From Spartobacteria bacterium (lineage in GTDB: Bacteria; Verrucomicrobiota; Verrucomicrobiia; Chthoniobacterales; UBA6821): 64,000 nt of DNA. The translations under genes and the position numbers were made by a program. Shown piece by piece: positions 1 through 64,000 of the stretch (positions are counted from its first letter, which is position 1; every line of letters begins with the position of its first letter). The notes under the pieces were generated by a model, which ran no database searches, was not told the origin of the DNA, and saw only the letters and a list, made by a program, of their open reading frames with translations. The stretch spans positions 320,612 through 384,611 of the forward strand of contig CANIVT010000001.1 of assembly GCA_947471565.1 (NCBI GenBank). The letters are read 5' to 3'.

Positions 1-230
1 GGGATCGAGGTCACGTTATGGGCGGCGGCGATGCCGGGGGCCTCGTCCACATTCACCTTCGCGACGGTCACCTTGCCTGCAAGCTCCTTGCCGAGTTCCT
101 CGATCACGGGTGCGATCATGCGGCAAGGACCGCACCAGGGAGCCCAAAAATCGACGAGAAGCGCCGCCGAGGAAGTCACGGCGGAGTCGAAATTGGAATC
201 GTTCAGTTCAAGGACGTGTTCGGAAGCCAT
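1..230 (-). CDS. trxA: Thioredoxin (3' part cut by window edge)
   Basis: This is a small cytosolic dithiol-disulfide oxidoreductase that reduces protein disulfides. The minus-strand reading starts at the ATG at 230 (MASEHVLELNDSNFDSAV) and contains the redox motif WAPWCGPCR, followed by an IAPVIEEL helix and a KVNVDE segment. Reading stops at the window edge inside a HNVTSIP segment, just before the expected cis-proline. About 76 of roughly 105 residues are present. It lies 30 bp downstream of the proline-rich protein on the same strand. The family call is firm; only the C-terminus is unseen. Confidence 0.93.
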   Translation of the reverse strand, partial: MASEHVLELNDSNFDSAVTSSAALLVDFWAPWCGPCRMIAPVIEELGKELAGKVTVAKVNVDEAPGIAAAHNVTSI

Positions 231-260
231 GATAGGTGCTGGTGTGTTGGGATGTTCGGT

Positions 261-992
261 TCAGGAAATAAATGTCCAAATCTGGATCCCGAGTGCAGCG
301 AGTGCGAGCACTGCAGCGGCGATCAGGAAAGGCAACGGAATCCCGGAGGAATCGTCGCCGGCATCAACCTCGTCGACACCCTCCGTCAGGGTGGCTTCGG
401 CGATCCTGGAGGCCGAAGCGGCAGGTTTAGCATCGACGGGCTTGCCATCGTTGTCAGCCTTCGGGGCATCGGAACCGACGGCAGCAGCAGGCTTGCGCAC
501 CGCGGTGGCGGGGGCAGGCGCCTGTTGCAGCTTGATCGTGGCCTGAGGCATCGGCTTGGCGGGAGCGGCCGGGGCAACATGTTCCGGCTTCAATGCCGTA
601 GCGGGAGCCGCAGGAGCGGAAGCAGGAGTGGGTGGTTTGGCCACAGGAGGCACCGAGGCAGGTGGTACCGCGCCAAGCGGCTTGGGTACGGGAGTACCCC
701 CACCCACTGCGGCAACAGCGGGAACAACAGAGCCGGCCGGAGCAGGTGGCTTGGGAGCGGAAGGGGCAGGCGGTGCTGAAGGAATCGCGGCGGGAGGCTT
801 GAGAGGTCCGGGAGGCACGGGAGCTCCTCCAGCGGGAGCAGAAGTCGGGGGCTTGATCGGCCCCGGAGGCACAGGGGCACCACCCGTGGGCGCGGGCGCG
901 GGAATAGGCTTGGGAGGAAGCTTCAGCGGAGGAAGCTTCACGGGGCCTCCCGGGGAAGGCGGTGGATTGGAAGATGGGGGGGTATCGCTCAC
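261..992 (-). CDS. Proline-rich protein with C-terminal membrane anchor
   Basis: This is a 243-residue protein of unknown function. The first ~150 residues are almost entirely Pro, Ala, Gly and Val, with recurring PVPPGPxKPP and PAGG blocks, so they should be extended and disordered. A more acidic linker (around 175-215, with DEVDAGDD) follows. The last ~25 residues (PLPFLIAAAVLALAALGIQ) form a single hydrophobic segment with almost nothing after it, which is a tail-anchored topology. No N-terminal signal peptide is visible, so the proline-rich part probably faces the cytoplasm. It lies just upstream of the thioredoxin on the same strand. The reading frame is clear; the function is not inferable. 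Confidence 0.75.
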   Translation of the reverse strand: MSDTPPSSNPPPSPGGPVKLPPLKLPPKPIPAPAPTGGAPVPPGPIKPPTSAPAGGAPVPPGPLKPPAAIPSAPPAPSAPKPPAPAGSVVPAVAAVGGGTPVPKPLGAVPPASVPPVAKPPTPASAPAAPATALKPEHVAPAAPAKPMPQATIKLQQAPAPATAVRKPAAAVGSDAPKADNDGKPVDAKPAASASRIAEATLTEGVDEVDAGDDSSGIPLPFLIAAAVLALAALGIQIWTFIS

Positions 993-1072
993 GTTGAAAA
1001 AAAGAGTGATGAATTAAAAAAGGAACAGGGTTTCTCTGTCAATGCACATGAGGAAATATCACGAAACGGGAA

Positions 1073-3331
1073 TCACTCCCGATCCATGATCCTGGCGGTC
1101 CTTGTCCCTTGGATCTGATTGGCCAGATCATTCAGGATATTGAGGGCCTCGGCCTTGATCGGGTCGGGTGCGGGACCTTCGTCTTCCTTCTCATCGTCGC
1201 CATCAGCTCCGTCCGCGGCTTTAGCCGCTTTTTCGGCCTTCAGCTTTCCTTTGACCGTGACCCTGGGCAACTTTTCCTTCTCGACCGTATCGAGAGTCAC
1301 TTCATAGGCAACGGGTTCGGGGCGAGGCGTTTTTTTGCGGTCGGCCAGTCGCGACTTCTTCATCTGCTTGTCCTTTGCCATTTCATCCCGACGTTGCTTC
1401 TCATTGAGGGAAAGCTGGTTCAGGGAGAGCTTCTCGCGAAAGCGTTTCATGTCCTCGTTGATGTAGGCGAACTCGGCATCTTGGGAGACACGCTCGGAGG
1501 AACGGTTTTTCAACTCCTCGATCAGCGGGCTGGTGAAGGTGAAATGACGAACGGGCTGGGGATCCACCTCATCGTAGGCCAGCGGATTGGGCAACGAACT
1601 CTCGCCGATCTCCGCGGTGTCGGTGGTGGAGGGAAGCACGATGTCGGAAAGCACCCCGCGGTGCTGCGTTGATCCCCCGGAAACCCGGTAAAACTTCTGG
1701 ATGGTGAGTTTGAGCGATCCGGCCTTGGCTCCCTGGTCGTGGAAGAGCGGCATGAACTTGCCGACATCGAGCAGGGTCTGCACCGTTCCCTTGCCGAAAC
1801 TCCGCTCGTCCCCGACGATCACCGCCCTCCCGTAATCCTGAAGGGCGGCGGCGAAGATTTCGCTGGCGGAGGCGCTGAGTCGGTTGACCAAGACGATCAC
1901 CGGACCGGTGTAAAAGGGTTCTTTCTCGTCGTCGCGAGCGACGCTGACCCTTCCCGTGGCATCCTTGGCCTGGACAACAGGGCCAGCCCCGACAAAAAGC
2001 CCGGTCAGGTTGATCGCCTCCTCCAGCGATCCGCCGCCATCCCTGCGAAGATCGATAACGAGACCTTCGATCCCTTCCTTCTTCATGCGGTCGAGGATCT
2101 TGCGGACATCCTTGGTGGTGCTCTTCGCATCGACCTGCCCGTGGCGGTCCATCTCGGCATAGAAAGAAGGGACGGTCAGCCATCCGAATTTCTCAATCTT
2201 GCCGTTGGGTTCCTTGTAATCGATGACCTCGCCCTTGGCTTCGGACTCCTTGAGCTTCACCTCCTCGCGCGTGATTTCGATCACGTTGCGCTTGGACGGA
2301 TCGGTGGAATTGGCGGGTATCACCTGGATACGGACCTGCGAACCCTTTGCCCCGCGGATTTTCTCAACGACCTTGTCGAGCTTCATGTCGACGACGTCCT
2401 CGAACGGACCTTTCCCCTGCGCCACAGCGGCGATCCGGTCATTGGGCTTGAGACGGCCGTCCTTATCCGCGGGCCCCCCGGGAACCACCTCCACGATCTT
2501 GGCATAGCCGTCGTCGGTCCGGAGCACCGCCCCGATTCCCACGAGTGAGAGTCGCATCTGGATGTTAAAATTCTCCATGTCTGAGGGACTCATGTATTCC
2601 GAGTGCGGGTCGTAGCTCTGCGCGAGGGCAACGAGGAAGGTCTTGATCACCTCCTCATCGGTCTGCTCGTTGACGTTCTTGAGGAATTGGTTGTACCGCT
2701 TGGTGACGACCTTGGCGGGGGGATTGAGAGGATGCTCGTTGAGGCTCTCTTGGAGGAGTTCAGCCTCGATCCTGTCGGACCAGAGCCTGTCCGCCTCGTC
2801 GGTGGATGCCGGCCACGGCGCCTTTTTCCTGTCGATCTCGACGGTCTTGCTGCTCTTGAAATCATGAGGAGCCTCGGCAAGGGCCTTGTTCTTGGCAACA
2901 CGCTCATCAACCCGCTGTCTGAATCTCGTGAAAATCTCACGGGGGGCGCTAAGATCGCCGCTGGGTATCTGCGAGGACAGGGTCGGCGCAAAGCGGTTCA
3001 TGAATTCGTTCACGTCATCCTGGGTGAAGTAGAGATGCATGTAGTCGAGCATCTGGAGATAGTTCTTGAGCACACGTTCCGACATAGTCTGCGGATTCTC
3101 GGATTCGAGGCGGGGCGGGTTCTTTTCCGACAGGGAAAGCGGATGAAGGTAGTGTCCCTGTTCGAGCATTTTGGCGACGGTTGCCGCCACGGGCCTCATG
3201 TCGGTGGAGGCATCCGCCTTCTCAGCCTGTGTGGGCGAATTGGAAGCCTCACCCTGCGCGCGGCAGGGCACGGCAAGAAGACCAAGAACCGAAGCGCAGA
3301 CGAGGATTTTCCTGAAAGTCGAAAAAATCAT
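1073..3331 (-). CDS. prc: Carboxy-terminal processing protease (Prc/Tsp, S41)
   Basis: This is a periplasmic serine protease of the tail-specific Prc family, which trims or degrades proteins from their C-termini. I start at 3331 (MIFSTFRKILVCASVLG) because a signal peptide ending near AQG begins there; an upstream ATG at 3391 adds 20 non-signal residues. In order there is a Prc N-terminal helical domain, a PDZ domain (about 260-340), the S41 protease core and a charged C-terminal domain. The Ser/Lys dyad is visible: Ser near residue 488 in SASASEIFAAAL and Lys near 514 in SFGKGTVQ. At about 752 residues it is slightly longer than E. coli Prc. A Lys/Glu/Asp-rich stretch lies near the C-terminus. 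It is divergent from the hydrolase gene at 3381. Confidence 0.93.
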   Translation of the reverse strand: MIFSTFRKILVCASVLGLLAVPCRAQGEASNSPTQAEKADASTDMRPVAATVAKMLEQGHYLHPLSLSEKNPPRLESENPQTMSERVLKNYLQMLDYMHLYFTQDDVNEFMNRFAPTLSSQIPSGDLSAPREIFTRFRQRVDERVAKNKALAEAPHDFKSSKTVEIDRKKAPWPASTDEADRLWSDRIEAELLQESLNEHPLNPPAKVVTKRYNQFLKNVNEQTDEEVIKTFLVALAQSYDPHSEYMSPSDMENFNIQMRLSLVGIGAVLRTDDGYAKIVEVVPGGPADKDGRLKPNDRIAAVAQGKGPFEDVVDMKLDKVVEKIRGAKGSQVRIQVIPANSTDPSKRNVIEITREEVKLKESEAKGEVIDYKEPNGKIEKFGWLTVPSFYAEMDRHGQVDAKSTTKDVRKILDRMKKEGIEGLVIDLRRDGGGSLEEAINLTGLFVGAGPVVQAKDATGRVSVARDDEKEPFYTGPVIVLVNRLSASASEIFAAALQDYGRAVIVGDERSFGKGTVQTLLDVGKFMPLFHDQGAKAGSLKLTIQKFYRVSGGSTQHRGVLSDIVLPSTTDTAEIGESSLPNPLAYDEVDPQPVRHFTFTSPLIEELKNRSSERVSQDAEFAYINEDMKRFREKLSLNQLSLNEKQRRDEMAKDKQMKKSRLADRKKTPRPEPVAYEVTLDTVEKEKLPRVTVKGKLKAEKAAKAADGADGDDEKEDEGPAPDPIKAEALNILNDLANQIQGTRTARIMDRE

Positions 3332-3380
3332 GAAACAGAACCGTTGCAGAGCCGATGGGTAAAAGCAAACATCATGAGAA

Positions 3381-4004
3381 ATGCCAAACAATCAGACAAC
3401 CCCAAGGCCGGAAATGTTCACCGGAGGAAATTTGGAAACGAATTCCTACCTCATCCCCTGTCCGGAGGGAAACATCCTGGTGGATGCCCCCGAGGGGGCG
3501 GCAGAAGCTTTTGACCAGAAGAAGGTCTCCCTGCTTCTGCTCACACACGGACACTTTGACCATGTCTGGGATGCGGCAAAACTGGCGGAACGGCAGAAAT
3601 GCCCGGTGGTCATGCACCCGGTCACCCAGGAGATCGTGAACGATAGGGATCTCCTGCGCCGGATCGGCCTCGATCTGGAAGTCACCCCCGTGGCAGCTAC
3701 TTCCTTTCTTGCGGAGGGCCCCGTCACGCTGTTGGGAAAGACCTTCAGCATTTTTGAAGTCCCCGGCCATTGTCCCGGGAGCATCTGCCTGTACGACAGC
3801 CAGGAAGGCCTGCTTTATGGTGGGGATGTCCTCTTTGCCGGCGGCATCGGGCGCTGGGATCTACCCGGCGGGGACCGGGATCTGCTAATTGGAGGGATCC
3901 GCTCCAAACTCCTGCCCCTTCCTCCCGAGACGGTGGTTCTCCCCGGACACGGCCCCTCGACGACCATCGGCCGCGAAAAAATCTCCAATCCTTATCTTCA
4001 GTAA
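3381..4004 (+). CDS. Metallo-beta-lactamase fold hydrolase (glyoxalase II-like)
   Basis: This 207-residue cytosolic protein of the MBL superfamily carries the metal-binding signature THGHFDHVWD. Downstream metal ligands are visible in PGHCPGS, GGDVLF and LPGHGPST. Its size and motif order fit the short YcbL/glyoxalase II-like hydrolases, which cleave thioesters such as S-lactoylglutathione; the substrate cannot be read from sequence. The start at 3381 gives MPNNQTTPRPEMFTGG; the internal Met at residue 12 is an alternative. The gene is divergent from prc with only about 50 bp between starts, so promoters must overlap in that gap. Confidence 0.85.
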   Translation: MPNNQTTPRPEMFTGGNLETNSYLIPCPEGNILVDAPEGAAEAFDQKKVSLLLLTHGHFDHVWDAAKLAERQKCPVVMHPVTQEIVNDRDLLRRIGLDLEVTPVAATSFLAEGPVTLLGKTFSIFEVPGHCPGSICLYDSQEGLLYGGDVLFAGGIGRWDLPGGDRDLLIGGIRSKLLPLPPETVVLPGHGPSTTIGREKISNPYLQ

Positions 4005-4062
4005 TTCCGGACGACTCCGGGAAAACTCGACAGAAGGAATCCCCGGCAGATAAAAAATCTCC

Positions 4063-5331
4063 ATGCCCTCCTTTGCCTATGTCGCCCTGGATGCTCAGGG
4101 TCAGCAGGTCAGTGATTACATCGATGCCGCCTCCCAATCGGAGGCGGTCACGCAGCTAAGAGGCAGGGGATTGTTTCCCACAAGCGTCAAGGAGCAGGCC
4201 CGTTCCGCAAAATCAAAGGGTGCAGCCAAGGGCGCTGCCGCCAAGTCCAAGGATCTCAAGATCAACATTCCCTTCCTTGATAAAAAGACGATCAAGAGCA
4301 AGACGCTCATGATCTTCACGAGGCAGTTGGCGACACTCATCGACGCGGGCCTTCCCCTTCTCAGGGGCCTGACCGTCCTAGGGAAACAGGAACCGGATCC
4401 CGTGCTCAAGAAAACGATCACGCAGCTTGCCGAGGCAGTGCAGGGAGGCGGCACCTTCAGCGACGGTCTGACCGCCCACCCGAAAATCTTCAATAAACTC
4501 TACGTCAACATGGTGAAGGCCGGCGAACTGGGAGGCGTGCTCGAGGTCGTCCTCAACCGACTTGCCGAATTCCAGGAAAAAGCCCAGAAGGTCAAGGGCA
4601 AGGTACAGTCGGCCATGATGTATCCGGCCATCGTTATGGTGATTGCGATCATCATCATGGGCTTCCTCCTTGTCTTCATCGTGCCGAAGTTCGAGCAGAT
4701 CTTTGCCGATATGCTTGGCGGAAAACCGCTCCCCCTCCTGACCCAGATCGTCGTAGGAGCCAGCCGAGGCATCCAGCAGAACATCCTCTTCATCATCGGT
4801 GGTGTGATTGGCATTGTCTTCGGACTGAGATGGTTCGCCTCCACCCCCAAGGGATCCGTGCTTCTCGACCAGTTCATGCTCAAGGCCCCGCTTTTCGGCG
4901 ACCTGACGCGAAAGAACGCCATCTCGCGATTCACCCGCACGCTGGGAACCCTGGTGACCAGCGGCGTCCCGATCCTGCAGGCCCTCAATATCACCAAGGA
5001 AACCGCAGGCAATGCCGTTATCTCGACCGCAATCTCCAAGATCCACGATGCGGTGAAGGAGGGCGAATCGATTGTCCGCCCCATGGATGCCAGCGGCGTC
5101 TTCCCCGCCATGGTGATCAGCATGGTCGACGTCGGCGAGGAAACCGGTCAACTCCCTGAGATGCTTCTGAAAGTCGCCGACCTCTACGACGATGAGGTGG
5201 ACAATGCCGTTGCCGGACTCACCTCGCTCATGGAGCCGATCATGATCGTCTTCCTCGCCGTGGTGGTCGGGTCGATCGTCATCGCCCTCTTCCTGCCACT
5301 GATCGGCATCATCAGCGGTATGCAGCAGTAA
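4063..5331 (+). CDS. pilC: Type II secretion / type IV pilus inner-membrane platform protein (GspF/PilC)
   Basis: This 422-residue polytopic membrane protein is the platform on which the PilB/PilT motors act. Two repeated T2SF domains are visible. The first follows a FTRQLATLIDAGLPLLRGL motif near residue 85, the second a FTRTLGTLVTSGVPILQAL motif near 290. Hydrophobic segments occur near 190-215, 230-260 and at the C-terminus (IMIVFLAVVVGSIVIALFL). A basic Lys/Ala-rich linker follows the N-terminal domain. It lies 10 bp upstream of a pseudopilin gene, so they are probably co-transcribed. The ATPase partners lie elsewhere in this window (32.4, 34.1, 41.5 and 42.5 kb). Confidence 0.93.
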   Translation: MPSFAYVALDAQGQQVSDYIDAASQSEAVTQLRGRGLFPTSVKEQARSAKSKGAAKGAAAKSKDLKINIPFLDKKTIKSKTLMIFTRQLATLIDAGLPLLRGLTVLGKQEPDPVLKKTITQLAEAVQGGGTFSDGLTAHPKIFNKLYVNMVKAGELGGVLEVVLNRLAEFQEKAQKVKGKVQSAMMYPAIVMVIAIIIMGFLLVFIVPKFEQIFADMLGGKPLPLLTQIVVGASRGIQQNILFIIGGVIGIVFGLRWFASTPKGSVLLDQFMLKAPLFGDLTRKNAISRFTRTLGTLVTSGVPILQALNITKETAGNAVISTAISKIHDAVKEGESIVRPMDASGVFPAMVISMVDVGEETGQLPEMLLKVADLYDDEVDNAVAGLTSLMEPIMIVFLAVVVGSIVIALFLPLIGIISGMQQ

Positions 5332-5340
5332 TTCACGATC

Positions 5341-5787
5341 ATGAACCTTTCTCCAAAGACATTGAACAAGCAGGGGTTTACCCTCATCGAACTCCTTGTT
5401 GTCATCGCCATCATCGCGGTGCTGGCCTCCCTGGTGCTAGCTGCCGCGGGATCCGTCCAGAAAAAGGGGGCTCGGTCCAGGGCCGAAGCTGAAATCAAGG
5501 CGGTCGAGGCCGCCTTGGAAAGCTATAAATCCGATAATGGGGACTATCCGAGCAACAGCATTACGGGCTCAGCCAACCTCGTCTCGGCACTGATGCCGAC
5601 CAATGGGGGTAAGATCTACTTTGAGTTCAAAACCAAGTATACGAACTCAGGTGGATGGGTTGATCCATTCGGATATAACTACAACTACATCTACACCAAC
5701 GGATCCTCCAATAACGGCACCAATAACTTCGACCTGTGGTCGAGCGCCGGCGGCGGAGCCTCCAACACCTGGATCAAGAACTGGTAA
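5341..5787 (+). CDS. Type II secretion/type IV pseudopilin (GspG-like)
   Basis: This 148-residue prepilin-like protein has a short basic leader ending KQG, then FTLIELLVVIAIIAVLASLVL, the classic class III signal cleaved and N-methylated by prepilin peptidase (G|F, Glu+5). The following helix contains AEAEIKAVEAALESYKSDNGDYPS, typical of GspG major pseudopilins. The C-terminal part is rich in Gly, Asn, Ser, Thr and Tyr and ends in Trp. It follows the platform gene by 10 bp. It could be a type II secretion pseudopilin or a minor type IV pilin; sequence alone does not separate these. Confidence 0.9.
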   Translation: MNLSPKTLNKQGFTLIELLVVIAIIAVLASLVLAAAGSVQKKGARSRAEAEIKAVEAALESYKSDNGDYPSNSITGSANLVSALMPTNGGKIYFEFKTKYTNSGGWVDPFGYNYNYIYTNGSSNNGTNNFDLWSSAGGGASNTWIKNW

Positions 5788-5811
5788 TCATCCCGTGCAA
5801 CGGGACGGAGT

Positions 5812-5900
5812 AAGCAGGTCAAAGGTGTGAAAGTCACAAGGTGACGATGCAAAGGCTGCGCTCAACCTTCCCACCTTCCGACTTTTTACTTTCCCACCGT
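5812..5900. repeat. Imperfect inverted repeat of low-complexity type
   Basis: The convergent gap between the pseudopilin and the NUDIX-like gene holds two purine/pyrimidine-rich arms. The left arm contains GTGAAAGTCACAAGGTG. The right arm, read on the other strand, contains AAAGTCGGAAGGTGGG. The right arm runs into the last codons of the NUDIX-like gene. The arms resemble each other imperfectly; it could also act as a bidirectional transcription stop. Confidence 0.45.
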
Positions 5901-6512
5901 CTTTAGATCGTTCCAACCGCCGATTACCAGCTGGGACCAGCTCTCCAGCTGATCGTGTCGGGAGCCCAGTTCCTCTAGCGTGAGGAATCCCAATTCGGTG
6001 ATCGCCTCTTCGTTGGAGTTCACGTTGGGTTCTGCCAGATGACACTGATGAACGATACCGAGGTGAACGGCCCCGACGGGATTGGTATCGTCGTTGAGCA
6101 GGGCAAGCGGGCGCTCGATGAAGCAGCTCTCAATCACCAACTCCTCCTGAAGCTCGCGCATGAGGGCCCTCTGGTAAGCTGCTGCATCAAAAGCCTCTCC
6201 CAATCCGTCACCGTCATTAATGTGGCCTCCGATGCCAACCGAACCCTTCTTGAGGAGTCGAGTCTCCCCTGAACCGCTACCACGGCGGTAATGAAGGAGT
6301 TTTTCGCCTGCGGTGACCACGACGTAGGGAATGAGTTGCTTGAGCGAAGGATCCTCCTCGGCCTCAGCACGTGGAACAAAGAAGTGATTGCCGGGTTCGA
6401 GAAAGACCGGAAGGTACCGCTGGATGTCGGCATTCAGGCCGTGGAAAGAGCCGATCTCGTCAAAAAGCGAGCGGCGGACGACAAGGACTTTCTCTGGGGC
6501 TTGTTCGGACAT
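5886..6512 (-). CDS. NUDIX-like phosphohydrolase domain protein
   Basis: This 208-residue protein has a loosely recognisable Nudix box: GGHIN near residue 95, an insertion, then RALMRELQEEL near 120. The RELxEE core is intact, but the usual glycine spacing is lengthened by about six residues. The first ~50 residues (KVLVVRRSLFDEIGSFHGL) are family-specific and lie outside the canonical domain. Related proteins in databases are usually called phosphoesterases or NUDIX proteins of unknown substrate. The start at 6512 (MSEQAPEKV) is the natural one. It is convergent with the pseudopilin gene. I am confident of the fold and not of the substrate. Confidence 0.7.
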   Translation of the reverse strand: MSEQAPEKVLVVRRSLFDEIGSFHGLNADIQRYLPVFLEPGNHFFVPRAEAEEDPSLKQLIPYVVVTAGEKLLHYRRGSGSGETRLLKKGSVGIGGHINDGDGLGEAFDAAAYQRALMRELQEELVIESCFIERPLALLNDDTNPVGAVHLGIVHQCHLAEPNVNSNEEAITELGFLTLEELGSRHDQLESWSQLVIGGWNDLKTVGK

Positions 6513-6516
6513 AGGG

Positions 6517-6556
6517 AAAAAAGACTTTTAGGCTGAAGACCTTTAGACTGTTAGGA
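6517..6556 (-). repeat. Dispersed intergenic repeat, copy 1
   Basis: Read on the minus strand this 40-bp stretch contains CCTAACAGTCT, then TCTTCAGCCTAA, then CTTTTTT. The same words in the same order occur on the plus strand at 11360-11399. It sits immediately upstream of the NUDIX-like gene and downstream of the sigma factor gene. Confidence 0.6.
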
Positions 6557-6584
6557 AATAAGAGGGATGTCGATCTCAGGCAGC

Positions 6585-7169
6585 TCATCCGTCCAGATAA
6601 TCGGAGAGCTTTACACGGAGGGTATTGCGGGCGCGGAAAAGAAGGCTTTTTAACGCCGGGACGCTGGTTCCAAGAACTTGGGCGATCTCCTCGTAAGGCA
6701 TCCCTTCGTGACGCCGCAACACGACGGCGAGTCGCTCCTTCTCTCCAAGAGAACCCATGGCGGCCTCCACGGCGTGGTGGAGTTCCTGATCCAGCATCCG
6801 GCGATCGGGCCCTGGCGCGGCATCGGGAAACTCGTGCATCCCCTGATCCTCCCCGGACTGCGGCACAACACGTGTCCTGCCTCTTCTCCGCGACTCGTTA
6901 AAGACAAGCCTCTTTGCGATGGTCATCACCCAGGTCGTCACCTTTGCCTCGGGTCGCCACCTAGGAGCAGACTTCCAGACATTGAGGAATACCTGTTGCG
7001 CCACATCTTCGGCATCGGCGGAGCCGATCATCCGAGCAACCGTCCCCACCACCAGTTGCTGATGTCGCTCGACAAGTTCACGGAAGGCAGCATGGTCGCC
7101 TGAGGCTACCCTGATCATTACTTCTGCATCGGGATCTTCAGACTCGGACTGCATTCGTAGGGGGGGCAT
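6585..7169 (-). CDS. ECF-family RNA polymerase sigma factor
   Basis: This ~194-residue group 4 (ECF, RpoE-like) sigma factor redirects RNA polymerase to specific promoters. Region 2 is visible as AFRELVERHQQLVVGTVARM followed by DAEDVAQQVFLNVWKSA and TWVMTIAKRLVFNESRR. Region 4 is visible as LGEKERLAVVLRRHEGMPYEEIAQVLGT with the helix-turn-helix end VPALKSLLFRARNTLR. I start at the ATG at 7169; a TTG at 7193 and an ATG at 7154 are alternatives and none has a clear ribosome-binding site. No anti-sigma factor gene is adjacent, so its control is not visible here. Confidence 0.9.
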   Translation of the reverse strand: MPPLRMQSESEDPDAEVMIRVASGDHAAFRELVERHQQLVVGTVARMIGSADAEDVAQQVFLNVWKSAPRWRPEAKVTTWVMTIAKRLVFNESRRRGRTRVVPQSGEDQGMHEFPDAAPGPDRRMLDQELHHAVEAAMGSLGEKERLAVVLRRHEGMPYEEIAQVLGTSVPALKSLLFRARNTLRVKLSDYLDG

Positions 7170-7256
7170 TTTGTGATGAAGGAACCGGTGCAACCTTCAA
7201 CCTAACAAACACCTGCGGGAGAAAATGGTTGCAACCCCTTTTTTGAAAACACCATC

Positions 7257-7889
7257 TTAAACCCTTCTGACTGCTATCCGGCCGATCGGCTCTCCTTTGG
7301 CTCGGAAGATGGTCTCGAACTCCGTGACGGGTCTCACCAAACCGTCTTCCCAAGGGGTCTCTATCCAACCGCCGTGGACTGCCAACTGCTCCTGCATGGA
7401 GGCGAAATACCCGGGATGATCGGTCTGCAGGCGCAGGGTTCCCGTCGGTTTGAGCTTCCGTGCGGACACGCTCAGAAACTCCACATTGACCAGACGGCGG
7501 AACCAATGCCGCCTCTTTGGCCATGGATCAGGGAAAGAGACGTGCAGGGTGTCCAGAAAGCCATCGGGAACGAGGGCATCGAGCGATTCCTTGCCCCAAC
7601 CACGCCAGAGGAGCGCATTACCGAGACCGAGGCGCCCGATTTTCCTGTTTGCCCGGCTCACCCGATCCGACAGTCCCTCAATCCCCGCAAAGAAGACCTC
7701 CGGATTGGCCACCGCGCTCTCCGTCAGAAATTTTCCCTTGGAAGCACCGAAGTCGCATTCGACACGGGCATAAGCCGCGGATGTCCTCATCAACTCTTCC
7801 CGGGCAGTCTCCAGCTCACGGTTCGACATCATGCGGCCCGGCAGCGGGATCTCCCCTCCCCGGGCCTCCAGTTCGGCCCTACTGGTCAC
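7257..7889 (-). CDS. trmB: tRNA (guanine-N7)-methyltransferase
   Basis: This 210-residue SAM-dependent enzyme forms m7G46 in the variable loop of tRNAs. The SAM-binding loop appears as ECDFGASKGKFL, with Ala in place of the more usual Gly. The family signature FPDPWPKRRHWFRRLV is intact, and TEFETIFRAKGEPIGR gives the C-terminal T-E-FE motif. It is the last gene of the tig-clpP-clpX-trmB run; its start lies 8 bp past the clpX stop. Length and motif order match the TrmB family well. Confidence 0.9.
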   Translation of the reverse strand: MTSRAELEARGGEIPLPGRMMSNRELETAREELMRTSAAYARVECDFGASKGKFLTESAVANPEVFFAGIEGLSDRVSRANRKIGRLGLGNALLWRGWGKESLDALVPDGFLDTLHVSFPDPWPKRRHWFRRLVNVEFLSVSARKLKPTGTLRLQTDHPGYFASMQEQLAVHGGWIETPWEDGLVRPVTEFETIFRAKGEPIGRIAVRRV

Positions 7890-7896
7890 AGGTATT

Positions 7897-9177
7897 TCAG
7901 GCAGCGTCCTTCTCTTGGCGCCTGCGGATCAAGGCGGAGCGCTTCCCCTCGACGACAGCCCGGTTCACGGTGACTCCGGCCAGATCGTCGCGATCAGGGG
8001 CCTCGTACATCACGTCGAGCATGATCTTTTCGAGCAGGGACCGGAGAGCACGTGCTCCCGTTCCTTTTCTCACGGCCGTCTCAGCCAAAGCAACAAGACC
8101 ATCCTTGGTGACCGTCAGCGCGATGTCATCCATCGCCAGGAGCTTGGTGAACTGCTTCACCAGCGCGTTGCGAGGCTCGGTCAGGATCCTGACAAGCTGC
8201 TCCTCGTCCAACTGCTCGAGCGTGGCCAGAACGGGCAGACGTCCGATGAATTCCGGGATCATGCCGAAGGAAAGTAGATCCTCGGGCTCGACGGCGGCGA
8301 GTGTCTTCAGTTCATCGGAGCTGTGCGGACCATTTGCTTCCCTGGCGTGGAACCCAAGCGTCTTTCCACCGGTCCGTCGCTGGATGATCTTGTCGAGGCC
8401 GACAAAGGCACCGCCGCAGATGAAGAGGATATTCTGCGTATTGAGCTGGATGTATTCCTGATGAGGATGCTTCCGTCCGCCTTGGGGTGGCACATTGCAG
8501 GTTGTTCCCTCGAGGATTTTCAGAAGGGCCTGCTGGACCCCCTCGCCCGAGACATCGCGGGTGATGGACACGTTGTCGGTCTTGCGCCCTATCTTGTCGA
8601 TCTCGTCGATGTAGACAATGCCGATCTCGGCCTTCTTGACGTCGTAGTCGGCGTTTTGAAGCAGACGAAGGACGATGTTCTCCACATCCTCTCCGACATA
8701 TCCGGCCTCCGTCAGGGTGGTGGCGTCGGCGATACAAAAAGGCACGTCGAGAATGCGGGCCAAGGTACGGGCAAGCAGGGTCTTGCCCGATCCCGTGGGT
8801 CCCATGAGCAGGATATTGCTCTTTTCCACCTCCACGTCGGCAAGTCCCTCCGCTAGCAATCCAGCAGGAAATCCCTGCCGCTCGAGGGCAATGCGCTTGT
8901 AGTGGTTGTGAACGGCTACCGAAAGCGTGCGCTTGGCCAGATCCTGACCGATGACATGGGCATCGAGTTCGGCCCGGATCTCGGAAGGCTTGGGAACGCG
9001 CAGCGATCCATCGGAGTCTTCCCTGGCATTCTCCCCTCCCTCCTTATCGAGGATACCCTTGCAGACAGTGATACAGCTGTCGCAGATGTAAACACCTGGC
9101 CCCGCAATCAGCTTGCGGACCTCCGCATGGCTCTTCCCGCAGAAAGAGCACATCGTGAGGTTGCTGGATCGGGCCAT
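7897..9177 (-). CDS. clpX: ATP-dependent Clp protease ATP-binding subunit ClpX
   Basis: This 426-residue AAA+ unfoldase recognises degradation tags, unfolds substrates and feeds them to ClpP. The N-terminal zinc-binding domain is complete (CSFCGKSH and CDSC). Walker A is GPTGSGKT (about 126-133), Walker [10 protein letters not shown], and the sensor region and C-terminal small domain follow. The ClpP-docking loop reads LGF in place of the more usual IGF. It lies directly downstream of clpP with a 39-bp gap, as in many bacteria, which supports a shared transcript. Confidence 0.97.
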
Positions 9178-9216
9178 CGGTAGGGCGCTGGGATCTTGGG
9201 GAGATGGGCGTGGCTA

Positions 9217-9918
9217 TTACTCGGGGGAATCCTTGGCCTTCTCGGGAGGATTCTTCAGTTCTTTGCGGTATTTCACCACCTCGTCGACCAGACCGTATTC
9301 ACGGGCCTCCTCGGCGGTCATGTAATAGTCGCGGTCAGCATCCTTCTTGACCTGCTCCTCGGTCTTGCCGGTGTTCTCGGCAATAATACGGGTGAGGCGG
9401 CGGTTGAGCTTGTACATGAACTCGACGCTACGCTCCACATCGCTGGCCGTGCCATGGGCACCGCCGGAAACCTGGTGGATCATGATGTCCGAATTGGGGA
9501 GGGCGAAGCGCTTGCCCTTGGTTCCCGCACAGAGAAGAAAGGCCCCCATGCTGGCGGCCATCCCCATGCAGTAAGTGTTCACGTCGCAAGTGACGAACTG
9601 CATCGTGTCGTAGATGGCAAGGCCAGCCGTGACCGATCCACCAGGGGAATTGATGTAGATGTGGATGTCTTTCTTGGCGTCCTCCATCTGGAGAAAGAGG
9701 AGCTGAGCAATGACGAGATTGGAGACATGATCATCGATCCCCGTGCCAATGAAGATGATCCGATCCTTAAGGAGTCGGGAATAGATATCGTAACTGCGCT
9801 CGCCGCGGCCGGTCTGCTCGACCACCATCGGTACCAGCATCGACTGGGGTGCGTGGATCCTGCTCATCTCAGTGGTGGTCATGGCCGCAACCGGGGCCGT
9901 GGACATGGGGTTCTTCAT
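9217..9918 (-). CDS. clpP: ATP-dependent Clp protease proteolytic subunit ClpP
   Basis: This serine peptidase forms the barrel of the ClpXP protease. The catalytic Ser is in [11 protein letters not shown], the His in IMIHQVSGG and the Asp in [11 protein letters not shown] start at 9918 ([10 protein letters not shown]) because AAGGAG lies 10 bp upstream; 9945 and 9867 are the alternatives. With this start the gene overlaps the 3' end of tig by about 50 bp, and those bases encode the His-rich tail of trigger factor in another frame. If the mature subunit starts nearer MSRIHAPQ, the extra residues would be a propeptide. Confidence 0.95.
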
Positions 9919-11266
9919 GGGAATGGTTCTCCTTGGAGTGAACAATGGGGTTTTTCGGCTCCTCTCCGTTCACTTTAGCATGGGAGACCACGGTATCAAG
10001 GGCCTTGCCCAGGGCGATCTCCTCCTCGATGCCGTGGATGGCGCCGTGTTTCTGGAGCTCCTTGATCAGTTTCTGGGGAGCCATCCGGTAATGCTCTGCC
10101 ATCGAGGTGATGCGCCAGGCAAGCTCCTCGCGGCTGACCCCGATCTCTTCCTTGGAAACGATTTCACCCAGGATGAAGTTGAGCTTCACCTTGTCGCCCG
10201 CGCTCTGATGGGCGGCGCCAAGGAGTTCCTCCTGGTGCCCGCGGATCTCCTCCTCGCTGACGCCTCGCTGCTGGTTCTCACGGATGATCTCCTTGAGGAT
10301 CGTGGCGCTCTCCTGCTGAACCATGCTGGAAGGGGTGTCGACGGTGACCTTCGCCAGGAGCTGCTTGACCACCTCGCCGCGGACAGCGCTGGCAAAGTTC
10401 TGTTCAGCATTGGTCTGAAGACGCTCGCGGACTTGGGTGCGGATCTTCTCCAGTGTGGAACCGGGGCTGAGCTTGTCCGCGAACGCATCGTCGAGAGCCG
10501 GAAGCACGCGCTCCTTCACCTCGTGAAGGGTGACCTTGTAAGCCACCTTGTAGCCACGGAGTTTCTCCTCACCGAACTCGGTCGGGAAGGTGACCGAGAC
10601 ATCGCGCGTCTCACCGGCCTTCATGCCCACGAGACCGGCCGCGAGTCCGGGGATCGGACGATCCTCCTCGAGCTTCAGCCAGAAATTCTTGCGCCCCGCA
10701 TAGGTGGGCTGCAGGTCGGGATAGGTCTCTGCGAGTCCCTTCCCCTCGATGGATCCCTCGTAGTCAAGGATCGCGAAATCCCCCATGGCCACTGCCTTCC
10801 CCTCCACGGTCGTGAAGTCGGCGAGATCACCACGCAACCCCTCGAGGAACTGCTCCACATCGGCCTCGGAGACCTCCTTCTTCTCCACGGAAATCTCGAG
10901 TCCCTTGTACTCGGGCAGATTGAGCGGAGGACGAGTCACAATGGTGGCGGTAAAGCGTAGGGAACGGTCACCCTCCAGTTTCACGTCGCGCACATTCGGG
11001 CTCTGGATCGGGACGAGCTTCTGCTCCGTGAAGGCCTCGCGAACGGCACCGTCGATCAGCTTGCGGGTAACCTCCTGCTCGATCTCCTGCCCGTACTTGC
11101 GCTCAATGGCGCTGAGGGGAGCCTTGCCCTTGCGGAAGCCGGGCAGGGTTGCCAGACGGCGGTATTCGCTGCCGACCTCAGCCCACTCCGACTGGAAACG
11201 CTCGGGAGGAAGCTCGATGTGCAGGTCGACGATACAGGTCTCTTTCTGTTCAGTAGTGACTTTCAT
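9869..11266 (-). CDS. tig: Trigger factor (ribosome-bound chaperone/PPIase)
   Basis: This ~465-residue chaperone binds nascent chains at the ribosome exit. I start at 11266 ([15 protein letters not shown]). The ribosome-binding signature appears as [19 protein letters not shown] near residue 45. A central FKBP-type PPIase domain ([16 protein letters not shown] onward) and the helical C-terminal chaperone arms follow. The end is odd: the last ~20 residues are [19 protein letters not shown] and then DHH, a histidine-rich, metal-chelating-type tail. It is first in the tig-clpP-clpX-trmB run. Confidence 0.95.
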
Positions 11267-11359
11267 GATGAACCGAAAAGCAAAGCAGGGAGAGCCTTTC
11301 TGGACAATACCCAAAGCCTCCCTAGCGTAAAAACATGCCCCTGTTTCTCTTCTCTCTGG

Positions 11360-11399
11360 CCTAACAGTCTCACAGTCTTCAGCCTAATAGCCTTTTTCA
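11360..11399 (+). repeat. Dispersed intergenic repeat, copy 2
   Basis: This is the plus-strand partner of the repeat at 6517-6556. CCTAACAGTCT, TCTTCAGCCTAA and CTTTTT occur in the same order and at about the same spacing. It ends 6 bp before the start codon of the ABC binding-protein gene, so it forms that gene's immediate leader. Confidence 0.6.
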
Positions 11400-11405
11400 C
11401 CATCC

Positions 11406-13298
11406 ATGCGTACGCTCCGCCTCTTTCTCTACGGCATTCCTGCGGCGCTACTCGTCCTGTTGGTTGCGGCGTTCCTCAACGCCTCTATTCTCTCTGTCTC
11501 CAAGAAGAATGAAATGTCCATCGGCACCCTGGGGGAGCCCTCGACGCTGAATCCGATCCAGCAGGCCGACTCGGCCTCTTCTCAGGTCGGGGGCCTGATC
11601 TTTAATGGGCTCATCAAATACAACCAGAACCTCGAGATCGTCGGGGATCTGGCGACCAAGTGGGAGCTCTCGCAGGAGACGACATTTCAGTTTGCGACCG
11701 AGGAGGGAGCCAAAAGCGCCGACACGGCACTCGATGATGTTTGCTGGTATGTTCCCTTAAAGAGAACTCTTTCTGGAAGAGCTTTGACCATCCGCTTTGA
11801 TCAACCGGGACTGAAATCATCGGAGGATCTTAACAAACTCTTTCTTGAAAAGGGATTCCACCCACTGCCATTCCCCACGCTCGAAACAGGTGGCAAGGAG
11901 CGCCCTTTCAAGGCCGAACCCATCATCCGATTCACCCTGCGTGATGGGGTGCGCTGGCACGACGGAGCTCCCTTTACCTCAACGGATGTGGCCTTCACCT
12001 ACCGGGCGATCATGAACGAGAAGGTCGCCTCCCCGCGCCGCTCTGACTTTGATCTCGTCGACTCGGTCGAGACTCCCGATTCCCTCACCGTCATTGTCCG
12101 GTACAAAAAGCCCTTCTCTCCCGCCCTCCTGAGCTGGATGACGGCCATTTTACCGGAGCACCTCCTTGGCAAGCTCGATCCCGCCAAATGGCCCGAGGTC
12201 TACAACCGCGCGCCTGTCGGCACCGGCCCCTTCAAATTCGGCGAGTGGAAGACCAATGAATTCATCCGCCTGAAAAAGAACCCTGACTACTTCCTCGGCT
12301 CCCCGTGGCTCGATTCGGTCGTCTTCCGGGTCCTGCCCGATCCGCTCACTCTGCAGCTCGCCTTCCAGACACGGCAGGTCGATTTCTGGAATGTCGATCC
12401 TTGGGCTGTGAAGGGTCTGCAGGGCGATCATCGGTTCGACCTCTTCTCCGCTCCCGGCAATGCCTACAACTACATCGGCTGGAATCTACGCCGCCCCATG
12501 TTTCAGGACCTGAAGGTTCGCCAGGCACTCGCCCAGGCGGTGAATGTCCCCCAGATGATCAAGTACATCCTCTACGGGCACGGCGTACGGTCGACCGGCA
12601 TCTTTACGCCGCAGATGTGGTTCTTTGATCCCTCGGTAAAACCGATCCATTACGATCCTGAAGCCGCCAAGAAACTCCTCGATGAGGCGGGGTGGAAACC
12701 AGGGCCGGATGGGATCCGGCTTAAAGATGGAAAGCGATTCTCCTTTACCCTGCTGGCCAATAACGGCAATGAGGTCCGCCGCGACATCGCCACGCTTGTG
12801 CAGGATGATCTCAAGCAGGTCGGCATCGAGGTGAAGGTCGAGATCTACGAGTGGGCAGTCCTGCTCAAGCGCTTTGTGAACAAAGGTGAATTCGACGCCA
12901 TCGTCCTCGGCTGGGGGCTCGGCTACGATTTCGACCAGTATTCCATCTGGCACTCGAGCCAGACCCATCCCGAGGAACTAAACTTCGTCGGTTTCTCCGA
13001 TCCGAAGGTTGATCACCTTCTCACCGATCTTCGTCAAGAATATACCCGTCCCGAAATCATCCGATTCGCGGGGAAACTTCAGCAGACGATCTACGGTCAG
13101 CAACCCTATCTTTTCCTCTTTGTTCCGGAAGGAACAGAAGTGATGTGGAAAGGAGCTTACCGACTCCGCCATCCGGGACCTGAGGGCACTTGGATCGACG
13201 AACCCGTTCACATGACCAAGGCGGGCTGGAGCTACGACATGGAGTGGTTCTATCGTCCGGAATATCCGCCAAAGGAACAAAGGCAAAAGGCAAAATGA
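11406..13298 (+). CDS. Peptide-type ABC transporter substrate-binding protein (SBP family 5)
   Basis: This 630-residue extracytoplasmic solute-binding protein is of the DppA/OppA type. An N-terminal hydrophobic segment (LYGIPAALLVLLVAAFLNASIL) has no lipobox Cys, so it is probably membrane-anchored or cleaved by signal peptidase I. Family hallmarks are TLNPIQQ near the start, FTLRDGVRWHDGAPFTSTDV (about 180-200) and GTGPFKFGEWK. About 80 extra residues (roughly 95-175) separate the WELS strand from the FTLRDGV strand. The last residues and stop codon are supplied by a repeat element. The permeases follow. Confidence 0.9.
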   Translation: MRTLRLFLYGIPAALLVLLVAAFLNASILSVSKKNEMSIGTLGEPSTLNPIQQADSASSQVGGLIFNGLIKYNQNLEIVGDLATKWELSQETTFQFATEEGAKSADTALDDVCWYVPLKRTLSGRALTIRFDQPGLKSSEDLNKLFLEKGFHPLPFPTLETGGKERPFKAEPIIRFTLRDGVRWHDGAPFTSTDVAFTYRAIMNEKVASPRRSDFDLVDSVETPDSLTVIVRYKKPFSPALLSWMTAILPEHLLGKLDPAKWPEVYNRAPVGTGPFKFGEWKTNEFIRLKKNPDYFLGSPWLDSVVFRVLPDPLTLQLAFQTRQVDFWNVDPWAVKGLQGDHRFDLFSAPGNAYNYIGWNLRRPMFQDLKVRQALAQAVNVPQMIKYILYGHGVRSTGIFTPQMWFFDPSVKPIHYDPEAAKKLLDEAGWKPGPDGIRLKDGKRFSFTLLANNGNEVRRDIATLVQDDLKQVGIEVKVEIYEWAVLLKRFVNKGEFDAIVLGWGLGYDFDQYSIWHSSQTHPEELNFVGFSDPKVDHLLTDLRQEYTRPEIIRFAGKLQQTIYGQQPYLFLFVPEGTEVMWKGAYRLRHPGPEGTWIDEPVHMTKAGWSYDMEWFYRPEYPPKEQRQKAK

Positions 13299-13395
13299 AG
13301 AATGCAAAAACCATGATGCCTTTACCCTGGATGCCAGGCTCCAGCCCGGATGCCCCTTCCCATCTTCTTCATTTTTCATTTTTCATTCATCCTTT
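13280..13395. repeat. Miniature, gene-less relative of the four-helix-bundle cassette
   Basis: The left end (13292-13311) is a 20-bp exact match to 15261-15280. The right end (13372-13391) matches 15647-15666 at 19 of 20 positions. Only ~60 bp lie between the ends, where the full cassette carries a gene. The left end still encodes MKNAKT, the first residues of the cassette gene. It sits between the binding-protein and permease genes and supplies the binding protein's stop codon. It looks like an internal deletion derivative. Confidence 0.75.
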
Positions 13396-13401
13396 GCGTC
13401 C

Positions 13402-14364
13402 GTGACCTCCTTCCTCCTCCGTCGTCTCGGACTCACCGTGGTGCTGCTTTTCATTATCAGCATCATCAGTTTCTTCATCGTGACACTGACACCGGGCAGT
13501 CCCTATCCGTGGGGGGAACTCAACCCCAAGATCTCCGCTGAAGTAAAAGCGAACTTCCGCAAGAAGTTCCATCTCGACCGCCCACTCCCCGAACAATACG
13601 CGTTCATCATGCGGGACCTCTTCACAGGCGACCTGCGCAGCATCAAGGACGACCGTCCCGTGATGACACGGATCATGGAGCGACTTCCTGCGACGCTTGC
13701 CCTCAACTTAGCCGCGATCCTGATCTCCCTCTCATTCGGCACCCTCCTGGGAGTCTACGCCGCCCGGAATGCAGGACGATGGCAGGACATGGCCGGATCG
13801 TTCGTGGCTTTTCTCTTCATCGCCCTCCCCTCCTTCTGGATTTCTTACCTGCTCGCGATCGTACTGGTGAAGGGGTTCCATGTCCCGATCCTGGGAACGC
13901 ACAGTTACGGGATCGAGTTTCCGAATGTGTTTGCTGCCGGACTCGACACCCTCTGGCATCTGCTGCTTCCAGCCACAGTACTCGCGATCGGCGGTATCGC
14001 CGCCCAGTCCCGTTATCTCCGAGCCACCATGATCGGGACCCTGCGTGAAGATTACATCCGCACTGCCCGCTCCAAGGGTCTCGCCGAGGAGACTGTGCTC
14101 TACAAGCACGCACTGCGAAATTCGATCCGACCTCTGGTCACCGGGATCGGAATGCTCCTGCCGGCCCTCATCAGCGGCGCGGTGATCGTGGAGAATATCT
14201 TTGCCTATCCAGGCATGGGCCGCCTCGGCTACGAGGCGGTGCTGGAGCGTGATTACCCGACCTTGGTTGCCCTGAACTTTGTCGTCGCCGCGCTCGTCCT
14301 GCTTGGCAACCTGCTCTCCGATCTTCTCTACGCCGCGGTCGATCCGCGCGTCCGTCTTGAGTGA
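13402..14364 (+). CDS. dppB: Peptide ABC transporter permease (DppB/OppB type)
   Basis: This 320-residue integral inner-membrane permease has a GTG start at 13402 giving MTSFLLRRLGLTVVLLF. Family hallmarks are the first membrane helix followed by TLTPGSP, a periplasmic loop with LDRPLPEQYAF, and the cytoplasmic EAA loop with YIRTARSKGLAEETVLYKHA near residue 220. About six membrane helices are apparent. Its start directly abuts the miniature repeat, so translation initiation must use signals in that repeat. The stop is separated from dppC by one base. Confidence 0.92.
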   Translation: MTSFLLRRLGLTVVLLFIISIISFFIVTLTPGSPYPWGELNPKISAEVKANFRKKFHLDRPLPEQYAFIMRDLFTGDLRSIKDDRPVMTRIMERLPATLALNLAAILISLSFGTLLGVYAARNAGRWQDMAGSFVAFLFIALPSFWISYLLAIVLVKGFHVPILGTHSYGIEFPNVFAAGLDTLWHLLLPATVLAIGGIAAQSRYLRATMIGTLREDYIRTARSKGLAEETVLYKHALRNSIRPLVTGIGMLLPALISGAVIVENIFAYPGMGRLGYEAVLERDYPTLVALNFVVAALVLLGNLLSDLLYAAVDPRVRLE

Positions 14365-14365
14365 T

Positions 14366-15244
14366 ATGATCTCATCAGCCTCCATCACTCCCGAGACACC
14401 CACCGGACGGATCCTGCGACGTTTCCGTGCGGACCCGATGGCCCGCATCGCTGTGCTCGTCATTATCCTCTTCGCCTTGCTGGCGGGAGGCACCGCCCTT
14501 CTTTCCTCCATGGGGGTGAACTGGCCATATAATCCCAACCTCACAAGTCTGGAGCAGAAACTCCTCCCCCCCTCGCCATCTCATTGGCTCGGTACTGACA
14601 ATCTCGGACGTGACGTTCTCTCGCGGATGCTGCATGGCGCCTCCATCTCCCTGACGGTCGGACTGATCGCTGTCGCTGTGTCGCTCGGGATCGGCGTCGT
14701 GGTGGGTGCTATTGCAGGCTACTTCGGCGGCAAGATTGATCAGATCCTTATGCGCTCGGTCGATGCCCTGCTTTGCTTCCCGACCTTTTTCCTTATCCTG
14801 ACCGCGGTTGCTCTCCTTGGACCGAGCCTGATCAACATCGTGATCGTCATCGGTCTGGTCAGTTGGACAGGAACCGCTCGCCTTGTCCGTGGTGAATTCT
14901 TGACCCTCCGCGAGACGGAATACGTCAAAAGCGCACGAGTGCTCGGTCAACGCGCTTGGACGATCATCACCCGTCATATCCTACCCAATGCCGCCGCACC
15001 GATCCTTGTGACAGCCGTTCTTGGAATTCCCGATGCCATCCTCTCGGAGGCAGGATTGAGCTTTCTCGGTTTTGGCGTCCAACCCCCTCAGGCGACTTGG
15101 GGTAACATCATTGCCGACGGAAAGACCTACCTACTGGACGCCTGGTGGCTGATCCTCTTCCCTGGACTCGCCATTCTGATCGCCTCCCTGTCATTTTATC
15201 TGGCAGGTGATGCACTGAGAGAAGCGGCGGAAAGCCGCAATTAA
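14366..15244 (+). CDS. dppC: Peptide ABC transporter permease (DppC/OppC type)
   Basis: This 292-residue second permease starts at 14366 (MISSASITPETPTGRIL), one base after the dppB stop. An upstream in-frame ATG at 14279 would overlap dppB and is unlikely. DppC hallmarks are HWLGTDNLGRDVLSRMLHGA after the first periplasmic loop, the EAA motif YVKSARVLGQRAWTIITRHI, and SFLGFGVQPPQATWG near the C-terminus. It forms the heterodimeric channel with DppB. The ATPase gene that should follow is displaced by the four-helix-bundle cassette. Confidence 0.93.
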   Translation: MISSASITPETPTGRILRRFRADPMARIAVLVIILFALLAGGTALLSSMGVNWPYNPNLTSLEQKLLPPSPSHWLGTDNLGRDVLSRMLHGASISLTVGLIAVAVSLGIGVVVGAIAGYFGGKIDQILMRSVDALLCFPTFFLILTAVALLGPSLINIVIVIGLVSWTGTARLVRGEFLTLRETEYVKSARVLGQRAWTIITRHILPNAAAPILVTAVLGIPDAILSEAGLSFLGFGVQPPQATWGNIIADGKTYLLDAWWLILFPGLAILIASLSFYLAGDALREAAESRN

Positions 15245-15250
15245 AGCTAA

Positions 15251-15680
15251 GGAAAAATGTAAAATGAAGAATGCAAAAACACCTAATCCCCCTGCATTGA
15301 CGCAGCGAACCAAGGATTTTGCACTCCGCATTATCAGGATGTATTCCTCCCTTCCAAAATCCTCCGTGGCCCAAGTCTTGGGAAAGCAGATTCTGCGTTC
15401 GGGAACATCAATAGGAGCCAATTACCGGGAGGCAAACAGAGCCCGTTCCAAAGCCGAGTTTATTGCCAAAATGGGCGACTCCTTGAAGGAGCTCGATGAA
15501 ACATGTTACTGGCTGGAATTACTCTCTGAATCTGGAACCGTTACCCCGGCAAAACTTCATGATCTTGCGGATGAATCCCGGCAGCTCATGGCGATTTTCA
15601 TCAGCATCATCAAAAGTGCCAAATCTACAAAGATAGACTGATCGCTTTTTTCATTTTCCATTCATCATTTTTCATTTTCC
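15251..15680. mobile_element. Putative single-gene cassette bounded by imperfect inverted repeats
   Basis: The left arm (15251-15280) and right arm (15646-15680) are purine-rich and complementary over about 29 positions with roughly five differences. The only gene inside is the four-helix-bundle protein. Both ends recur in the miniature copy at 13280-13395. The left arm contains the start codon and first residues of the gene. No transposase is present, so mobility would need help in trans. The identification as a mobile cassette is my inference. Confidence 0.55.
15264..15641 (+). CDS. Four-helix-bundle protein (23S rRNA intervening-sequence protein family)
   Basis: This 125-residue protein belongs to the S23/IVP family of pentameric-type four-helix-bundle proteins found inside 23S rRNA intervening sequences and at many intergenic sites. 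Recognisable parts are LTQRTKDFALRIIRMY, the signature LRSGTSIGANYREANRARS, KMGDSLKELDETCYWLELL, and a final amphipathic helix ending FISIIKS. The molecular function of the family is unknown. It interrupts the ABC transporter operon between dppC and the ATPase gene and is enclosed by inverted repeats. Confidence 0.9.
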   Translation: MKNAKTPNPPALTQRTKDFALRIIRMYSSLPKSSVAQVLGKQILRSGTSIGANYREANRARSKAEFIAKMGDSLKELDETCYWLELLSESGTVTPAKLHDLADESRQLMAIFISIIKSAKSTKID

Positions 15681-15681
15681 G

Positions 15682-16503
15682 ATGCTTTCTATCAGAAACC
15701 TCCAAATCGCCTTCCGCTCCGGCGATTCACTGAACCCGGCCCTCAAGGGCGTTTCTCTGGAACTCGGAAAGGGCGAAACGCTGGCCGTCGTCGGAGAAAG
15801 CGGCAGCGGTAAGAGTGTGACAGCACTGGCGATTACCCGATTGCTCGCCTCCCCTCCCGCGGTTTACCAGGGCGGCGAAATAATGTTTCAAGGGCAGGAT
15901 CTCCTGAAGGTCTCCGATGCGGAACTCAGAAAAGTGCGCGGGGGAAAGATCGCTTACATCTTTCAGGAACCCTCAACCTCGCTGAATCCAGTCTATTCCA
16001 TCCGCAGCCAGCTCGCCGAAATGATCATTCTCCACCGCCAGGATGTCGCCGACATCGATGCCGAGATCATCCGCTGGCTCGATGCCGTCGGAATCGTCGA
16101 TCCGGCAAAACGCCTCCACGATTATCCTCACCAACTCAGCGGCGGGATGCAGCAGCGCGTCATGATCGCCATGGCTCTCTCTGCACGACCAGACCTCCTG
16201 ATCGCCGACGAACCGACGACAGCACTGGACGTGACGGTCCAGAAGCAGATCCTCGACAAACTCCGGGAACTTCAGCGCGACCTCGGTATGGCCGTGATGC
16301 TCATCACCCATAATTTCGCCATCATCCGCGGCCTGGCCCGTCATGTGGCTGTCATGTACCGGGGCGAGGTCGTCGAATATGGGGAAACAGATCAAGTCCT
16401 TAGAGAACCGCGTCATCCCTACACCAAGGCGCTCATTGCCTGCATCCCCCGACTCGGTGATCACCGCAAGCGTCTACCCACCATTGAATCCATCACCGGA
16501 TGA
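15682..16503 (+). CDS. dppD: Peptide ABC transporter ATP-binding protein (DppD/OppD type)
   Basis: This 273-residue ATPase energises the permease pair. Walker A is GESGSGKS, the Q-loop is YIFQEP, the ABC signature is LSGGMQQR, Walker B is [12 protein letters not shown] and the switch His is in LITHNF. The C-terminal oligopeptide-transporter extension is shortened ([16 protein letters not shown], then only about 12 residues); DppD proteins are usually 320-330 residues. No second ATPase (DppF) follows. The stop overlaps the next gene's start in ATGA, so the DUF202 gene is translationally coupled. Its own start lies just past the right arm of the cassette. Confidence 0.93.
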
Positions 16504-16871
16504 TCACTCGCTATAGCGACCTTGCCGCCAACGAACGGACTTATCTGGCGTGGATACGAACGTCCCTTGCCCTGATCGCCTTCGGTTTTCTGCTGGAACG
16601 TTTTGACCTTCTTGTCCGCTATTTCGCCAAGAGCATGGTTCAGGAAAAGATCCCCTCAATCTCCCCTCTTGGCAGGGAGGCCGGCATCATTCTGGTCGTA
16701 CTAGGACTCGTCATCATGGTGCTTTCCAGCATTCGTTTCACGGTGACGACTCATCGGATCCGCAGTGAGAGTCAGGAAATCTACAGCTTTAAAAGCGTCC
16801 TCCTCACCGGGGTGGTCTTCATTCTCCTCGCCCTCTTCGTCCTCCTCTACATCAGCAGATTCCTTTTCTAG
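16500..16871 (+). CDS. DUF202 (YidH-like) inner-membrane protein
   Basis: This 123-residue membrane protein has the DUF202 hallmark near its start, DLAANERTYLAWIRTSLALIAFGF. Three hydrophobic segments follow: about 20-38, 58-78 and 95-118. The function of the family is unknown. The 4-bp ATGA overlap with the ABC ATPase gene suggests co-translation, but there is no known link between DUF202 proteins and peptide uptake, so the neighbourhood alone does not define a role. Confidence 0.85.
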   Translation: MITRYSDLAANERTYLAWIRTSLALIAFGFLLERFDLLVRYFAKSMVQEKIPSISPLGREAGIILVVLGLVIMVLSSIRFTVTTHRIRSESQEIYSFKSVLLTGVVFILLALFVLLYISRFLF

Positions 16872-16964
16872 TCCGCGGTGATGACCCCGCTCCCCCCAAA
16901 GGAGGGCGCTCGTCTGCAGAAATGGTGGATTCTAATCCCTCCAGCCCGATTTCTCGATATTCAG

Positions 16965-16982
16965 GAGAGCTTTTTCGCTCTC
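16965..16982. other. Short perfect hairpin in the convergent gap
   Basis: GAGAGC and GCTCTC flank a TTTTTC loop in the 182-bp gap between two convergent genes. There is no following T-run, so it is only a weak candidate for a transcription stop. Nothing else was recognised between 16872 and 17053. Confidence 0.35.
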
Positions 16983-17053
16983 AAGCCGTTCCAGAGGGAT
17001 GATGGGCTGGCTGGGTTGGGGAGTTCGCTACGGAATCGCCTTGGAAGGTGGGA

Positions 17054-17833
17054 TTAGTGACTTTTTACAGCTGCTCTCTGAGGGACTGCAACCATCATCA
17101 CACCCATTGCGAGAATCAGGACTGCTGATGCTGTGAAACGGCTCAATGCCAAACCTCCATGATCATGAGGCTTATCCAGAAAATCACCGACTACAGCTCC
17201 TAAGGGACGAGTAAGAATGAAAGCAGTCCAGAAAAGCAGAGGTCGTGAGATATTCGTCTTCCAATACGCAACTGCAACTACCGCAAGTAAGGAACCAAAT
17301 ATGAAGACACTCCCCAAATATCCGAGCCCGGCAGAATCTGCCGTCCAATCACCTAGAGCAGTACCCAAGGTTTGGGAACACATGATAGTAAACCAATAGA
17401 AAACTTCTGCTTTGGGTGTGCTGATCGTCTCAACGGCTACAGTTCCAAGTGTTCTCTTCCATGTAAACAGCGATAGAAATAGAAGTCCTAAAAGTATCGT
17501 TGATCCACCAGCATAACCTACACCGATGGATCGAGTGCAATAATCAGCCAAAGTCGTTCCAACAGTCGTTGTTGCAATGATTGTTACCCAATAAATTAGG
17601 GGATGGAATGTTCTAGAGACGATTTGAACAGATACAGCAATCAAGAAAATGCCGGCAAAAATTAGAGTGCCCACAAGATAGCCTGTGCCCAGAGACATTG
17701 AAACAGCATCACCGCCCGTTTCACCAAGAGTAGTTGCAATAATCTTGAGAACCCAGAAACCAAGAGTGACCTCAGGAACCTTCGTAATCAGTTGGTGTGC
17801 GTGAATTTTCAATTTCACAAAAATCAATACCAC
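17054..17833 (-). CDS. COG4705-type integral membrane protein with four internal repeats
   Basis: This 259-residue polytopic membrane protein is annotated in databases only as an uncharacterised membrane-anchored protein. Four similar units of about 55-65 residues are visible by eye. Each has a conserved polar membrane motif: TTLGETGGDAVS, TTVGTTLADYCTRS, QTLGTALGDWTADS and RPLGAVVGDFLDKP. Each unit seems to contain two membrane helices, giving about eight in all, with Asp residues placed for cation or proton handling. The gene is visibly more AT-rich than its neighbours, suggesting acquisition. Function is unknown; a transporter is plausible but unproven. Confidence 0.75.
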   Translation of the reverse strand: MVLIFVKLKIHAHQLITKVPEVTLGFWVLKIIATTLGETGGDAVSMSLGTGYLVGTLIFAGIFLIAVSVQIVSRTFHPLIYWVTIIATTTVGTTLADYCTRSIGVGYAGGSTILLGLLFLSLFTWKRTLGTVAVETISTPKAEVFYWFTIMCSQTLGTALGDWTADSAGLGYLGSVFIFGSLLAVVAVAYWKTNISRPLLFWTAFILTRPLGAVVGDFLDKPHDHGGLALSRFTASAVLILAMGVMMVAVPQRAAVKSH

Positions 17834-18019
17834 TTATTTCAGTTAAGCGACACCTGAAATCTGTACCTACGCCCTCCTTGGTATTAGAGGCAACAGTATA
17901 CTGACGGCAATGATGAGGAAGATTGAAAGATTTTTCAGACTGCCACCGAAGACCGATCTCCTTCATCGGGGGATGGGTTTTTCTTTGGCCTAAAATCTAT
18001 CCATCATGGAGCAGATGCT

Positions 18020-18115
18020 TGGTAGTTCAGATGCCGCGCAAGGCGCTTGAGCGAAGCTGTAGTAGAGCTACTGCGAGCGAGCAGCAACACCGCGCGGCGC
18101 TGAAATCCCAAGCCT
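18020..18115. repeat. REP-like palindromic intergenic repeat
   Basis: Between the COG4705-type gene and acs lies a stretch with CGCGCAAGGCGCTTGAGCGA, GTAGTAGAGCTAC and TGCGAGCGAGCAGC, ending in CCGCGCGGCG. It contains the small hairpin GTAG-TAGAG-CTAC and GC-rich flanks that partly mirror each other. From memory it resembles REP-type elements of other bacteria. The remainder of the 288-bp gap (17834-18121) shows nothing recognisable. Confidence 0.5.
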
Positions 18116-18121
18116 CCCCTT

Positions 18122-20089
<1,968 letters not shown>

Positions 20090-20196
20090 GGGGATGGGAG
20101 ACGTATATCCAAGGAAGCCGGCCGATTCCAATACGGGAATCACCCAGCTGAATTTTTCTTGGTTTGCGGGCCAGTCGCGGAAATCGTAGGGCCTTA

Positions 20197-21285
20197 ATGA
20201 AGATCCAAGTCATCGCCGTGATGCTGGCAGTCTTATTTCAGCCGGCCATTGTCCCTTGCTCCGCAGTGGGCCAACCCTCCTCGGCACAATCCCCCCTGAA
20301 GGTGGGCATCTATGTTCACGAACCATTCGTCCTTCAGACGAATCAAGGTTACCAGGGATTCAGTGTGGATCTTTGGAAGGAAATCGCCGGGGATCTCGGA
20401 AGGAGGTCTGATTTCATCTCTTATCCCAGCATCCCCGATCTTTTGCAGGCCGTCTCCTCCGGCAAGGTGGATGTCGGGGCCAGTGGCATCTTTGTCACGG
20501 AGGAACGGCTCAAACTCGTCGATTTCTCCCAACCATTCCTACACGGCGGTCTCCAGGTGATGGTTCACGAAAAAAGGGGTTCCTCATTCATAAAAATCTG
20601 GAACGGCCTGCGCGAAAGCGGGCACCTGAAGATCTTTGGATTGGGAATCTGCATGATCTTGGTGGCAACGATTCTGCTGACCCTTGCCGAAAGACATTGG
20701 AATCAAGAGTTCCACCCGGACTGGGCCAACGGCATTGCAGAGTCGTTCTACCATGTCATGTCGATCGTCATGACAGGAAAGAGTACTCACAAGGGGCTTC
20801 CCGGCCCATGGGGAAGGATCCTGGCGGCCATTTGGATCGCCTTCGGCGTCGGCGTGGTGGCCTACATCACCTCGTCGGTGACCAGCATCATGACCATCAA
20901 CAGCCTCGAGAACATCATCAAGGGGCCAGAGAATCTCCCGGGACACAAGGTCGGAATCATTCCCGGAACCGTGGGTGCCCAGTACTGCTCCAACCATCAC
21001 CTCGACACGACTTCTTTCACGTCACTGCCCGACGCGGTGAACGCACTGGTCTGGCGGCAGGTCGATGCCATCGTCCTCGATGCGATGACCCTCCAGTGGT
21101 ACGACAATTCCCATCCCGAACTCCCCATTACCGAAGTAGGCCCGATCTTTGAAAAGAAGTCCTATGCCTTCGCTCTTCCCATTGCCAGTCCCCTGCGTCA
21201 CGAGATCAACCAATCAATCCTGAAGCAGAACGAATCAGGATTCCTCGAAACGCTCAGGAAAAATTACTTCGGAAACATTCAGTGA
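20197..21285 (+). CDS. Prokaryotic ionotropic glutamate receptor-like channel
   Basis: This 362-residue membrane protein has a ligand-binding domain split by a channel pore (S1-M1-P-M2-S2). I start at 20197 ([14 protein letters not shown]), which opens a signal peptide. S1 contains [14 protein letters not shown] and [25 protein letters not shown]1 is [20 protein letters not shown]. The pore helix is [17 protein letters not shown] and M2 is [21 protein letters not shown]2 contains [12 protein letters not shown]. The selectivity-filter position reads MTGKSTHKG where potassium-type GluR0 proteins have TVGYGD, so ion preference is uncertain. The substrate is probably an amino acid. Confidence 0.82.
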
Positions 21286-21878
21286 CCTGTTGGGGCTTCC
21301 TGAAGTCCGCTGATCACAAACCGAAATCTCTCGTCATAGAGGCCGCCATTGTGGACACGGCAGCAATGAAGGCAGGCCAAGGAACGCCGTGGACGTCTGA
21401 CTCGTTCATGGTGCCTGCCGCAACCCGGACAGCGAAGGATGAACCGGCGTTTCAGGCGGCGCGCATGGAAAGGCAGCCGGTGGGTGCGTGACTCCCCCGG
21501 AATCCCGAGGTCATGACAGGCCTCGCGCCATTCCTTACCATGGGGATCCATTCGGCGATGAGGATGACGATGGCGTGCCAGCAAATGAGCCAACTCGTGA
21601 AGCAGTGTCCTATCCACCTCCTCCTCCGAGATCTCACGCAGGGCGGGATTAAGCCAAATCTGGTTTCGACCCAGGACGGCGACTCCGGCCGTTGTCCTCA
21701 TGCGGGAGTTCCAACCGGCCGTCACCAAGTCTCCCAAGACCGGATCGAGGCCACGCAGTGCCTTGCGTACTTTTTCCTCAAGAAGGGGATCCCTTGTGCG
21801 GCAACCTCCGGAACGATCACTTGAGGGACGGTTTTGGCTCAGCAACCTCTCGATCCGGGAAAAAAGCTCCCTCATCAT
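21279..21878 (-). CDS. SprT-like zinc metallopeptidase domain protein
   Basis: This is a ~199-residue protein with the zinc-protease motif HELAHLLARHRHPHRRMDPHGKEW near the middle (HExxH plus downstream His). A C-terminal zinc ribbon follows (CPGCGRHHERV and CLHCCRVHNGG). This architecture fits the SprT/Spartan family, which in eukaryotes cleaves DNA-protein crosslinks; bacterial roles are poorly defined. I start at 21878 (MMRELFSRIERLL), 5 bp after the cysteine desulfurase stop. The 3' end overlaps the convergent channel gene by 7 bp. Confidence 0.82.
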   Translation of the reverse strand: MMRELFSRIERLLSQNRPSSDRSGGCRTRDPLLEEKVRKALRGLDPVLGDLVTAGWNSRMRTTAGVAVLGRNQIWLNPALREISEEEVDRTLLHELAHLLARHRHPHRRMDPHGKEWREACHDLGIPGESRTHRLPFHARRLKRRFILRCPGCGRHHERVRRPRRSLACLHCCRVHNGGLYDERFRFVISGLQEAPTGH

Positions 21879-21882
21879 CAGT

Positions 21883-23031
21883 TCATGACACGGTCTGGCG
21901 CGCCAGAACCCTTGCCAGCGCAGCAATCGTCAACGCGATCTCCTCTTCCGTGGTTGCCCTGCCGAGCGAGAAACGCACGGTGGCCCGCGCCGTTTCCTCC
22001 GGCAACCCCATGGCGAGCAGGACATGAGAGGGCATGACAGAGCCAACCATACAGGCCGAGCCGCTGGATACGGCCACACCTTCCAGATCGAGGCCCATCA
22101 GGAGAGTCTCGCCATCGCAACCGGGAAAGCTGACGTTGAGGGTGTTGGCAATAATCGGAGCCCCGGTAGCATTGCGAATCGCTGCTGGAAAGCGTTGCCT
22201 GATGCCCTCCCAGAGCTTCTCGCGCAAGTCTGCTTGGCGGAGCGCCTCACTCCCCTCAATGACTTCCTTGAGAGCACGCTCCGCAGCCATGGTCATTCCG
22301 GCGATCGCCACGGCGTTTTCGGTGCCAGGACGGCGTTCATTCTCATGATACCCCCCGTGCTGGATCGACTCGATGGAGAGACCGGAGCGCAGCCACAGGA
22401 ACCCTGCTCCATGCGGGCCGTAAAACTTATGCGAGGTTGCGGTGAGGGCATCGACTCCGAGTTCCGACGGGCGGCAGGGAATCTTCCCAAAAGCCTGTAC
22501 CGCGTCAGTGTGGAAAAGAATGCCCCGCTCACGGCAGATCGCGGCGAGTTCGGCGATCGGTTGGATCACTCCCGTCTCATTGTTGGCAAGCATCACGGAG
22601 GCAAGGATCGTGCCGAATTCCAAAGAGGCCGCGAATTCTGCGGGATCAACCAGGCCGTGCGAGTCCACGGGAAGCTCGGTCAGACGAAATCCCTCCCGTC
22701 GGGCGAGTGATCGCATCGCATGGAGCACCGCGTGATGTTCCGTGGAGACGGTGACCAGATGCTCCCTGCTGGGCGCACGGTGACGCCGGGCAAGTCCGAG
22801 TAGGGCAAGATTGCAGCTTTCTGTCCCGCCACCGGTAAAAACAACCCCGTGTGGTTTCTCCCCGAGCAGACCGGCCAACCTGTCACGCGCCTCGTCGATC
22901 ACGGCACGGGTTCTTCGGGCGGACGCATGGATGCCCGAGGGATTCCCCCAGGTTCCCTCGAGCAGGGGTCTCATCGCCTCTCGCGCCTCGGGGCAGAGCG
23001 ATGTGGTCGCGTTGTGATCAAGGTAGATCAT
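21883..23031 (-). CDS. Cysteine desulfurase (NifS/IscS-type)
   Basis: This 382-residue PLP enzyme moves sulfur from cysteine to acceptor proteins for Fe-S clusters or tRNA thiolation. It starts MIYLDHNATTSLCPEAREAM, the standard opening. The PLP-binding lysine is in TATSHKFYGPHGAGFLW, the His-rich stacking motif in STEHHAV, and the catalytic Cys in VSSGSACMVG near residue 325. No IscU, IscR or MnmA gene is adjacent, so which sulfur pathway it serves cannot be told. The SprT-like gene follows immediately. Confidence 0.94.
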   Translation of the reverse strand: MIYLDHNATTSLCPEAREAMRPLLEGTWGNPSGIHASARRTRAVIDEARDRLAGLLGEKPHGVVFTGGGTESCNLALLGLARRHRAPSREHLVTVSTEHHAVLHAMRSLARREGFRLTELPVDSHGLVDPAEFAASLEFGTILASVMLANNETGVIQPIAELAAICRERGILFHTDAVQAFGKIPCRPSELGVDALTATSHKFYGPHGAGFLWLRSGLSIESIQHGGYHENERRPGTENAVAIAGMTMAAERALKEVIEGSEALRQADLREKLWEGIRQRFPAAIRNATGAPIIANTLNVSFPGCDGETLLMGLDLEGVAVSSGSACMVGSVMPSHVLLAMGLPEETARATVRFSLGRATTEEEIALTIAALARVLARQTVS

Positions 23032-23155
23032 TTGTCCATGATTCTCCGGGAGCCACCCTCAGAGCAACCCATGGTAACGGGAATTTTTGCAGACCCGGGA
23101 TTTCCCGGTGATTCCCTTGCCATCGGATGGAAGCTGTCCCAGCATCAGAATCATC

Positions 23156-23587
23156 ATGACTCCATCGACCATCCTTCCCGATCTGCAGGCCGCCGTCCTC
23201 TGCGAGGATGTCCGCGCAGAGATCAGCGGGCAGCAGACTCTGGTGGGGGTGCTTGGGGCGATTCCCACCCCCACCCTTCCGATCGGCTTCTTCAAACTCT
23301 GCCTCTGGACGCGTTGGTGCGGTGGCAGTGGCGACTTTGTGCAGAAATGCCTGATCTATGACCCAGAAGAGGATCAGGCCATCGCCCAGGCCGAGGTCCC
23401 CTTCTCTCTTTCAGATCTCAATGCCCACGCCACCAACGTCCATTTTTTCGGCGGTGTGCAGTTCCAAAAATATGGCAACTACCACGTCGAGATCCTGGTC
23501 GATGAGGAACTGCGCCTGCGAATCCCACTGCCGGTGATCAAGGTCGAAAACCCCGGGGAATTTGGCGGATTTCAAGGAAACCGCTAA
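23156..23587 (+). CDS. DUF6941-type conserved hypothetical protein
   Basis: This 143-residue protein has a predicted beta-rich fold and no membrane segment. I start at 23156 (MTPSTILPDLQAAVLCEDV); an ATG at 23087 adds 23 residues that do not look coding. Features are VLCEDVRAEISGQQTLVGVLG near the start and a later VEILVDEELRLRIPLPV strand pair. Proteins of this pattern are called DUF6941; I make that match from memory and the function is unknown. It is convergent with the RNase Z-like gene, overlapping by 4 bp. Confidence 0.6.
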   Translation: MTPSTILPDLQAAVLCEDVRAEISGQQTLVGVLGAIPTPTLPIGFFKLCLWTRWCGGSGDFVQKCLIYDPEEDQAIAQAEVPFSLSDLNAHATNVHFFGGVQFQKYGNYHVEILVDEELRLRIPLPVIKVENPGEFGGFQGNR

Positions 23588-24369
23588 AAGTCCAAAACCT
23601 CTCCGTCCTCGGGAAGGAAGATATCCGACACCTGCGGCAGAAGCTCCTGAAGGAGAGCCCTCGCCTGCCCCCGATCCATCGCATAGTCCTCATCAAGGTG
23701 AACCAGACACAAGGTTCCGAGAGCGGCGGATTGAAGAACGGCTGCCAATTCCTCCGCCCTGAAATGGGAAAGCTCGCAAATCAGGACTGAAACGGGGTTC
23801 TTCAGCAAGGGAGCCAACTCACTCGGCGAGGCAAGATCACCGCTGAAGATGGCCCGGAAGGATCCGCAGATAGCCTCCAGCGAAAACGATTCGCAGGGAC
23901 GGGAGGCGTCGGCGCCAGGCTTGCCCGCATAGCAGGCTTGGAGATGTCCGTTGGGATGGGATGTGACGGTGACACCATTGCCAAAATCAACCACCGTCCC
24001 CGCCTCCCAGGCGTTCCAGGACACGGGAAACCCCATCGCCTCCTCGGTCAGGTAGAGCGCAGAGATCCATGCCCTCAGCGGAGCGATCATTTCACCCGGA
24101 AGATGGATCGGCAGCGGCTTGGTCCTGCCTAGAAGACGGCATCCCTGAAGGAGGGCCGGGACACCTCCGATATGGTCGACATGCCCATGGGTCAGAAGCA
24201 GGGCATCAAAGTCAGAAAGGATCGTGCCCCGGTCGCGGAGAAGATGCACACACGGTTCCCCTGCATCAACGAGCAGGTGCTTTCCATCTAGGCGGAGCAG
24301 GGAACTGGAAAAGAAACTGTCTGCAGAGGGAATGCCGGATCCGGTTCCCAAAAAGCTGATAGAAGGCAT
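23584..24369 (-). CDS. RNase Z-like metallo-beta-lactamase hydrolase
   Basis: This 261-residue MBL-fold protein starts at 24369 (MPSISFLGTGSGIPS), the usual RNase Z/ElaC opening. An open frame continues upstream, but only this start gives the family N-terminus. Metal ligands are in LLTHGHVDHIGG, an IFSGDLASPSELA segment and LCLVHLDEDY. The C-terminal part is shorter than in tRNase Z, and the flexible exosite arm is not obvious. It may be a tRNA 3'-processing enzyme or a related hydrolase. It is divergent from rplM, leaving about 147 bp for both promoters. Confidence 0.8.
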   Translation of the reverse strand: MPSISFLGTGSGIPSADSFFSSSLLRLDGKHLLVDAGEPCVHLLRDRGTILSDFDALLLTHGHVDHIGGVPALLQGCRLLGRTKPLPIHLPGEMIAPLRAWISALYLTEEAMGFPVSWNAWEAGTVVDFGNGVTVTSHPNGHLQACYAGKPGADASRPCESFSLEAICGSFRAIFSGDLASPSELAPLLKNPVSVLICELSHFRAEELAAVLQSAALGTLCLVHLDEDYAMDRGQARALLQELLPQVSDIFLPEDGEVLDF

Positions 24370-24465
24370 GGAACCAGCATTTGGTGACGGACTCCGCGCA
24401 AGCGAGCAAATTCCCGTGAGACGCCTTCCTGAACGGACATCTCTTGAAAAAAACCTTTTTCTCCT

Positions 24466-24494
24466 TTGACAGAAGGAGGCGACGCTCCTAATCT
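24466..24494 (+). promoter_or_regulatory. Predicted sigma-70 promoter for rplM-rpsI
   Basis: TTGACA at 24466-24471 is a perfect -35 box. TAATCT at 24489-24494 lies 17 bp downstream as a moderate -10 box. The start codon of rplM is at 24517. The spacer and early leader can form AGGAG-GCGACG-CTCCT, a small hairpin. Confidence 0.55.
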
Positions 24495-24516
24495 CACCAA
24501 CCTTTCCCGAAATTTC

Positions 24517-24942
24517 ATGAAGACTTTCTCCGCAAAAGCTCCCGAGATCAAACGCCAGTGGTGGGTGATCGACGCCAAGAACCAGCACCTCGGCCACGTC
24601 GCCGTCCAAGCCGCCAATCTCCTTCGTGGTAAGCACAAGGCGATCTTCACGCCGCATGTCGACACCGGTGACTTCGTTGTGGTCGTTAACGCCTCCGAAG
24701 TACAGATCGGCGGCAAAAAGGAGACTCAAAAGACATACATGAGCTTCTCCGGGTTCGTTGGTGGTCACAAGTCCGAGACCTTCCGCCAGCGCCGTGAGCG
24801 CCGCCCCGAGCTCCTCATCGAGAGGGCTGTCCGCGGCATGATTCCTCACAACCGTCTCGGCCGTTCCATCTACGGCAAGCTCAAGGTTTACGCAGGCGCC
24901 GAACATCCTCACGCCGGCCAGAATCCCCAGCCTGCCAAGTAA
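24517..24942 (+). CDS. rplM: 50S ribosomal protein L13
   Basis: This 141-residue large-subunit protein starts at 24517 (MKTFSAKAPEIKRQWW). Typical L13 blocks are VIDAKNQHLGHVAVQAANLL, GDFVVVVNASEVQIGG, and AVRGMIPHNRLGRSIYGKLKVYAGAEHPH. It is followed 17 bp later by rpsI, the conserved L13-S9 order of most bacteria. A longer open frame from 24466 overlaps the predicted promoter and is rejected. Confidence 0.98.
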   Translation: MKTFSAKAPEIKRQWWVIDAKNQHLGHVAVQAANLLRGKHKAIFTPHVDTGDFVVVVNASEVQIGGKKETQKTYMSFSGFVGGHKSETFRQRRERRPELLIERAVRGMIPHNRLGRSIYGKLKVYAGAEHPHAGQNPQPAK

Positions 24943-24959
24943 TTTTACGCTTTATCATC

Positions 24960-25352
24960 ATGGCCACACCCAAAACCGCCACAACCGGACGCCGCAAGAC
25001 GGCCGTCGCCCGCATCCAGATCACCCAGGGCTCCGGAAAAATTCGCGTCAACGGCAAGAACTTCGACGAGTACTTCACCACCACGTCGATGCAGAACACG
25101 GTCCTCAAGCCGCTTGAGGCCCTGAACGTTTCCAAGAACTACGACGTCGAGGCCAAGACCTCCGGCGGCGGACTTCAGGGACAGGCCGGGGCTCTCAGCC
25201 TAGCCATCGCACGTGCTCTCAATGAATTCAACGAGGCGGATCGCCCCACCCTCAAGTTGGGCGGTCTCCTCACCCGCGATCCCCGCATGCGTGAGCGCAA
25301 GAAGCCCGGACGTCCCGGCGCCCGCAAGCGCTTCCAGTTCTCCAAGCGCTGA
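24960..25352 (+). CDS. rpsI: 30S ribosomal protein S9
   Basis: This 130-residue small-subunit protein has a C-terminal tail that reaches the P-site tRNA. Recognised blocks are TTGRRKTAVARIQITQGSGKI, GGLQGQAGALSLAIARAL, and the basic tail ending KKPGRPGARKRFQFSKR. The terminal SKR is in place of the usual KR end and is a normal variant. It is second in the rplM-rpsI operon, closed by two hairpins. Confidence 0.98.
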   Translation: MATPKTATTGRRKTAVARIQITQGSGKIRVNGKNFDEYFTTTSMQNTVLKPLEALNVSKNYDVEAKTSGGGLQGQAGALSLAIARALNEFNEADRPTLKLGGLLTRDPRMRERKKPGRPGARKRFQFSKR

Positions 25353-25362
25353 TCGATTCGCC

Positions 25363-25381
25363 CCACGGATTTACTCCGTGG
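25363..25381 (+). other. Hairpin after rpsI
   Basis: CCACGGA and TCCGTGG are a perfect 7-bp inverted repeat with a 5-base loop, 10 bp after the rpsI stop. It precedes a stronger terminator hairpin by 16 bp and may help protect the 3' end of the mRNA. Confidence 0.5.
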
Positions 25382-25397
25382 ACAGAGATCTCTCTTC

Positions 25398-25432
25398 GAA
25401 GAGCTTCCCCCTCGGGAAGCTCTTCTTCTTTT
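25398..25432 (+). terminator. Rho-independent terminator of rplM-rpsI
   Basis: GAAGAGCTTCCC pairs with GGGAAGCTCTTC, a perfect 12-bp stem closing a 4-base loop, followed directly by a T-rich run (TTCTTTT). It is the clearest intrinsic terminator seen in the window and separates the ribosomal operon from the next gene. Confidence 0.88.
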
Positions 25433-25457
25433 ACGTCCGGATTACCGGATTTTTCTA

Positions 25458-26180
25458 ATGAAGCGACTTCACCGAATCTCACAACTGATCAAGGTCGCAT
25501 GGGCGGAAGCCGTGCGATCGCTGCGCTTCAACCTGATTCCCGGACTCCTGCTGCAGGGAGTGATGATTGCCATCGCGGCGGCCTATTTCCGGAGCCCCTC
25601 CGTTCATCACTATCTCCTGCATCTCGGTTCCCTCAAGGAGCAGTGGGGGCTTCTCTTCTCATTCATCGGGACTTCCGCAGCATCCTCCTTTCTGCCGGAG
25701 CTGCTTCGTCCTCTCCTTCCAAAATCGACTCGCCCGGCACAGGGGCCTTCCCGTGTTTCCCGTTTACTCTTTGCGATCCCCTTTTGGGGAATCATCGGAA
25801 TGCAGGTGGATCTCTTCTACCGCTTCCAGCTCCTGATCTTCGGCCCCTCCGACAGAATCTCGATCATTCTGGCAAAGGTTCTCGTGGACGCCTTCCTCTA
25901 CTGCCCGCTACTGGCGATCCCGGAAGCTGTGTGCATCTTCCTCTGGCGCGACCATCGCTTCACCCACCACGGGTTCCGTGGCTGGAGCCCCCTTCGGTTC
26001 TACGCCCTGAAAATCTTCCCAGTCCTGATGACCAACTGGATGGTCTGGATTCCGGTGGTCAGCGTCATTTACTCCCTCCCCTCGGCGCTCGGCATCCCTC
26101 TCTTTATCATTGCCCAAGCCTTTTGGGTCATGGTCTTCACCACGCTTTCAAATAAGGTACAAGCGATCCAAGAAGCGTGA
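25458..26180 (+). CDS. Mpv17/PMP22-like membrane protein (tentative)
   Basis: This 240-residue membrane protein has about four to five hydrophobic segments. The C-terminal half has an Mpv17-like pattern: KVLVDAFLYCPLLAIPEA, then FYALKIFPVLMTNWMVWIPV, and finally IAQAFWVMVFTTLSNK. Mpv17/PMP22 proteins are best known from peroxisomes and mitochondria; bacterial members are few and uncharacterised. The N-terminus is basic and amphipathic (RLHRISQLIKVAWAEAVR). It lies between the rpsI terminator and uppP with a 49-bp gap. The family call is from pattern memory; the membrane topology is clearer. Confidence 0.55.
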   Translation: MKRLHRISQLIKVAWAEAVRSLRFNLIPGLLLQGVMIAIAAAYFRSPSVHHYLLHLGSLKEQWGLLFSFIGTSAASSFLPELLRPLLPKSTRPAQGPSRVSRLLFAIPFWGIIGMQVDLFYRFQLLIFGPSDRISIILAKVLVDAFLYCPLLAIPEAVCIFLWRDHRFTHHGFRGWSPLRFYALKIFPVLMTNWMVWIPVVSVIYSLPSALGIPLFIIAQAFWVMVFTTLSNKVQAIQEA

Positions 26181-26229
26181 GAGGATTGCATTCAGCACTG
26201 CGAAACCGTTAACTCGCACATTCAAGAAT

Positions 26230-27090
26230 ATGGAACCCACCTTTCTCCAGATCCTCTTCCTAGGCATCGTCCAGGGAGCCGCAGAACTCCTCCCCGTTTC
26301 CAGCTCCGCCCATGTCATCGTTGCCGAAAAACTTCTCGGACTCGATCCTTCTTCCCCATCGATGACCTTCCTGCTGGTGATGCTCCACACCGGGACGATG
26401 GTCGCCGTGATCCTTTATTTCTGGAAGGCCTGGAAACGCACCTTTTTTTCCAATGCGGAGAACTTCCGCAAGATGATCCTCCACGTAGGATCGGCCACGG
26501 TCATGACGCTGCTGGTTGGTTTTTCACTTAAGCTTCTGATCGAGAAAGTCATTCTCAGCGGCAGCAGTCATGATGAAATGGAAGACCTCTTCGGGCATCT
26601 TCCCCTGGTGGGAAGCGCCCTTCTGGCGGCAGGACTGCTGATTCTTGCAGCTGGATATCTGCGGGGCAAAAACGGACAGAAGGATATTTCGCTTACCTCC
26701 AGTCTCTGGATTGGCGCATCCCAGGGGGTCTGCCTTCCCTTTCGAGGTCTCTCTCGCTCGGGGACGACCATCTCGACTGGCATGCTGCTAGGACTCTCCC
26801 GTCAACGTGTGGAGGAATTCAGCTTTGCCCTAGCCGTCGTGATCACGCCTCCCGCGATTGCCAAGGAACTGTTCCGATTGCTCAAATCCCATACTCCCGG
26901 CGCCTCCCCAGCCCACCTCGGGCACATGCTTGCCCCAGGACTGATCGGTATGCTCGGGGCCTTTGTCGCCGGCCTGCTCGCCTTGAAGCTTCTTTCACGC
27001 TGGCTGGAGAAAGGTCACTGGGCTTGGTTCGGCTGGTATTGCGTCGGTTTTGCCGGATTCGTTTTCTTTCTCGCCTCACGGGGGTTCTGA
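26230..27090 (+). CDS. uppP: Undecaprenyl-diphosphatase (UppP/BacA)
   Basis: This 286-residue integral membrane enzyme recycles undecaprenyl pyrophosphate to the monophosphate carrier for peptidoglycan synthesis. I start at 26230 (MEPTFLQILFLGIVQG). The first conserved box is QGAAELLPVSSSAH. The second is LPFRGLSRSGTTISTGMLLGLSR, where many family members have PGTSRSG, so this is a variant subclass. Roughly eight membrane helices are apparent. The catalytic Glu, Arg and Ser positions look intact. Confidence 0.9.
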   Translation: MEPTFLQILFLGIVQGAAELLPVSSSAHVIVAEKLLGLDPSSPSMTFLLVMLHTGTMVAVILYFWKAWKRTFFSNAENFRKMILHVGSATVMTLLVGFSLKLLIEKVILSGSSHDEMEDLFGHLPLVGSALLAAGLLILAAGYLRGKNGQKDISLTSSLWIGASQGVCLPFRGLSRSGTTISTGMLLGLSRQRVEEFSFALAVVITPPAIAKELFRLLKSHTPGASPAHLGHMLAPGLIGMLGAFVAGLLALKLLSRWLEKGHWAWFGWYCVGFAGFVFFLASRGF

Positions 27091-27109
27091 CGTCTATTCC
27101 ACTCAACGC

Positions 27110-27502
27110 ATGAACAACTTTCTACGCCTCTTCTTACTTTCAGCCATTCTACTCGCAACCGGCTGTGCCTCTCAGTCAAAGGTAACCCTGCTGACCGCCG
27201 CAGGATTCCGGACCGTAGTCCCGAGCAGTCCGGCCCAGATCGCCCAGCTCAAATCGATGCCCCAATACAAGGTCATCCCGGTCGTGAAGAAGGGTAAAAC
27301 CGCTTTTCTTTACGCCGACGCTGCTTCCAATGTGCTTCTGATCGGCAATCAGAAACAGTACACCCAGTTCCAACAATACAACCTTCAGTACAAGATTCAG
27401 CAGGACAAGGAAGCAACGGCCGCCCTGAACGCGGACGCCAACGCCGAGTGGAGCGCTTGGGGCGGGCTTGATGGACCGTTCTGGGGCCCCTGTTTCTACT
27501 AA
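27110..27502 (+). CDS. Small lipoprotein, twin A
   Basis: This 130-residue predicted lipoprotein has the signal peptide LFLLSAILLATGC (lipobox ATGC) starting at 27110. The mature part contains LLTAAGFRTVVPSSPAQIAQLKSM, a KVIPVVKKGKTAFLYAD strand pair, a Gln/Tyr-rich helix and a terminal EWSAWGGLDGPFWGPC. The next gene is a paralogue of identical length. The protein is probably anchored in the outer membrane. The family is unrecognised. Confidence 0.8.
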   Translation: MNNFLRLFLLSAILLATGCASQSKVTLLTAAGFRTVVPSSPAQIAQLKSMPQYKVIPVVKKGKTAFLYADAASNVLLIGNQKQYTQFQQYNLQYKIQQDKEATAALNADANAEWSAWGGLDGPFWGPCFY

Positions 27503-27529
27503 GCCCAAGAGCTTCAAAGCGATCTCCTT

Positions 27530-27922
27530 ATGAAGCCCCTGCCGCTGATTCCCCTCGCCTGCCTTCTCATCTCTGGTTGCTCCAATATCGGCGAGAAACG
27601 AACCGAGCTCTCGGCGGCTGGTTTCCGGACCATCCCTGCGACCACATCGGCGCAAATGGCGAAACTTATTACACTGAAATCATCCAAGGTGGTTCCCGTC
27701 ACAGGAAAGCAGGGAACGATCTATGTCTTCGCAGACCAACAGAACAAGGCCCTGATGGTGGGAAGCCCTGCACAGTATCAGAAGTACCGTGCAATCAAGC
27801 TGCATCAGCAAAAGATCGACGAGCAGTTGCTTGATGCCCAAGTCAACATGGACAATGCCGATTGGTCGGCTTGGGGTCCCTATTCAAGCTGGGGATGGTC
27901 CGTGGCATCAGATCCCCTGTAA
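27530..27922 (+). CDS. Small lipoprotein, twin B
   Basis: This 130-residue paralogue of the preceding gene has a lipobox in ACLLISGCSNIG. The shared skeleton is ELSAAGFRTIPATTSAQMAKL, KVVPVTGKQGTIYVFAD, MVGSPAQYQKY and the final DWSAWGPYSSWGW. The two genes are 27 bp apart and have the same length, which points to a tandem duplication followed by divergence. Function is unknown; the conserved tryptophan-rich end may bind a partner. Confidence 0.8.
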   Translation: MKPLPLIPLACLLISGCSNIGEKRTELSAAGFRTIPATTSAQMAKLITLKSSKVVPVTGKQGTIYVFADQQNKALMVGSPAQYQKYRAIKLHQQKIDEQLLDAQVNMDNADWSAWGPYSSWGWSVASDPL

Positions 27923-27967
27923 CAGGGTTCCCACGCTCCCCCCTTTGTATAGAGTTTAGAGGAGAAC

Positions 27968-28516
27968 CTACTCGCTGGGGTAATAGCGGGTGATCTTGGT
28001 GCCCTGGAGGCCAAGCCCCCCCATCAATCCCTTCTGCCCCCAAATAAAGGCAGCGATTCCATGCTGGACCGAGGCCACCGACATGCTTCCCGACAAGCCC
28101 TGATCGCCCATCACCAGACCGGGAGCCGTACCGAGATCGAACCCATCGCTTTTCTTAAGATACTTCAGGGAGTCCTCATCCATAAAGAGCAGGGCATAGG
28201 AGAGCTTCTGAATACCGGCCTGGATGCCGTAACCAGCGGAGGTCATGTTGTAGTATCCGGCCACCTGACCGTTCTTGAAGAGCACCCCATCCCCTCGCTG
28301 CGCTGCTACCATGAATCCTGCCTTCAGGACTTCTGGAAACACAAGGACCGCAACCGCCTTTTCCCCGAGAGTTTGAGCCTTCGGGTTTTGATTGTAGAGA
28401 TGATGCAGTGCCTTGATGGAAAGACGCTCGAGCTTCTCGGCTGAGTGGGCGGATACCTTGCCGGCGGAAGCGAGTGCAAAGGCCGTCATCAGAAATGCAA
28501 TCAGGGTGTTTTTCAT
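27968..28516 (-). CDS. Ysc84/SYLF-domain secreted protein
   Basis: This 182-residue protein has a cleavable signal peptide (MKNTLIAFLMTAFALASAGKVSA) and a SYLF/Ysc84 domain. Recognisable segments are AVLVFPEVLKAGFMVAAQRGDGVLF, YYNMTSAGYGIQAGIQKLSYALLFM and DLGTAPGLVMGDQG. In eukaryotes this domain binds lipids and actin; bacterial secreted versions are common and uncharacterised. It is convergent with the twin lipoprotein genes. Confidence 0.88.
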   Translation of the reverse strand: MKNTLIAFLMTAFALASAGKVSAHSAEKLERLSIKALHHLYNQNPKAQTLGEKAVAVLVFPEVLKAGFMVAAQRGDGVLFKNGQVAGYYNMTSAGYGIQAGIQKLSYALLFMDEDSLKYLKKSDGFDLGTAPGLVMGDQGLSGSMSVASVQHGIAAFIWGQKGLMGGLGLQGTKITRYYPSE

Positions 28517-28555
28517 GTGTTTTCTGGGTTGTTTGATGAGTTAGGAATGTGTCCG

Positions 28556-29071
28556 TCAGCGGCGCAAATGCTCCTGCACGGAGGCGTTGTTATTGATCAA
28601 ATCAAGAATCCGCTGACCAGAAAGGGGCTTTGTGGAAAGACAGTCGAGATTACCGTCACGACCGATCACGGCCACGGAAAATTGACCCGCGACGTCATAG
28701 GAAGAGGCAACCGCGGTGGGATTGTTCACGGTAAGAAATGGAACATTAGAGGGGATGACACCCCCTTCGCTGGTGAAAGCCGCGAAACAGATCATCCCAT
28801 CAGCCGCCAAACGCTCATATCGCCCTCTCAGTTCGGAAACCTGCTTTCGAAACGCCCTGTCCTTGGGCGATGGGGCGATCAGAAGGAGCACCGGCTTTCC
28901 TTTGAGAGAGGAGAGCGTGATCGTACGTCCCTCGGACGCTCCACCGGAAAAGGCTGGCGCCGCGCTGATGAGTGCCAAACCCTTCTTCTCCGCCGTCGCA
29001 GCGAGGACGGAAGAAGCCGCCAGCACGAGCACCATTCCTGCGGTCGCGAAATTGGGGATCGAGGTCGTCAT
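28556..29071 (-). CDS. Secreted thioredoxin-fold-like protein without a redox Cys pair
   Basis: This 171-residue protein has a signal peptide (AGMVLVLAASSVLAATA). The middle resembles the redoxin fold: ITLSSLKGKPVLLLIAPSPKDRAFRKQVSEL, then VPFLTVNNPTAVASSYDV and FSVAVIGRDGNLDC. The position that usually holds CxxC reads APSPKD, so it should not act as a disulfide reductase. It may be a structural or binding derivative. It follows frr by 26 bp on the same strand. The fold call is moderate. Confidence 0.6.
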   Translation of the reverse strand: MTTSIPNFATAGMVLVLAASSVLAATAEKKGLALISAAPAFSGGASEGRTITLSSLKGKPVLLLIAPSPKDRAFRKQVSELRGRYERLAADGMICFAAFTSEGGVIPSNVPFLTVNNPTAVASSYDVAGQFSVAVIGRDGNLDCLSTKPLSGQRILDLINNNASVQEHLRR

Positions 29072-29097
29072 CAGTGATGATTGGGAACAGGGATCCG

Positions 29098-29658
29098 TCA
29101 GACCGTCATGAGCTCCGCTTCTTTCACGGAGACATGCTTATCGATAGATTCGACCTGCTTGTCGGTCAGTTTCTGGATCTCCTTCTCGGAGCGCTCCAGT
29201 TCGTCCTCGGTGATCTTTCCATCCTTCTGAAGCTTCTTGGCCCCGTCCATGGCCTCACGGCGGCAGGCGCGGACACGTACCCTGGATTCCTCCGCGAGCT
29301 TATTCACGGTGCGAACGAGATCCTTGCGGCGCTCCTCGGAGAGCTCCGGAATGCGCAGGCGGATCAGTTTGCCGTCTACGGCGGGATTGATGCCGATCTT
29401 GCTCTCCTGGATCGCCTTCTCAATGTCCTGGGTTGTGGAGGCATCGAAAGGTTGGATCACCAGCAGACGCGGCTCAGGCGCAGTGATCATGGCAAGCTGC
29501 TTCAGCTTCATGCTGCTTCCGTAGGCGGTGACATCGATGTTCTCGACAAGGGCCGGAGAGGCCTTCCCGGTGCGGATGGCGTTGAATTCATGCATCATGA
29601 ATTCGACCGCTTTCTCCATGCCGGATTCGGCATCAAACAGGACTTCTTCTGCGCTCAT
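29098..29658 (-). CDS. frr: Ribosome recycling factor
   Basis: This 186-residue factor splits post-termination ribosomes together with EF-G. Typical blocks are FMMHEFNAIRTGKASPALVENI, LVIQPFDASTTQDIEKAI, IRLRIPELSEERRKDLVR and VRVRACRREAMDGAKKLQKDG. The final KLTDKQVESIDKHVSVKEAEL is also standard. It follows pyrH by 36 bp, the conserved pyrH-frr order. Confidence 0.98.
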   Translation of the reverse strand: MSAEEVLFDAESGMEKAVEFMMHEFNAIRTGKASPALVENIDVTAYGSSMKLKQLAMITAPEPRLLVIQPFDASTTQDIEKAIQESKIGINPAVDGKLIRLRIPELSEERRKDLVRTVNKLAEESRVRVRACRREAMDGAKKLQKDGKITEDELERSEKEIQKLTDKQVESIDKHVSVKEAELMTV

Positions 29659-29694
29659 GGTGGTGGTAGGTAAAGGGTTTGCGGTTGAGTGGTT

Positions 29695-30444
<750 letters not shown>

Positions 30445-30487
30445 GAGGTATGATGAAATCCGAGGAACCGCCCAAGGCAAAGCCAAA

Positions 30488-31435
30488 TCACGATGCACCA
30501 TGCTCCTCAACAAGGAGAGCATGCCCCCGGGCGAAAGCGCCGGAATGCATCCTCCCCCCTCCCTCGGGTTGCACGCTCCCAAGAAGAAGACCGCCCTCGC
30601 CGCACGCCACAAGAACCCCGCGCGGATCAATCCTCAGGATTGATCCGGGCTTTCCAGAGGCATGTCGGGCGACAATGGCGGAATGAACCTTGATCATGAT
30701 GACAGAGGAGTCCTCAAGAATCAGGTTAGCCACGGCTCCGGGACGGGGCTGGAGAGAGCGAATCTTTCGCTCCAACTCCACGGCCTGCCGACTCCAATCG
30801 AGTTGCGTGTCGGCCCTCAGGATTTTCCCCGTCACGGTGGCTTGGGACTCATCCTGCACATGACGCGGCGCCCCCCCCGAGGCGAGCAGTCGCAAGGCCT
30901 CCTCCAGGGCAACAGGAGAGATCAAAGACAGCTTCTCCGACAGACTTCCCGCCGTCTCGCGACGACGGACTGAAAGGCGTTTTTCCAGGATCACGTCACC
31001 CGTGTCGAGCCCCTCGGCCATATGCATGATCGAGACACCACTCTCCCGATCTCCGGAGGCAATGGCGGCTTGAATGGGCGAGGCGCCACGATGATGTGGT
31101 AGCAGCGAGGCATGGATGTTCAGACAGGCCATTGATGGGGTCTCCAGCAAGGCCTTGGGAAGAATTCTCCCGTACGCCATCGTCACCATAACCTCCGGTG
31201 CAAGATCACGGAACCAGTCCAGCACCCCGGGATCCCTGGGTGACTCCGGTTGCAACAGCGGTGTTTTCGGTGACAACCGGATCAGCTCCTCCTTGATCGC
31301 GGGAGCCTTAAGCTCGCGGCGGCGTCCTGCAGGCCGATCCGGCTGGCTGAGCACTCCAATCAGTTCATGTTTCTCAAGCAGATAACGCAGCGACGGAATC
31401 CCAATGTCCCCAGTACCGGCAAAAACAACCCTCAT
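30488..31435 (-). CDS. fmt: Methionyl-tRNA formyltransferase
   Basis: This 315-residue enzyme formylates initiator Met-tRNA using 10-formyl-tetrahydrofolate. The formyl-transferase core has [21 protein letters not shown] (Asn and His of the active site) and the catalytic-loop Asp in [13 protein letters not shown]. The N-terminus [20 protein letters not shown] is usual. The C-terminal domain begins near residue 205. It lies 5 bp after the stop of the small zinc-binding protein gene and is part of an adk-fmt-pyrH-frr run. Confidence 0.96.
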
Positions 31436-31440
31436 CCGGA

Positions 31441-31677
31441 TCAGTGGGAAAATCGCGGAACAAGGGATCCCCTAGTCCGGCGAGCAGCAGAACGGTCCAA
31501 CATCAACTCACCGGCAGTCACCTCGCGATGACCGAGCGAGGAGGAACAGCCGGTGCAAAGATAATCATAGAGCTCCTTGTCGGGCAGAACCAGAAGCAGG
31601 GACTCCCTCACCGGCATCGCTTTGGCGCACTTGGAGCAGTACAGCGAGGAAGCGCGAAAGCTCTCGAACTGGCTCAT
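31441..31677 (-). CDS. Small two-CxxC zinc-binding protein
   Basis: This 78-residue protein has two CxxC knuckles, CSKCAKAMPVRES and CTGCSSSLGHREV, about 22 residues apart, suggesting a single zinc ribbon. The C-terminus is basic (RSAARRTRGSLVPRFSH). It lies between the adenylate kinase-like gene and fmt with very short gaps, so it is probably co-transcribed with translation genes. I do not recognise the family. Confidence 0.65.
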   Translation of the reverse strand: MSQFESFRASSLYCSKCAKAMPVRESLLLVLPDKELYDYLCTGCSSSLGHREVTAGELMLDRSAARRTRGSLVPRFSH

Positions 31678-31715
31678 GGCTGCAGGGTGGGCTGGCCCGA
31701 CACGGCCTTTTGCGC

Positions 31716-32309
31716 TCAGGCCGGAACCTCTTCGAGAAGTCCCTTGATGATCTCGTGAAGAACCCGGACTGGTGTCATGGTGGCGTCGATGTCATGACGG
31801 CGTGCCGAGGAGTAGTGTGCGAGCACTGGCTTGGACTCGGAATCGTAGGTGGCAAGACGGCTGCGGATCAACTCCTCGTTGGCATCGTCCAGACGATTGT
31901 CGCGCAGCGCCCTTTTCTTGAGACGGGCGACGAGTTTGTCTCGATCGGGGCAGGAAAGATGGTATACGCGCCGCACATCGATAAGCTCCTCCATGAGAAC
32001 GGCCTGGGCCACGTTGCGGGGAATGCCGTCGAGGATCAGATAATCACGCTCTGGCTTGAACTTTCCCGATTCCGCGGTCTTGCGGACTGATTCATGCCAG
32101 AGCCGCACGGTCATCTCGTCAGGAACAAGCAGCCCCTTGCTGGAGTATTCGAGAAAAGCCGCCCCGAGTTCGCTCGTCGGGTCAAGCGACCGGAAAACAT
32201 CCCCGCAGGCGCAGTGATAAAAACCGGGAATCTTGCCGAGGATCTTGCCCTGGGTGCCCTTGCCGCTGCCGGGAGCGCCGAAAATGAGAATGGTTCGGTA
32301 ACGTGACAT
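31716..32309 (-). CDS. adk: Adenylate kinase-family nucleoside monophosphate kinase
   Basis: This 197-residue P-loop kinase opens with TILIFGAPGSGKGTQGKIL. The NMP-binding segment is CACGDVFRSLDPTSELG, and the DGIPRNVAQA box matches the adenylate-kinase DGFPR motif with Ile in place of Phe. The LID is short: KKRALRDNRLDDANEELIRSRL, without the zinc-binding insert. AMP is the probable substrate but UMP/CMP use cannot be excluded. It is divergent from the first pilB. Confidence 0.88.
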   Translation of the reverse strand: MSRYRTILIFGAPGSGKGTQGKILGKIPGFYHCACGDVFRSLDPTSELGAAFLEYSSKGLLVPDEMTVRLWHESVRKTAESGKFKPERDYLILDGIPRNVAQAVLMEELIDVRRVYHLSCPDRDKLVARLKKRALRDNRLDDANEELIRSRLATYDSESKPVLAHYSSARRHDIDATMTPVRVLHEIIKGLLEEVPA

Positions 32310-32364
32310 CTTTTCAATCTAGGGAAGCCGCCACGCAAAATCAACGGCAAGGAACAAGGGTCCG

Positions 32365-32394
32365 TTGACAGTGATGGTCCTGATAGGGGATAGT
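32365..32394 (+). promoter_or_regulatory. Predicted promoter upstream of the tandem pilB genes
   Basis: TTGACA at 32365-32370 is separated by 18 bp from GATAGT at 32389-32394. The pilB start codon is at 32415, leaving about 14 bases of leader. The -35 is perfect and the -10 is fair. Confidence 0.45.
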
Positions 32395-32414
32395 GCCACC
32401 CCTCACTTTCCCCC

Positions 32415-34079
32415 ATGCCGGCCAACGACGAATACGTGATCGAGATCCTGAAGGATGTCGGCCTGATTAATCAGGATCAGGTCGATCACGTCGCCTCTCA
32501 GACAGCGGGCCTCCACATGGTCGACACCATGGTCAGGGAGGGCATCGTCAGCGCCGAGGACGTTGCACGGACCCTCGCCTCGCAGAACGGGATGGATTTC
32601 GTTGATCTCTCGCTGGTCACTCCGATCCCGGAACTGGTGGATCTCCTCACCCCCGAGACGGCCAGACGCTACAGGACGGTTCCTGTCTCCGAACACGACG
32701 GTTCGGTCGTCATGGCGATCGCCGACCCGATGGATTTCGAGGCCTTTGACAGCATCGGCTTCCTACTCAAACGCCCCGTGGAATTCGTCTGTGCGATTCC
32801 CGCCCAGATCGAAGAAAAGCTCAATCGACTCTACCCTCTCGGTCTTGAGGAACTCACCAAGGGGGGATCGGAGATCGAGGTTGAGGAGGATGCTGGCGGG
32901 GATGACGACGCCCCGATCATCCGGATGGTTTCCAACCTTTTGATCGAGGCCCAGAACAACAGGGCGAGCGACATCCACATCGAACCGATGGAGAAACGCC
33001 TCCGCGTCCGCTTCCGCATCGACGGAAACCTCCAGGAGGTGCAGAGCCCGCCAAAAAAACTCCAGGCCGCCATCATCAGCCGACTCAAGATCATGACCGG
33101 CACGATGAGCATCGCGGAGAAGCGCGTCCCCCAAGACGGCCGCATTCAGATGAAGATGGGGGACAAGGTCGTCGATCTCCGCGTCAATTCCATCCCGACT
33201 GTCCACGGGGAGAGCATCGTTATGCGCGTGCTCGACAAATCCTCCCTCATGCTGGGCCTTCCGGAGCTTGGATTCCTCAGCGACGACCAGGCTCTTTTCG
33301 AGCGACTTGTCCAACTGCCCGACGGCATCATCCTGGTCACCGGTCCCACCGGATCCGGAAAGACGACCACTCTTTACGCCTGCCTGAACTACATGAACAA
33401 GCCCGACCGGAAAATCATCACGGTCGAGGAGCCTGTCGAATACCAGATGACCGGCATCAACCAGGTCCAGGTCAACTCCGAGATCGGCATGACCTTCCCC
33501 GCCGCCCTGCGCGCCATGCTCCGTCAGGCTCCGAACATCGTCATGCTCGGAGAAATCCGTGATGAGGAGACCGCTTCCATCGCGATCAATGCGTCCCTCA
33601 CAGGTCACCTTGTGCTCTCGACACTCCACACCAACGATGCACCGGGTGCGATCGCCCGTCTTGTCGACATCGGGGTGCAGCCATTTCTTGTCTCCAGCGC
33701 CGTGCGCGCCGTAATGGCCCAGCGACTCGTCCGCAAGCTCTGCGGGAACTGCAAGCAGCCCGGGGAACTCTCGGAATACGAGATGCAGGCACTTTCACTC
33801 GATGCAGCCCAGGTTGCCCGCGCCACCCCGATGAAGGCGGTCGGTTGTGACAAATGCAAGGGCAAGGGATACCGCGGCCGCATGGGAATCTTTGAGATTT
33901 TCGTCGCCGACGACGAGATGCGCCAGATGATCAATCGGAGCGCCACGACCATCCAACTCCGTCACCGGTGCCGCGAACTCGGGATGAGAACCCTCCGTGA
34001 AGACGGCATCCGCAAGGTGCTCGCCGGGATGACCACCGCAGACGAGGTCATCTCCTCCACCATGGGAGACAGTCACTGA
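32415..34079 (+). CDS. pilB: Type IV pilus / type II secretion assembly ATPase PilB (GspE), copy 1
   Basis: This 554-residue hexameric motor ATPase is predicted to power pilus or pseudopilus extension. The N-terminal GspE-N domain (about 1-140) precedes the core. Core motifs are SDIHIEPMEKRLRVRFRIDG (N2 domain), Walker [13 protein letters not shown], the Asp box with ITVEEPVEYQ, Walker B IVMLGEIRDEETA and the His box LVLSTLHTNDAPGAI. A zinc-binding cysteine pair set (CGNCKQ and CDKCKGKG) is present near residues 435-475. Copy 2 starts 4 bp downstream. Confidence 0.95.
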   Translation: MPANDEYVIEILKDVGLINQDQVDHVASQTAGLHMVDTMVREGIVSAEDVARTLASQNGMDFVDLSLVTPIPELVDLLTPETARRYRTVPVSEHDGSVVMAIADPMDFEAFDSIGFLLKRPVEFVCAIPAQIEEKLNRLYPLGLEELTKGGSEIEVEEDAGGDDDAPIIRMVSNLLIEAQNNRASDIHIEPMEKRLRVRFRIDGNLQEVQSPPKKLQAAIISRLKIMTGTMSIAEKRVPQDGRIQMKMGDKVVDLRVNSIPTVHGESIVMRVLDKSSLMLGLPELGFLSDDQALFERLVQLPDGIILVTGPTGSGKTTTLYACLNYMNKPDRKIITVEEPVEYQMTGINQVQVNSEIGMTFPAALRAMLRQAPNIVMLGEIRDEETASIAINASLTGHLVLSTLHTNDAPGAIARLVDIGVQPFLVSSAVRAVMAQRLVRKLCGNCKQPGELSEYEMQALSLDAAQVARATPMKAVGCDKCKGKGYRGRMGIFEIFVADDEMRQMINRSATTIQLRHRCRELGMRTLREDGIRKVLAGMTTADEVISSTMGDSH

Positions 34080-34083
34080 CACC

Positions 34084-35775
34084 ATGAATCCGCATCAGGT
34101 CATCGAGGTCTTCAGGCGCTCCGGAACAGTGAGCGAACTCACCGCCGAGGAGCTCCTCACCGAGGCGGTCAACTCCGGTCGCCCGATCGACGACATCATG
34201 GTCGAGCAGGGGATCGTGACGGAGGAGGCATTCGCCCAGACACTGGCCATGGATCTGGGGGTGGAGGCTGTCGACCTTTCCTCCTTCGAACCCCTCCCCG
34301 CGCTGCTTCATCTCGTCCCCTCGGGCATGGCCCGCCTCAACGAGGTCATTCCGGTCACGGCCTCCGGCAATGTCCTCACGGTGGCGCTCGGCAATCCCCT
34401 CGACACCCAGGCCCTCGACGACCTCCGCTACACGCTGAACCGCGAGATCGTTCAGGTGGTAGCGCCCCGTCACCAGATCGAGAAACTGATTTCCGAACAC
34501 TACGGAACCGAGGAGACCTCCATGGAGGACGTCCTCAAGCAGCTCGGGGAAGCGGAAGTCGCCGCGATCGATAATGCTGAGGAGGAATTCAACGCGGCTG
34601 CGGCTGCGGCGGAAGCCAACGCCACGCCGATCATCCGCTACGTCAACCTGATCCTGGACCGCGCCGTTCAGGCCCAGGCAAGCGATATCCACTTCGAACC
34701 GTTCGAGAAGGAATTCAAGATCCGATACCGCGTCGACGGCGCACTCTACGAGATGGAGCCCCCTCCCCGGCATCTGGCGCTTCCGGTGACCTCCCGTATC
34801 AAGGTGATGTCCAACCTGAACATCGCTGAGCGACGCGTCCCTCAGGACGGCCGCATTCAGCGCCAGATTGGCGACAAGGTTGTCGACCTTCGCGTCTCCA
34901 CGCTGCCCACCCAGTTTGGCGAGAGCGTCGTGCTCCGCGTGCTCGACCGCAGTGCCGTAAAACTCGATCTGGAGGCCCTCCAGATGCCGCCGGAAATCCA
35001 CGAGTACATCCTCGAGACCATCGAGAAGCCCAACGGCATCTTCATCGTCACCGGACCGACAGGATCGGGAAAAACCACGACCCTCTACGCCTGCCTCAAC
35101 AAGATCAACACGATCGACTCCAAGCTCCTCACCGCCGAGGATCCCGTGGAATACGAAATCGACGGCATCATGCAGGTTCCCGTCAACGAGGGCATCGGCC
35201 TGACATTCGCCAAGGTACTCAGGGCCTTCCTCCGTCAGGATCCCGACCGCATCATGATCGGGGAAACCCGTGACCTCGAAACAGCGACCATCGCCATCCA
35301 GGCCTCACTGACCGGTCACTTGGTCTTCACCACGCTCCACACCAACGACTCCACGGGTGCCGTTTCCCGACTTGTCGACATGGGAGTGGAACCCTTCATG
35401 ATCTCGGCCTCCCTGGAAGGAGTGCTCGCCCAGCGACTCGTGCGGCGCATCTGTAGCCGCTGCAAGACTCCCTACGAACCCGATGAGGCTGTTCTTGGGA
35501 GGCTCGGCCTGACCCCCCATGACATCGGCGACAAGACCTTCTACTACGGCAAAGGCTGCGCCGAGTGCAACAACACCGGGTACAAGGGACGAAAGGGCCT
35601 CTACGAACTCCTCAAGGTCACCGACCCCATCCGGACGCTGATCAACGAAAAGGCCCCCAATGTGGTTCTCCGCCAGAAAGCCATGGAATTGGGCATGAGT
35701 ACTTTGAGAGCTGACGGACTGAGGTGCATCTTCGACGGCATCACGACCATCGAGGAAGTCCTCAAGTACACCTGA
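34084..35775 (+). CDS. pilB: Type IV pilus / type II secretion assembly ATPase PilB (GspE), copy 2
   Basis: This 563-residue paralogue of copy 1 has all motor motifs: SDIHFEPFEKEFKIRYRVDG, Walker [25 protein letters not shown], Walker B RIMIGETRDLETA and the His box LVFTTLHTNDSTGAV. The four-Cys site is CSRCKT and CAECNNTG. It differs in the N-terminal domain and has an Ala/Glu-rich linker near 165-180 (EEEFNAAAAAAEANAT). The four-base spacing from copy 1 implies coupled translation; the pair may form separate or mixed hexamers. Confidence 0.95.
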   Translation: MNPHQVIEVFRRSGTVSELTAEELLTEAVNSGRPIDDIMVEQGIVTEEAFAQTLAMDLGVEAVDLSSFEPLPALLHLVPSGMARLNEVIPVTASGNVLTVALGNPLDTQALDDLRYTLNREIVQVVAPRHQIEKLISEHYGTEETSMEDVLKQLGEAEVAAIDNAEEEFNAAAAAAEANATPIIRYVNLILDRAVQAQASDIHFEPFEKEFKIRYRVDGALYEMEPPPRHLALPVTSRIKVMSNLNIAERRVPQDGRIQRQIGDKVVDLRVSTLPTQFGESVVLRVLDRSAVKLDLEALQMPPEIHEYILETIEKPNGIFIVTGPTGSGKTTTLYACLNKINTIDSKLLTAEDPVEYEIDGIMQVPVNEGIGLTFAKVLRAFLRQDPDRIMIGETRDLETATIAIQASLTGHLVFTTLHTNDSTGAVSRLVDMGVEPFMISASLEGVLAQRLVRRICSRCKTPYEPDEAVLGRLGLTPHDIGDKTFYYGKGCAECNNTGYKGRKGLYELLKVTDPIRTLINEKAPNVVLRQKAMELGMSTLRADGLRCIFDGITTIEEVLKYT

Positions 35776-35831
35776 GGCTCGGCGCTATTTCTTCCGGAGA
35801 AACCCGGAAATCATACAGCGGATCCCCCTAC

Positions 35832-36203
35832 TCAGTTTGCAGGAAGGGCCGCAGAAGCAGGGGCCGCCACCGTGGAGTCACCGGACTTCGCTGGTACAAC
35901 AGGGGTAACCACCGGTGCAGCGGAGGCGATCTTCTTCACGGGACGCTCTCCATGAACGGGAGGCACCCACAGACTTTGAGCGATCAGATCCTTATTGATC
36001 GGGGCGATCAGACTGTATCCAGCCTTGCCATTGGGGAGCATCGGAGTCCCCCAACGATCCCTGCAGACAACCCGGGTCGAGGGAATCTTTTCACCCGCCA
36101 AGGTGTGGTTATTGATCACCTGAGGAGGTGGAAGTTCAAGGGTTCCCAGAAAGGAGGAACCACCGGCGATGAGAAGCTTGGGAAGAAGGCTCAGGAAAAC
36201 CAT
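35832..36203 (-). CDS. Small hypothetical secreted protein, Ala/Pro-rich C-terminus
   Basis: This ~123-residue protein starts at 36203 (MVFLSLLPKLLIAGGSSFLG), where a short signal-like segment begins; an ATG at 36260 adds 19 residues. The middle has the block VVCRDRWGTPMLPNGKAGYSLIAP. The last ~35 residues are Ala, Val and Pro (APVVTPVVPAKS onward). It is next to another small secreted protein on the same strand. I do not recognise the family. Confidence 0.5.
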   Translation of the reverse strand: MVFLSLLPKLLIAGGSSFLGTLELPPPQVINNHTLAGEKIPSTRVVCRDRWGTPMLPNGKAGYSLIAPINKDLIAQSLWVPPVHGERPVKKIASAAPVVTPVVPAKSGDSTVAAPASAALPAN

Positions 36204-36294
36204 GGTAGGGGGTGTTTTTTTAACATGGTCGGAAAACGCTCCGAGGACAAGTCCGGCCATTGAGCCTCCTCACTCCGGTGAAGGATCGGACACA

Positions 36295-36885
36295 TCACTT
36301 GCCCGGATAATTCCAGAACCAAGAGAACCCGTGACCGATCGAGGAGATCAATCTTGAGGGAAGAGGTCTTTCATCTTTTGGGGTTGGACTAGGCGATGGT
36401 TTGGGAGCAGGAGTAGGGCACATCTTGACGGCCTCTTGGGCGAGACCGAGAGGGATATCGGTAGTCAGGGCAAGTTCCCTGGCATCGGGAAGGGGTGGCT
36501 TTGCATCATTGGAGACATGAAGAATGACAGGTTTGGTGAAGAGGTCTCCCGTCCCAGTCCAGACACGAATGGGAGGAATTTCGTAATCACCCACGGCGGT
36601 TGTGATGAGCCTGAACCGCAACAACCAAACATCCTCACCTACCACGGTAAGATGCTGCGGTTTCCAGAACCTCTTCAACTCCAGCCCCACGGGACATTCG
36701 GGCAGAGCGGAAACAGGAGGCCGGGCATTCCTGACGGTGATCAGCAACTCGAGGCGCTGACCGGGTTTTGAAACCCTGTGGGAAATCGTGGCAGCAGCTT
36801 CAGACCCCCTAGCCGGGGATGCATCCAAAGTCCCCGACAAACATCCAATCACGGCACAGAGCAGCAGCAATTTCTTGAAATCCAT
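36295..36885 (-). CDS. Secreted protein with a BatD-like beta domain and Pro-rich tail
   Basis: This 196-residue protein has a signal peptide (FKKLLLLCAVIGCLSGTLDA). A beta-sandwich-like part (SKPGQRLELLITVRNARPP, then WLLRFRLITTAVGDYEIPPI) resembles one unit of BatD-type proteins. The C-terminal part contains a Pro/Ser tract (PTPAPKPSPSPTPKDERP) and ends in an aromatic segment. No Bat-cluster genes (MoxR, BatA, BatB) are nearby, so the BatD resemblance is structural only. It may act with the preceding small gene. Confidence 0.5.
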   Translation of the reverse strand: MDFKKLLLLCAVIGCLSGTLDASPARGSEAAATISHRVSKPGQRLELLITVRNARPPVSALPECPVGLELKRFWKPQHLTVVGEDVWLLRFRLITTAVGDYEIPPIRVWTGTGDLFTKPVILHVSNDAKPPLPDARELALTTDIPLGLAQEAVKMCPTPAPKPSPSPTPKDERPLPSRLISSIGHGFSWFWNYPGK

Positions 36886-36952
36886 GATCAGTAAAATTCA
36901 GTAAGTCTCAACGCATCGCAAGGATAGCGAGATCACGATTTCGACACCGACA

Positions 36953-37318
36953 TCACCAAGATCCGAAGAGATCCCCCTGAATCACGTCTCCCGGTTTGGG
37001 CTCAGGAGCAGGCTTGGGCTTGCGAACCTTCTTCTTGGGTGGCTCAAAGGTTTGCTTCCATTGTTTCTGGACATCTTTGATGACCACATTCGCTCTTTTG
37101 TAGCGCTCCTTCTTGCGATTCATCGCGATCGAAGGGGTCAAGCGGAGCACCTTGCGTGCACGTTCGACCCGAGCCTCGGTGAGAGCGCCGCGCAAACGCC
37201 AATGCCCACCCTTGGTGGTGTAGACACCGATGATCTTGCCGGCCTCTGCATAGCGTCGGAGTTGCCTGTCCGAGATCCCCAAACGGGAAGCCAGCTCTTT
37301 GAAAGTGGACATCGCCAT
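36953..37318 (-). CDS. MerR-like helix-turn-helix protein with a Lys/Pro-rich tail
   Basis: This 121-residue protein has an N-terminal winged-helix motif of excisionase/MerR type: FKELASRLGISDRQLRRYAEAGKI, then GVYTTKGGHWRLRGAL. It lacks the dimerisation coiled coil and effector domain of true MerR regulators. The remaining half is very basic with KKKVRKPKPAPEPKPGD, then the end GDLFGSW. It may be a DNA-binding accessory factor. Two AAAAAGTGA words (37331 and 37359) lie upstream of its start and could be binding sites. Confidence 0.6.
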   Translation of the reverse strand: MAMSTFKELASRLGISDRQLRRYAEAGKIIGVYTTKGGHWRLRGALTEARVERARKVLRLTPSIAMNRKKERYKRANVVIKDVQKQWKQTFEPPKKKVRKPKPAPEPKPGDVIQGDLFGSW

Positions 37319-37403
37319 AGATGCTCTTAAAAAAAGTGATTTCTTTTCTCAAATCAAGAAAAAGTGACATCAAACCGGTCATCAGGTGTCCGGATTAGAT
37401 AAT

Positions 37404-37829
37404 TTACTTCATCCCTGAGCGAACTTTTTGCAGCAACTCACGATTTGAGGTCAATTCCCGGCAGAGAGACTCGATCGCCCCCAAGGAAGAGGAACTCAAG
37501 TGATGTTCCATACCCTCCACATCACGCTCCACCTCGGACTCGGAAATGCCAAGCAATCTCAGGAACTCAGTCAGGATCCGGTGTCGATCGATCACAGCTC
37601 TGGCAATGGCTCGCCCCTCATCCGTCAGGATCAGGCCACGGTAACGCTCATGCTTGACGAATCCCTCGGCATCAAGGCGCTTGACCATGTTGGTCACGCT
37701 CGCCTGAGAGATCCCGAGACTCAGCGCAATGTCGACCACACGGGCATAACCCTTGGAATCAATCAGTTCCTGGATCCGTTCGAGATAGTCCTCCACGGCC
37801 GAAGATGACCTTTTTCCTGATTTGATCAT
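37404..37829 (-). CDS. mntR: Manganese-dependent transcriptional regulator (MntR/DtxR family)
   Basis: This 141-residue metal-sensing repressor has the N-terminal helix with metal-ligand pattern VEDYLERIQEL. The DNA-binding helix-turn-helix is GYARVVDIALSLGISQASVTNMVKRL, the wing follows with YRGLILTDEGRAIA, and further ligands are in VERDVEGMEHHLS. There is no SH3-like third domain, so it is MntR-type. It is divergent from mntH, with a palindrome between the genes that is its likely operator. Confidence 0.92.
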   Translation of the reverse strand: MIKSGKRSSSAVEDYLERIQELIDSKGYARVVDIALSLGISQASVTNMVKRLDAEGFVKHERYRGLILTDEGRAIARAVIDRHRILTEFLRLLGISESEVERDVEGMEHHLSSSSLGAIESLCRELTSNRELLQKVRSGMK

Positions 37830-37865
37830 AACGAGAGATCTTGGGGGGCTTTTTCCAGAAAGGAA

Positions 37866-37894
37866 TTGATTCAGAATCTATAGTCTCGTATAAA
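37866..37894 (+). promoter_or_regulatory. mntH: Predicted mntH promoter
   Basis: TTGATT (37866-37871) and TATAAA (37889-37894) are separated by 17 bp. The start of transcription would fall in the palindromic operator immediately downstream, and mntH starts at 37918, giving a very short leader. Confidence 0.7.
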
Positions 37895-37895
37895 G

Positions 37896-37915
37896 AAATT
37901 AGCCAAGGCTAATTT
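37896..37915. promoter_or_regulatory. Predicted MntR operator
   Basis: AAATTAGCCAAGGCTAATTT has 9-bp inverted arms with a two-base centre. TTAGCC/GGCTAA arms are close to the DtxR/MntR-type operators described in other bacteria. It directly follows the -10 box of the predicted mntH promoter and ends 2 bp before the start codon. Metal-loaded MntR bound here would block transcription. Confidence 0.75.
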
Positions 37916-37917
37916 TT

Positions 37918-39228
37918 ATGGAGACACCTCATCATCCCAGCCTGCCGGAAGTTCATCGCTCCATCGATCTTCCTGCCCACCCTTCGTTTTGGCGCAAACT
38001 GATAGCCTTTGCCGGCCCCGGTTACCTTGTGGCGGTCGGTTACATGGATCCGGGTAACTGGGCGACCGATCTGGCGGGCGGATCACGTTTTAACTACGCG
38101 CTCCTCTCCGTGATCCTGCTTTCAAGCCTCATGGCTATGTTCCTGCAGCGACTTTCGCTCAAACTCGGGATCGTCACCGGCCATGATCTCGCCCAGAGTT
38201 GCAGGCTTCACTATGGCAAGGCGGCGGCCATTCCTCTCTGGATCGCTGCGGAGATCGCCATTGCCGCATGCGATCTTGCGGAGGTGATCGGATCGGCGGT
38301 CGCGCTCAACCTCCTCTTTCATCTTCCCCTCCTCGCGGGTGTCCTGATCACCACGCTCGACGTGCTGTTCCTGCTGATGCTCCAGCAACGGGGCTTCCGC
38401 TATATCGAGGCGCTGGTGATTGTCTTGATCGGGACCATTGCAGTCTGTTTCGGCATGGAGATCTTCTTTTCCAAACCCGAACTTGCCGGAGTGCTTGCCG
38501 GATTCATCCCATCACCCTCGGTAGTGACCGATCCGGCCAAACTCTTCATCGCCATCGGCATTCTTGGCGCCACCGTGATGCCCCACAACCTCTACCTGCA
38601 CTCCTCCATCGTGCAGACAAGACGCTATCCGCTCGACATCCTTGGAAAAAAGGAAGCCGTCCGCTTCGCAACCATCGACTCCAACATCGCTCTGACCATC
38701 GCGATGGCCATCAATGCCGCCATCTTGATTCTCTCGGCCGCAACCTTTCACCGCGCAGGACGCACTGATGTGGCCGAAATCCAGGAGGCGTACCATCTTC
38801 TCACACCGATGATCGGAGTCGGCGGAGCCAGCACGCTCTTTGCCGTGGCGCTTCTGGCAGCGGGTCAGAACAGTACTTTTACCGGCACTCTTGCCGGGCA
38901 GATTGTCATGGAGGGATTCGTCCACATCAGGATCCCGGCATGGGCACGTCGGCTGCTGACCAGGCTCATCGCCATCATCCCGGCCGTCATCGTGATCTCC
39001 ATTGCCGGCGAAGGTGCGACGACGCACCTCCTGCTGCTCAGCCAAGTCATCCTGAGCATGCAATTGAGCTTTGCGGTGATCCCGTTGTTACACTTTACCG
39101 GAAATCGCCGGATCATGGGGGAATTTGTCGATCCGGCGTGGGTCCGTCTTTCAGGTTGGATGATGGCGGCGGTGATCGCCGGACTCAATCTCTGGCTCCT
39201 CATCCTGCAATTCCGGACGGGATTCTAA
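37918..39228 (+). CDS. mntH: Manganese/divalent-metal transporter (Nramp, MntH)
   Basis: This 436-residue proton-coupled divalent metal importer has about 11 membrane helices. The metal-binding motif in TM1 is [12 protein letters not shown] (Asp-Pro-Gly-Asn), and the TM6 motif is [15 protein letters not shown] (Met-Pro-His). The consensus transport loop is [22 protein letters not shown]. Manganese preference is inferred from the adjacent mntR. The methyltransferase gene follows 2 bp after the stop. Confidence 0.95.
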
Positions 39229-39230
39229 AC

Positions 39231-40079
39231 ATGGGCGTAAACGGCCACGAACTGCTTGCCAGCGGGTCTGGACAGCGCCTGGAGCACTGGTGCGGACGGG
39301 TGGTCCTGCGCCCGGAAACGGCTGCGGTCTGGCCATGGGCTCAAGGCAAAGACCTCCCGGAGTGGGACGGCCTCTACCATGGAAACGCAGCGTCCGGAGG
39401 ATCTTGGGAATGGAGGAACCCTCTCCCCGATGCCAGTGCCGTGCACTACGGGAACCTTTCCTTTCTCGTCAAACCGACCGCCTCCAAGCACCTGGGACTC
39501 TTTCCTGAACAACAGGCGAATTGGGATTGGGTGACCGAGACGCTCTCGTTTGCATCCGGGAAGCAAGCTCCGGAAATCCTGAATCTCTTCGGCTACACCG
39601 GCGGGGCCACCTTGGCAGCCGCCGCAGCAGGCGCAGCCGTCACTCATGTCGATGCCTCCAAGGCGATGGTCTCCTGGTGCTCGGATAATGCCCGCCTCTC
39701 GTGCCTGGCAAACGCCCCGATCCGATACATTGTCGAGGATTCCATGACCTTCCTTCAGCGGGATATCCGGCGGGGCAACCGCTACGACGCAGTCATCATG
39801 GATCCACCACCCTACGGACGAGGCAAGCGAGGCGAACTCTGGAAGCTCTCGGAGCACCTTCCCTCGCTTCTCGAGGCGACCATTTCCGTACTCTCAGAGA
39901 CCCCTCTCTTCATTCTCCTCAATACCTACACCGACGATCTTGATGCGGAGGCTGGCGAGTTGCTGGAGACCATGACCCGCAGCCTTCCCGGATCCGTCAA
40001 AACCGTCCCTCTCGGCCTGACTGGAAGCATTGATGCCAGATTCCTCCCCTTGGGAAAGGCACACCGCTGGACTCCCTGA
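39231..40079 (+). CDS. Class I SAM-dependent methyltransferase (RlmI-like)
   Basis: This 282-residue protein starts at 39231 (MGVNGHELLASGSGQRLEHW); a much longer open frame to 38940 lies on mntH and is rejected. The SAM-binding motif is ILNLFGYTGGATLAAAAAGA. The catalytic DPPPYGRGKRGE box resembles those of RlmI/RlmKL-type rRNA methyltransferases. The N-terminal PUA domain of RlmI is missing. The substrate is probably RNA, but this is inferred. It follows mntH by 2 bp, so it may share its metal-regulated transcript. Confidence 0.8.
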   Translation: MGVNGHELLASGSGQRLEHWCGRVVLRPETAAVWPWAQGKDLPEWDGLYHGNAASGGSWEWRNPLPDASAVHYGNLSFLVKPTASKHLGLFPEQQANWDWVTETLSFASGKQAPEILNLFGYTGGATLAAAAAGAAVTHVDASKAMVSWCSDNARLSCLANAPIRYIVEDSMTFLQRDIRRGNRYDAVIMDPPPYGRGKRGELWKLSEHLPSLLEATISVLSETPLFILLNTYTDDLDAEAGELLETMTRSLPGSVKTVPLGLTGSIDARFLPLGKAHRWTP

Positions 40080-40165
40080 TGCCGGGAAGAATCGAAGCCC
40101 TTCTTGCCAACAGGTCGGCATCTGCGATCCTTGGATTGAGAACTCCACCCCATTACCCATATCCC

Positions 40166-40597
40166 ATGACCGATTCCAAACACCCCGCCGCCGAAAAACT
40201 CGAAAGCAGCCAGGCCCATGCCAAGAAAGCATTGGAGACAGCCACCAGCGCCGCGCGTGACGTGGCCGAAACCGCCAAGCAAAGCGCCCGCGAGGCCTAC
40301 GGAGCAGGACGCGAGGAACTCCGTGCCGCCGCCACCGACTTGAAGGACGCCGCCCGCTCCACGTACGCCGACCTCTCGAAATCCGCCAAGGCCAAGTACG
40401 GCGAGATCTCGGGGCAGGCCCGCGAGCAATACGGTGACCTTGCCGATCGAGCCGGGGAAGCCGTTGCCGAATACCGCGACCAGATCGAGGATCTCGCCGA
40501 TCAGGCCGAGGATTACGTTCGGGACAATCCTTTCCGCGCCGTCGGCATCACCTTTGCCGCTGGACTCGTCCTCGGACTGCTGCTTCGCCGCCGCTAA
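40166..40597 (+). CDS. DUF883/ElaB-YqjD-like membrane-anchored protein
   Basis: This 143-residue protein starts at 40166 (MTDSKHPAAEKLESSQAHAK). A long amphipathic, heptad-rich helical region is rich in Ala, Lys, Glu and Tyr, with repeats such as YGAGREELRAAATDLKDAA and KYGEISGQAREQYGDLADRAG. The end is a single hydrophobic helix preceded by DNPFRAVGITFAAG and followed by LRRR, the DUF883/YqjD signature. E. coli YqjD binds ribosomes in stationary phase; whether this one does is unknown. It is first of a trio. Confidence 0.82.
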   Translation: MTDSKHPAAEKLESSQAHAKKALETATSAARDVAETAKQSAREAYGAGREELRAAATDLKDAARSTYADLSKSAKAKYGEISGQAREQYGDLADRAGEAVAEYRDQIEDLADQAEDYVRDNPFRAVGITFAAGLVLGLLLRRR

Positions 40598-40617
40598 TCT
40601 CTGGCCACCTTTCAATC

Positions 40618-41028
40618 ATGAGCTCGCAGGAACTTCCCGGAGGCATTCCCTCTCGGATCACCGGCCTCGCCGCCGGCCTCCTGCGTCATGGATTGACGCT
40701 CGGGGCTCTGGCAGCGGCCGAGGGGCGTCTTCTTCTACGTCAGAGCATCGTCACCCTGCTTCTGGCCGTTGCCATGACCGTCGCAGGCATCATTGCTTAT
40801 GTGGCCTTGATCGGAGCCGTCGTCGCCCTGCTTGCCATCAAACTCTCCTGGGGATGGCCCGTCTCACTAGCTGCCGCCGGAATGATCCATCTGGCCATGC
40901 TGGGGATTCTTTTCTCCATCCTTCGGACGAAATCACTACCCCGTCCCTTCGAGGGAACTTCGGCGGAACTTCAGAGGGATCTGGAAAGCCTCAGCCGCTT
41001 TAGTAACGGCAACCGCTCCCGGCCATGA
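40618..41028 (+). CDS. YqjE-like phage-holin-superfamily membrane protein
   Basis: This 136-residue protein has two long hydrophobic segments (IVTLLLAVAMTVAGIIAYVALIGAVVALLAI and VSLAAAGMIHLAMLGILFSIL), linked by a short LSWGWP turn. It matches the holin-X/YqjE pattern. It sits between a YqjD-like gene and a YqjK-like gene, the order of E. coli yqjDEK. The stop overlaps the next start in ATGA. Confidence 0.75.
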   Translation: MSSQELPGGIPSRITGLAAGLLRHGLTLGALAAAEGRLLLRQSIVTLLLAVAMTVAGIIAYVALIGAVVALLAIKLSWGWPVSLAAAGMIHLAMLGILFSILRTKSLPRPFEGTSAELQRDLESLSRFSNGNRSRP

Positions 41029-41426
41029 CCACCCCGTCCGACCTGATCCGTCTCCAGCAGGCCGTCCGAGAAAGCCGCTCCGACCTCTCACGCGAATATT
41101 CGGGATTGGTCCACGAACTCGATTTCCGTCGTCGTTTCACCGAATCGGTGAAACGCCACCCTCTGGGCTGGATCGGTGGTGCTGTTTCCGCAGGACTTCT
41201 GGCCACGCTGTTCGGAACAGGAAGCCGCAAAAAGACTCCCTCCCCAACCGCCGCCTCGGCACCCGTCGCCGCCTCTACGCTCGGTCGTGCCGGATGGATC
41301 GCAGGTGCATTGGAAACGGGACGGATCCTCTATCCCGTGGTGAAGCCGATTTTGATGCCTGTGATCTCGGAGCTTCTCGGCAACATCGCCCGCTCCGGCC
41401 TTGCCAAGAAAGGGCGACTCCCCTAG
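41025..41426 (+). CDS. YqjK-like hypothetical protein, third of trio
   Basis: This 133-residue protein contains a basic N-terminal helix (DLIRLQQAVRESRSDLSREY) and one hydrophobic segment (HPLGWIGGAVSAGLLATLFG). A Pro/Ala-rich linker and a second weak helix with TGRILYPVVKPILMPVISEL follow. It overlaps the holin-like gene by 4 bp. The YqjK resemblance comes from gene order more than from sequence. Confidence 0.6.
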   Translation: MTTPSDLIRLQQAVRESRSDLSREYSGLVHELDFRRRFTESVKRHPLGWIGGAVSAGLLATLFGTGSRKKTPSPTAASAPVAASTLGRAGWIAGALETGRILYPVVKPILMPVISELLGNIARSGLAKKGRLP

Positions 41427-41452
41427 GGATTTCGGCCCCAACTGCATTTCCG

Positions 41453-42532
41453 ATGAGCGAGCATCCCCTCCCCGCACACGTCGACGACTACCTGAATCTC
41501 GGCAAGCAGGCGGAAGCTTCCGATATCCATCTGAGCGTCTCGAGTCCCCCGACCTGCCGGCGCTACGGAACTCTCCTGCCGATGTGGGAGAGCGCCCCCC
41601 TGCTTACCGCAGAGGATACGGAAAAACTTGTTCGAGGATTCCTCGACGAGGCGCAACTGGCCCGCCTTGAGAGCCAAGGGGACGTCGACTTCGCCTACAC
41701 CAATGCGACGGGCCGCTACCGCACGAGTGTGGTGCGCCAGCGCCTCGGCTATGACCTCGCCTTCCGCATCATCTCGAGCAACCTCCGCACCCTTGACGAC
41801 CTTGGGATGCCTCCCCAGCTCAAACTCCTGACCCAGTACCACAACGGCCTTGTGCTCGTCACCGGACCCATGGGTAGCGGGAAGACCACGACGCTCGCCG
41901 CACTGGTGCAGGAGATCAACCTCCACCGCAGCGACCACATCATCACGCTGGAGGAACCTATCGAGTACATCATCCCGTCCGCGGGATGCCAGGTCACCCA
42001 GCGCGAGGTCCACACCCACACCAAATCGTTTGCGGCCGCCCTGCGCGGTGCCCTCCGTGAGGATCCCGACATCATCATGGTCGGCGAGATGCGTGACCTC
42101 GAGACCATCCAACTCGCCATCTCGGCTTCCGAAACGGGTCACCTCGTGCTCGGCACCCTGCATACCAGCAACGCGCCCCGCACTCTCGACCGACTTCTCG
42201 ATGTCTTCCCGAGCGACCAGCGCGACCAGATCCGCATCATGGTCAGCGAATCCCTCCGGGGCATCGTCAGCCAGCAACTCATCCCCCGCGCAGACGGTTC
42301 GGGCCGGGCCGTGGCCATGGAGATCATGCTCAACTCACCTGCCATTGCGAACGTCATCCGCGAGGCCAAGACCTTCATGCTTCCAGGCATCATCCAGACC
42401 GGGAAGAAAGCAGGCATGATCCTCATGGATGAATCCGTGGCCGAACTCTACCGCCAGGGCATCATCACGGCCGAGGAGGCCCTGTATCGTGCCGAAAACA
42501 AGGCCGAGATGAGAAACGTCTGCGGAATCTGA
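41453..42532 (+). CDS. pilT: Type IV pilus retraction ATPase PilT, copy 1
   Basis: This 359-residue motor ATPase is predicted to drive pilus retraction. I start at 41453 (MSEHPLPAHVDDYLNLGK). PilT hallmarks are EASDIHLSVSSPPTCRRYG, Walker A GPMGSGKTTTLAAL, EEPIEYIIPSAGCQVTQREV, Walker B DIIMVGEMRDLETI and the His-box end LVLGTLHTSNAPRTLDRLLD. The C-terminal IANVIREAKTFMLPGIIQTG is the expected PilT tail. It is 13 bp upstream of copy 2. Confidence 0.95.
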   Translation: MSEHPLPAHVDDYLNLGKQAEASDIHLSVSSPPTCRRYGTLLPMWESAPLLTAEDTEKLVRGFLDEAQLARLESQGDVDFAYTNATGRYRTSVVRQRLGYDLAFRIISSNLRTLDDLGMPPQLKLLTQYHNGLVLVTGPMGSGKTTTLAALVQEINLHRSDHIITLEEPIEYIIPSAGCQVTQREVHTHTKSFAAALRGALREDPDIIMVGEMRDLETIQLAISASETGHLVLGTLHTSNAPRTLDRLLDVFPSDQRDQIRIMVSESLRGIVSQQLIPRADGSGRAVAMEIMLNSPAIANVIREAKTFMLPGIIQTGKKAGMILMDESVAELYRQGIITAEEALYRAENKAEMRNVCGI

Positions 42533-42545
42533 CCCCACACAATCC

Positions 42546-43643
42546 ATGGCCTACATCGACGCATTCTTTCAGGCTCTCGTGGAATACGGTGCCTCCGACC
42601 TCCACCTCTCCGAGGGACAGCCTCCCAAAATCCGGCGCCATGGCGAGATCGTCCCGATCAGGGAGGAACCGCTGACCAGGGATGAGATGAGCTACATGCT
42701 CAGCGAAATCTGCACACCCCAGAAATGGCAGAAATACGAGGAGTGCGGCGACCTCGACTTCGCCTACCAGATGGACAAGAACAGCCGTTTTCGCTGCAAC
42801 TACCTCAAGCAGGCCCACGGCTACGGCGCGGTCTTCCGCATCATCCCGACCAAGATCCTCACGCTCGAGCAACTCAATGTCCCCGAGGTCATCAAGGAAT
42901 TTGGAGACATGCGCGGCGGTATCGTTCTGGTGACCGGGCCCACCGGCTCGGGCAAGAGCACGACGCTGGCGGCGCTCATCGATTACATCAACACGAACTA
43001 CGGCCGCCACATCGTCACGATCGAGGAACCGATCGAGTTCGTGCACCGCAACAAAAAGAGCATCATCACCCAGCGCGAAGTGCCTGAACATGCCCCCAAC
43101 TTCGCGGCCGGCCTCAAGGCAGCCCTCCGCGAGGACGCCGACATCGTGCTTGTCGGCGAAATGCGTGATCTCGAAACCATCTCCCTTGCCCTGACGGCGG
43201 CGGAGACCGGACTTCTCGTCTTTGGAACCCTTCATACCAACAACGCCCGCAAGACCGTCGACCGCATGATCGATGCCTTTCCGGCCGACCAGCAGGCACA
43301 GGTCCGCACCATGCTGGCCTCCTCCCTACGCGGCGTCGTGGCACAACTCCTCTTCAAAAAAGCCGACGGCAAGGGCCGCGTGGCCATCAACGAGATCTTG
43401 AAGGTCAACAACGCCGTTTCCGCGATCATCCGCGAGGGGGCGACCCAGAAACTTCAGGACGTCATCGTCGCCGGTAAATCCGAGGGCATGCAGTTCATGG
43501 ACGATGCCATCTGGGAGAAGATGCTCGACGGCACCATCTCGCCGCACGAGGCCTACATGAAGGCGATCGACAAGAACCGCTTCAAGGGAGCCCTTCCCCC
43601 TGAAGAGGCCGACCTCGCCAACGCCTCGGGAGGAGCCGCTTGA
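42546..43643 (+). CDS. pilT: Type IV pilus retraction ATPase PilT, copy 2
   Basis: This 365-residue second retraction-type motor has SDLHLSEGQPPKIRRHGEI at the start, Walker A GPTGSGKSTTLAAL, EEPIEFVHRNKKSIITQREV, Walker B DIVLVGEMRDLETI and the box LVFGTLHTNNARKTVDRMID. The N-terminal DLDFAYQMDKNSRFRCNY region is canonical PilT. Differences from copy 1 in the C-terminal tail (AIIREGATQKLQDVIVAG) suggest distinct regulation. It overlaps coaX in TTGA. Confidence 0.95.
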   Translation: MAYIDAFFQALVEYGASDLHLSEGQPPKIRRHGEIVPIREEPLTRDEMSYMLSEICTPQKWQKYEECGDLDFAYQMDKNSRFRCNYLKQAHGYGAVFRIIPTKILTLEQLNVPEVIKEFGDMRGGIVLVTGPTGSGKSTTLAALIDYINTNYGRHIVTIEEPIEFVHRNKKSIITQREVPEHAPNFAAGLKAALREDADIVLVGEMRDLETISLALTAAETGLLVFGTLHTNNARKTVDRMIDAFPADQQAQVRTMLASSLRGVVAQLLFKKADGKGRVAINEILKVNNAVSAIIREGATQKLQDVIVAGKSEGMQFMDDAIWEKMLDGTISPHEAYMKAIDKNRFKGALPPEEADLANASGGAA

Positions 43644-44401
43644 CCCGGACAAAAGTCTCCCGCCCCCGGAAGGTCCTGCTGATCGACGTCAGCAACTCCT
43701 TCACCAAGGTTGCTGTGGCATCGGGACGCAGGATCGGACCAGTTCGCAGGATCCCCACGTCAGGACTCCGGAAATCGGATTTCTCAGCCACCAAGGCCGA
43801 CCTAGCGGTCATCGCCTCGGTGGTACCCCGGGTCAATACCCTCATCGCCTCAGCGCTCCCCTGCCCTGCCCTGTGGGTGGATCACCGGGTGCCGGGAGGT
43901 GTGGAGATTAACTACCCGAACCCTTCCTCGATCGGATCTGATCGCCTGGCCAATGCGGCAGCCGCCGTCAATCTGGGCAAATTGCCCGCTATCGTCGTTG
44001 ATTTTGGAACGGCGGTGACCTTTGACGTGATCGATGAGAAAGGCCGCTATCTCGGTGGCGTGATCGCTCCGGGACTGCCGACTGCGGCCGCAGCCTTGCA
44101 CGAACGCACCGCCCTGCTGCCTCTGACGAAAATCACCGCCATCCGAAACAGCGTCGGCAAAAGCACTGCCGAGGCGATCCGTATTGGCCTTCTGCTCGGG
44201 GCGGCCGGACTCATTAGGGAGACGGTTTTCGGGATCACCCGGGAGGCCTTCCCTGGAACGAAACCCCATGTGCTGGCCACGGGAGGGGACGCGGAACTCG
44301 TCGACAAAATAACACGCCGTAACGGCTCTCCCGTCATCGATAAGGTCGACCCCCTGCTGACCCTGCGGGGATTGCTCGCCATTGCGGAAAAGAATCCCTG
44401 A
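43640..44401 (+). CDS. coaX: Type III pantothenate kinase
   Basis: This 253-residue ASKHA-fold enzyme phosphorylates pantothenate, the first step of CoA synthesis. The start is a TTG that overlaps the pilT stop (TTGA), with AGGAG seven bases upstream. Hallmarks are LLIDVSNSFTKVAV (phosphate-1 loop), GSDRLANAAAAVNL, VVDFGTAVTFDVIDEKGRYLGGVIAPG (phosphate-2 loop) and ATGGDAELV (adenosine motif). DVSN replaces the more common DxGN at the first loop. Its end is convergent with the vapC-like gene. Confidence 0.92.
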   Translation: MTRTKVSRPRKVLLIDVSNSFTKVAVASGRRIGPVRRIPTSGLRKSDFSATKADLAVIASVVPRVNTLIASALPCPALWVDHRVPGGVEINYPNPSSIGSDRLANAAAAVNLGKLPAIVVDFGTAVTFDVIDEKGRYLGGVIAPGLPTAAAALHERTALLPLTKITAIRNSVGKSTAEAIRIGLLLGAAGLIRETVFGITREAFPGTKPHVLATGGDAELVDKITRRNGSPVIDKVDPLLTLRGLLAIAEKNP

Positions 44402-44405
44402 GCGC

Positions 44406-44849
44406 TTACTCTTTCAGCGGATTGATCACCTCAATCTCCTCAAACTGAAGAAAATCCGTATCAGCCGTGTAGATCACACGAATCCCGTGCTCCCTCATCA
44501 GCACCGCGGTCCGGATGTCAAAAAAGAGATTGCCGACGGGAGCGTGCAAACCCTTCATCACACGTGACAAATTCTGCAGATGATTGGGTCCAGCACTGAT
44601 CATACTCAAAGACGGAACATCCAAGACAGCGTGCAGGAACGCGATGGCCTCGCTTGCCTGAAGCGGCCTTGGGAAGACCCTCGCATGAGTCGAGACCCTC
44701 AGAAACTCATAGAAAATACCCTCCGTCAGAAACCACTGACCTCGAGATCCCCTGATCGTTTCCAAAAAATTACGGGCCCTGTCGTTCTCCGGGCAATCGC
44801 CGTTCGCGGCATACAGCAGGATATTGGTGTCGATGACTCCGCTTTTCAT
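44406..44849 (-). CDS. vapC: PIN-domain toxin (VapC-like)
   Basis: This 147-residue PIN-fold ribonuclease is the likely toxin of a type II toxin-antitoxin pair. The acidic metal ligands are visible in VIDTNILLYAANG, then LTEGIFYEFLRV, and near the end YTADTDFLQF. Its start overlaps the antitoxin stop in ATGA. Convergence with coaX leaves only 4 bp between stops. Confidence 0.87.
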   Translation of the reverse strand: MKSGVIDTNILLYAANGDCPENDRARNFLETIRGSRGQWFLTEGIFYEFLRVSTHARVFPRPLQASEAIAFLHAVLDVPSLSMISAGPNHLQNLSRVMKGLHAPVGNLFFDIRTAVLMREHGIRVIYTADTDFLQFEEIEVINPLKE

Positions 44850-45076
44850 TTCTCCATGAGGACTTCCAAGGCATCACGATCGGCGAGATTCACGGTAGGT
44901 CGCCCCATGGAGAAACTCGGCAGCGGTTCGGATTTGCGTATTTTCCTCCGACAACCCAGCAAACCAAGGCGTAGAAACTCATTGGCCAAATCGGACATGT
45001 CCCGTCCCTCGGCGTGTGCTTCCTCACGGATTCCCTCAAGAATGGCATCTTCAAGCACCAGCGTTGTTCTCTTCAT
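44846..45076 (-). CDS. vapB: Antitoxin of the VapBC pair (ribbon-helix-helix type)
   Basis: This is a ~76-residue protein with an N-terminal RHH motif, KRTTLVLEDAILEGIREEA, then HAEGRDMSDLANEFLRLGLL. A C-terminal toxin-binding tail contains PSFSMGRPTVNLADRDALEVL. I start at 45076 (MKRTTLVL); an ATG at 45088 adds MYEC. RHH antitoxins usually bind their own promoter, and two ACATACGT words just upstream fit that role. Confidence 0.82.
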   Translation of the reverse strand: MKRTTLVLEDAILEGIREEAHAEGRDMSDLANEFLRLGLLGCRRKIRKSEPLPSFSMGRPTVNLADRDALEVLMEK

Positions 45077-45084
45077 ACATTCAT

Positions 45085-45108
45085 ACATACGTCATAAACA
45101 TACGTATG
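45085..45108. promoter_or_regulatory. Candidate VapB operator (direct repeat)
   Basis: ACATACGTCAT (45085-45095) and ACATACGTATG (45098-45108) repeat an 8-base core 13 bp apart. The second contains the palindrome CATACGTATG. The first overlaps the upstream possible start of vapB. Spacing suits two RHH dimers on adjacent turns. Confidence 0.55.
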
Positions 45109-45308
45109 CAAGGAACGAATTCTCCGTCAGCCTTACAGAGGTCTGACGCCATCGCCTCTCGGAACCCGTGGCTGCCTACGGGCTGTCATTCAATCAGCGT
45201 CTTCCGCTCCGCTGCTCAGCGATTGGGTTCAGATTGCAAATTTCAGGTTTCGGATTTCATCGCCCCATGACTCTTGCCGCACCACATTCGCATCCCTAGA
45301 TTGATACA

Positions 45309-48300
45309 ATGTCCCTGACGCCCTTCGTCCACTTGCATGTGCACAGCCAGTACTCGTTGCTGGATGGTGCCATCCGGATGAAGCATCTCGTCAAGAGGGC
45401 CAAGGAACTCGGGATGCCCTCCATTGCGCTCACCGACCACGGGGTGCTTTACGGGGCGGTTGAGTTCTACCAGGAGGCCGAGAAGGCGGGGATCAAGCCG
45501 ATCATTGGTTGCGAGGCCTACGTGGCCCCCGGCTCGATGCTTGACCGGAAATCAGCACATGGAGGCAAGGATGCGGCCCATCACCTGACCCTCCTCGCAG
45601 CGGACGACGAGGGCTACCGCAACCTCGTCAAGATCACCACGGCCGCCCACCTCGAGGGCTTCTATTACAAGCCCCGCGTGGACCGGGAATTCCTCGCCTC
45701 CCATGCCAAGGGGCTCATCGCCCTGAGCGGATGCCTCAAAAGCGAGGTCAACACGGCTCTGACCGACGGTAAGACCGATCTCGCGCGGGATCATGCCGCC
45801 GCCTACCGCGACATCTTTGGAGCAGAGAACTTCTTCATCGAACTGGCCGACCACGGCATCGAGCAGCAGCGGCGAAACCGGTCGGGCCTCATCACCATCG
45901 CCGACGACCTCGGACTTGGACTCGTCGCGACCAACGACGTTCACTTCCTAGAAAGAGCCCACCATGAGGCCCATGACGTGATGATCTGTATCGGGACGGG
46001 ATCCATGATCCATGACGAGAAGCGGATGCGCTACGTCCCCGAGCTTTATCTCAAGAGCGGCGAGGAAATGGCCACCCTCTTTGCTGATCGTCCCGACGCG
46101 ATCAGCAACACGCTCGCCATCGCCGAGCGCTGCCATGCGAAGCTGGAATTCGGTAAGTCAAAATACCCCGACTACACCCCGCCGGAGGGAAAAACCCGCG
46201 AGGGTTATCTCCAGGAACTCTGCGAGGAGGGTTTGCTCAAGCGCTTTGGCGAGCGCGCCGGCACGGATCCTGATCTGCGGCAACGCCTCGATTTCGAGCT
46301 CTCGGTTCTACTGAAAACAGGCTTCACGAGCTACTTCCTGATCGTCTGGGATTTCATTAACTACGCGAAGTCGCGCGGCATCCCCGTCGGTCCCGGCCGT
46401 GGATCGGCGGCAGGCTCGCTCGTTGCCTACGTGCTCGGCATCACCGACCTCGATCCCTTGCGCTACGGACTGCTCTTCGAGCGCTTCCTCAATCCCGACC
46501 GCATCAGCCCTCCCGATATCGACGTCGACTTCTGTCCTAACCGCCGCGGCGAGGTGATCGACTATGTCCGCGACAAGTACGGTGAGCGCGCCGTCTCGCA
46601 GATCATCACCTTCGGCACGCTCGGCGCGAAGAGCGTGGTGCGGGACGTTGGCCGCGTGCTTGGCTGGAGCTACGGGGACGCGGACCGGATCGCCAAGATG
46701 ATCCCCAACGAGCTCAACATCACGCTCAACGGCAAGACCGACAAGGAGGGCAAGCATGAGCCCGGGGCCATCGAAAAGAACCCCGAGCTGAAAAAGGCCG
46801 TCGAGGAGGAACCCTCCACGGGCCAACTCTGGGGCTACGCCTCCCTGCTCGAGGGACTTTCCCGCAACAGCGGCGTGCACGCGGCGGGGGTTGTCATCGG
46901 CGACCGCGACCTCTCGGAATACATCCCCCTCGCCCGCGCCAACGACGGCAGCATCGTGACCCAGTACGCCATGGGGCCGCTGACAGACCTCGGGCTTCTC
47001 AAGATGGACTTCCTGGGTCTGAAGAACCTGACCGTCATCGACGACGCGTCGAAGCTCATTCGCAGGCACACACCGGACTTCGACATAGCTCGCATCCCGA
47101 TGGACGACACAGCCACTTTCGACCTGCTGAACCGTGGCGAGACCATCGGTATCTTCCAATTGGAGTCCGGCGGCATGACCGCGACCGCCAAGCGTTTCCA
47201 GATCAGCCGCTTCGAGGACATCATCGCCCTCATCGCGCTCTACCGACCGGGCCCGATGCAGTTCATCGACGACTACATCGAGCGCAAGCGCGGCACCAAG
47301 AAGATCGAATACGCCCACCCGCTGCTTGAGAAAATCTGCTCCGAAACCTACGGCATCATCGTCTATCAGGAGCAGGTGCAGCAGGCCGCGAGTGCCCTCG
47401 CCGGCTACACGCTGGGACAGGCAGACCTTCTCCGACGCGCCATGGGAAAGAAGGACATGGAGAAGATGAAGAAGGAGCGCGAGGTCTTCGTCGAGGGTTG
47501 CGACCGGGTGAACAAAATTCCGGCCAAACAGGCCAACGCCATCTTCGACTTCCTCGAGAAATTCGCGCAGTACGGCTTTAACAAAAGTCACAGCGCAGCC
47601 TACGGTCTCGTTTCCTACCAGACGGCTTACCTCAAGGCCAACCACCCCGTTGAATTCATGGCGGGACTGCTCGGCAACGAGGTCAACAACACCGACAAGA
47701 TCTCCATCTTCGTCGCCGAGTGCGCCCGCATGGGGATCACGATCCTCCCCCCCGACATCAACCGAAGCGCCCTCACCTTCCTCCCCGAGGAATACCCGGG
47801 CGGACGGGCGATCCGGTTCGGCCTTGCGGCCATCAAGAACGTCGGTGAAGCCGCCATGGCCTCGGCCGTTGCCGAGCGCGAGAAAAACGGCCCCTTCACC
47901 TCGCTGGAGGACTTCTGCTCACGGCTTGATTCCAAGACGGTGAACAAGAAAATCCTTGAGAGCCTTGTGCGGGCGGGTGCCTTCGACTGGGACGGACGTC
48001 ACCGCGCATCGCTCGACGCCGCGATCGAGGGAGCCATCGGGGCAGCCGCCTCCGTCCAGCGAGACCGGGCCAGCGGACAGGTCTCGTTCTTTGACAGCTT
48101 TGCCGACCTCACCCCAGCCCCGGCCAAGGACGCGGAGGATCACAGGGTCCCTCCGTGGACACGCGCCGAGGTGCTTGCCCACGAAAAGGAACTGCTCGGC
48201 TTCTACGTCACAGGCCACCCCCTCGATGATTACCGAGGCAGCCTGGAGGCGGGCTCCTACGGCACGACCGCCGAGGCCCAAGCCGTGACCGAGAAGGAAA

Positions 48301-48776
48301 GCCTCCGCCTCGCCGGCCTCCTGATCTCGGTGGAGAAGAAATATACCAAGAAGGACGGCCGCCCCTTCGGCGTCATGACCCTTGAGGACGACTCGGGGAC
48401 GCTCGAGTTCACCGCTTGGGACGAATCCTTTTCCAAGCACGAGGAGATCCTGAAACCGGGGGCCGTGATCTCCTGTACCATGCGCGTCACCCCCAACGAA
48501 GGCGGTGTCCGCGCCATCGGCAGCGATTTCAAAGCCCTTCAGCCCAAAGCATCGAAAAAGCCCCTCCGCCTCCGGATCGACCGCACCAAGCTCACCGAGG
48601 CTGATCTGCCGCTGATTGTGGAAGCCATCCGCAAGATCCCCGGCAAGCGCCGCCTGATCCTCGAGGTGGTCACCCCCTCTGGCACGGCTTTCCCCCTCCA
48701 ACTAGGGGAGGCATTCACGTTTGGTGACGAACAGGCCCTGAGAGGTTCCCTGGATCCTTGGCTGAAACGGGGATAG
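45309..48776 (+). CDS. dnaE: DNA polymerase III alpha subunit
   Basis: This 1155-residue replicative polymerase starts at 45309 ([22 protein letters not shown]). The N-terminal PHP domain has [14 protein letters not shown]. The catalytic Asp pair is in [14 protein letters not shown] near residue 403, and the third Asp is in [15 protein letters not shown]. The thumb/fingers motif [11 protein letters not shown] is present. A C-terminal OB domain with a [21 protein letters not shown] segment follows. There is no obvious ribosome-binding site before the start; a TTGCCG-17-TAGATT pair would put the transcript start close to the ATG. Confidence 0.98.
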
Positions 48777-48954
48777 CAGGGACAGTACCCTTTCCCAAGT
48801 CCACCTACTGCGACCTAGTGTTGATTTGGCGGGAGCGAATGTCCCACTGGTGAACGGCCGATACGAAGTTGAACGCAGTCGCAAAGCGGATCGACCTCTT
48901 CACCTGACTCCGGCTGCATGCCCAGAGGTCACTCTACGGAACCACCGCTCTTTT

Positions 48955-50811
48955 CTAGAAAATCCCGCGGTCGCGGATGATCTTCAATGCAAACAAGAGT
49001 CCCACACCGATGATCCAAGTCTGCCATTTCATCCAAAACGGGCGGGTATCAGGCACTGCGACCTGAATGACCCCCTGGGCGATAGGCCTGCTATCTCCCC
49101 AGACACTCACCTGAACGGAGTGGATTCCGGGAAAGGCTCCTTTCAGCAGGATGCTCACCCGATTGGCCTTTTCAAGAACCCGGAACCCGGTGATCTCATT
49201 CTGCTCAACTTTGATGGACCCCTCGCTTTCCATGGAGGGATCCGAGTTTCTTTTTTCCATCCTCTGTTGAAATTTCTCGATGGAGGACATGTCCGGAAGG
49301 ATTTCGTGAAGGGTGATCTTTTTTGAGCCGGCGACCGTTGGGAAAAAAATCTCCACCGTCTTCTTTCCAGAAAGGCCTGAGTGAACGGAGTATGAAAGCC
49401 CCTCGATGGATGGCACGGTGACGGCCTGATCGCTGGGTAATACCCGGGAGGAATCCTCCTGGGCCACAGGACGCGGGATCACAGTTTCGGGAACTGGATT
49501 GGGAGTCGGCTTGGGTTCCAAAGCCCTCACTGTGATATTCCAAGTAAGGGTTTGTGGCGATGACACGCCATCATGAACATGAAGACTGACAGGACAAGAT
49601 CCCGGAACTGAGGGAATCAAGGTGTATGAAATGGTTTCCCTTCCTCCGGGAGGCAGTTGCAACGCACGATCCACCTGAGTCCCCCCTCCCGACTTGCTTT
49701 CAACCCTCCAGCGAACCTCCCTCGGGGTGTTACCAGGATTCATGATTCTAAACCCGAGGAGAATTTCATCCCCGCTCCTGACAGAAGGTAGAGAATCGCC
49801 CGTCGTCTTTTCCACTAGTAGGACGGGTATCCTGGGCGGCGGCGGGATCTCCAGGGTCGTCGCCCCATCCGACACGGTCACCCCCTGCGACGGGAAGCCC
49901 GGCACATCCCCTTTTTCGGTGGCCTGGAGTGCAACGGTGCGGATTTCCCGGGGGGCGAGCATCAGTTCCCCGGGAAGCCCCCACGATGCGGCATTACCGA
50001 GCCATACCCGGAGCTTCTTGGTGGAGGCATTGAGAATCTCAGAACGCTCGGGCGACACCTGCCTGAGCGAGAACCTACGACGGGCAGTTCCGGCCACTTG
50101 GACAGGTTGTGCTCCAAGGAATGGAGCAGTGGAGAGTTCTCCGGAAATCGTACCTTCCGACGAAGGGGCAAACTCGATCGGCACAGCTGTCTCTTCTCCC
50201 TCAGCAAGCCGAAACGATGCCCCCTCGGGAGCCTTCACGCTGGCAGGCAGGACAAGCATTCCGACCGCTGATGTCCCACCATCGTTCCTGAGGATCACGT
50301 TCCTTCGGAGCGATTCCCCCACCATGGCGTTTCCGAAATCAATTCGCTGCGGGTTCAAGGATAGCTGGGGCGGGGACGGGATGATCGAGATGGAGACTTT
50401 GGCCCGATCGGAACGGGATCTTCCGGGCGCCTGACAACGGAAGATAAAAAAATCCTCGTTGATTCCCTTCCCTCCCCCGTTTGTGTAATAAATCCCCCAT
50501 GACCCATCCGATCCCAAGCAGGGTGACGAGAGCGTGCCGGCAGAGGGAGGAGTCACGATTTCAAACCGAAACATCGGATCACCTGATGGAATGACGGGAA
50601 GACGGATCCAGACCTTTCCCTGTCGGGAAACCGATGAGGAGGTGTCACGGACAGTGACAGGACGATAGCTGGAAAGATCCACCCTCTTGGGGGACGCCCC
50701 GAGGGAAAAGGAGAAGAGAAAAAAAAGGAAAAGACCTACTGATCGGGACGTGATCAGGGGCCTCCCAAGACAAGGGCAGGTGGAACGCACCCGATCAGTC
50801 AACGAGGGCAT
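48955..50811 (-). CDS. Large membrane-anchored protein with ASH-like Ig domains
   Basis: This ~618-residue protein starts at 50811 (MPSLTDRVRSTC) and has an N-terminal signal segment (SVGLFLFFLFSFSLGASP). An ASH-type Ig domain is visible near 150 as PQLSLNPQRIDFGNAMVGESL, then RNVILRNDGG. A second Ig-like part contains LGFRIMNPGNTPREVRWRV, and a Pro-rich linker follows. The end is a single helix (WMKWQTWIIGVGLLFAL) after a globular part with VSILLKGAFPGIHSVQVSVW. It is third in an operon after a Thr/Asn-rich protein and a pseudopilin. Most of it should be outside the cytoplasm; no function is recognised. Confidence 0.7.
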   Translation of the reverse strand: MPSLTDRVRSTCPCLGRPLITSRSVGLFLFFLFSFSLGASPKRVDLSSYRPVTVRDTSSSVSRQGKVWIRLPVIPSGDPMFRFEIVTPPSAGTLSSPCLGSDGSWGIYYTNGGGKGINEDFFIFRCQAPGRSRSDRAKVSISIIPSPPQLSLNPQRIDFGNAMVGESLRRNVILRNDGGTSAVGMLVLPASVKAPEGASFRLAEGEETAVPIEFAPSSEGTISGELSTAPFLGAQPVQVAGTARRRFSLRQVSPERSEILNASTKKLRVWLGNAASWGLPGELMLAPREIRTVALQATEKGDVPGFPSQGVTVSDGATTLEIPPPPRIPVLLVEKTTGDSLPSVRSGDEILLGFRIMNPGNTPREVRWRVESKSGGGTQVDRALQLPPGGRETISYTLIPSVPGSCPVSLHVHDGVSSPQTLTWNITVRALEPKPTPNPVPETVIPRPVAQEDSSRVLPSDQAVTVPSIEGLSYSVHSGLSGKKTVEIFFPTVAGSKKITLHEILPDMSSIEKFQQRMEKRNSDPSMESEGSIKVEQNEITGFRVLEKANRVSILLKGAFPGIHSVQVSVWGDSRPIAQGVIQVAVPDTRPFWMKWQTWIIGVGLLFALKIIRDRGIF

Positions 50812-50815
50812 GAAA

Positions 50816-51397
50816 TCAGGGCGAATGATCCGGAAAGCCTCCTCCCGGCATTGTCCCACCTTTGGGGGAGACCGGAGGAACAGCCGTTACGGATCCGTCT
50901 CCGAGGATCATCTGCGCTCCGTTCCCGTGGACATTGGCGATCTCTGTGAACCACGGCATCCAGGGCCAGCGCGTCGGCGTCGAGGGAGTGGCGTCAAAAA
51001 GCATCGGTAGATAACTGATCAAGTGCGCCTGTGCCACTGAATTGGAACTGTTGCGAATCATGCGGGAGATTGTGGGGCAGTTCCAGTCCCTAGCAGTCAG
51101 CCCAAGGCTATTGGAGCCATAGGAAAGCCACCACTGCTGCTCCTCGACGCTCCCAATCCGGATATTGGTGGGAAGCTGGGGCCATGCCTCGTGATCGATC
51201 ACCACATGGTCGTGAAACACGACATAGAGATTTTTGAGTCGCTCGGTGCAAATCACACCCTGCGCACGATTGAAGAGCGATGTGGCATTCGGAAACAACA
51301 GAACCATCAGAATGCCGAGGATCCCCACGACCACAATCACCTCGGTCAGGGTAAAGGCCCGAGGCCGCGAACGGGAGGAATCCCCGAGCCACTCCAT
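50816..51397 (-). CDS. Pseudopilin-like protein
   Basis: This 193-residue protein has a class III signal: a basic leader (MEWLGDSSRSRPRA) then FTLTEVIVVVGILGILMVLLF, with Glu+5. The residue before Phe is Ala instead of Gly, which prepilin peptidase usually tolerates. The body contains AQGVICTERLKNLYVVFHDHV and a C-terminal NGAQMILGDGSVTAV block typical of DUF1559/H-X9-DG-type pseudopilins. Its start overlaps the stop of the upstream gene by one base (TGATG). Confidence 0.85.
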   Translation of the reverse strand: MEWLGDSSRSRPRAFTLTEVIVVVGILGILMVLLFPNATSLFNRAQGVICTERLKNLYVVFHDHVVIDHEAWPQLPTNIRIGSVEEQQWWLSYGSNSLGLTARDWNCPTISRMIRNSSNSVAQAHLISYLPMLFDATPSTPTRWPWMPWFTEIANVHGNGAQMILGDGSVTAVPPVSPKGGTMPGGGFPDHSP

Positions 51398-52239
51398 CAG
51401 TAAATCTGGGAGGTGGAGCTGCTAACCCTGGTACCTTGAACCGAGAAAGGAATCTGAATCACGCCAGCTTGTCCGTTGGCTTGATTAATCGGCGAAGGAT
51501 CCGTGGGGGCGCCGGATTGACCGAGACTGACCGCCCCGTTGCCGTAGAATACCTGATTGGGGTATTTGTTTTGCAGATTCGCATTCCAATAGCCGTCATA
51601 GTAGTTGTAGCCACCATTGAGGCCATAAGAAGATAGGGAATTGTTAGTTCTTATGATATTTGTTGAGATTACAGTATTTGTAATCCCAATATTAGTTGTG
51701 TATGTAACCCCCGCGTCAGCAGACACAATATTGGTGACTGTTACCGAATTTGTTACAAGAACATTAGTCATGAAAACAACGGGATTGGTGTTAGTCTGGC
51801 CCGGATTCCATACGGCACCACCTGCTTTGTAAGTATAAAACACCGAACCGATCTGGTTTCCTCCCGGATCCAGTACCGAAAAGGCGGGGCCGTTGTAACT
51901 GGATCCGTTGTAGTAGAGGGAGACGAATCCAGGAGTTCCGGTCCCCGGGTTGGTCTGTCCCGGTTGAACGGTATTGGAGCTGCCTCCATTGAGCATATTC
52001 CATCCTGAACTCGGATAGAGACCATCGGCAAAGACACTGAACTGGGTCACTCCCATGAGATTCTGACCGCGCATGATGGCGGTGTATGTCCCAGAATTAT
52101 TGAAAAATGTTCCGTTCTGGGAGAAGGGGTTTCCGCTCTTGTTGGAGGAACCCGCACGAACCTGTGAGGAACCGAAGATCACGAGGCCCGCCGCAATCAG
52201 GGCAAGGGCTCCAAGGGAGGAAAAATTGGGGGTACGCAT
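51397..52239 (-). CDS. Secreted Thr/Asn-rich protein with TN repeats
   Basis: This 280-residue exported protein starts at 52239 with a signal peptide (LGALALIAAGLVIFGSSQVRA). The body is rich in Asn, Gly, Ser, Thr and Tyr. Residues about 155-205 carry repeated VTN/ITN units such as MTNVLVTNSVTVTNIVS and TTNIGITNTVISTNIIRTNN. The unit suggests a beta-solenoid or fibre-like region. The C-terminal ~60 residues are also Asn/Gly/Tyr-rich. The stop overlaps the pseudopilin start, implying one operon. The family is not recognised. Confidence 0.72.
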   Translation of the reverse strand: MRTPNFSSLGALALIAAGLVIFGSSQVRAGSSNKSGNPFSQNGTFFNNSGTYTAIMRGQNLMGVTQFSVFADGLYPSSGWNMLNGGSSNTVQPGQTNPGTGTPGFVSLYYNGSSYNGPAFSVLDPGGNQIGSVFYTYKAGGAVWNPGQTNTNPVVFMTNVLVTNSVTVTNIVSADAGVTYTTNIGITNTVISTNIIRTNNSLSSYGLNGGYNYYDGYWNANLQNKYPNQVFYGNGAVSLGQSGAPTDPSPINQANGQAGVIQIPFSVQGTRVSSSTSQIY

Positions 52240-52365
52240 AAAAAAAATGGAGTTCTATAAAAGGGGATTTTGGAGGTCAAAGTCAATCCGAAAGCATCGC
52301 TTCTGAAAGAAGAATCGTGACGGCATCAGCACTCCGGTTTCAGATAGTCTTTTTTACGCCTTCCG

Positions 52366-53352
52366 ATGTCCGATCTCCTCCAGAATTACCACTATGATCT
52401 CCCGCCGGATCTGATTGCCGATCGTCCCGCCACAAGGCGTGAGGAGTCGCGGATGCTGGTGCTGGATCGAGGGAGTGGTAAAATCCTGCACCGCGGGTTT
52501 CGAGATCTCCCGGAATACCTCACCCCGTCGGATCTGCTCGTCCTCAATGACAGCCGGGTGATTCCCGCCCGCCTGCACGATCCTTCCGGGAAAATCGAGA
52601 TTCTGCTTCTGGTGCAACGCTCCCCCACTCTCTGGACGGCCATGGTCCGTCCCGGGAAGAAGATGCGGGTTGGAGACCATGCCGAGGTGGCCGCCACAAC
52701 GGCCAAGGTTAAGGAGGTACTTGAAGACGGCACCCGTCTGCTAGAGTTCGCCAAGGAGCCGGATCTCAATCGTTACGGGGAGATGCCGATTCCACCCTAT
52801 TTCCATCGACCTGCCGATGACCAGGACAAGGAGCGCTACCAGACGGTCTATGCCCGGGATCCAGGCTCGGTGGCGGCACCCACGGCGGGGCTCCACTTCA
52901 CTACGAAAATCCTGGCCGGACTGAATCATGCGTTTGTCACTCTCCATGTCGGTGCGGGTACATTCCAACCCGTGAAGCATGATGACCTTTCGCTCCATCG
53001 GATGCACTCCGAGCACTACACCCTTCCGGAGGAAACGGCCCGACGGATCAATGAGACCAAGGCTGCGGCAGGACGCGTCGTCGCCGTCGGCACCACCACG
53101 ACACGTGTGCTGGAGTCACAACCCCCAGGCCCTCTCTCCGCGAGAAGCGGATCAACGGATATCTTCATCCGTCCGCCGTATGAGTTCCAACGGGTCGACG
53201 CCCTGTTGACGAACTTTCACCTGCCGGGCTCGACCCTGCTCATGCTCGTGAGCGCAATGGCTGGCCGGGAAAGGATCCTAGCCGCCTATGAGGAAGCCGT
53301 GAGGGAGCGATACCGATTCTTCAGCTACGGGGACTGCATGCTGATCGTGTGA
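52366..53352 (+). CDS. queA: tRNA preQ1(34) S-adenosylmethionine ribosyltransferase-isomerase
   Basis: This 328-residue enzyme makes epoxyqueuosine in tRNA by transferring the ribosyl part of SAM. Hallmarks are YDLPPDLIADRPATRREESRML, LLVLNDSRVIPARL, VAAPTAGLHFT, HVGAGTFQPV and LTNFHLPGSTLLMLVSAMAG. Length is slightly below the ~345 of most QueA. Tgt, an earlier step of the same pathway, lies 2.3 kb downstream on the other strand. Confidence 0.96.
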   Translation: MSDLLQNYHYDLPPDLIADRPATRREESRMLVLDRGSGKILHRGFRDLPEYLTPSDLLVLNDSRVIPARLHDPSGKIEILLLVQRSPTLWTAMVRPGKKMRVGDHAEVAATTAKVKEVLEDGTRLLEFAKEPDLNRYGEMPIPPYFHRPADDQDKERYQTVYARDPGSVAAPTAGLHFTTKILAGLNHAFVTLHVGAGTFQPVKHDDLSLHRMHSEHYTLPEETARRINETKAAAGRVVAVGTTTTRVLESQPPGPLSARSGSTDIFIRPPYEFQRVDALLTNFHLPGSTLLMLVSAMAGRERILAAYEEAVRERYRFFSYGDCMLIV

Positions 53353-53364
53353 GATCCCGAAAGC

Positions 53365-53550
53365 TCACGCGAACCCGCGGAGAGCGCGGAGGGATTGTGA
53401 ATCTGAAAATCAGGAAGCGGGAAAACAACTGCTTGGAGGACGTTGCTTCTTGAGAGCAAGCAGACCCTGAATTTCTCCTCTTTGTTTTCCTGTTTTCAGA
53501 TTTTCCCAAGGCCTTTTCCCCTCCGCGGCCCCCGCGCCTCCGCGTAAAAT
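53365..53550. repeat. Gene-less extended palindrome related to the GxxExxY cassette ends
   Basis: The outer arms are GC-rich. The left has GAGCGCGGAGGGATTG; the right, read on the other strand, has ACGCGGAGGCGCGGGG. Both match the ends of the cassette at 55183-55682. Inside are a second pair of arms (AATCTGAAAATCAGGAA against AAATCTGAAAACAGGAA) and a central CTGCTTG/CAAGCAG pair. The whole ~185 bp could fold as one nested cruciform. No gene lies in it. Confidence 0.65.
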
Positions 53551-53576
53551 TCCCCGCTTTTAATTCAGTTTTTTCT

Positions 53577-53610
53577 TCAGCCTTTCACCTTTAGCCTTCA
53601 GCCTTTTCCG
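53577..53610 (+). repeat. Low-complexity TTCAGCC repeat before the HD-domain gene
   Basis: CTTCAGCC, TTTAGCC and TTCAGCC words alternate directly upstream of the start at 53611. They share vocabulary with the repeats at 6517 and 11360 and with a degenerate copy near 56845-56875. Confidence 0.45.
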
Positions 53611-54660
53611 ATGCCTCTGCTTACGATTTCTGAACTGAAAAAGGCCGCCCGAGAGTCCTCTCCTGTCGAGGCCTCGGTGCATGCCCAGATCGAGAAGATC
53701 ACCCGCAAGGAGGCCTCCAACGGGAAACCCTTCCAAGAACTCCAGCTTCGGGACGGAGCAGACTCGATGACGCTGCGTGCCTGGAGCGATACCGAGGCCT
53801 TTGAGGCATGCTCTGTACTCGAAACGGGCACCTTCGTGGCTGTGGAGGGAATCTTCAGTCACAGTGCCGCCTTCGGACTTGACTCCAAGCGCTGGGAAAT
53901 TGCGCGGCTCGATGACGATGCCATGGAGGCCCTACTGGAAGGCTCCGAGGAACGCAGGTTACTGCTCCAACGCTGCGACCAGGTGATCACCCAAGCGGTC
54001 GCCTCGATCACTGATCCGAGACTGAAAGCCCTTTGTGGCCGATTTCTGGATCAATACGGAGCGCGGTTCCGTCGTTCCGCTGCCGCCCGGGGAAATCACC
54101 ATGCCCGCCGGGGAGGTCTGCTCGAGCACACCTCGCGGATGATGGAATCGGCGCTCGCTCTCTGCGGTGTCTATCCGGAACTCAACCGCGATCTGATCAT
54201 TTCAGGCGTCCTGTTTCACGACACGGGCAAACTCTGGGAGACCTGCCCGCCGGAACGGGGGTTCGGGATTGTCCCCGAACTGCGTGGCGAACTGCTCGGC
54301 CATCTCTCCATCGGCATCGAACTGGTCAACACCCTCTGGCGCGATCTCCCCAAGGAGGGCTGGGAGGGATTCACCCCCTCCTCCGAAGATCTCCGTCTGC
54401 ACCTGCTCCACCTGATAGCCTCCCACCATGGACAGCTGGAATTTGGTTCCCCGGTGCTTCCCAAGACCCCTGAGGCCGCCCTTCTTCACTTTGTCGACAA
54501 TATCGATGCCCGGATGGAGATGTTCTTCTCGGCTTATCAGTCCAGCACCCCCGGGAGGGAGGGTCCCTTGGAATGGGTCAGGGCCCTCGGCGTCAGCCCT
54601 GTTCCCTCTTTGGATTCCTTCAGGAATCTGGCATCTCCCCAGGACGAGCTTCCGTTGTGA
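53611..54660 (+). CDS. OB-HD domain phosphohydrolase (YhaM-like 3'-5' exoribonuclease family)
   Basis: This 349-residue protein has an N-terminal OB fold (VHAQIEKITRKEASNGKPFQEL, LETGTFVAVEGIFS) followed by an HD domain. The HD metal site is in RGGLLEHTSRMMESAL and VLFHDTGKLWE, with further ligands in LIASHHGQLEFGSP and LLHFVDNIDARM. This is the architecture of YhaM, which trims RNA or DNA from the 3' end. YhaM is usually ~315 residues; the extra length is in the C-terminus. It lies directly after a repeat region. Confidence 0.85.
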   Translation: MPLLTISELKKAARESSPVEASVHAQIEKITRKEASNGKPFQELQLRDGADSMTLRAWSDTEAFEACSVLETGTFVAVEGIFSHSAAFGLDSKRWEIARLDDDAMEALLEGSEERRLLLQRCDQVITQAVASITDPRLKALCGRFLDQYGARFRRSAAARGNHHARRGGLLEHTSRMMESALALCGVYPELNRDLIISGVLFHDTGKLWETCPPERGFGIVPELRGELLGHLSIGIELVNTLWRDLPKEGWEGFTPSSEDLRLHLLHLIASHHGQLEFGSPVLPKTPEAALLHFVDNIDARMEMFFSAYQSSTPGREGPLEWVRALGVSPVPSLDSFRNLASPQDELPL

Positions 54661-54725
54661 TTTTTCGATACCTTCTCTCTTTGAACTTGCAGAGAAAGCC
54701 ATGTGGAAATAGAAAAAACTCCCCT

Positions 54726-55151
54726 GTGAAAACTTCCCCCCTACTCACGATTATCGTTCTCCTCTGCGGTACCGTTGCTGCGATGGCCGACATTCAGGCC
54801 CCGCCCCAATCAGACCAGGGACCGACAAAGAAACTCGGTCGAGGACTGGGAAACATGCTGTACGGTTCCACGGAGATCTTTGACTCCATGTCCAATGTGA
54901 ATTACTCGGAAGGCAATTCCGCCGCTTTTAGCTACGGACTCGTTCGTGGTGTCGGCCGCACACTGGCGCGTCTGGGGTACGGACTATTCGAAACGGTGAC
55001 CTTCCCCTTCCCGACCAATCACGGCACTTACAAGCCCCCTTATCAGAATAACATCCAGTGGCTGAATTCTGGCTACTCAGAGTTCCCTCCGGAAGTCGGA
55101 TTCGAGACCAAGTACGACTACTCCCGCCAGTACTCGAGTCAGAGTTGGTGA
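54726..55151 (+). CDS. Exosortase-system-associated protein (TIGR04073-type)
   Basis: This 141-residue exported protein has a GTG start at 54726 (VKTSPLLTIIVLLCGTVAA as signal). The conserved core is KKLGRGLGNMLYGSTEIFD, then GLVRGVGRTLARLGYGLFE and TVTFPFPTNHGTYKPPY. This pattern matches TIGR04073, a family that co-occurs with exosortase systems in Verrucomicrobia and relatives. No exosortase or PEP-CTERM protein is seen in this window. The molecular role is unknown. An ATG at 54573 lies inside the preceding gene and is rejected. Confidence 0.8.
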   Translation: MKTSPLLTIIVLLCGTVAAMADIQAPPQSDQGPTKKLGRGLGNMLYGSTEIFDSMSNVNYSEGNSAAFSYGLVRGVGRTLARLGYGLFETVTFPFPTNHGTYKPPYQNNIQWLNSGYSEFPPEVGFETKYDYSRQYSSQSW

Positions 55152-55182
55152 TCCAAGTCGCTTGGCGATTTGGAGAGGAAGA

Positions 55183-55682
55183 TCACGCGGAGGCGCAGGG
55201 AGCGCGGAGGAATTGATTCATGGAAATCGACGATATCACCCACGCTGTCATTGAAGATTCCATTAGGATCCACAGAGATCTTGGGCCCGGGTTGATGGAA
55301 TCAGTTTACGAATCAGTTCTTGCCAGTTCCTTGGAACGACGTGGACTCAAAACCGAACGACAAAAGACCGTCCGGTTTGTGTACGACGGTATGACTTTTG
55401 ACGAGGGAATGAGAATTGACCTCCTAGTTGAAAGCCGTCTGATCATTGAACTGAAATCCGTTGAGAAACTCTCTCCCGTGCACGGAAAACAGCTTCTTAC
55501 CTATCTACGCTTGATGGATCTTCAAGTGGGTCTTCTAATCAACTTTGGTTCAGCAACACTCAAGGAAGGGCTTCGCCGCGTTGTCAATCAGCTGCCTGCC
55601 TCGGCATCATCCCACCTGAGAGTTAATCGGGGAAAAATTCTCTAACCCCCTCTCTCCTCCGCGTCCCCGCGCCTCCGCGTGA
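55183..55682. mobile_element. Putative GxxExxY cassette bounded by inverted repeats
   Basis: The left arm (55183-55211) and the right arm (55655-55682, opposite strand) match over 29 positions with one mismatch and one gap, with the shared words TCACGCGGAGGCGC and CGCGGAGGA. The only gene inside is the GxxExxY protein. The GGAGGA at the inner end of the left arm is placed as its ribosome-binding site, 8 bp before the ATG. A gene-less relative lies at 53365-53550. Mobility is inferred. Confidence 0.6.
55220..55645 (+). CDS. GxxExxY protein
   Basis: This 141-residue protein has the family-naming motif GPGLMESVYESVLASSLE near residue 23. A nuclease-like core is visible as MRIDLLVESRLIIELKSVEKLSPVHGKQLLTYLRLM, which contains the D-(x)n-E-x-K arrangement of PD-(D/E)XK nucleases. 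The end has LINFGSATLKEGLRRVVN. The function of the family is not established; a nuclease-like fold is my inference. It is more AT-rich than its neighbours and enclosed in inverted repeats. Confidence 0.9.
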   Translation: MEIDDITHAVIEDSIRIHRDLGPGLMESVYESVLASSLERRGLKTERQKTVRFVYDGMTFDEGMRIDLLVESRLIIELKSVEKLSPVHGKQLLTYLRLMDLQVGLLINFGSATLKEGLRRVVNQLPASASSHLRVNRGKIL

Positions 55683-55685
55683 ACT

Positions 55686-56831
55686 TCAGCTGATTTCGGT
55701 CGGATTCCAGACTCGGTAGCCCGCGACAAACTCCCTGCGGAATTCCGCAAAGGTACCGTCCAGAATCGACGAGCGGATCTTCCTCATCAGAGTCATGTAA
55801 AAATGGAGGTTATGCAGGGTGACAAGACGCAGCCCCAGGATCTCCTCGGCCTTGATCAGATGGCGCAGATAGGCGCGTGAAAAGGTCGTGCACGCAGGGC
55901 AGACACATCCCTCCTCGATCGGTCCGGGATCACGGGTAAAGGGCGCGTTTTTGAGATTCAGTGTTCCATCGGCGGTGAACGCCGTCCCGTTGCGGGCGAT
56001 CCGTGTGGGAAGGACGCAGTCGAACATGTCAATCCCGCGGGCCACCATCTCCACAAGCTGAGGTGGGGTGCCGAGTCCCATGGCATACCGTGGTGACTCC
56101 TCCGGCAGGAAGGGGACGCTGGATTCTACCGCCTTCATCATCTCGGGCTCAGGCTCCCCGACACTCACACCGCCGACCGCATATCCGTCGAACCCGATCT
56201 CCACAAGGGATCGTGCAGAGCGTTCCCTCAGATCAGCATAAGAGCTTCCCTGGACGATTCCGAAAAGGAGCGGCCGTCCCTCCTGGGGTTGCTCCCGCCA
56301 CCAATCACGCGAACGGCGCTCCCAACGGGTCGTGAGTTCGAGACTCTTTGCCGCCTCCTCATAGGTGCAGGGAAACGGCGGGCACTCGTCGAAGGCCATC
56401 ACCACGTCGCTGCCGAGATCCCGCTGGATCTGCATCGAGGTCTCCGGGCCGATGAAGGTGGGAGTGCCATCGAGATGATTCTGGAAGTGGACTCCCTCCT
56501 CGGTGATGCGGCGAAGCTTGGAAAGGGAGAAGACCTGAAATCCCCCACTATCGGTCAGGATCGAGCGATCCCAGCCCATGAAGGAATGAAGCCCACCCAG
56601 ATCACGGATGACCTCCTCTCCGGGACGGACGTGCAGATGGTAGGTATTTCCCAGGATGATGCGGGCTCCGAGAGCCCTGAGCTCGTCAGGGGAGACCGCC
56701 TTGACCGTGGCCTGGGTGCCCACCGGCATGAAGACCGGCGTCTCCACATCCCCACGCCTCGTGTGCAGGATCCCCGCACGAGCTTTGCTGGAGGAATCAG
56801 TCTTGAGAAGGGTATAGGGCGTGGAACTCAC
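55686..56831 (-). CDS. tgt: Queuine/preQ1 tRNA-ribosyltransferase
   Basis: This 381-residue enzyme exchanges guanine 34 for preQ1 in tRNAs with GUN anticodons. The catalytic Asp and substrate pocket are in SILTDSGGFQVFSL and VMAFDECPPFPC. GFDGYAVGGVSVGEP is the family motif. The zinc site is CVCPACTTFSRAYLRHL with a later His in LVTLHNLHFYMTLM. It starts at 56831 (MSSTPYTLLKTDSSS). Confidence 0.97.
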   Translation of the reverse strand: MSSTPYTLLKTDSSSKARAGILHTRRGDVETPVFMPVGTQATVKAVSPDELRALGARIILGNTYHLHVRPGEEVIRDLGGLHSFMGWDRSILTDSGGFQVFSLSKLRRITEEGVHFQNHLDGTPTFIGPETSMQIQRDLGSDVVMAFDECPPFPCTYEEAAKSLELTTRWERRSRDWWREQPQEGRPLLFGIVQGSSYADLRERSARSLVEIGFDGYAVGGVSVGEPEPEMMKAVESSVPFLPEESPRYAMGLGTPPQLVEMVARGIDMFDCVLPTRIARNGTAFTADGTLNLKNAPFTRDPGPIEEGCVCPACTTFSRAYLRHLIKAEEILGLRLVTLHNLHFYMTLMRKIRSSILDGTFAEFRREFVAGYRVWNPTEIS

Positions 56832-56947
56832 AGGGATGAAGGCAGGTCTGTTAGACTGAAGGCTGAAGGAAGTTGATGGGAGAGAAATCAGGACGGAAGG
56901 GTTTCAGGGATTCACTACCCCTCTATCCCCTTCATCACTGTGAATCT

Positions 56948-58237
56948 TCAGTTGCGAAAACCGTTTTCCAGATCCCACACAATCTTGCCGCCGACGATCG
57001 TGTTTAGGGCGCGACCGCGCAGGGCCATCCCGTGGAACGGGGTGTTCCGTGACAGGGAGGGCGAGTCCTCCTTGTCGTAGGTCCATGCATGATCGGGATC
57101 GAGGATCGTGATATCGGCAACCGCACCGACAGCGAGGGTTCCACGGTCGAGGCCGAGAAGCTTCGCAGGATTCACCGTGAGCATCGCAAGGATCTCCGGA
57201 AGTGTGCGTGCCTTGCGGCGATGGAAGAGGATTTCCAGGAAGACCGGCAACTCAGTCTCCAAGCCCAGGATGCCGAAGGGAGCCTTGTCGAATTCCACTT
57301 CCTTCTCGTAGGGAGCATGCGGAGCATGATCGCTTGCAAGGATCGTGATCGTTCCGTCAGCAATGCCTGCGATGATCTCGTCGATGTCGGCCTGAGTCCG
57401 CAGAGGCGGGTTCATCTTGAAGTTCGTGTCAAAGGTCTTCAGATCACCATCGGTCAGGCAGATGTGGTGGGGGCAGGCCTCCGCAGTGATCGACACCCCA
57501 CGGCGACGCGCCTCGCGGAGGAGGCGGACGCTGCGTGCGGAGCTGATGTGCTGGCAATGAATCGGGTGTCCCGTCTGCTCGGCCAGAAGGATGTTGCGCG
57601 CAACAATCAGGTCCTCGGCGAGAGCGGGCCATCCGGGCAGGCCCAGACGGGTGCTCCATTCTCCGTCGTTCATGACCCCGTCGGAGCTGAGTGTCGCCTC
57701 CTGACAGTGGTCCATGATGGGAAGCCCGAACTGCTTGGCATACTCCACCGCACGGAGCATCACCCCGTGATTCTGGACGCAACGGCCGTCATCGGTGAGG
57801 GCCACCACACCCGCGGCGGCCAGGGCGCCGATCGGGGCCATCTCCTCGCCCGCGATCCCTCGGGTGATAGCCCCGGTGCAGTAGACATTCACGATGGAAT
57901 TGGAAGCGGCCCGTTCCTGAATCCACGCGATCGTCGCCGGACTGTCGGCAACCGGTGATGTGTTGGGCATGCAGACCACGGTCGTGAATCCGCCAAACGC
58001 TGCACAGCGGGATCCGCTGGCGATGGTTTCTTTGTGGGACTGCCCCGGTTCCCGGAAGTGAACGTGGATGTCGATGAGTCCGGGCGAGACCACTTTGCCT
58101 GCCGCATCGATCACCGTCGCTTTGGCGGGCTTGGAATCGGTGATCACTCCGTTCTCGACAAAGAGATCTCGGACAGTATCGGATCCGGAGGCTGGATCGA
58201 TGACCCGCCCTCCCTTGATATGAAGCGCTTCGCTCAT
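56948..58237 (-). CDS. pyrC: Dihydroorotase
   Basis: This 429-residue class I dihydroorotase cyclises carbamoyl-aspartate in pyrimidine synthesis. The zinc motif is GLIDIHVHFREPGQSHKETI; later ligands are in LPIMDHCQEATL and HCQHISSARSVRLL. The catalytic Asp is in ILASDHAPHAPYEKE. The C-terminal GMALRGRALNTIVGGKIVW is usual. It lies 5 bp after pyrB in the pyrRBC operon. Confidence 0.96.
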   Translation of the reverse strand: MSEALHIKGGRVIDPASGSDTVRDLFVENGVITDSKPAKATVIDAAGKVVSPGLIDIHVHFREPGQSHKETIASGSRCAAFGGFTTVVCMPNTSPVADSPATIAWIQERAASNSIVNVYCTGAITRGIAGEEMAPIGALAAAGVVALTDDGRCVQNHGVMLRAVEYAKQFGLPIMDHCQEATLSSDGVMNDGEWSTRLGLPGWPALAEDLIVARNILLAEQTGHPIHCQHISSARSVRLLREARRRGVSITAEACPHHICLTDGDLKTFDTNFKMNPPLRTQADIDEIIAGIADGTITILASDHAPHAPYEKEVEFDKAPFGILGLETELPVFLEILFHRRKARTLPEILAMLTVNPAKLLGLDRGTLAVGAVADITILDPDHAWTYDKEDSPSLSRNTPFHGMALRGRALNTIVGGKIVWDLENGFRN

Positions 58238-58242
58238 GAGGA

Positions 58243-59196
58243 TTATTGGTTGGTTTCGATCCGGGCGAAGGGAGCGCCGCCGGAGCAGAGGTATAGGACG
58301 GCCATGCGGACGGCGAGGCCGTTGGTGACCTGATCCAGGATGACGCTGCGGCCGCTGTCAGCAACGTCGCTGTCGATCTCGACACCCCGGTTCATGGGAC
58401 CGGGATGCATGATCAAGCATTCCGCAGGAAGCCTGTCGGCACGTTTCTTAGTGAGACCGAATCGGGCTGTGTACTCGCCGGTACCGGGGAAGTACTCCTT
58501 ACGCTGGCGCTCGTGCTGGATACGCAGGAGATTGACGACGTCGACCCTGCCGATCACCTCATCGATACTGTGAGCGACAGAGACACCGAGTGAAGAGAAG
58601 GACTCCGGCACAAGAGTCGGAGGCCCCACAAGGGTGACCTCGGCGCCGAGTTTGGTCAGGAGATGGATGTTGGAGCGAGCAACCCGGCTGAAGAGGATGT
58701 CGCCGACAATGGCCACTCGGATGCCCTCGATCCGCCCCAGTTTTTCGCGGATTGTAAAAGCATCGAGAAGGCCCTGCGTGGGGTGCTCGTGCGCACCGTC
58801 GCCGGCGTTGATGACCGAGGCCTGAAGACGATCGGCGAGGAAGCGGGCGCTACCGGCCGACTTGTGGCGGATCACGATCAGATCCGCCCGCAGGGCCTCG
58901 AGGTTGCGCGCGGTATCGAGCAAGGTCTCCCCCTTCTCCAGGCTGGAGGCGCTGGCCGCGATATTCACCACGTCGGCGCTCAGACGGAGCGCGGCAAGTT
59001 CGAAGGAGATCCTCGTGCGGGTGCTCGGCTCCACGAAGAAGTTCACAAGGGTCTTGCCCCGGAGTGCCGGGACTTTCTTGAGGTTGCGCTCCCCCACCCC
59101 CTTGAAGGCGGTGGCGGTGTCGAGGATGGTCAGCAGTTCGCCAGGCGTGTGCTCGCCGAGAGCGCAGAGGTCCTTGTGATTCCATGCAGGTGTCAT
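58243..59196 (-). CDS. pyrB: Aspartate carbamoyltransferase catalytic subunit
   Basis: This 317-residue enzyme condenses carbamoyl phosphate and aspartate. The phosphate-binding loop is FVEPSTRTRISFELAALRL, the GDGAHEHPTQGLLDAFTI block is canonical, and the aspartate-binding HPGPMNRGVEIDSDVADS loop is present. No pyrI regulatory gene is adjacent, as in many pyrR-containing genomes. Its start overlaps the pyrR stop in ATGA. Confidence 0.96.
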   Translation of the reverse strand: MTPAWNHKDLCALGEHTPGELLTILDTATAFKGVGERNLKKVPALRGKTLVNFFVEPSTRTRISFELAALRLSADVVNIAASASSLEKGETLLDTARNLEALRADLIVIRHKSAGSARFLADRLQASVINAGDGAHEHPTQGLLDAFTIREKLGRIEGIRVAIVGDILFSRVARSNIHLLTKLGAEVTLVGPPTLVPESFSSLGVSVAHSIDEVIGRVDVVNLLRIQHERQRKEYFPGTGEYTARFGLTKKRADRLPAECLIMHPGPMNRGVEIDSDVADSGRSVILDQVTNGLAVRMAVLYLCSGGAPFARIETNQ

Positions 59197-59780
59197 GATA
59201 CGGAGACTGGGGTGGAAGGGATTAGTGTCACGGAATCAGGAACACGATCGTTCTCCTCGAGACGCACCCTGATTCGGTCTCCCGGTGCGGTCGGGATGTT
59301 TTTGCCCACGAAATCGGCACGGATGGGAAGCTCCCGGTGACCACGATCCACAAGCACGGCGAGCTGGATCCTGGAGGGCCTTCCGAAGGACGCGACGGCA
59401 TCCATCGCGGCTCGGACACTGCGTCCCGTGAAGAGCACGTCGTCGACCAGGATCAGGGGGCGGCCGTCCAGATCAATGGGAAGTTCGGTCAACTCAAGAA
59501 CACTGACCCTGGCTCTGGTGGCGAGGTCATCCCGATGCATCGAGACATCGACTATTCCGAAGGCAGGGGAGATCCCCTCGATCTCGGCGATGTGGGAAAC
59601 AATGCGGCGTGCGAGGATTTTTCCCCTCGTGGGGATGCCCGCCACCACAAGACGGGAGAGGTCGTGGTTCTGCTCGACGATTTCGTGAGCGATGCGACGG
59701 ATCGCCTTGCGAATGGTATCGGCGTCCATGACCCCGATCCCGGTTTGCTCCGCTTTTGTCTGTTGCTGGTCTTTTTTCAT
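59193..59780 (-). CDS. pyrR: Bifunctional pyrimidine operon regulator / uracil phosphoribosyltransferase PyrR
   Basis: This 195-residue RNA-binding regulator has the PRPP motif RPLILVDDVLFTGRSVRAAMDA. The N-terminal block IRKAIRRIAHEIVEQNHDLSRL is standard, and the CDLPI-type hood residues precede KNIPTAPGDRIRVRLEE. About 14 extra residues (KKDQQQTKAEQTG) precede the usual start. AAGGAG directly abuts the ATG with no spacing, which is odd. A PyrR-binding-loop-like hairpin lies 10 bp upstream. It heads the pyrRBC operon. Confidence 0.95.
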   Translation of the reverse strand: MKKDQQQTKAEQTGIGVMDADTIRKAIRRIAHEIVEQNHDLSRLVVAGIPTRGKILARRIVSHIAEIEGISPAFGIVDVSMHRDDLATRARVSVLELTELPIDLDGRPLILVDDVLFTGRSVRAAMDAVASFGRPSRIQLAVLVDRGHRELPIRADFVGKNIPTAPGDRIRVRLEENDRVPDSVTLIPSTPVSVS

Positions 59781-59789
59781 CTCCTTGGT

Positions 59790-59803
59790 GGTCTCTCAGG
59801 ACC
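59790..59803 (-). promoter_or_regulatory. PyrR-binding-loop-like hairpin in the pyrR leader
   Basis: Read on the minus strand the bases GGTCCTGAGAGACC fit the PyrR recognition pattern ARUCCNGNGAGGYU. The differences fall in the stem and compensate: outer G-C pairs replace A-U, and T-A replaces U-G. The loop positions are intact. The 5' arm overlaps an AAGGAGGT sequence and the 3' arm lies three bases before the AAGGAG next to the ATG, suggesting translational control. Confidence 0.62.
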
Positions 59804-59830
59804 TCCTTAAAGGGTTGTTTTTGAGGCGGG

Positions 59831-60085
59831 TTAGGTGGCCTTGGAGGCTGCCCTGAATTGTCGCCAAGTCGTTCGATGCTTCAGCATCCAGTCTAGAAGT
59901 GCTTTTTCAAATCCGATGTCACGACCCTGTTTCTCGCTCTCGATCCACTTGTGACGCAAAATCTCTTCCCTCTCCGCCAAGAACTCCCGATACAGGGTCG
60001 AGTTCTTCAGGAGATCGGCCGCATCAGTCGATGCATGGGCTCGAGTCATTAAGTAATCTCTAACAGCGAGAATGATTGAAGTCAA
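59831..60085 (-). CDS. Small conserved protein (possibly DUF4032-like)
   Basis: This 84-residue soluble protein contains NSTLYREFLAEREEILRHKWIESEKQGRD, then IGFEKALLDWMLKHRTTWRQF. The HKW..SE..G.D.G..KA pattern resembles domains annotated DUF4032, as I recall; the match needs a search. No membrane segment or signal is seen. It lies between the pyr operon and the ABC transporter, about 50 bp upstream of pyrR, with no evident role. Confidence 0.55.
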   Translation of the reverse strand: MTSIILAVRDYLMTRAHASTDAADLLKNSTLYREFLAEREEILRHKWIESEKQGRDIGFEKALLDWMLKHRTTWRQFRAASKAT

Positions 60086-60107
60086 TCATGCGGACCAACG
60101 GCTACCT

Positions 60108-61895
60108 CTATTCCATTCTCGTGCGCTGGCATCCCTGAAAGGCCAACAGCAACCCCGCCACAATGTGAACCAGCAGGACCATCAGGCAGACATCCCCTGC
60201 CGAAAGAGTTGTCTGAATGACCATGGCGGCAATGTCGTAGTACCGCTCACCGCGCAAAGTCTGGAGCATTCCGGACCAACTCCAGTAAGCGGCAATAAAG
60301 GGACGGGTGAGTGTTCCAAGCCATTGAGGAAGGGCCAGCACCGCACCCGAAAGAGGCAACTGGAAACCGACCAGATAGATCGACGCGAGCGATGCCTGCT
60401 CCGCAGTTCCCATATAGCTTGAGATCGCCAGACAGACGGATGTCATGGCGGCATTCACCAGGAAGAGGAACAGGAGCTGGGGAGCCAGTTCTCCTGGGAA
60501 GGAACAGGTATGATGGATGAAGAACCCCATCCAGAGCGACTGGACCGCGCAGAGCAGTCCGAGAAAAAGAATCTTACTAAGCAGATAAGCACCCGTGCCG
60601 AGGCCTGCCAGCTTCTCCTTCTCAAAGATTTGCCGTTCCCCGGCGATCTCGCGGCCCGAATTGTTGGCACCCATCAAGGTCAGGAGCACCACCTCGAACA
60701 TGATGATTCCCGAAACAAGGCTTCCAACCGAGCTGGCCTGTTTCAAAAACTCAAGTGCCTCGCTCTGCTGCTGGAGGACATTGACGTCGAGCCCCATGCT
60801 GAGGTTTCGGATCTGAGGCAGACCCTTCCACCCAAAGATGGAAACAATCGCCGGAAATCCGAAAACCAGGCCCGCCTGCAGCCAGAGCTGAGAATGGCTC
60901 CTGAAAAAGATCTTTAACCGCCGTTCCGTCAGCGTGATGAACTGAGCAAGAATACCGGGCGTTCCCCCCTCGGAAACCGAATCCCCGACCTCGTCATAGG
61001 AAAGTTTGCATCCACAGACCTTGCAGAACTTCACTTCCTCAGGACATTCAGCCCTGCACTCGGGGCAGCTCCGGACTCCAGATGTCGGCGCACTCACCAC
61101 CCGTGCCTCACGCCCCTGCTGGAAAGCATCGGCATGCTTGTTCCAGGAAGCCTGCCACTCCGAGGGCTCCCGGTCCGGCAGGCGCGGATAGACCAATTCG
61201 GGTCCGTCGACCCGGAAATAATGGGAAAGGTGGGAAGGCGACCCCGCATAGGCCAGCACGCCGCGGTAGAGGACGGCCACGGCATCGTAATCAGACAGAT
61301 TCTTGAGGCTATGGGTCACGGAGATCACGAGACGATTGCCGTCTCGCGCCACCCTTCTGAGCAGGGTCACGATCTCCTCTTCCGACTGGGGGTCGAGTCC
61401 GCTGGTCACCTCGTCGCAGAGGAGGATCGGGGGACTACTCACCAGTTCCATAGCCAGGGCGAGTCGGCGCTTCTGGCCGCCGGAAAGAACCTTGACCCGG
61501 CGCTCCGAAAACTCGGCCATTCCCACCTCGGCGAGAAGTCGCGTCACCAGCGATTCCCTCTTCTCACTGGAAAGCCCTGCCACCCGTAGCCGCGCCGAAT
61601 ACTCGACGCATTCCTCCACGGTCAGTTCCTCGTGAGCGATACTGAACTGGGGAACATAACCGATCTCCGAGGGTTTGAAGTCCTCCTCCGAGAGGTCGCG
61701 ACCATCCCACCGGATCGTTCCCTCCTCTTCCCCTGAGGCGATTCCAGCAATGACCTTCAAAAGCGTGCTCTTGCCGCATCCGGAAGGACCGATCACGGCG
61801 ATAAACTCACCTTGGGAGAAGGAAGCGGAAACATCGGAAAGCAGGGGGTGCCCTGAATCTCCGATACGGAGGGAAATGCCTTCTAGGGAGAGCAT
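60108..61895 (-). CDS. ABCG-type half transporter with an internal zinc ribbon
   Basis: This 595-residue protein has the ATPase first and the membrane domain second (ABC2 type). Walker A is GPSGCGKST (36-44), the signature LSGGQKRR (138-144), and Walker B ILLCDEVTSGLD. Between the domains, residues 277-296 form a six-Cys zinc ribbon (CPECRAEC, then CKVCGC). About six membrane helices follow, with the final one ending near 590. Export of a lipid or small molecule is likely; the substrate is unknown. The start at 61895 is clear. Confidence 0.88.
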   Translation of the reverse strand: MLSLEGISLRIGDSGHPLLSDVSASFSQGEFIAVIGPSGCGKSTLLKVIAGIASGEEEGTIRWDGRDLSEEDFKPSEIGYVPQFSIAHEELTVEECVEYSARLRVAGLSSEKRESLVTRLLAEVGMAEFSERRVKVLSGGQKRRLALAMELVSSPPILLCDEVTSGLDPQSEEEIVTLLRRVARDGNRLVISVTHSLKNLSDYDAVAVLYRGVLAYAGSPSHLSHYFRVDGPELVYPRLPDREPSEWQASWNKHADAFQQGREARVVSAPTSGVRSCPECRAECPEEVKFCKVCGCKLSYDEVGDSVSEGGTPGILAQFITLTERRLKIFFRSHSQLWLQAGLVFGFPAIVSIFGWKGLPQIRNLSMGLDVNVLQQQSEALEFLKQASSVGSLVSGIIMFEVVLLTLMGANNSGREIAGERQIFEKEKLAGLGTGAYLLSKILFLGLLCAVQSLWMGFFIHHTCSFPGELAPQLLFLFLVNAAMTSVCLAISSYMGTAEQASLASIYLVGFQLPLSGAVLALPQWLGTLTRPFIAAYWSWSGMLQTLRGERYYDIAAMVIQTTLSAGDVCLMVLLVHIVAGLLLAFQGCQRTRME

Positions 61896-61992
61896 GGCCT
61901 GAATTTTGCACTCCTCTTCCGATCCTCACAAGTACGCAAAAGTGCTCTTTGCAGGCCTTGCCTGAGCGCTTGGCAGCAATAGAATACCCCAC

Positions 61993-62805
61993 ATGAACAT
62001 CGCGATTCTAGGCGGAGGCCGCATGGGTGGTGCCCTCATTCGGGGCTTGCTTGCCGCTGGCATCACCACGGGCGACAAAATCACCCTTTCCTCCTCCTCG
62101 GGGGAGAAGGCGTCCCAGGCGGCTGCTGATCTCGGGGTCACCCCCGCCGCCACGAACGCGGAGGCGCTGAAAAAGGCCTCAATTGTTTTCCTTTGCGTAA
62201 AACCGGCCAAGGCACTCGCGGTGCTGGAGGAAAACGCCCCCCACCTTGCCGGAAAACTCCTGATCTCCGTCGTGGCAGGTGTTAAATCTTCGGATCTTCT
62301 GAAGGCGTCGGGCGGCGGAGTACGCCTCATTCGATCCATGCCAAACACGGCCGTGCGATTACGCCGGGGAATCACAGCCATCGCTCCCGACGCATCGGTC
62401 ACCGAGGACGACCTAATGACGGCACAACGTCTCTTTTCCTCAGTGGGTCGTGCGGTCGTTGTCCGGGAGGAATACTTGGATACGGTCACCGCAGTCAGCG
62501 GCAGTGGCCCCGCCTTTGCCCTCCTCATGCTCGAAGCCTTGATGCAGGGAGGCATCGAGGGCGGACTCTCCGAGGAACAGTCGCGGATCTTTGCCTCAGG
62601 GGCGCTCGAGGCGGCAGCGGCACTGACGGCAGGATCCGAGAACTCACCCCTCGCCCTGCGTGCCGAGATCACCAGCCCGGGAGGAACGACTGCGGCGGGG
62701 CTGCAGGTGCTCGAGGATTCCGATTTCACATCGGCCGTCCGTGGCGCGGTGCGCGCAGCACGGTCGCGCTCAGCCGAACTTTCCTATCAATTTCAGAAAG
62801 GATGA
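61993..62805 (+). CDS. proC: Pyrroline-5-carboxylate reductase
   Basis: This 270-residue NADPH enzyme makes the last step of proline synthesis. The Rossmann motif is IAILGGGRMGGALIRGL, the VFLCVKPAKALAVL strand follows, and the family block MPNTAVRLRRGITAIAPDASV is present. The C-terminal signature is ALRAEITSPGGTTAAGLQVLE. The stop overlaps the TPR gene start in ATGA. Confidence 0.95.
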   Translation: MNIAILGGGRMGGALIRGLLAAGITTGDKITLSSSSGEKASQAAADLGVTPAATNAEALKKASIVFLCVKPAKALAVLEENAPHLAGKLLISVVAGVKSSDLLKASGGGVRLIRSMPNTAVRLRRGITAIAPDASVTEDDLMTAQRLFSSVGRAVVVREEYLDTVTAVSGSGPAFALLMLEALMQGGIEGGLSEEQSRIFASGALEAAAALTAGSENSPLALRAEITSPGGTTAAGLQVLEDSDFTSAVRGAVRAARSRSAELSYQFQKG

Positions 62806-63506
62806 TGGACTCCGGTCGCACATGCATGCTCTCGGGCACTGTCTTAGCGGTAATTGGTGCGCTTTCCCTGATCACCTCTGCTCTTGCCGCACCCATCGAG
62901 GATGCCCGGGTCCAATCCCTCGACGCCCAGGCAGGAAAGGCCTTCACCTCGGGTAATCTTGCGCTGGCGGAACAACTCTACGGACAGGCCCTCTCGCTCT
63001 CTCCCTCCTCGCCCCGGCTTCTGGTGAATCTGGCCGCCGTCAAGACACGCAGGGGAAAAACGATGGAGTCGGTCGAACTGGCCCGGAAGGCCCTCTCCAG
63101 CGATTGGCAAAACCCTCAGGCGTGGCTGCTGCTCGGCATGAACGCGCTTGAAACAGGCAAGGATGACGAGGCTCTTGCCGACCTGATGCAGGCTACCCTG
63201 CGCGACAACACCAATCCCCGCGCTCATAACTACCTGGGCATCGCAGCAGGCAGGAAAGGATGGAACGAGGTATCGGAAAAGGAACTCCGCAGGGCAATCG
63301 AACTGGATCCGGATTATGCCGACGCCAATTTCAATCTGGCCGTCTTCTATCTCGGCAGAACACCCCCGCTGATCGAGATGGTCCGCCGCCACTACCAGAG
63401 GGCCCTTGATCTCGGCGCGCCGCATGATGCCGCACTGGAGGCTCGGCTCTCCAAAGCGGTTGCCAGCCCGGCCTCTTCTCCTTCATCCTCCGCGGCGCTT
63501 CCCTGA
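62802..63506 (+). CDS. Secreted TPR-repeat protein
   Basis: This 234-residue protein has a signal peptide (GTVLAVIGALSLITSALAA). About five tetratricopeptide repeats follow: AFTSGNLALAEQLYGQALSLSPSS, KTMESVELARKALSSDWQNP, GKDDEALADLMQATLRDNTNP, GWNEVSEKELRRAIELDPDY, and a final RHYQRALDLGAP unit. TPR proteins act as scaffolds in complexes. Overlap with proC and position before a DD-carboxypeptidase hint at a periplasmic role in the cell envelope. Confidence 0.85.
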   Translation: MMDSGRTCMLSGTVLAVIGALSLITSALAAPIEDARVQSLDAQAGKAFTSGNLALAEQLYGQALSLSPSSPRLLVNLAAVKTRRGKTMESVELARKALSSDWQNPQAWLLLGMNALETGKDDEALADLMQATLRDNTNPRAHNYLGIAAGRKGWNEVSEKELRRAIELDPDYADANFNLAVFYLGRTPPLIEMVRRHYQRALDLGAPHDAALEARLSKAVASPASSPSSSAALP

Positions 63507-63527
63507 TTATTTCGCCCAGCCGCCTCC

Positions 63528-64000
63528 ATGAATTCCGTGACACGACTTGCTGCCATCTTTCTGTTGTTCAGTCCCTTTTCCCTCCTCGCATCCGCGCCCC
63601 CTCCCCCCGACGTGAAGGCTGCCTCGGTCGTCCTGATCGATGCCCTGACGGGTGATGTGCTCTACGAGCACAATCCCAACGAGCGGCGCCCCGTCGCCAG
63701 CACCCAGAAACTCCTCACCTCGCTGATCGTTGCCGAACAGGGAAACCTCGGGAAAGAGGTCATCATCCAGCCTGTGGACGAGTTGACCGAACCGACAACC
63801 CTGCAACTCAAACCGGGCACGTCCTACTCGCGCGGCTATCTCCTGCAGGCCCTTCTGGTCAAAAGCGCCAATGACGTCGCCAGGGCACTCGGCCGCGATG
63901 TGGCAGGCTCGATCGAGGGATTCGCCGAGATGATGAATCGTCGTGCCGCATCCCTGGGGGCCACCTCCTCTCATTTCGTCAACCCAAACGGGCTCCCCAT
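63528..64000 (+). CDS. D-alanyl-D-alanine carboxypeptidase (3' end beyond window)
   Basis: This penicillin-binding protein of the DacA/DacF type removes the terminal D-Ala of peptidoglycan stem peptides. A signal peptide (RLAAIFLLFSPFSLLASA) opens the protein at 63528. The catalytic SxxK is in PVASTQKLLTSL, and the second motif SxN is in LLVKSANDVARAL. The KTG box lies beyond the window edge. About 157 residues are present. Confidence 0.92.
   Translation, partial: MNSVTRLAAIFLLFSPFSLLASAPPPPDVKAASVVLIDALTGDVLYEHNPNERRPVASTQKLLTSLIVAEQGNLGKEVIIQPVDELTEPTTLQLKPGTSYSRGYLLQALLVKSANDVARALGRDVAGSIEGFAEMMNRRAASLGATSSHFVNPNGLP

Follow-up and report, generated by a model that had tools for sequence, protein, structure and literature searches.

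The 186-base segment 53365-53550 of the window, namely the 64,000-nucleotide stretch of Spartobacteria DNA analysed here, contains two inverted arm pairs, one enclosing the other, in the spacer between a queA-like gene and a gene for an HD-domain protein (Table 1). We consider it probable that one gene-less element encloses another in this segment, the outer one, defined by a CGCGGAG-type shell, belonging to the GxxExxY family and the inner one, with a TCAGGAA-type shell, to a second GxxExxY subfamily; the arms would then be putative DNA sites of the cognate nuclease, and the gene-less copies would be maintained or spread in trans.

Table 1. Features of the nested palindrome, its context and the related cassettes, in window coordinates
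Feature	Position	Strand	Basis or remark
Gene-less copy, AATGAAA-type arms	13280..13387		Arm match
Sister cassette with AATGAAA-type arms around a four-helix-bundle (IVS-type) gene	15254..15678	+	Arm match, family match
queA-like gene, upstream context	52366..53352	+	PF02547
Outer left arm	53367..53393	+	Triplet of CGCGGAG-type 8-mers, spacing 8/9
Inner left arm	53400..53428	+	8-mers ATCTGAAA/ATCAGGAA/GCGGGAAA, end of TCAGGAA subfamily
Unique core, about 53 nt, gene-less	53429..53481		Contains CTGCTTG/CAAGCAG pair
Inner right arm	53482..53505	-	TCAGGAA subfamily
Outer right arm	53519..53545	-	CGCGGAG-type triplet on minus strand, spacing 8/9
HD-domain and OB-fold protein, downstream context	53611..54660	+	PF01966
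Full cassette, left arm	55178..55211	+	CGCRGAG-like 8-mer triplet
GxxExxY protein, predicted PD-(D/E)XK nuclease fold, 141 aa	55220..55645	+	PF13366, TIGR04256, structure model
Full cassette, right arm	55653..55687	-	CGCRGAG-like 8-mer triplet

The nested palindrome claimed for this segment in a preliminary description is borne out by the coordinates and the complementarity of both arm pairs. The outer arms, 27 nt each, are 78% complementary, and the inner arms are 83% complementary over 24 nt (53405-53428/53482-53505), with a perfect match between 53400-53409 and 53493-53502. The two shells are about 6 nt apart on the left and about 13 nt on the right. Together with its flanks (53340-53575) the segment folds as RNA to -90.3 kcal/mol, against -67.6 for shuffled sequence (z -4.98); folded as DNA the same stretch has a z of -5.15, and the element alone one of -4.74. 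In each of these three comparisons none of 200 shuffles was as stable. The CTGCTTG/CAAGCAG pair that had been proposed to close the structure is indeed present (53429-53435/53457-53463), but the minimum-energy folds make no use of it. In an unbiased scan covering 392 kb of the own genome (72 of 464 kb, in masked stretches, being left out), 14 arm pairs passed the score cut of 30, against about 6.5 expected from a rate of one null hit per 60 kb; taken singly, both the outer and the inner arm pair of the segment fall below this cut. What is surprising about the segment is the nesting and the family relations of its arms; the single arms are not exceptional.

The outer arms match the ends of the full GxxExxY cassette (55178-55201/55664-55687), as had been proposed, and both sets consist of CGCRGAG-like 8-mer triplets with a spacing of 8/9. 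Across the 2.28-Mb own genome the outer-arm pattern, allowing up to 3 mismatches, has 26 matches, against 10 for the reversed pattern. Inspected singly, the 26 comprise 2 copies that bear the gene, 11 that are paired but lack GxxExxY (a small unrelated reading frame lies inside one of these), 4 single arms and some unrelated sequences. A family search added 2 GxxExxY genes, bringing the total to 4, all within CGC-type arms; with 2 other copies, the paired CGC-type copies devoid of GxxExxY number at least 13. The analysis supports a kinship of the gene-less segment with the GxxExxY cassette, the existence of further copies, and the continued matching of the two arms of one element. The cores of these copies are dissimilar by eye, contrary to a classical MITE burst. 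Other nestings, some with one arm absent, are found in the own genome on C5 (L067), C15 (L088), C8 (L081) and C3 (L006). At one locus of this genome (L009/L025; C15:16887-17168 of G000), CGCGGAG arms surround a small cysteine-rich reading frame which resembles a host gene, as if captured.

The TCAGGAA-type pattern of the inner shell, likewise with up to 3 mismatches, has 23 matches in the own genome against 6 when reversed, part of them being chance matches. No TCAGGAA copy with a gene inside came to light in the own genome. Such copies are present elsewhere in the genus, with four among 26 loci inspected, namely L292 (G002), L293 (G014), L294 (G009) and L295 (G001), and their GxxExxY proteins form a single clade with support of 100/99. 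Since TCAGGAA arms flank GxxExxY genes that form one clade, the two shells are the ends of two GxxExxY subfamilies. Outer and inner arms alike are equal to arm triplets found around GxxExxY genes, and there is no GxxExxY gene inside 53365-53550. The segment consists of two nested elements of different GxxExxY subfamilies, the inner with gene-bearing relatives of its own in sister species, which goes beyond the reading in the preliminary description.

The cassette gene encodes a member of the GxxExxY/PDDEXK_3 family (TIGR04256, PF13366). An AlphaFold2 model of the protein, based on a 51-sequence alignment, has a mean pLDDT of 88.9, and its best matches in the PDB are PD-(D/E)XK nucleases, the first being 4ic1 (SSO0001, which we take to be a Cas4; Z 9.5, 110 residues, 5.0 Å rmsd); comparison of the model with the Holliday-junction resolvase 1gef gave a Z of 6.8. 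Foldseek returned no match to the model at E ≤0.001, and the one sequence match of GxxExxY to solved structures, at E 0.72, is not meaningful. Each of the 51 aligned proteins has the four residues E27, D67, E77 and K79, which do not vary and are presumably catalytic, to judge by the PD-(D/E)XK motif. The predicted fold, the D...ExK residues, the PF13366 assignment and the PDB matches together place the cassette protein in the PD-(D/E)XK class.

A second type of cassette with the same architecture is present in the window, where a four-helix-bundle gene and a gene-less copy, both with period-7 arms, lie 1.9 kb apart in one operon. The preliminary description had cited a full/mini pair in an operon that it labelled dpp as a parallel to the present case; the pair exists, but it has different ends and carries this four-helix-bundle gene rather than GxxExxY. 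Both gene families are widespread, with GxxExxY (TIGR04256) found in 116 and the four-helix-bundle family TIGR02436 (23S IVS-type) in 117 of the 147 genomes of the order. Inverted arms scoring above the 99th percentile of shuffles flank GxxExxY at 29 of 33 loci in the order (one of 34 was dropped for short flanks), 30 of 33 four-helix loci and 63 of 79 GxxExxY loci taken across phyla (80 fetched, one dropped), although many of the last represent one orthologous sphingomonad site and are therefore not independent counts. The match between left and right arms within a locus exceeds the 95th cross-locus percentile in 20/33, 29/33 and 32/79 loci of these three sets, respectively. The arm units are diverse, including CGCGGAG, CGCGAAG, CACGGAG, CACCAAG, CAGGAT, CACAAAA and others around GxxExxY, and GTTGAGA, GTGACGT, GTCGAGA, GGCTGAA and others around four-helix genes.

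Filtering by arm score and arm length left 42 cross-phylum, 26 order-level and 30 four-helix loci for the tests of period and prediction. The mean autocorrelation of the arms peaks at lag 8 in the cross-phylum GxxExxY loci, at lag 9 in those of the order and at lag 7 in the four-helix loci. The gene family was predicted by the nearest-neighbour arms in 52 of 56 cases (shuffle mean 27.75, maximum 41). When arm families, assigned for 41 of 52 GxxExxY proteins, are mapped onto the tree of these proteins, the labels require 20 changes against a shuffled mean of 35.8, with none of 200 shuffles as low. Co-segregation of the arms both with the nuclease clade and with the gene family agrees with the arms being recognised by their cognate protein, although the link between arm and clade could also reflect mere co-inheritance of linked DNA.

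The same co-segregation bears on the alternative that an unrelated transposase, such as an IS enzyme or a RAYT-type Y1 enzyme, moves these copies in the manner of MITEs or REPINs, the GxxExxY and four-helix genes being mere passengers. Gene-less inverted-repeat copies with a patchy presence at orthologous spacers count in favour of this alternative, and REPINs (PMC3116915) are a system of this kind. Against this stand the adherence of arm family to nuclease clade and gene family, and the structure of the ends, in that a single arm of 53365-53550 contains no inverted repeat reaching 8 nt, unlike the palindromic REP ends. We regard an unrelated transposase as unlikely.

The spacer between queA and the HD-domain gene was compared in 16 congeners, the own genome (G000) included. 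Both shells together are found in G000 only; the outer type alone is present in G012 and the inner type alone in G008 and G002. Other tandem 7-8-mer repeats occupy the spacer in G003, G007, G006, G004, G013, G001 and G015, whereas it is without an element in G011 (about 55 nt) and in G014, G005 and G009 (13-17 nt); in G010 the contig starts inside the spacer. Both shells are missing at this site from G003, which is the closest relative at 93% protein identity. A second locus holds a 150-bp CGCAGAG element in the own genome and a short spacer in G003, and at a third locus one decayed copy is common to both. The orthologue in G002 of the full cassette at 55220 (L304) has a stop codon in its ORF and has lost the right arm, and truncated pieces of GxxExxY genes are frequent in the genus. 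The orthologous spacers compared revealed neither a target-site duplication nor a clean boundary of insertion, the empty spacers being too diverged for boundaries at base level. The congener pattern is one of gain, loss and decay.

In another alternative the elements are inactive relics, that is, old insertions devoid of present mobility whose arms are kept alike by gene conversion or by purifying selection for another role, such as protein binding or chromosome organisation. The decayed genes, fragments and single arms, the orthologous copy common to the own genome and G003, and the one vertically inherited sphingomonad site are all compatible with this explanation, but the presence and absence of elements among close relatives and the intact active-site residues in 51/51 aligned proteins argue against it, and we consider it improbable.

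The sphingomonad site lies between fabD and fabG, where a GxxExxY cassette is present in at least 27 of the 30 sphingomonad genomes searched (L281, L311-L337), and is a long-lived, vertically inherited insertion within the fatty-acid synthesis operon. Its arms vary by species (CGCGGAG, CGCGAAG, GCGCAGAG). Over the 27 genomes, left and right arm have 23.8/25 positions in common within a genome versus 20.8 across genomes, a difference that none of 5000 permutations reached; both arms share the 8/9 spacing in 27/27 sites, and the 9-base spacing, wherever present (3 genomes), occurs in both arms. When nearest relatives served as the control, the matching was better in 6, worse in 3 and tied in 1 of the 10 informative cases, and relatedness therefore accounts for part of it.

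Concentric shells comparable to those of 53365-53550 were looked for in 40 regions around further arm matches in the sphingomonad genomes. Both arms are of one type in 42 of 47 bracketed arm pairs. There are 17 nestings, distributed over 15 of the 40 regions, and all of them follow the order CGCGAAG outside CGCGGAG outside CGCAGAG; a reversed order was seen at L361 under a looser pattern. As the regions were chosen by CGCGAAG-type matches, the frequency of that type is biased, whereas the shell order is not. Short gaps, nearly the same on either side, separate the shells; they measure mostly 8-25 nt, with exceptions of 28, 40, 52, 58 and 78 nt, and some of them are themselves complementary (L358). 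The innermost cores are of similar length in nested and solitary copies, mostly 63-114 nt, apart from 36 nt in three solitary copies and 208 and 273 nt in two nested ones. The DNA fold of a triple shell (L353) has a z of -15.6. The segment 53365-53550 has the same concentric design, built from other subfamilies. To our knowledge, the fixed order of the shells is not explained by any known system.

Whether these structures act as DNA or as RNA can be approached through the mismatches between arms, which, in a hairpin selected as RNA, should lean towards G-U-compatible pairs in the gene-sense strand. No such excess was seen in the three sets of loci (47 vs 39, 21 vs 43 and 45 vs 49), and this wobble test gives no support to the recognition of an RNA hairpin by a trans-acting enzyme. 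No Rfam family was matched up to E 1 over 52300-55900, and a consensus scan found neither an intrinsic terminator nor a sigma-70 promoter. The lack of a G-U excess, of an Rfam family and of a terminator-like site speaks for a role at the DNA level, short of proof. These observations weigh against an RNA-level element, namely a hairpin in the queA-HD transcript that is cut by RNase III or stabilises the mRNA, akin to the 23S rRNA intervening sequences, as does its absence from this spacer in most congeners. The strong RNA fold and the occurrence of IVS-type four-helix-bundle genes in the same kind of cassette count in its favour, and on balance it seems a doubtful explanation. The four-helix protein is presumably a homologue of Avd. 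As to a reverse transcriptase acting in trans, there was no PF00078 match in G000 and 14 further congeners, with G001 alone among the 16 having one; hence, given that the own genome has none, such an enzyme is not needed for the elements.

The closest parallels among known systems are only partial. REPINs are described in PMC3116915 as many-copy extragenic inverted-repeat elements tied to a distinct enzyme gene with the same flanks, for which a long co-evolution was proposed. The present elements resemble the REPIN/RAYT system in being short, extragenic, inverted repeats of many copies, related to an enzyme gene flanked by the same sequence, but differ in that their ends are three direct 8-mers or so instead of a palindromic REP, in that the gene encodes a PD-(D/E)XK nuclease or four-helix protein instead of a Y1 transposase, and in their concentric shells. 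With IS-derived MITEs they share gene-less derivatives that have the ends of a gene-bearing form; unlike these, the full form has no transposase gene, no target duplication was seen at the spacers compared, and the cores look dissimilar. The 23S rRNA intervening sequences with an S23/four-helix-bundle ORF, whose origin and mobility are treated as open in PMC4990558, likewise have a small four-helix-bundle gene between complementary ends. However, the cassettes described here lie between protein genes, and 53365-53550, itself gene-less and related to GxxExxY, sits between queA and the HD-domain gene and not in a 23S helix. A passage on GxxExxY in one open-licence PMC article mentions neither arms nor gene-less copies, and the open-licence PMC literature gave no match for PDDEXK_3, five arm 15-mers or nested palindromes.

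In our analysis, the best reading of 53365-53550 and its relatives would be that of DNA-level sites of a PD-(D/E)XK nuclease which, with gene-less derivatives, form a REPIN-like population without a known transposase. The full element would comprise a nuclease gene of about 125 codons between inverted arms, each of three tandem 8-mers or thereabouts. The arms would serve as DNA sites of the cognate nuclease, whose binding and cutting are suggested by the matched arms, the arm-clade co-segregation and the conserved catalytic residues. Acting in trans, the nuclease may maintain or spread the gene-less copies as a population within the genome, just as RAYT does with REPINs. Nested shells would arise where one element comes to occupy, or to be enclosed by, the space between the arms of another, either through insertion at the apex of a short-loop hairpin or through new arms enclosing an existing element; insertion, capture and arm conversion are all compatible with the present data.

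More tentatively, one might envisage a class of transposase-free elements whose inverted triplets of 7-9-mers are recognised by a co-evolving protein, either a PD-(D/E)XK nuclease (GxxExxY) or a 23S IVS-type four-helix-bundle protein, and which keep gene-less populations and build concentric shells of fixed order by cargo replacement or hairpin-apex insertion. A single element architecture would then link two widespread and hitherto unexplained small gene families, GxxExxY and four-helix-bundle, and would bear on the origin of the 23S rRNA intervening sequences and the role of their protein. It also predicts a DNA recognition code of three octamers per end, which would differ between nuclease clades and is open to direct testing in vitro.

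The wider distribution of these cassettes includes several informative sites. With respect to phage carriage, tblastn gave no match in 50,697 records, and 8 plasmid records had a match. In Planktothrix plasmids (L283, L284), GATTTACGATTT and CCCAATCC repeats flank a four-helix-bundle gene that lies between the DISARM gene drmD and a methyltransferase-type gene; in the Planktothrix plasmid copies all sites are filled. In Bacteroides finegoldii (L282), GxxExxY lies between radA and an FAD-protein gene, with arms CACAGAG/ACGCAGAG/ACACGGAG. A distant empty site for this locus is seen in Parabacteroides distasonis, where 13 nt separate radA from the next gene, and in Phocaeicola the element is absent from the radA site, which has another gene instead. 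Finally, tandem TTCAGCC heptads occupy 53577-53608 of the window, directly before the HD-domain gene, and recur at the same place in several congeners; they may represent an arm left over from a third family of elements.

Follow-up and report, generated by a model that had tools for sequence, protein, structure and literature searches.

A Cas4/RecB-like nuclease gene between inverted tandem-unit arms: a probable small mobile cassette in a Spartobacteria bacterium

What does a small gene of the GxxExxY family do between two inverted repeats in the genome of a Spartobacteria bacterium, and do the gene and its repeats form a mobile unit? We analyzed a 64-kb stretch of this genome (the window; positions are counted from its first letter), the source genome, and related genomes. 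An earlier note on the window had read the locus as a minimal selfish cassette. This reading is now well supported, because other GxxExxY genes usually have arms, empty sites exist, and the predicted fold of the protein is that of PD-(D/E)XK enzymes. The features are listed in Table 1.

Table 1. Features of the cassette and of related elements in the window
Feature	Position	Strand	Description
Left arm	55178..55211	+	three ~8-bp units, TCACGCGGAGG-CGCAGGGAG-CGCGGAGGA; core 55183-55211
GGAGGA, Shine-Dalgarno-like	55206..55211	+	third unit of left arm; putative function
GxxExxY gene, 141 aa	55220..55645	+	PD-(D/E)XK nuclease (predicted fold); D67, E77-x-K79, and Q91xxxY95 conserved
Probable fossil of older right arm	55595..55630	+	now coding (PASASSHLRVN)
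Right arm	55655..55687	-	reverse complement of left arm (arm alignment)
Geneless pair	53365..53547	.	window arm type (TCACGCG... / ...CTCCGCG); 1.6 kb from cassette
TIGR02436 four-helix-bundle cassette (L010)	15254..15678	+	arms 15254-15278 and 15654-15678; gene match 15300-15623

The window locus and its protein

The GxxExxY gene is enclosed by an arm of the form GAAGATCACGCGGAGGCGCAGGGA-GCGCGGAGGA and its reverse-complement partner. The 24-nt core of the arms is 92% complementary, and the pair has a local-alignment score of 51 in a gapped alignment. It is the sole inverted pair in the 64 kb with a score of at least 34 within 700 bp. Three Markov-shuffled windows contained 0, 0, and 1 such pairs. 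The background for the same geometry, taken at 1,500 random places, had a mean score of 18 and a 99th percentile of 26. The shuffles and the presence of four such copies rule out a chance repeat as the source of the arms. The earlier note had described plain 29-bp inverted repeats. The arms are there, but each contains about three tandem 8-bp units of the form CGCGGAGG. GGAGGA was correctly placed by that note: it ends 8 nt upstream of the ATG (55220), in the last unit of the left arm.

The cassette lies between a TIGR04073 gene on one side and a tgt-like gene on the other. As RNA, the element is predicted to form a single long hairpin in which the arms pair (z, -3.45). No Rfam family scored above its threshold over positions 53300 to 55800. 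A 23S rRNA intervening sequence, which is inserted in a 23S rRNA helix, was rejected as an identity for the element, which lies at the TIGR04073/tgt-like junction. The nearby geneless pair contains a second, nested inverted repeat (GAAAATCAGGAAGCGGGAAAACAA), which suggests that arm elements insert into each other.

The protein matches the full TIGR04256 model (1 to 116 of 116) with 135.2 bits against a cutoff of 35 (E value, 1.3e-39). It also matches the full model of PF13366 (PDDEXK_3) with 134.7 bits against a cutoff of 22 (E value, 2.5e-39). Across 26 aligned homologues, D67, E77, Q91, and Y95 are invariant, and K79 is conserved in at least 90%. We take this D-ExK-QxxxY set to be the motif set of RecB/Cas4-like nucleases. 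The AlphaFold2 model has a pLDDT of 87.5, with low confidence in the last ~13 residues. Its matches among solved structures (Foldseek, VIA-align) are mostly PD-(D/E)XK enzymes, and the top match is Cas4 SSO0001 (Z, 9.3; rmsd, 3.1; 101 residues). The protein is predicted to be a member of the PD-(D/E)XK superfamily with a restriction-endonuclease-like fold. A possible nuclease had been proposed from the D-(x)n-ExK pattern, together with a comparison to this fold; the conservation of D67, E77, and K79 and the modeled fold both agree with the proposal. A PDB sequence search with the protein gave no significant match, and tblastn across 50,697 phage records gave no match to the gene.

Cassettes and geneless arms across genomes

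The source genome contains four GxxExxY genes, and all four lie between arms. The main arm type has the consensus TTTTC(S)CGCRGAGRCGCRGAGRCGCRGAGR; the left arm is purine rich, and the right arm is its reverse complement. A unit-based scan retrieved 23 arm pairs of the CGCRGAGR type within the scanned stretches of this genome, three with a GxxExxY gene inside and about 20 geneless. Main-type pairs have interiors of about 10 to 420 bp. The arms of the window gene (TCACGCGGAGG...) differ slightly from the main type and hence are outside the three gene-bearing pairs of the scan. They form a second arm type, which they share with the geneless pair in Table 1. Single or degenerate arms were also present beyond the 23 pairs. 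Geneless pairs of the same arm type are dispersed in the genome. Plain internal deletion was rejected as their origin, as tblastn found no GxxExxY remnant in the geneless pairs of the source genome; one locus in Sphingomonadales (L226) does resemble such a deletion.

GxxExxY genes were present in 42 of the 58 genomes searched, with a maximum of ten per genome. The arm sequences are highly varied between cassettes (CACCAAGG, ACAGAATT, CGCAGATT, GGGATGAA, ATCAGGAA, CACAAAAAG, and more). The format is constant, with about three tandem units of 7 to 11 bp each. In a first set, the flanking arms of 23 of 32 loci scored above every shuffle (fixed window, strict cut), and a rescan added more. Beyond the order, armed genes were found on replicons of Sphingomonas, Bacteroides, Bernardetia, and Gemmatirosa. 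Four divergent plasmid loci, from Fusobacteria, Persicobacter, Prevotella, and Treponema, have no arms; arms are therefore usual, not universal. The expectation that other GxxExxY genes would carry flanking repeats was borne out in the source genome, at these 23 loci, and in the 25 fabD-fabG cassettes described below, but not at the four divergent loci.

Geneless arms follow the type of the gene. Genomes with a same-type gene had 43, 8, 42, 3, and 20 arms of the GGGATRAARGRGATRAAAGGGAT type, against 0 to 13 elsewhere; the count of 13 came from a genome with a gene remnant. Their abundance was higher where the same-type gene was present (Mann-Whitney p = 0.003 for GGGATRAARGRGATRAAAGGGAT and 0.0098 for CGCRGAGR), values that are indicative only because the 16 genomes compared are related and not independent. 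The reversal control is uninformative for CGCRGAGR, a pattern that is identical backwards, and was clean (zero) for the second pattern.

Flanking sequences of 26 elements served as queries in six genomes of the genus. Several sites were near-empty in a relative, with 7, 11, or 31 nt instead of the element. At other sites, relatives kept the orthologous element or had a different element. Unoccupied sites, for which the earlier note had proposed a search, were found at these flanks and at fabD-fabG junctions. Several cassettes in the genus were inherited vertically at one site. The tgt junction contains the cassette in the source genome and a broken GxxExxY gene in G002. It contains single arms in three genomes (G001, G003, and G013), other arm families in four (G004, G006, G008, and G010), and nothing similar in two (G011 and G015).

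More arm families, such as (AACTCAGG)n, were observed in the genus as geneless inverted pairs at the tgt and other junctions (L085, L086, and L120). GxxExxY genes with similar arms (ATCAGGAA) are also present. In G004 (L111 and L170), the ortholog of the L009 site (G000:C1:95800-96120) contains a cassette with GGGTAATAGG arms, not GTTAAAAG. A repeat of ~36 nt like CCGTAACGGATGCGAAGCAACGGCCGGGCAAGCAAA is inserted within CGCAGAG arms in G013 and G004 (L109 and L124).

At one element (L098 1713-1857; G000:C22), the 11-bp word ATGGCCACGCA is present on both sides and occurs once in element-free relatives. This is a possible duplication at insertion, with exact boundaries blurred by divergence. No target-site duplication was seen at fabD-fabG, where relatives are too diverged for exact boundaries. 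No exact donor-target pair was found among relatives that are ~85 to 90% identical at best.

Gene and arms are transferred as one unit

In a tree of 76 proteins, the clades match arm families across hosts. Protein and arm distances were correlated over 71 cassettes (Mantel r = 0.67, p = 2e-4), a coupling that linkage alone can produce. The correlation was also present in Sphingomonadales (r = 0.51, and 0.52 with host distance held constant; p = 2e-4), in the window's genus (r = 0.76), and in the order (r = 0.58; p = 2e-4 for each). The window gene and L273 (G011) join Sphingomonas cassettes with TCACGCGGAGG arms, away from the other three copies of the source genome. Their grouping therefore points to transfer of gene and arms between Alphaproteobacteria and the source lineage. 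The gene and its arms stay together as a single unit, in descent as well as in transfer across phyla.

The tail of the window protein resembles PSSASPRLRVN and PSASPRLRVNQ, tails that the right arms of the L273 and Sphingomonas cassettes encode. It seems that the window gene has kept, in its 3' end, a decayed copy of an older right arm. From this likeness, it seems that the right arm of the cassette was replaced. The stop codon of the Sphingomonas gene lies in or beyond the right arm.

The first case at fabD-fabG was a plasmid match, with a Sphingomonas cassette between the two genes. A FabD scan of Sphingomonadales, with one genome per species, covered 80 loci. The junction contains a cassette in 25 species (the plasmid counted), with matched arms in all 25. 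About 30 junctions are short, up to 70 bp, and contain no cassette; the sequence of unoccupied junctions is widely different among species. L226 kept both arms but has lost most of the gene. Other junctions contain unrelated hairpins or genes. Hairpin repeats of the CGTCATCCCCGCGAAGGCGGGGATCC type and others were observed at L205, L232, L252, L254, and L256. A different insert of ~800 bp, probably a gene, was present at L222, L229, L230, and L234.

Cassette presence on the host tree requires at least 20 gains or losses. The GxxExxY tree conflicts with the FabD+FabG host tree and agrees with arm type. Three pairs of close or sister hosts (L186/L187, L218/L206, and L191/L193) carry different cassette types. 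Sister positions in the nuclease tree were rejected for the same pairs by AU tests (p = 4e-11, 8e-6, and 0.026, respectively; pairs picked after the trees had been seen). Plain vertical inheritance of the fabD-fabG cassette is ruled out by these tests. The same junction is taken by different cassette types in sister species.

The left and right arms of 24 fabD-fabG cassettes agree at 91% of variable positions. When arms were re-dealt among species 5,000 times, the agreement was 64%, with a maximum of 78%. The order of unit variants is mirrored between the arms in many of these cassettes. The arms stay matched despite sequence change, as would be expected from a single protein that recognizes both ends, from pairing, or from templated repair alike.

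A parallel with an unrelated four-helix-bundle cassette in the window had also been drawn, and this cassette is real. Its arms contain AAAATGTAAAATGAAGAATG units of the AAAATG type; weak arms of this kind were detected by gapped local alignment. The orthologous sites in the genus have the same kind of gene or none. The source genome contains three TIGR02436 genes, one of them in the window, and all lie between arms of ~8-bp units with other sequences. In the source genome and its relatives, 26 of the 30 loci that could be read scored above shuffles, and arm sequence again follows protein phylogeny (r = 0.35, p = 2e-4, n = 21). The suggested common mode of spread may exist; it is supported by the architecture, which is the same, and by arm-protein coupling, which is present in both.

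Explanations, known systems, and significance

We consider it probable that the window element is a very small mobile cassette, made up of a Cas4/RecB-like PD-(D/E)XK nuclease gene and two inverted arms, and that the nuclease acts on its own arms. The nuclease would recognize the repeated units of these arms, as DNA ends or as a hairpin or cruciform. Through cutting at the arms, its own cassette would be copied or inserted, and geneless arm pairs likewise in trans. Insertion would be mainly into gene junctions. The left arm would supply the ribosome-binding site, and the right arm may often supply the stop codon. Pairing of the arms may loop the insert out of the host transcript, which would make the cassette tolerable inside operons.

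The gene and arms could also be one mobile unit that is moved in trans by an unrelated host or phage enzyme, such as a transposase or reverse transcriptase, while the nuclease has another job in defence, as a toxin, or in DNA repair. We regard this combination as unlikely. The four-helix-bundle gene within the same arm format fits it, as does the frequency of geneless pairs, and physical linkage would suffice for arm-protein coupling. However, arm types follow protein clades over large protein divergence, geneless copies are enriched where a same-type gene exists, and one outside enzyme would have to handle very different arm sequences within one genome. It is quite improbable that the nuclease cuts an unoccupied allele at one site, in the manner of free-standing homing endonucleases, and repair copies the cassette in, with spread within the genome secondary. 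Matched arms would be superfluous, several cassettes and ~20 geneless pairs lie at unrelated sites in one genome, and unoccupied junctions differ widely in sequence. The repeated occupation of fabD-fabG by different cassette types, the incongruence of nuclease and host trees, and the many unoccupied alleles speak for such homing. We give the least credence to arms that are only RNA processing or translation signals, with repeats spread by ordinary recombination; here, RNase III would cut a stem that protects a resident gene, as it does in 23S rRNA intervening sequences. The arms do pair in the RNA fold and contain GGAGG-like sites, and the left arm covaries with the right; dispersed geneless pairs and different cassettes at one junction in sister species are left unexplained by this reading.

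Free-standing homing endonuclease genes recur at one site across species, with a tree unlike that of their hosts. The cassettes are similar in both respects and differ in their matched end arms, ectopic copies, and geneless derivatives. Rpn and Cas4 are PD-(D/E)XK nucleases with ties to recombination or DNA acquisition; Rpn proteins are larger, and Cas4 acts in CRISPR adaptation. The window protein shares their nuclease type, but we know of no comparable repeat arms for either.

By analogy, the nearest known logic to that of the window cassette is REPIN-RAYT. The RAYT gene lies between inverted copies of a short repeat that has many geneless copies per genome (PMC3116915, PMC3686654). Each REP/REPIN class goes with its cognate RAYT and is abundant where that gene occurs (PMC3686654). 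The cassettes share the gene between inverted repeats, the geneless copies, and the tie of repeat abundance to a same-type gene. However, RAYT is a tyrosine HUH (IS200-like) enzyme, and the window protein is PD-(D/E)XK by Pfam, NCBIfam, and fold. The REPIN repeat is an imperfect palindrome; the arms here are tandem 8-bp units, inverted only relative to the other arm. Because enzyme and repeat structure differ, the window cassette is not a member of this system. RAYTs are also described as sharing host history, whereas the cassettes cross phyla. MITEs (PMC2229807) are likewise geneless inverted-repeat elements dispersed between genes. Here, no parent insertion sequence or target duplication was found, and the tandem-unit ends are tied to nuclease type.

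The intervening sequence of Coxiella 23S rRNA encodes an ORF of the S23p four-helix-bundle family in ~430 nt with paired ends (PMC4990558). Three tandem heptamers (GACAGAT) are reported directly before the ORF, and RNase III is reported to excise the element (PMC4990558). It is a small one-ORF element, and its heptamers match the arm format here. It differs in its position within rRNA and in its four-helix-bundle cargo, whereas the window cassette carries a nuclease gene. On this likeness, 23S rRNA intervening sequences may belong to the same class as the arm cassettes. It is a tentative possibility that bacteria contain a broad, still unnamed class of minimal mobile elements with paired arms of about three tandem 7- to 11-bp units, one small gene, and geneless satellites. 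The gene product, either a PD-(D/E)XK nuclease or a four-helix bundle of the S23p/Avd-like kind, would be dedicated to recognizing its own arms. Members of the class that inserted in rRNA would be the 23S rRNA intervening sequences, which have long been puzzling.

We found no description of arm-nuclease cassettes in open-licence papers, so their novelty is provisional. These papers also gave nothing on function for the repeat sequences or the family accessions. The results suggest that such tiny mobile genes make up a class with few descriptions so far. Short tandem-unit repeats (e.g., CGCAGAGG, CACCAAGG, and AACTCAGG) are scattered in the examined genomes and are so far unexplained. If the proposed reading is true, each repeat type would gain a cause, its own small nuclease, with transfer of whole cassettes between phyla. 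One gene and two ~30-bp arms would be enough to put their mobility to the test. The reading would also account for where 23S rRNA intervening sequences came from and would assign a role to two protein families of no known function.
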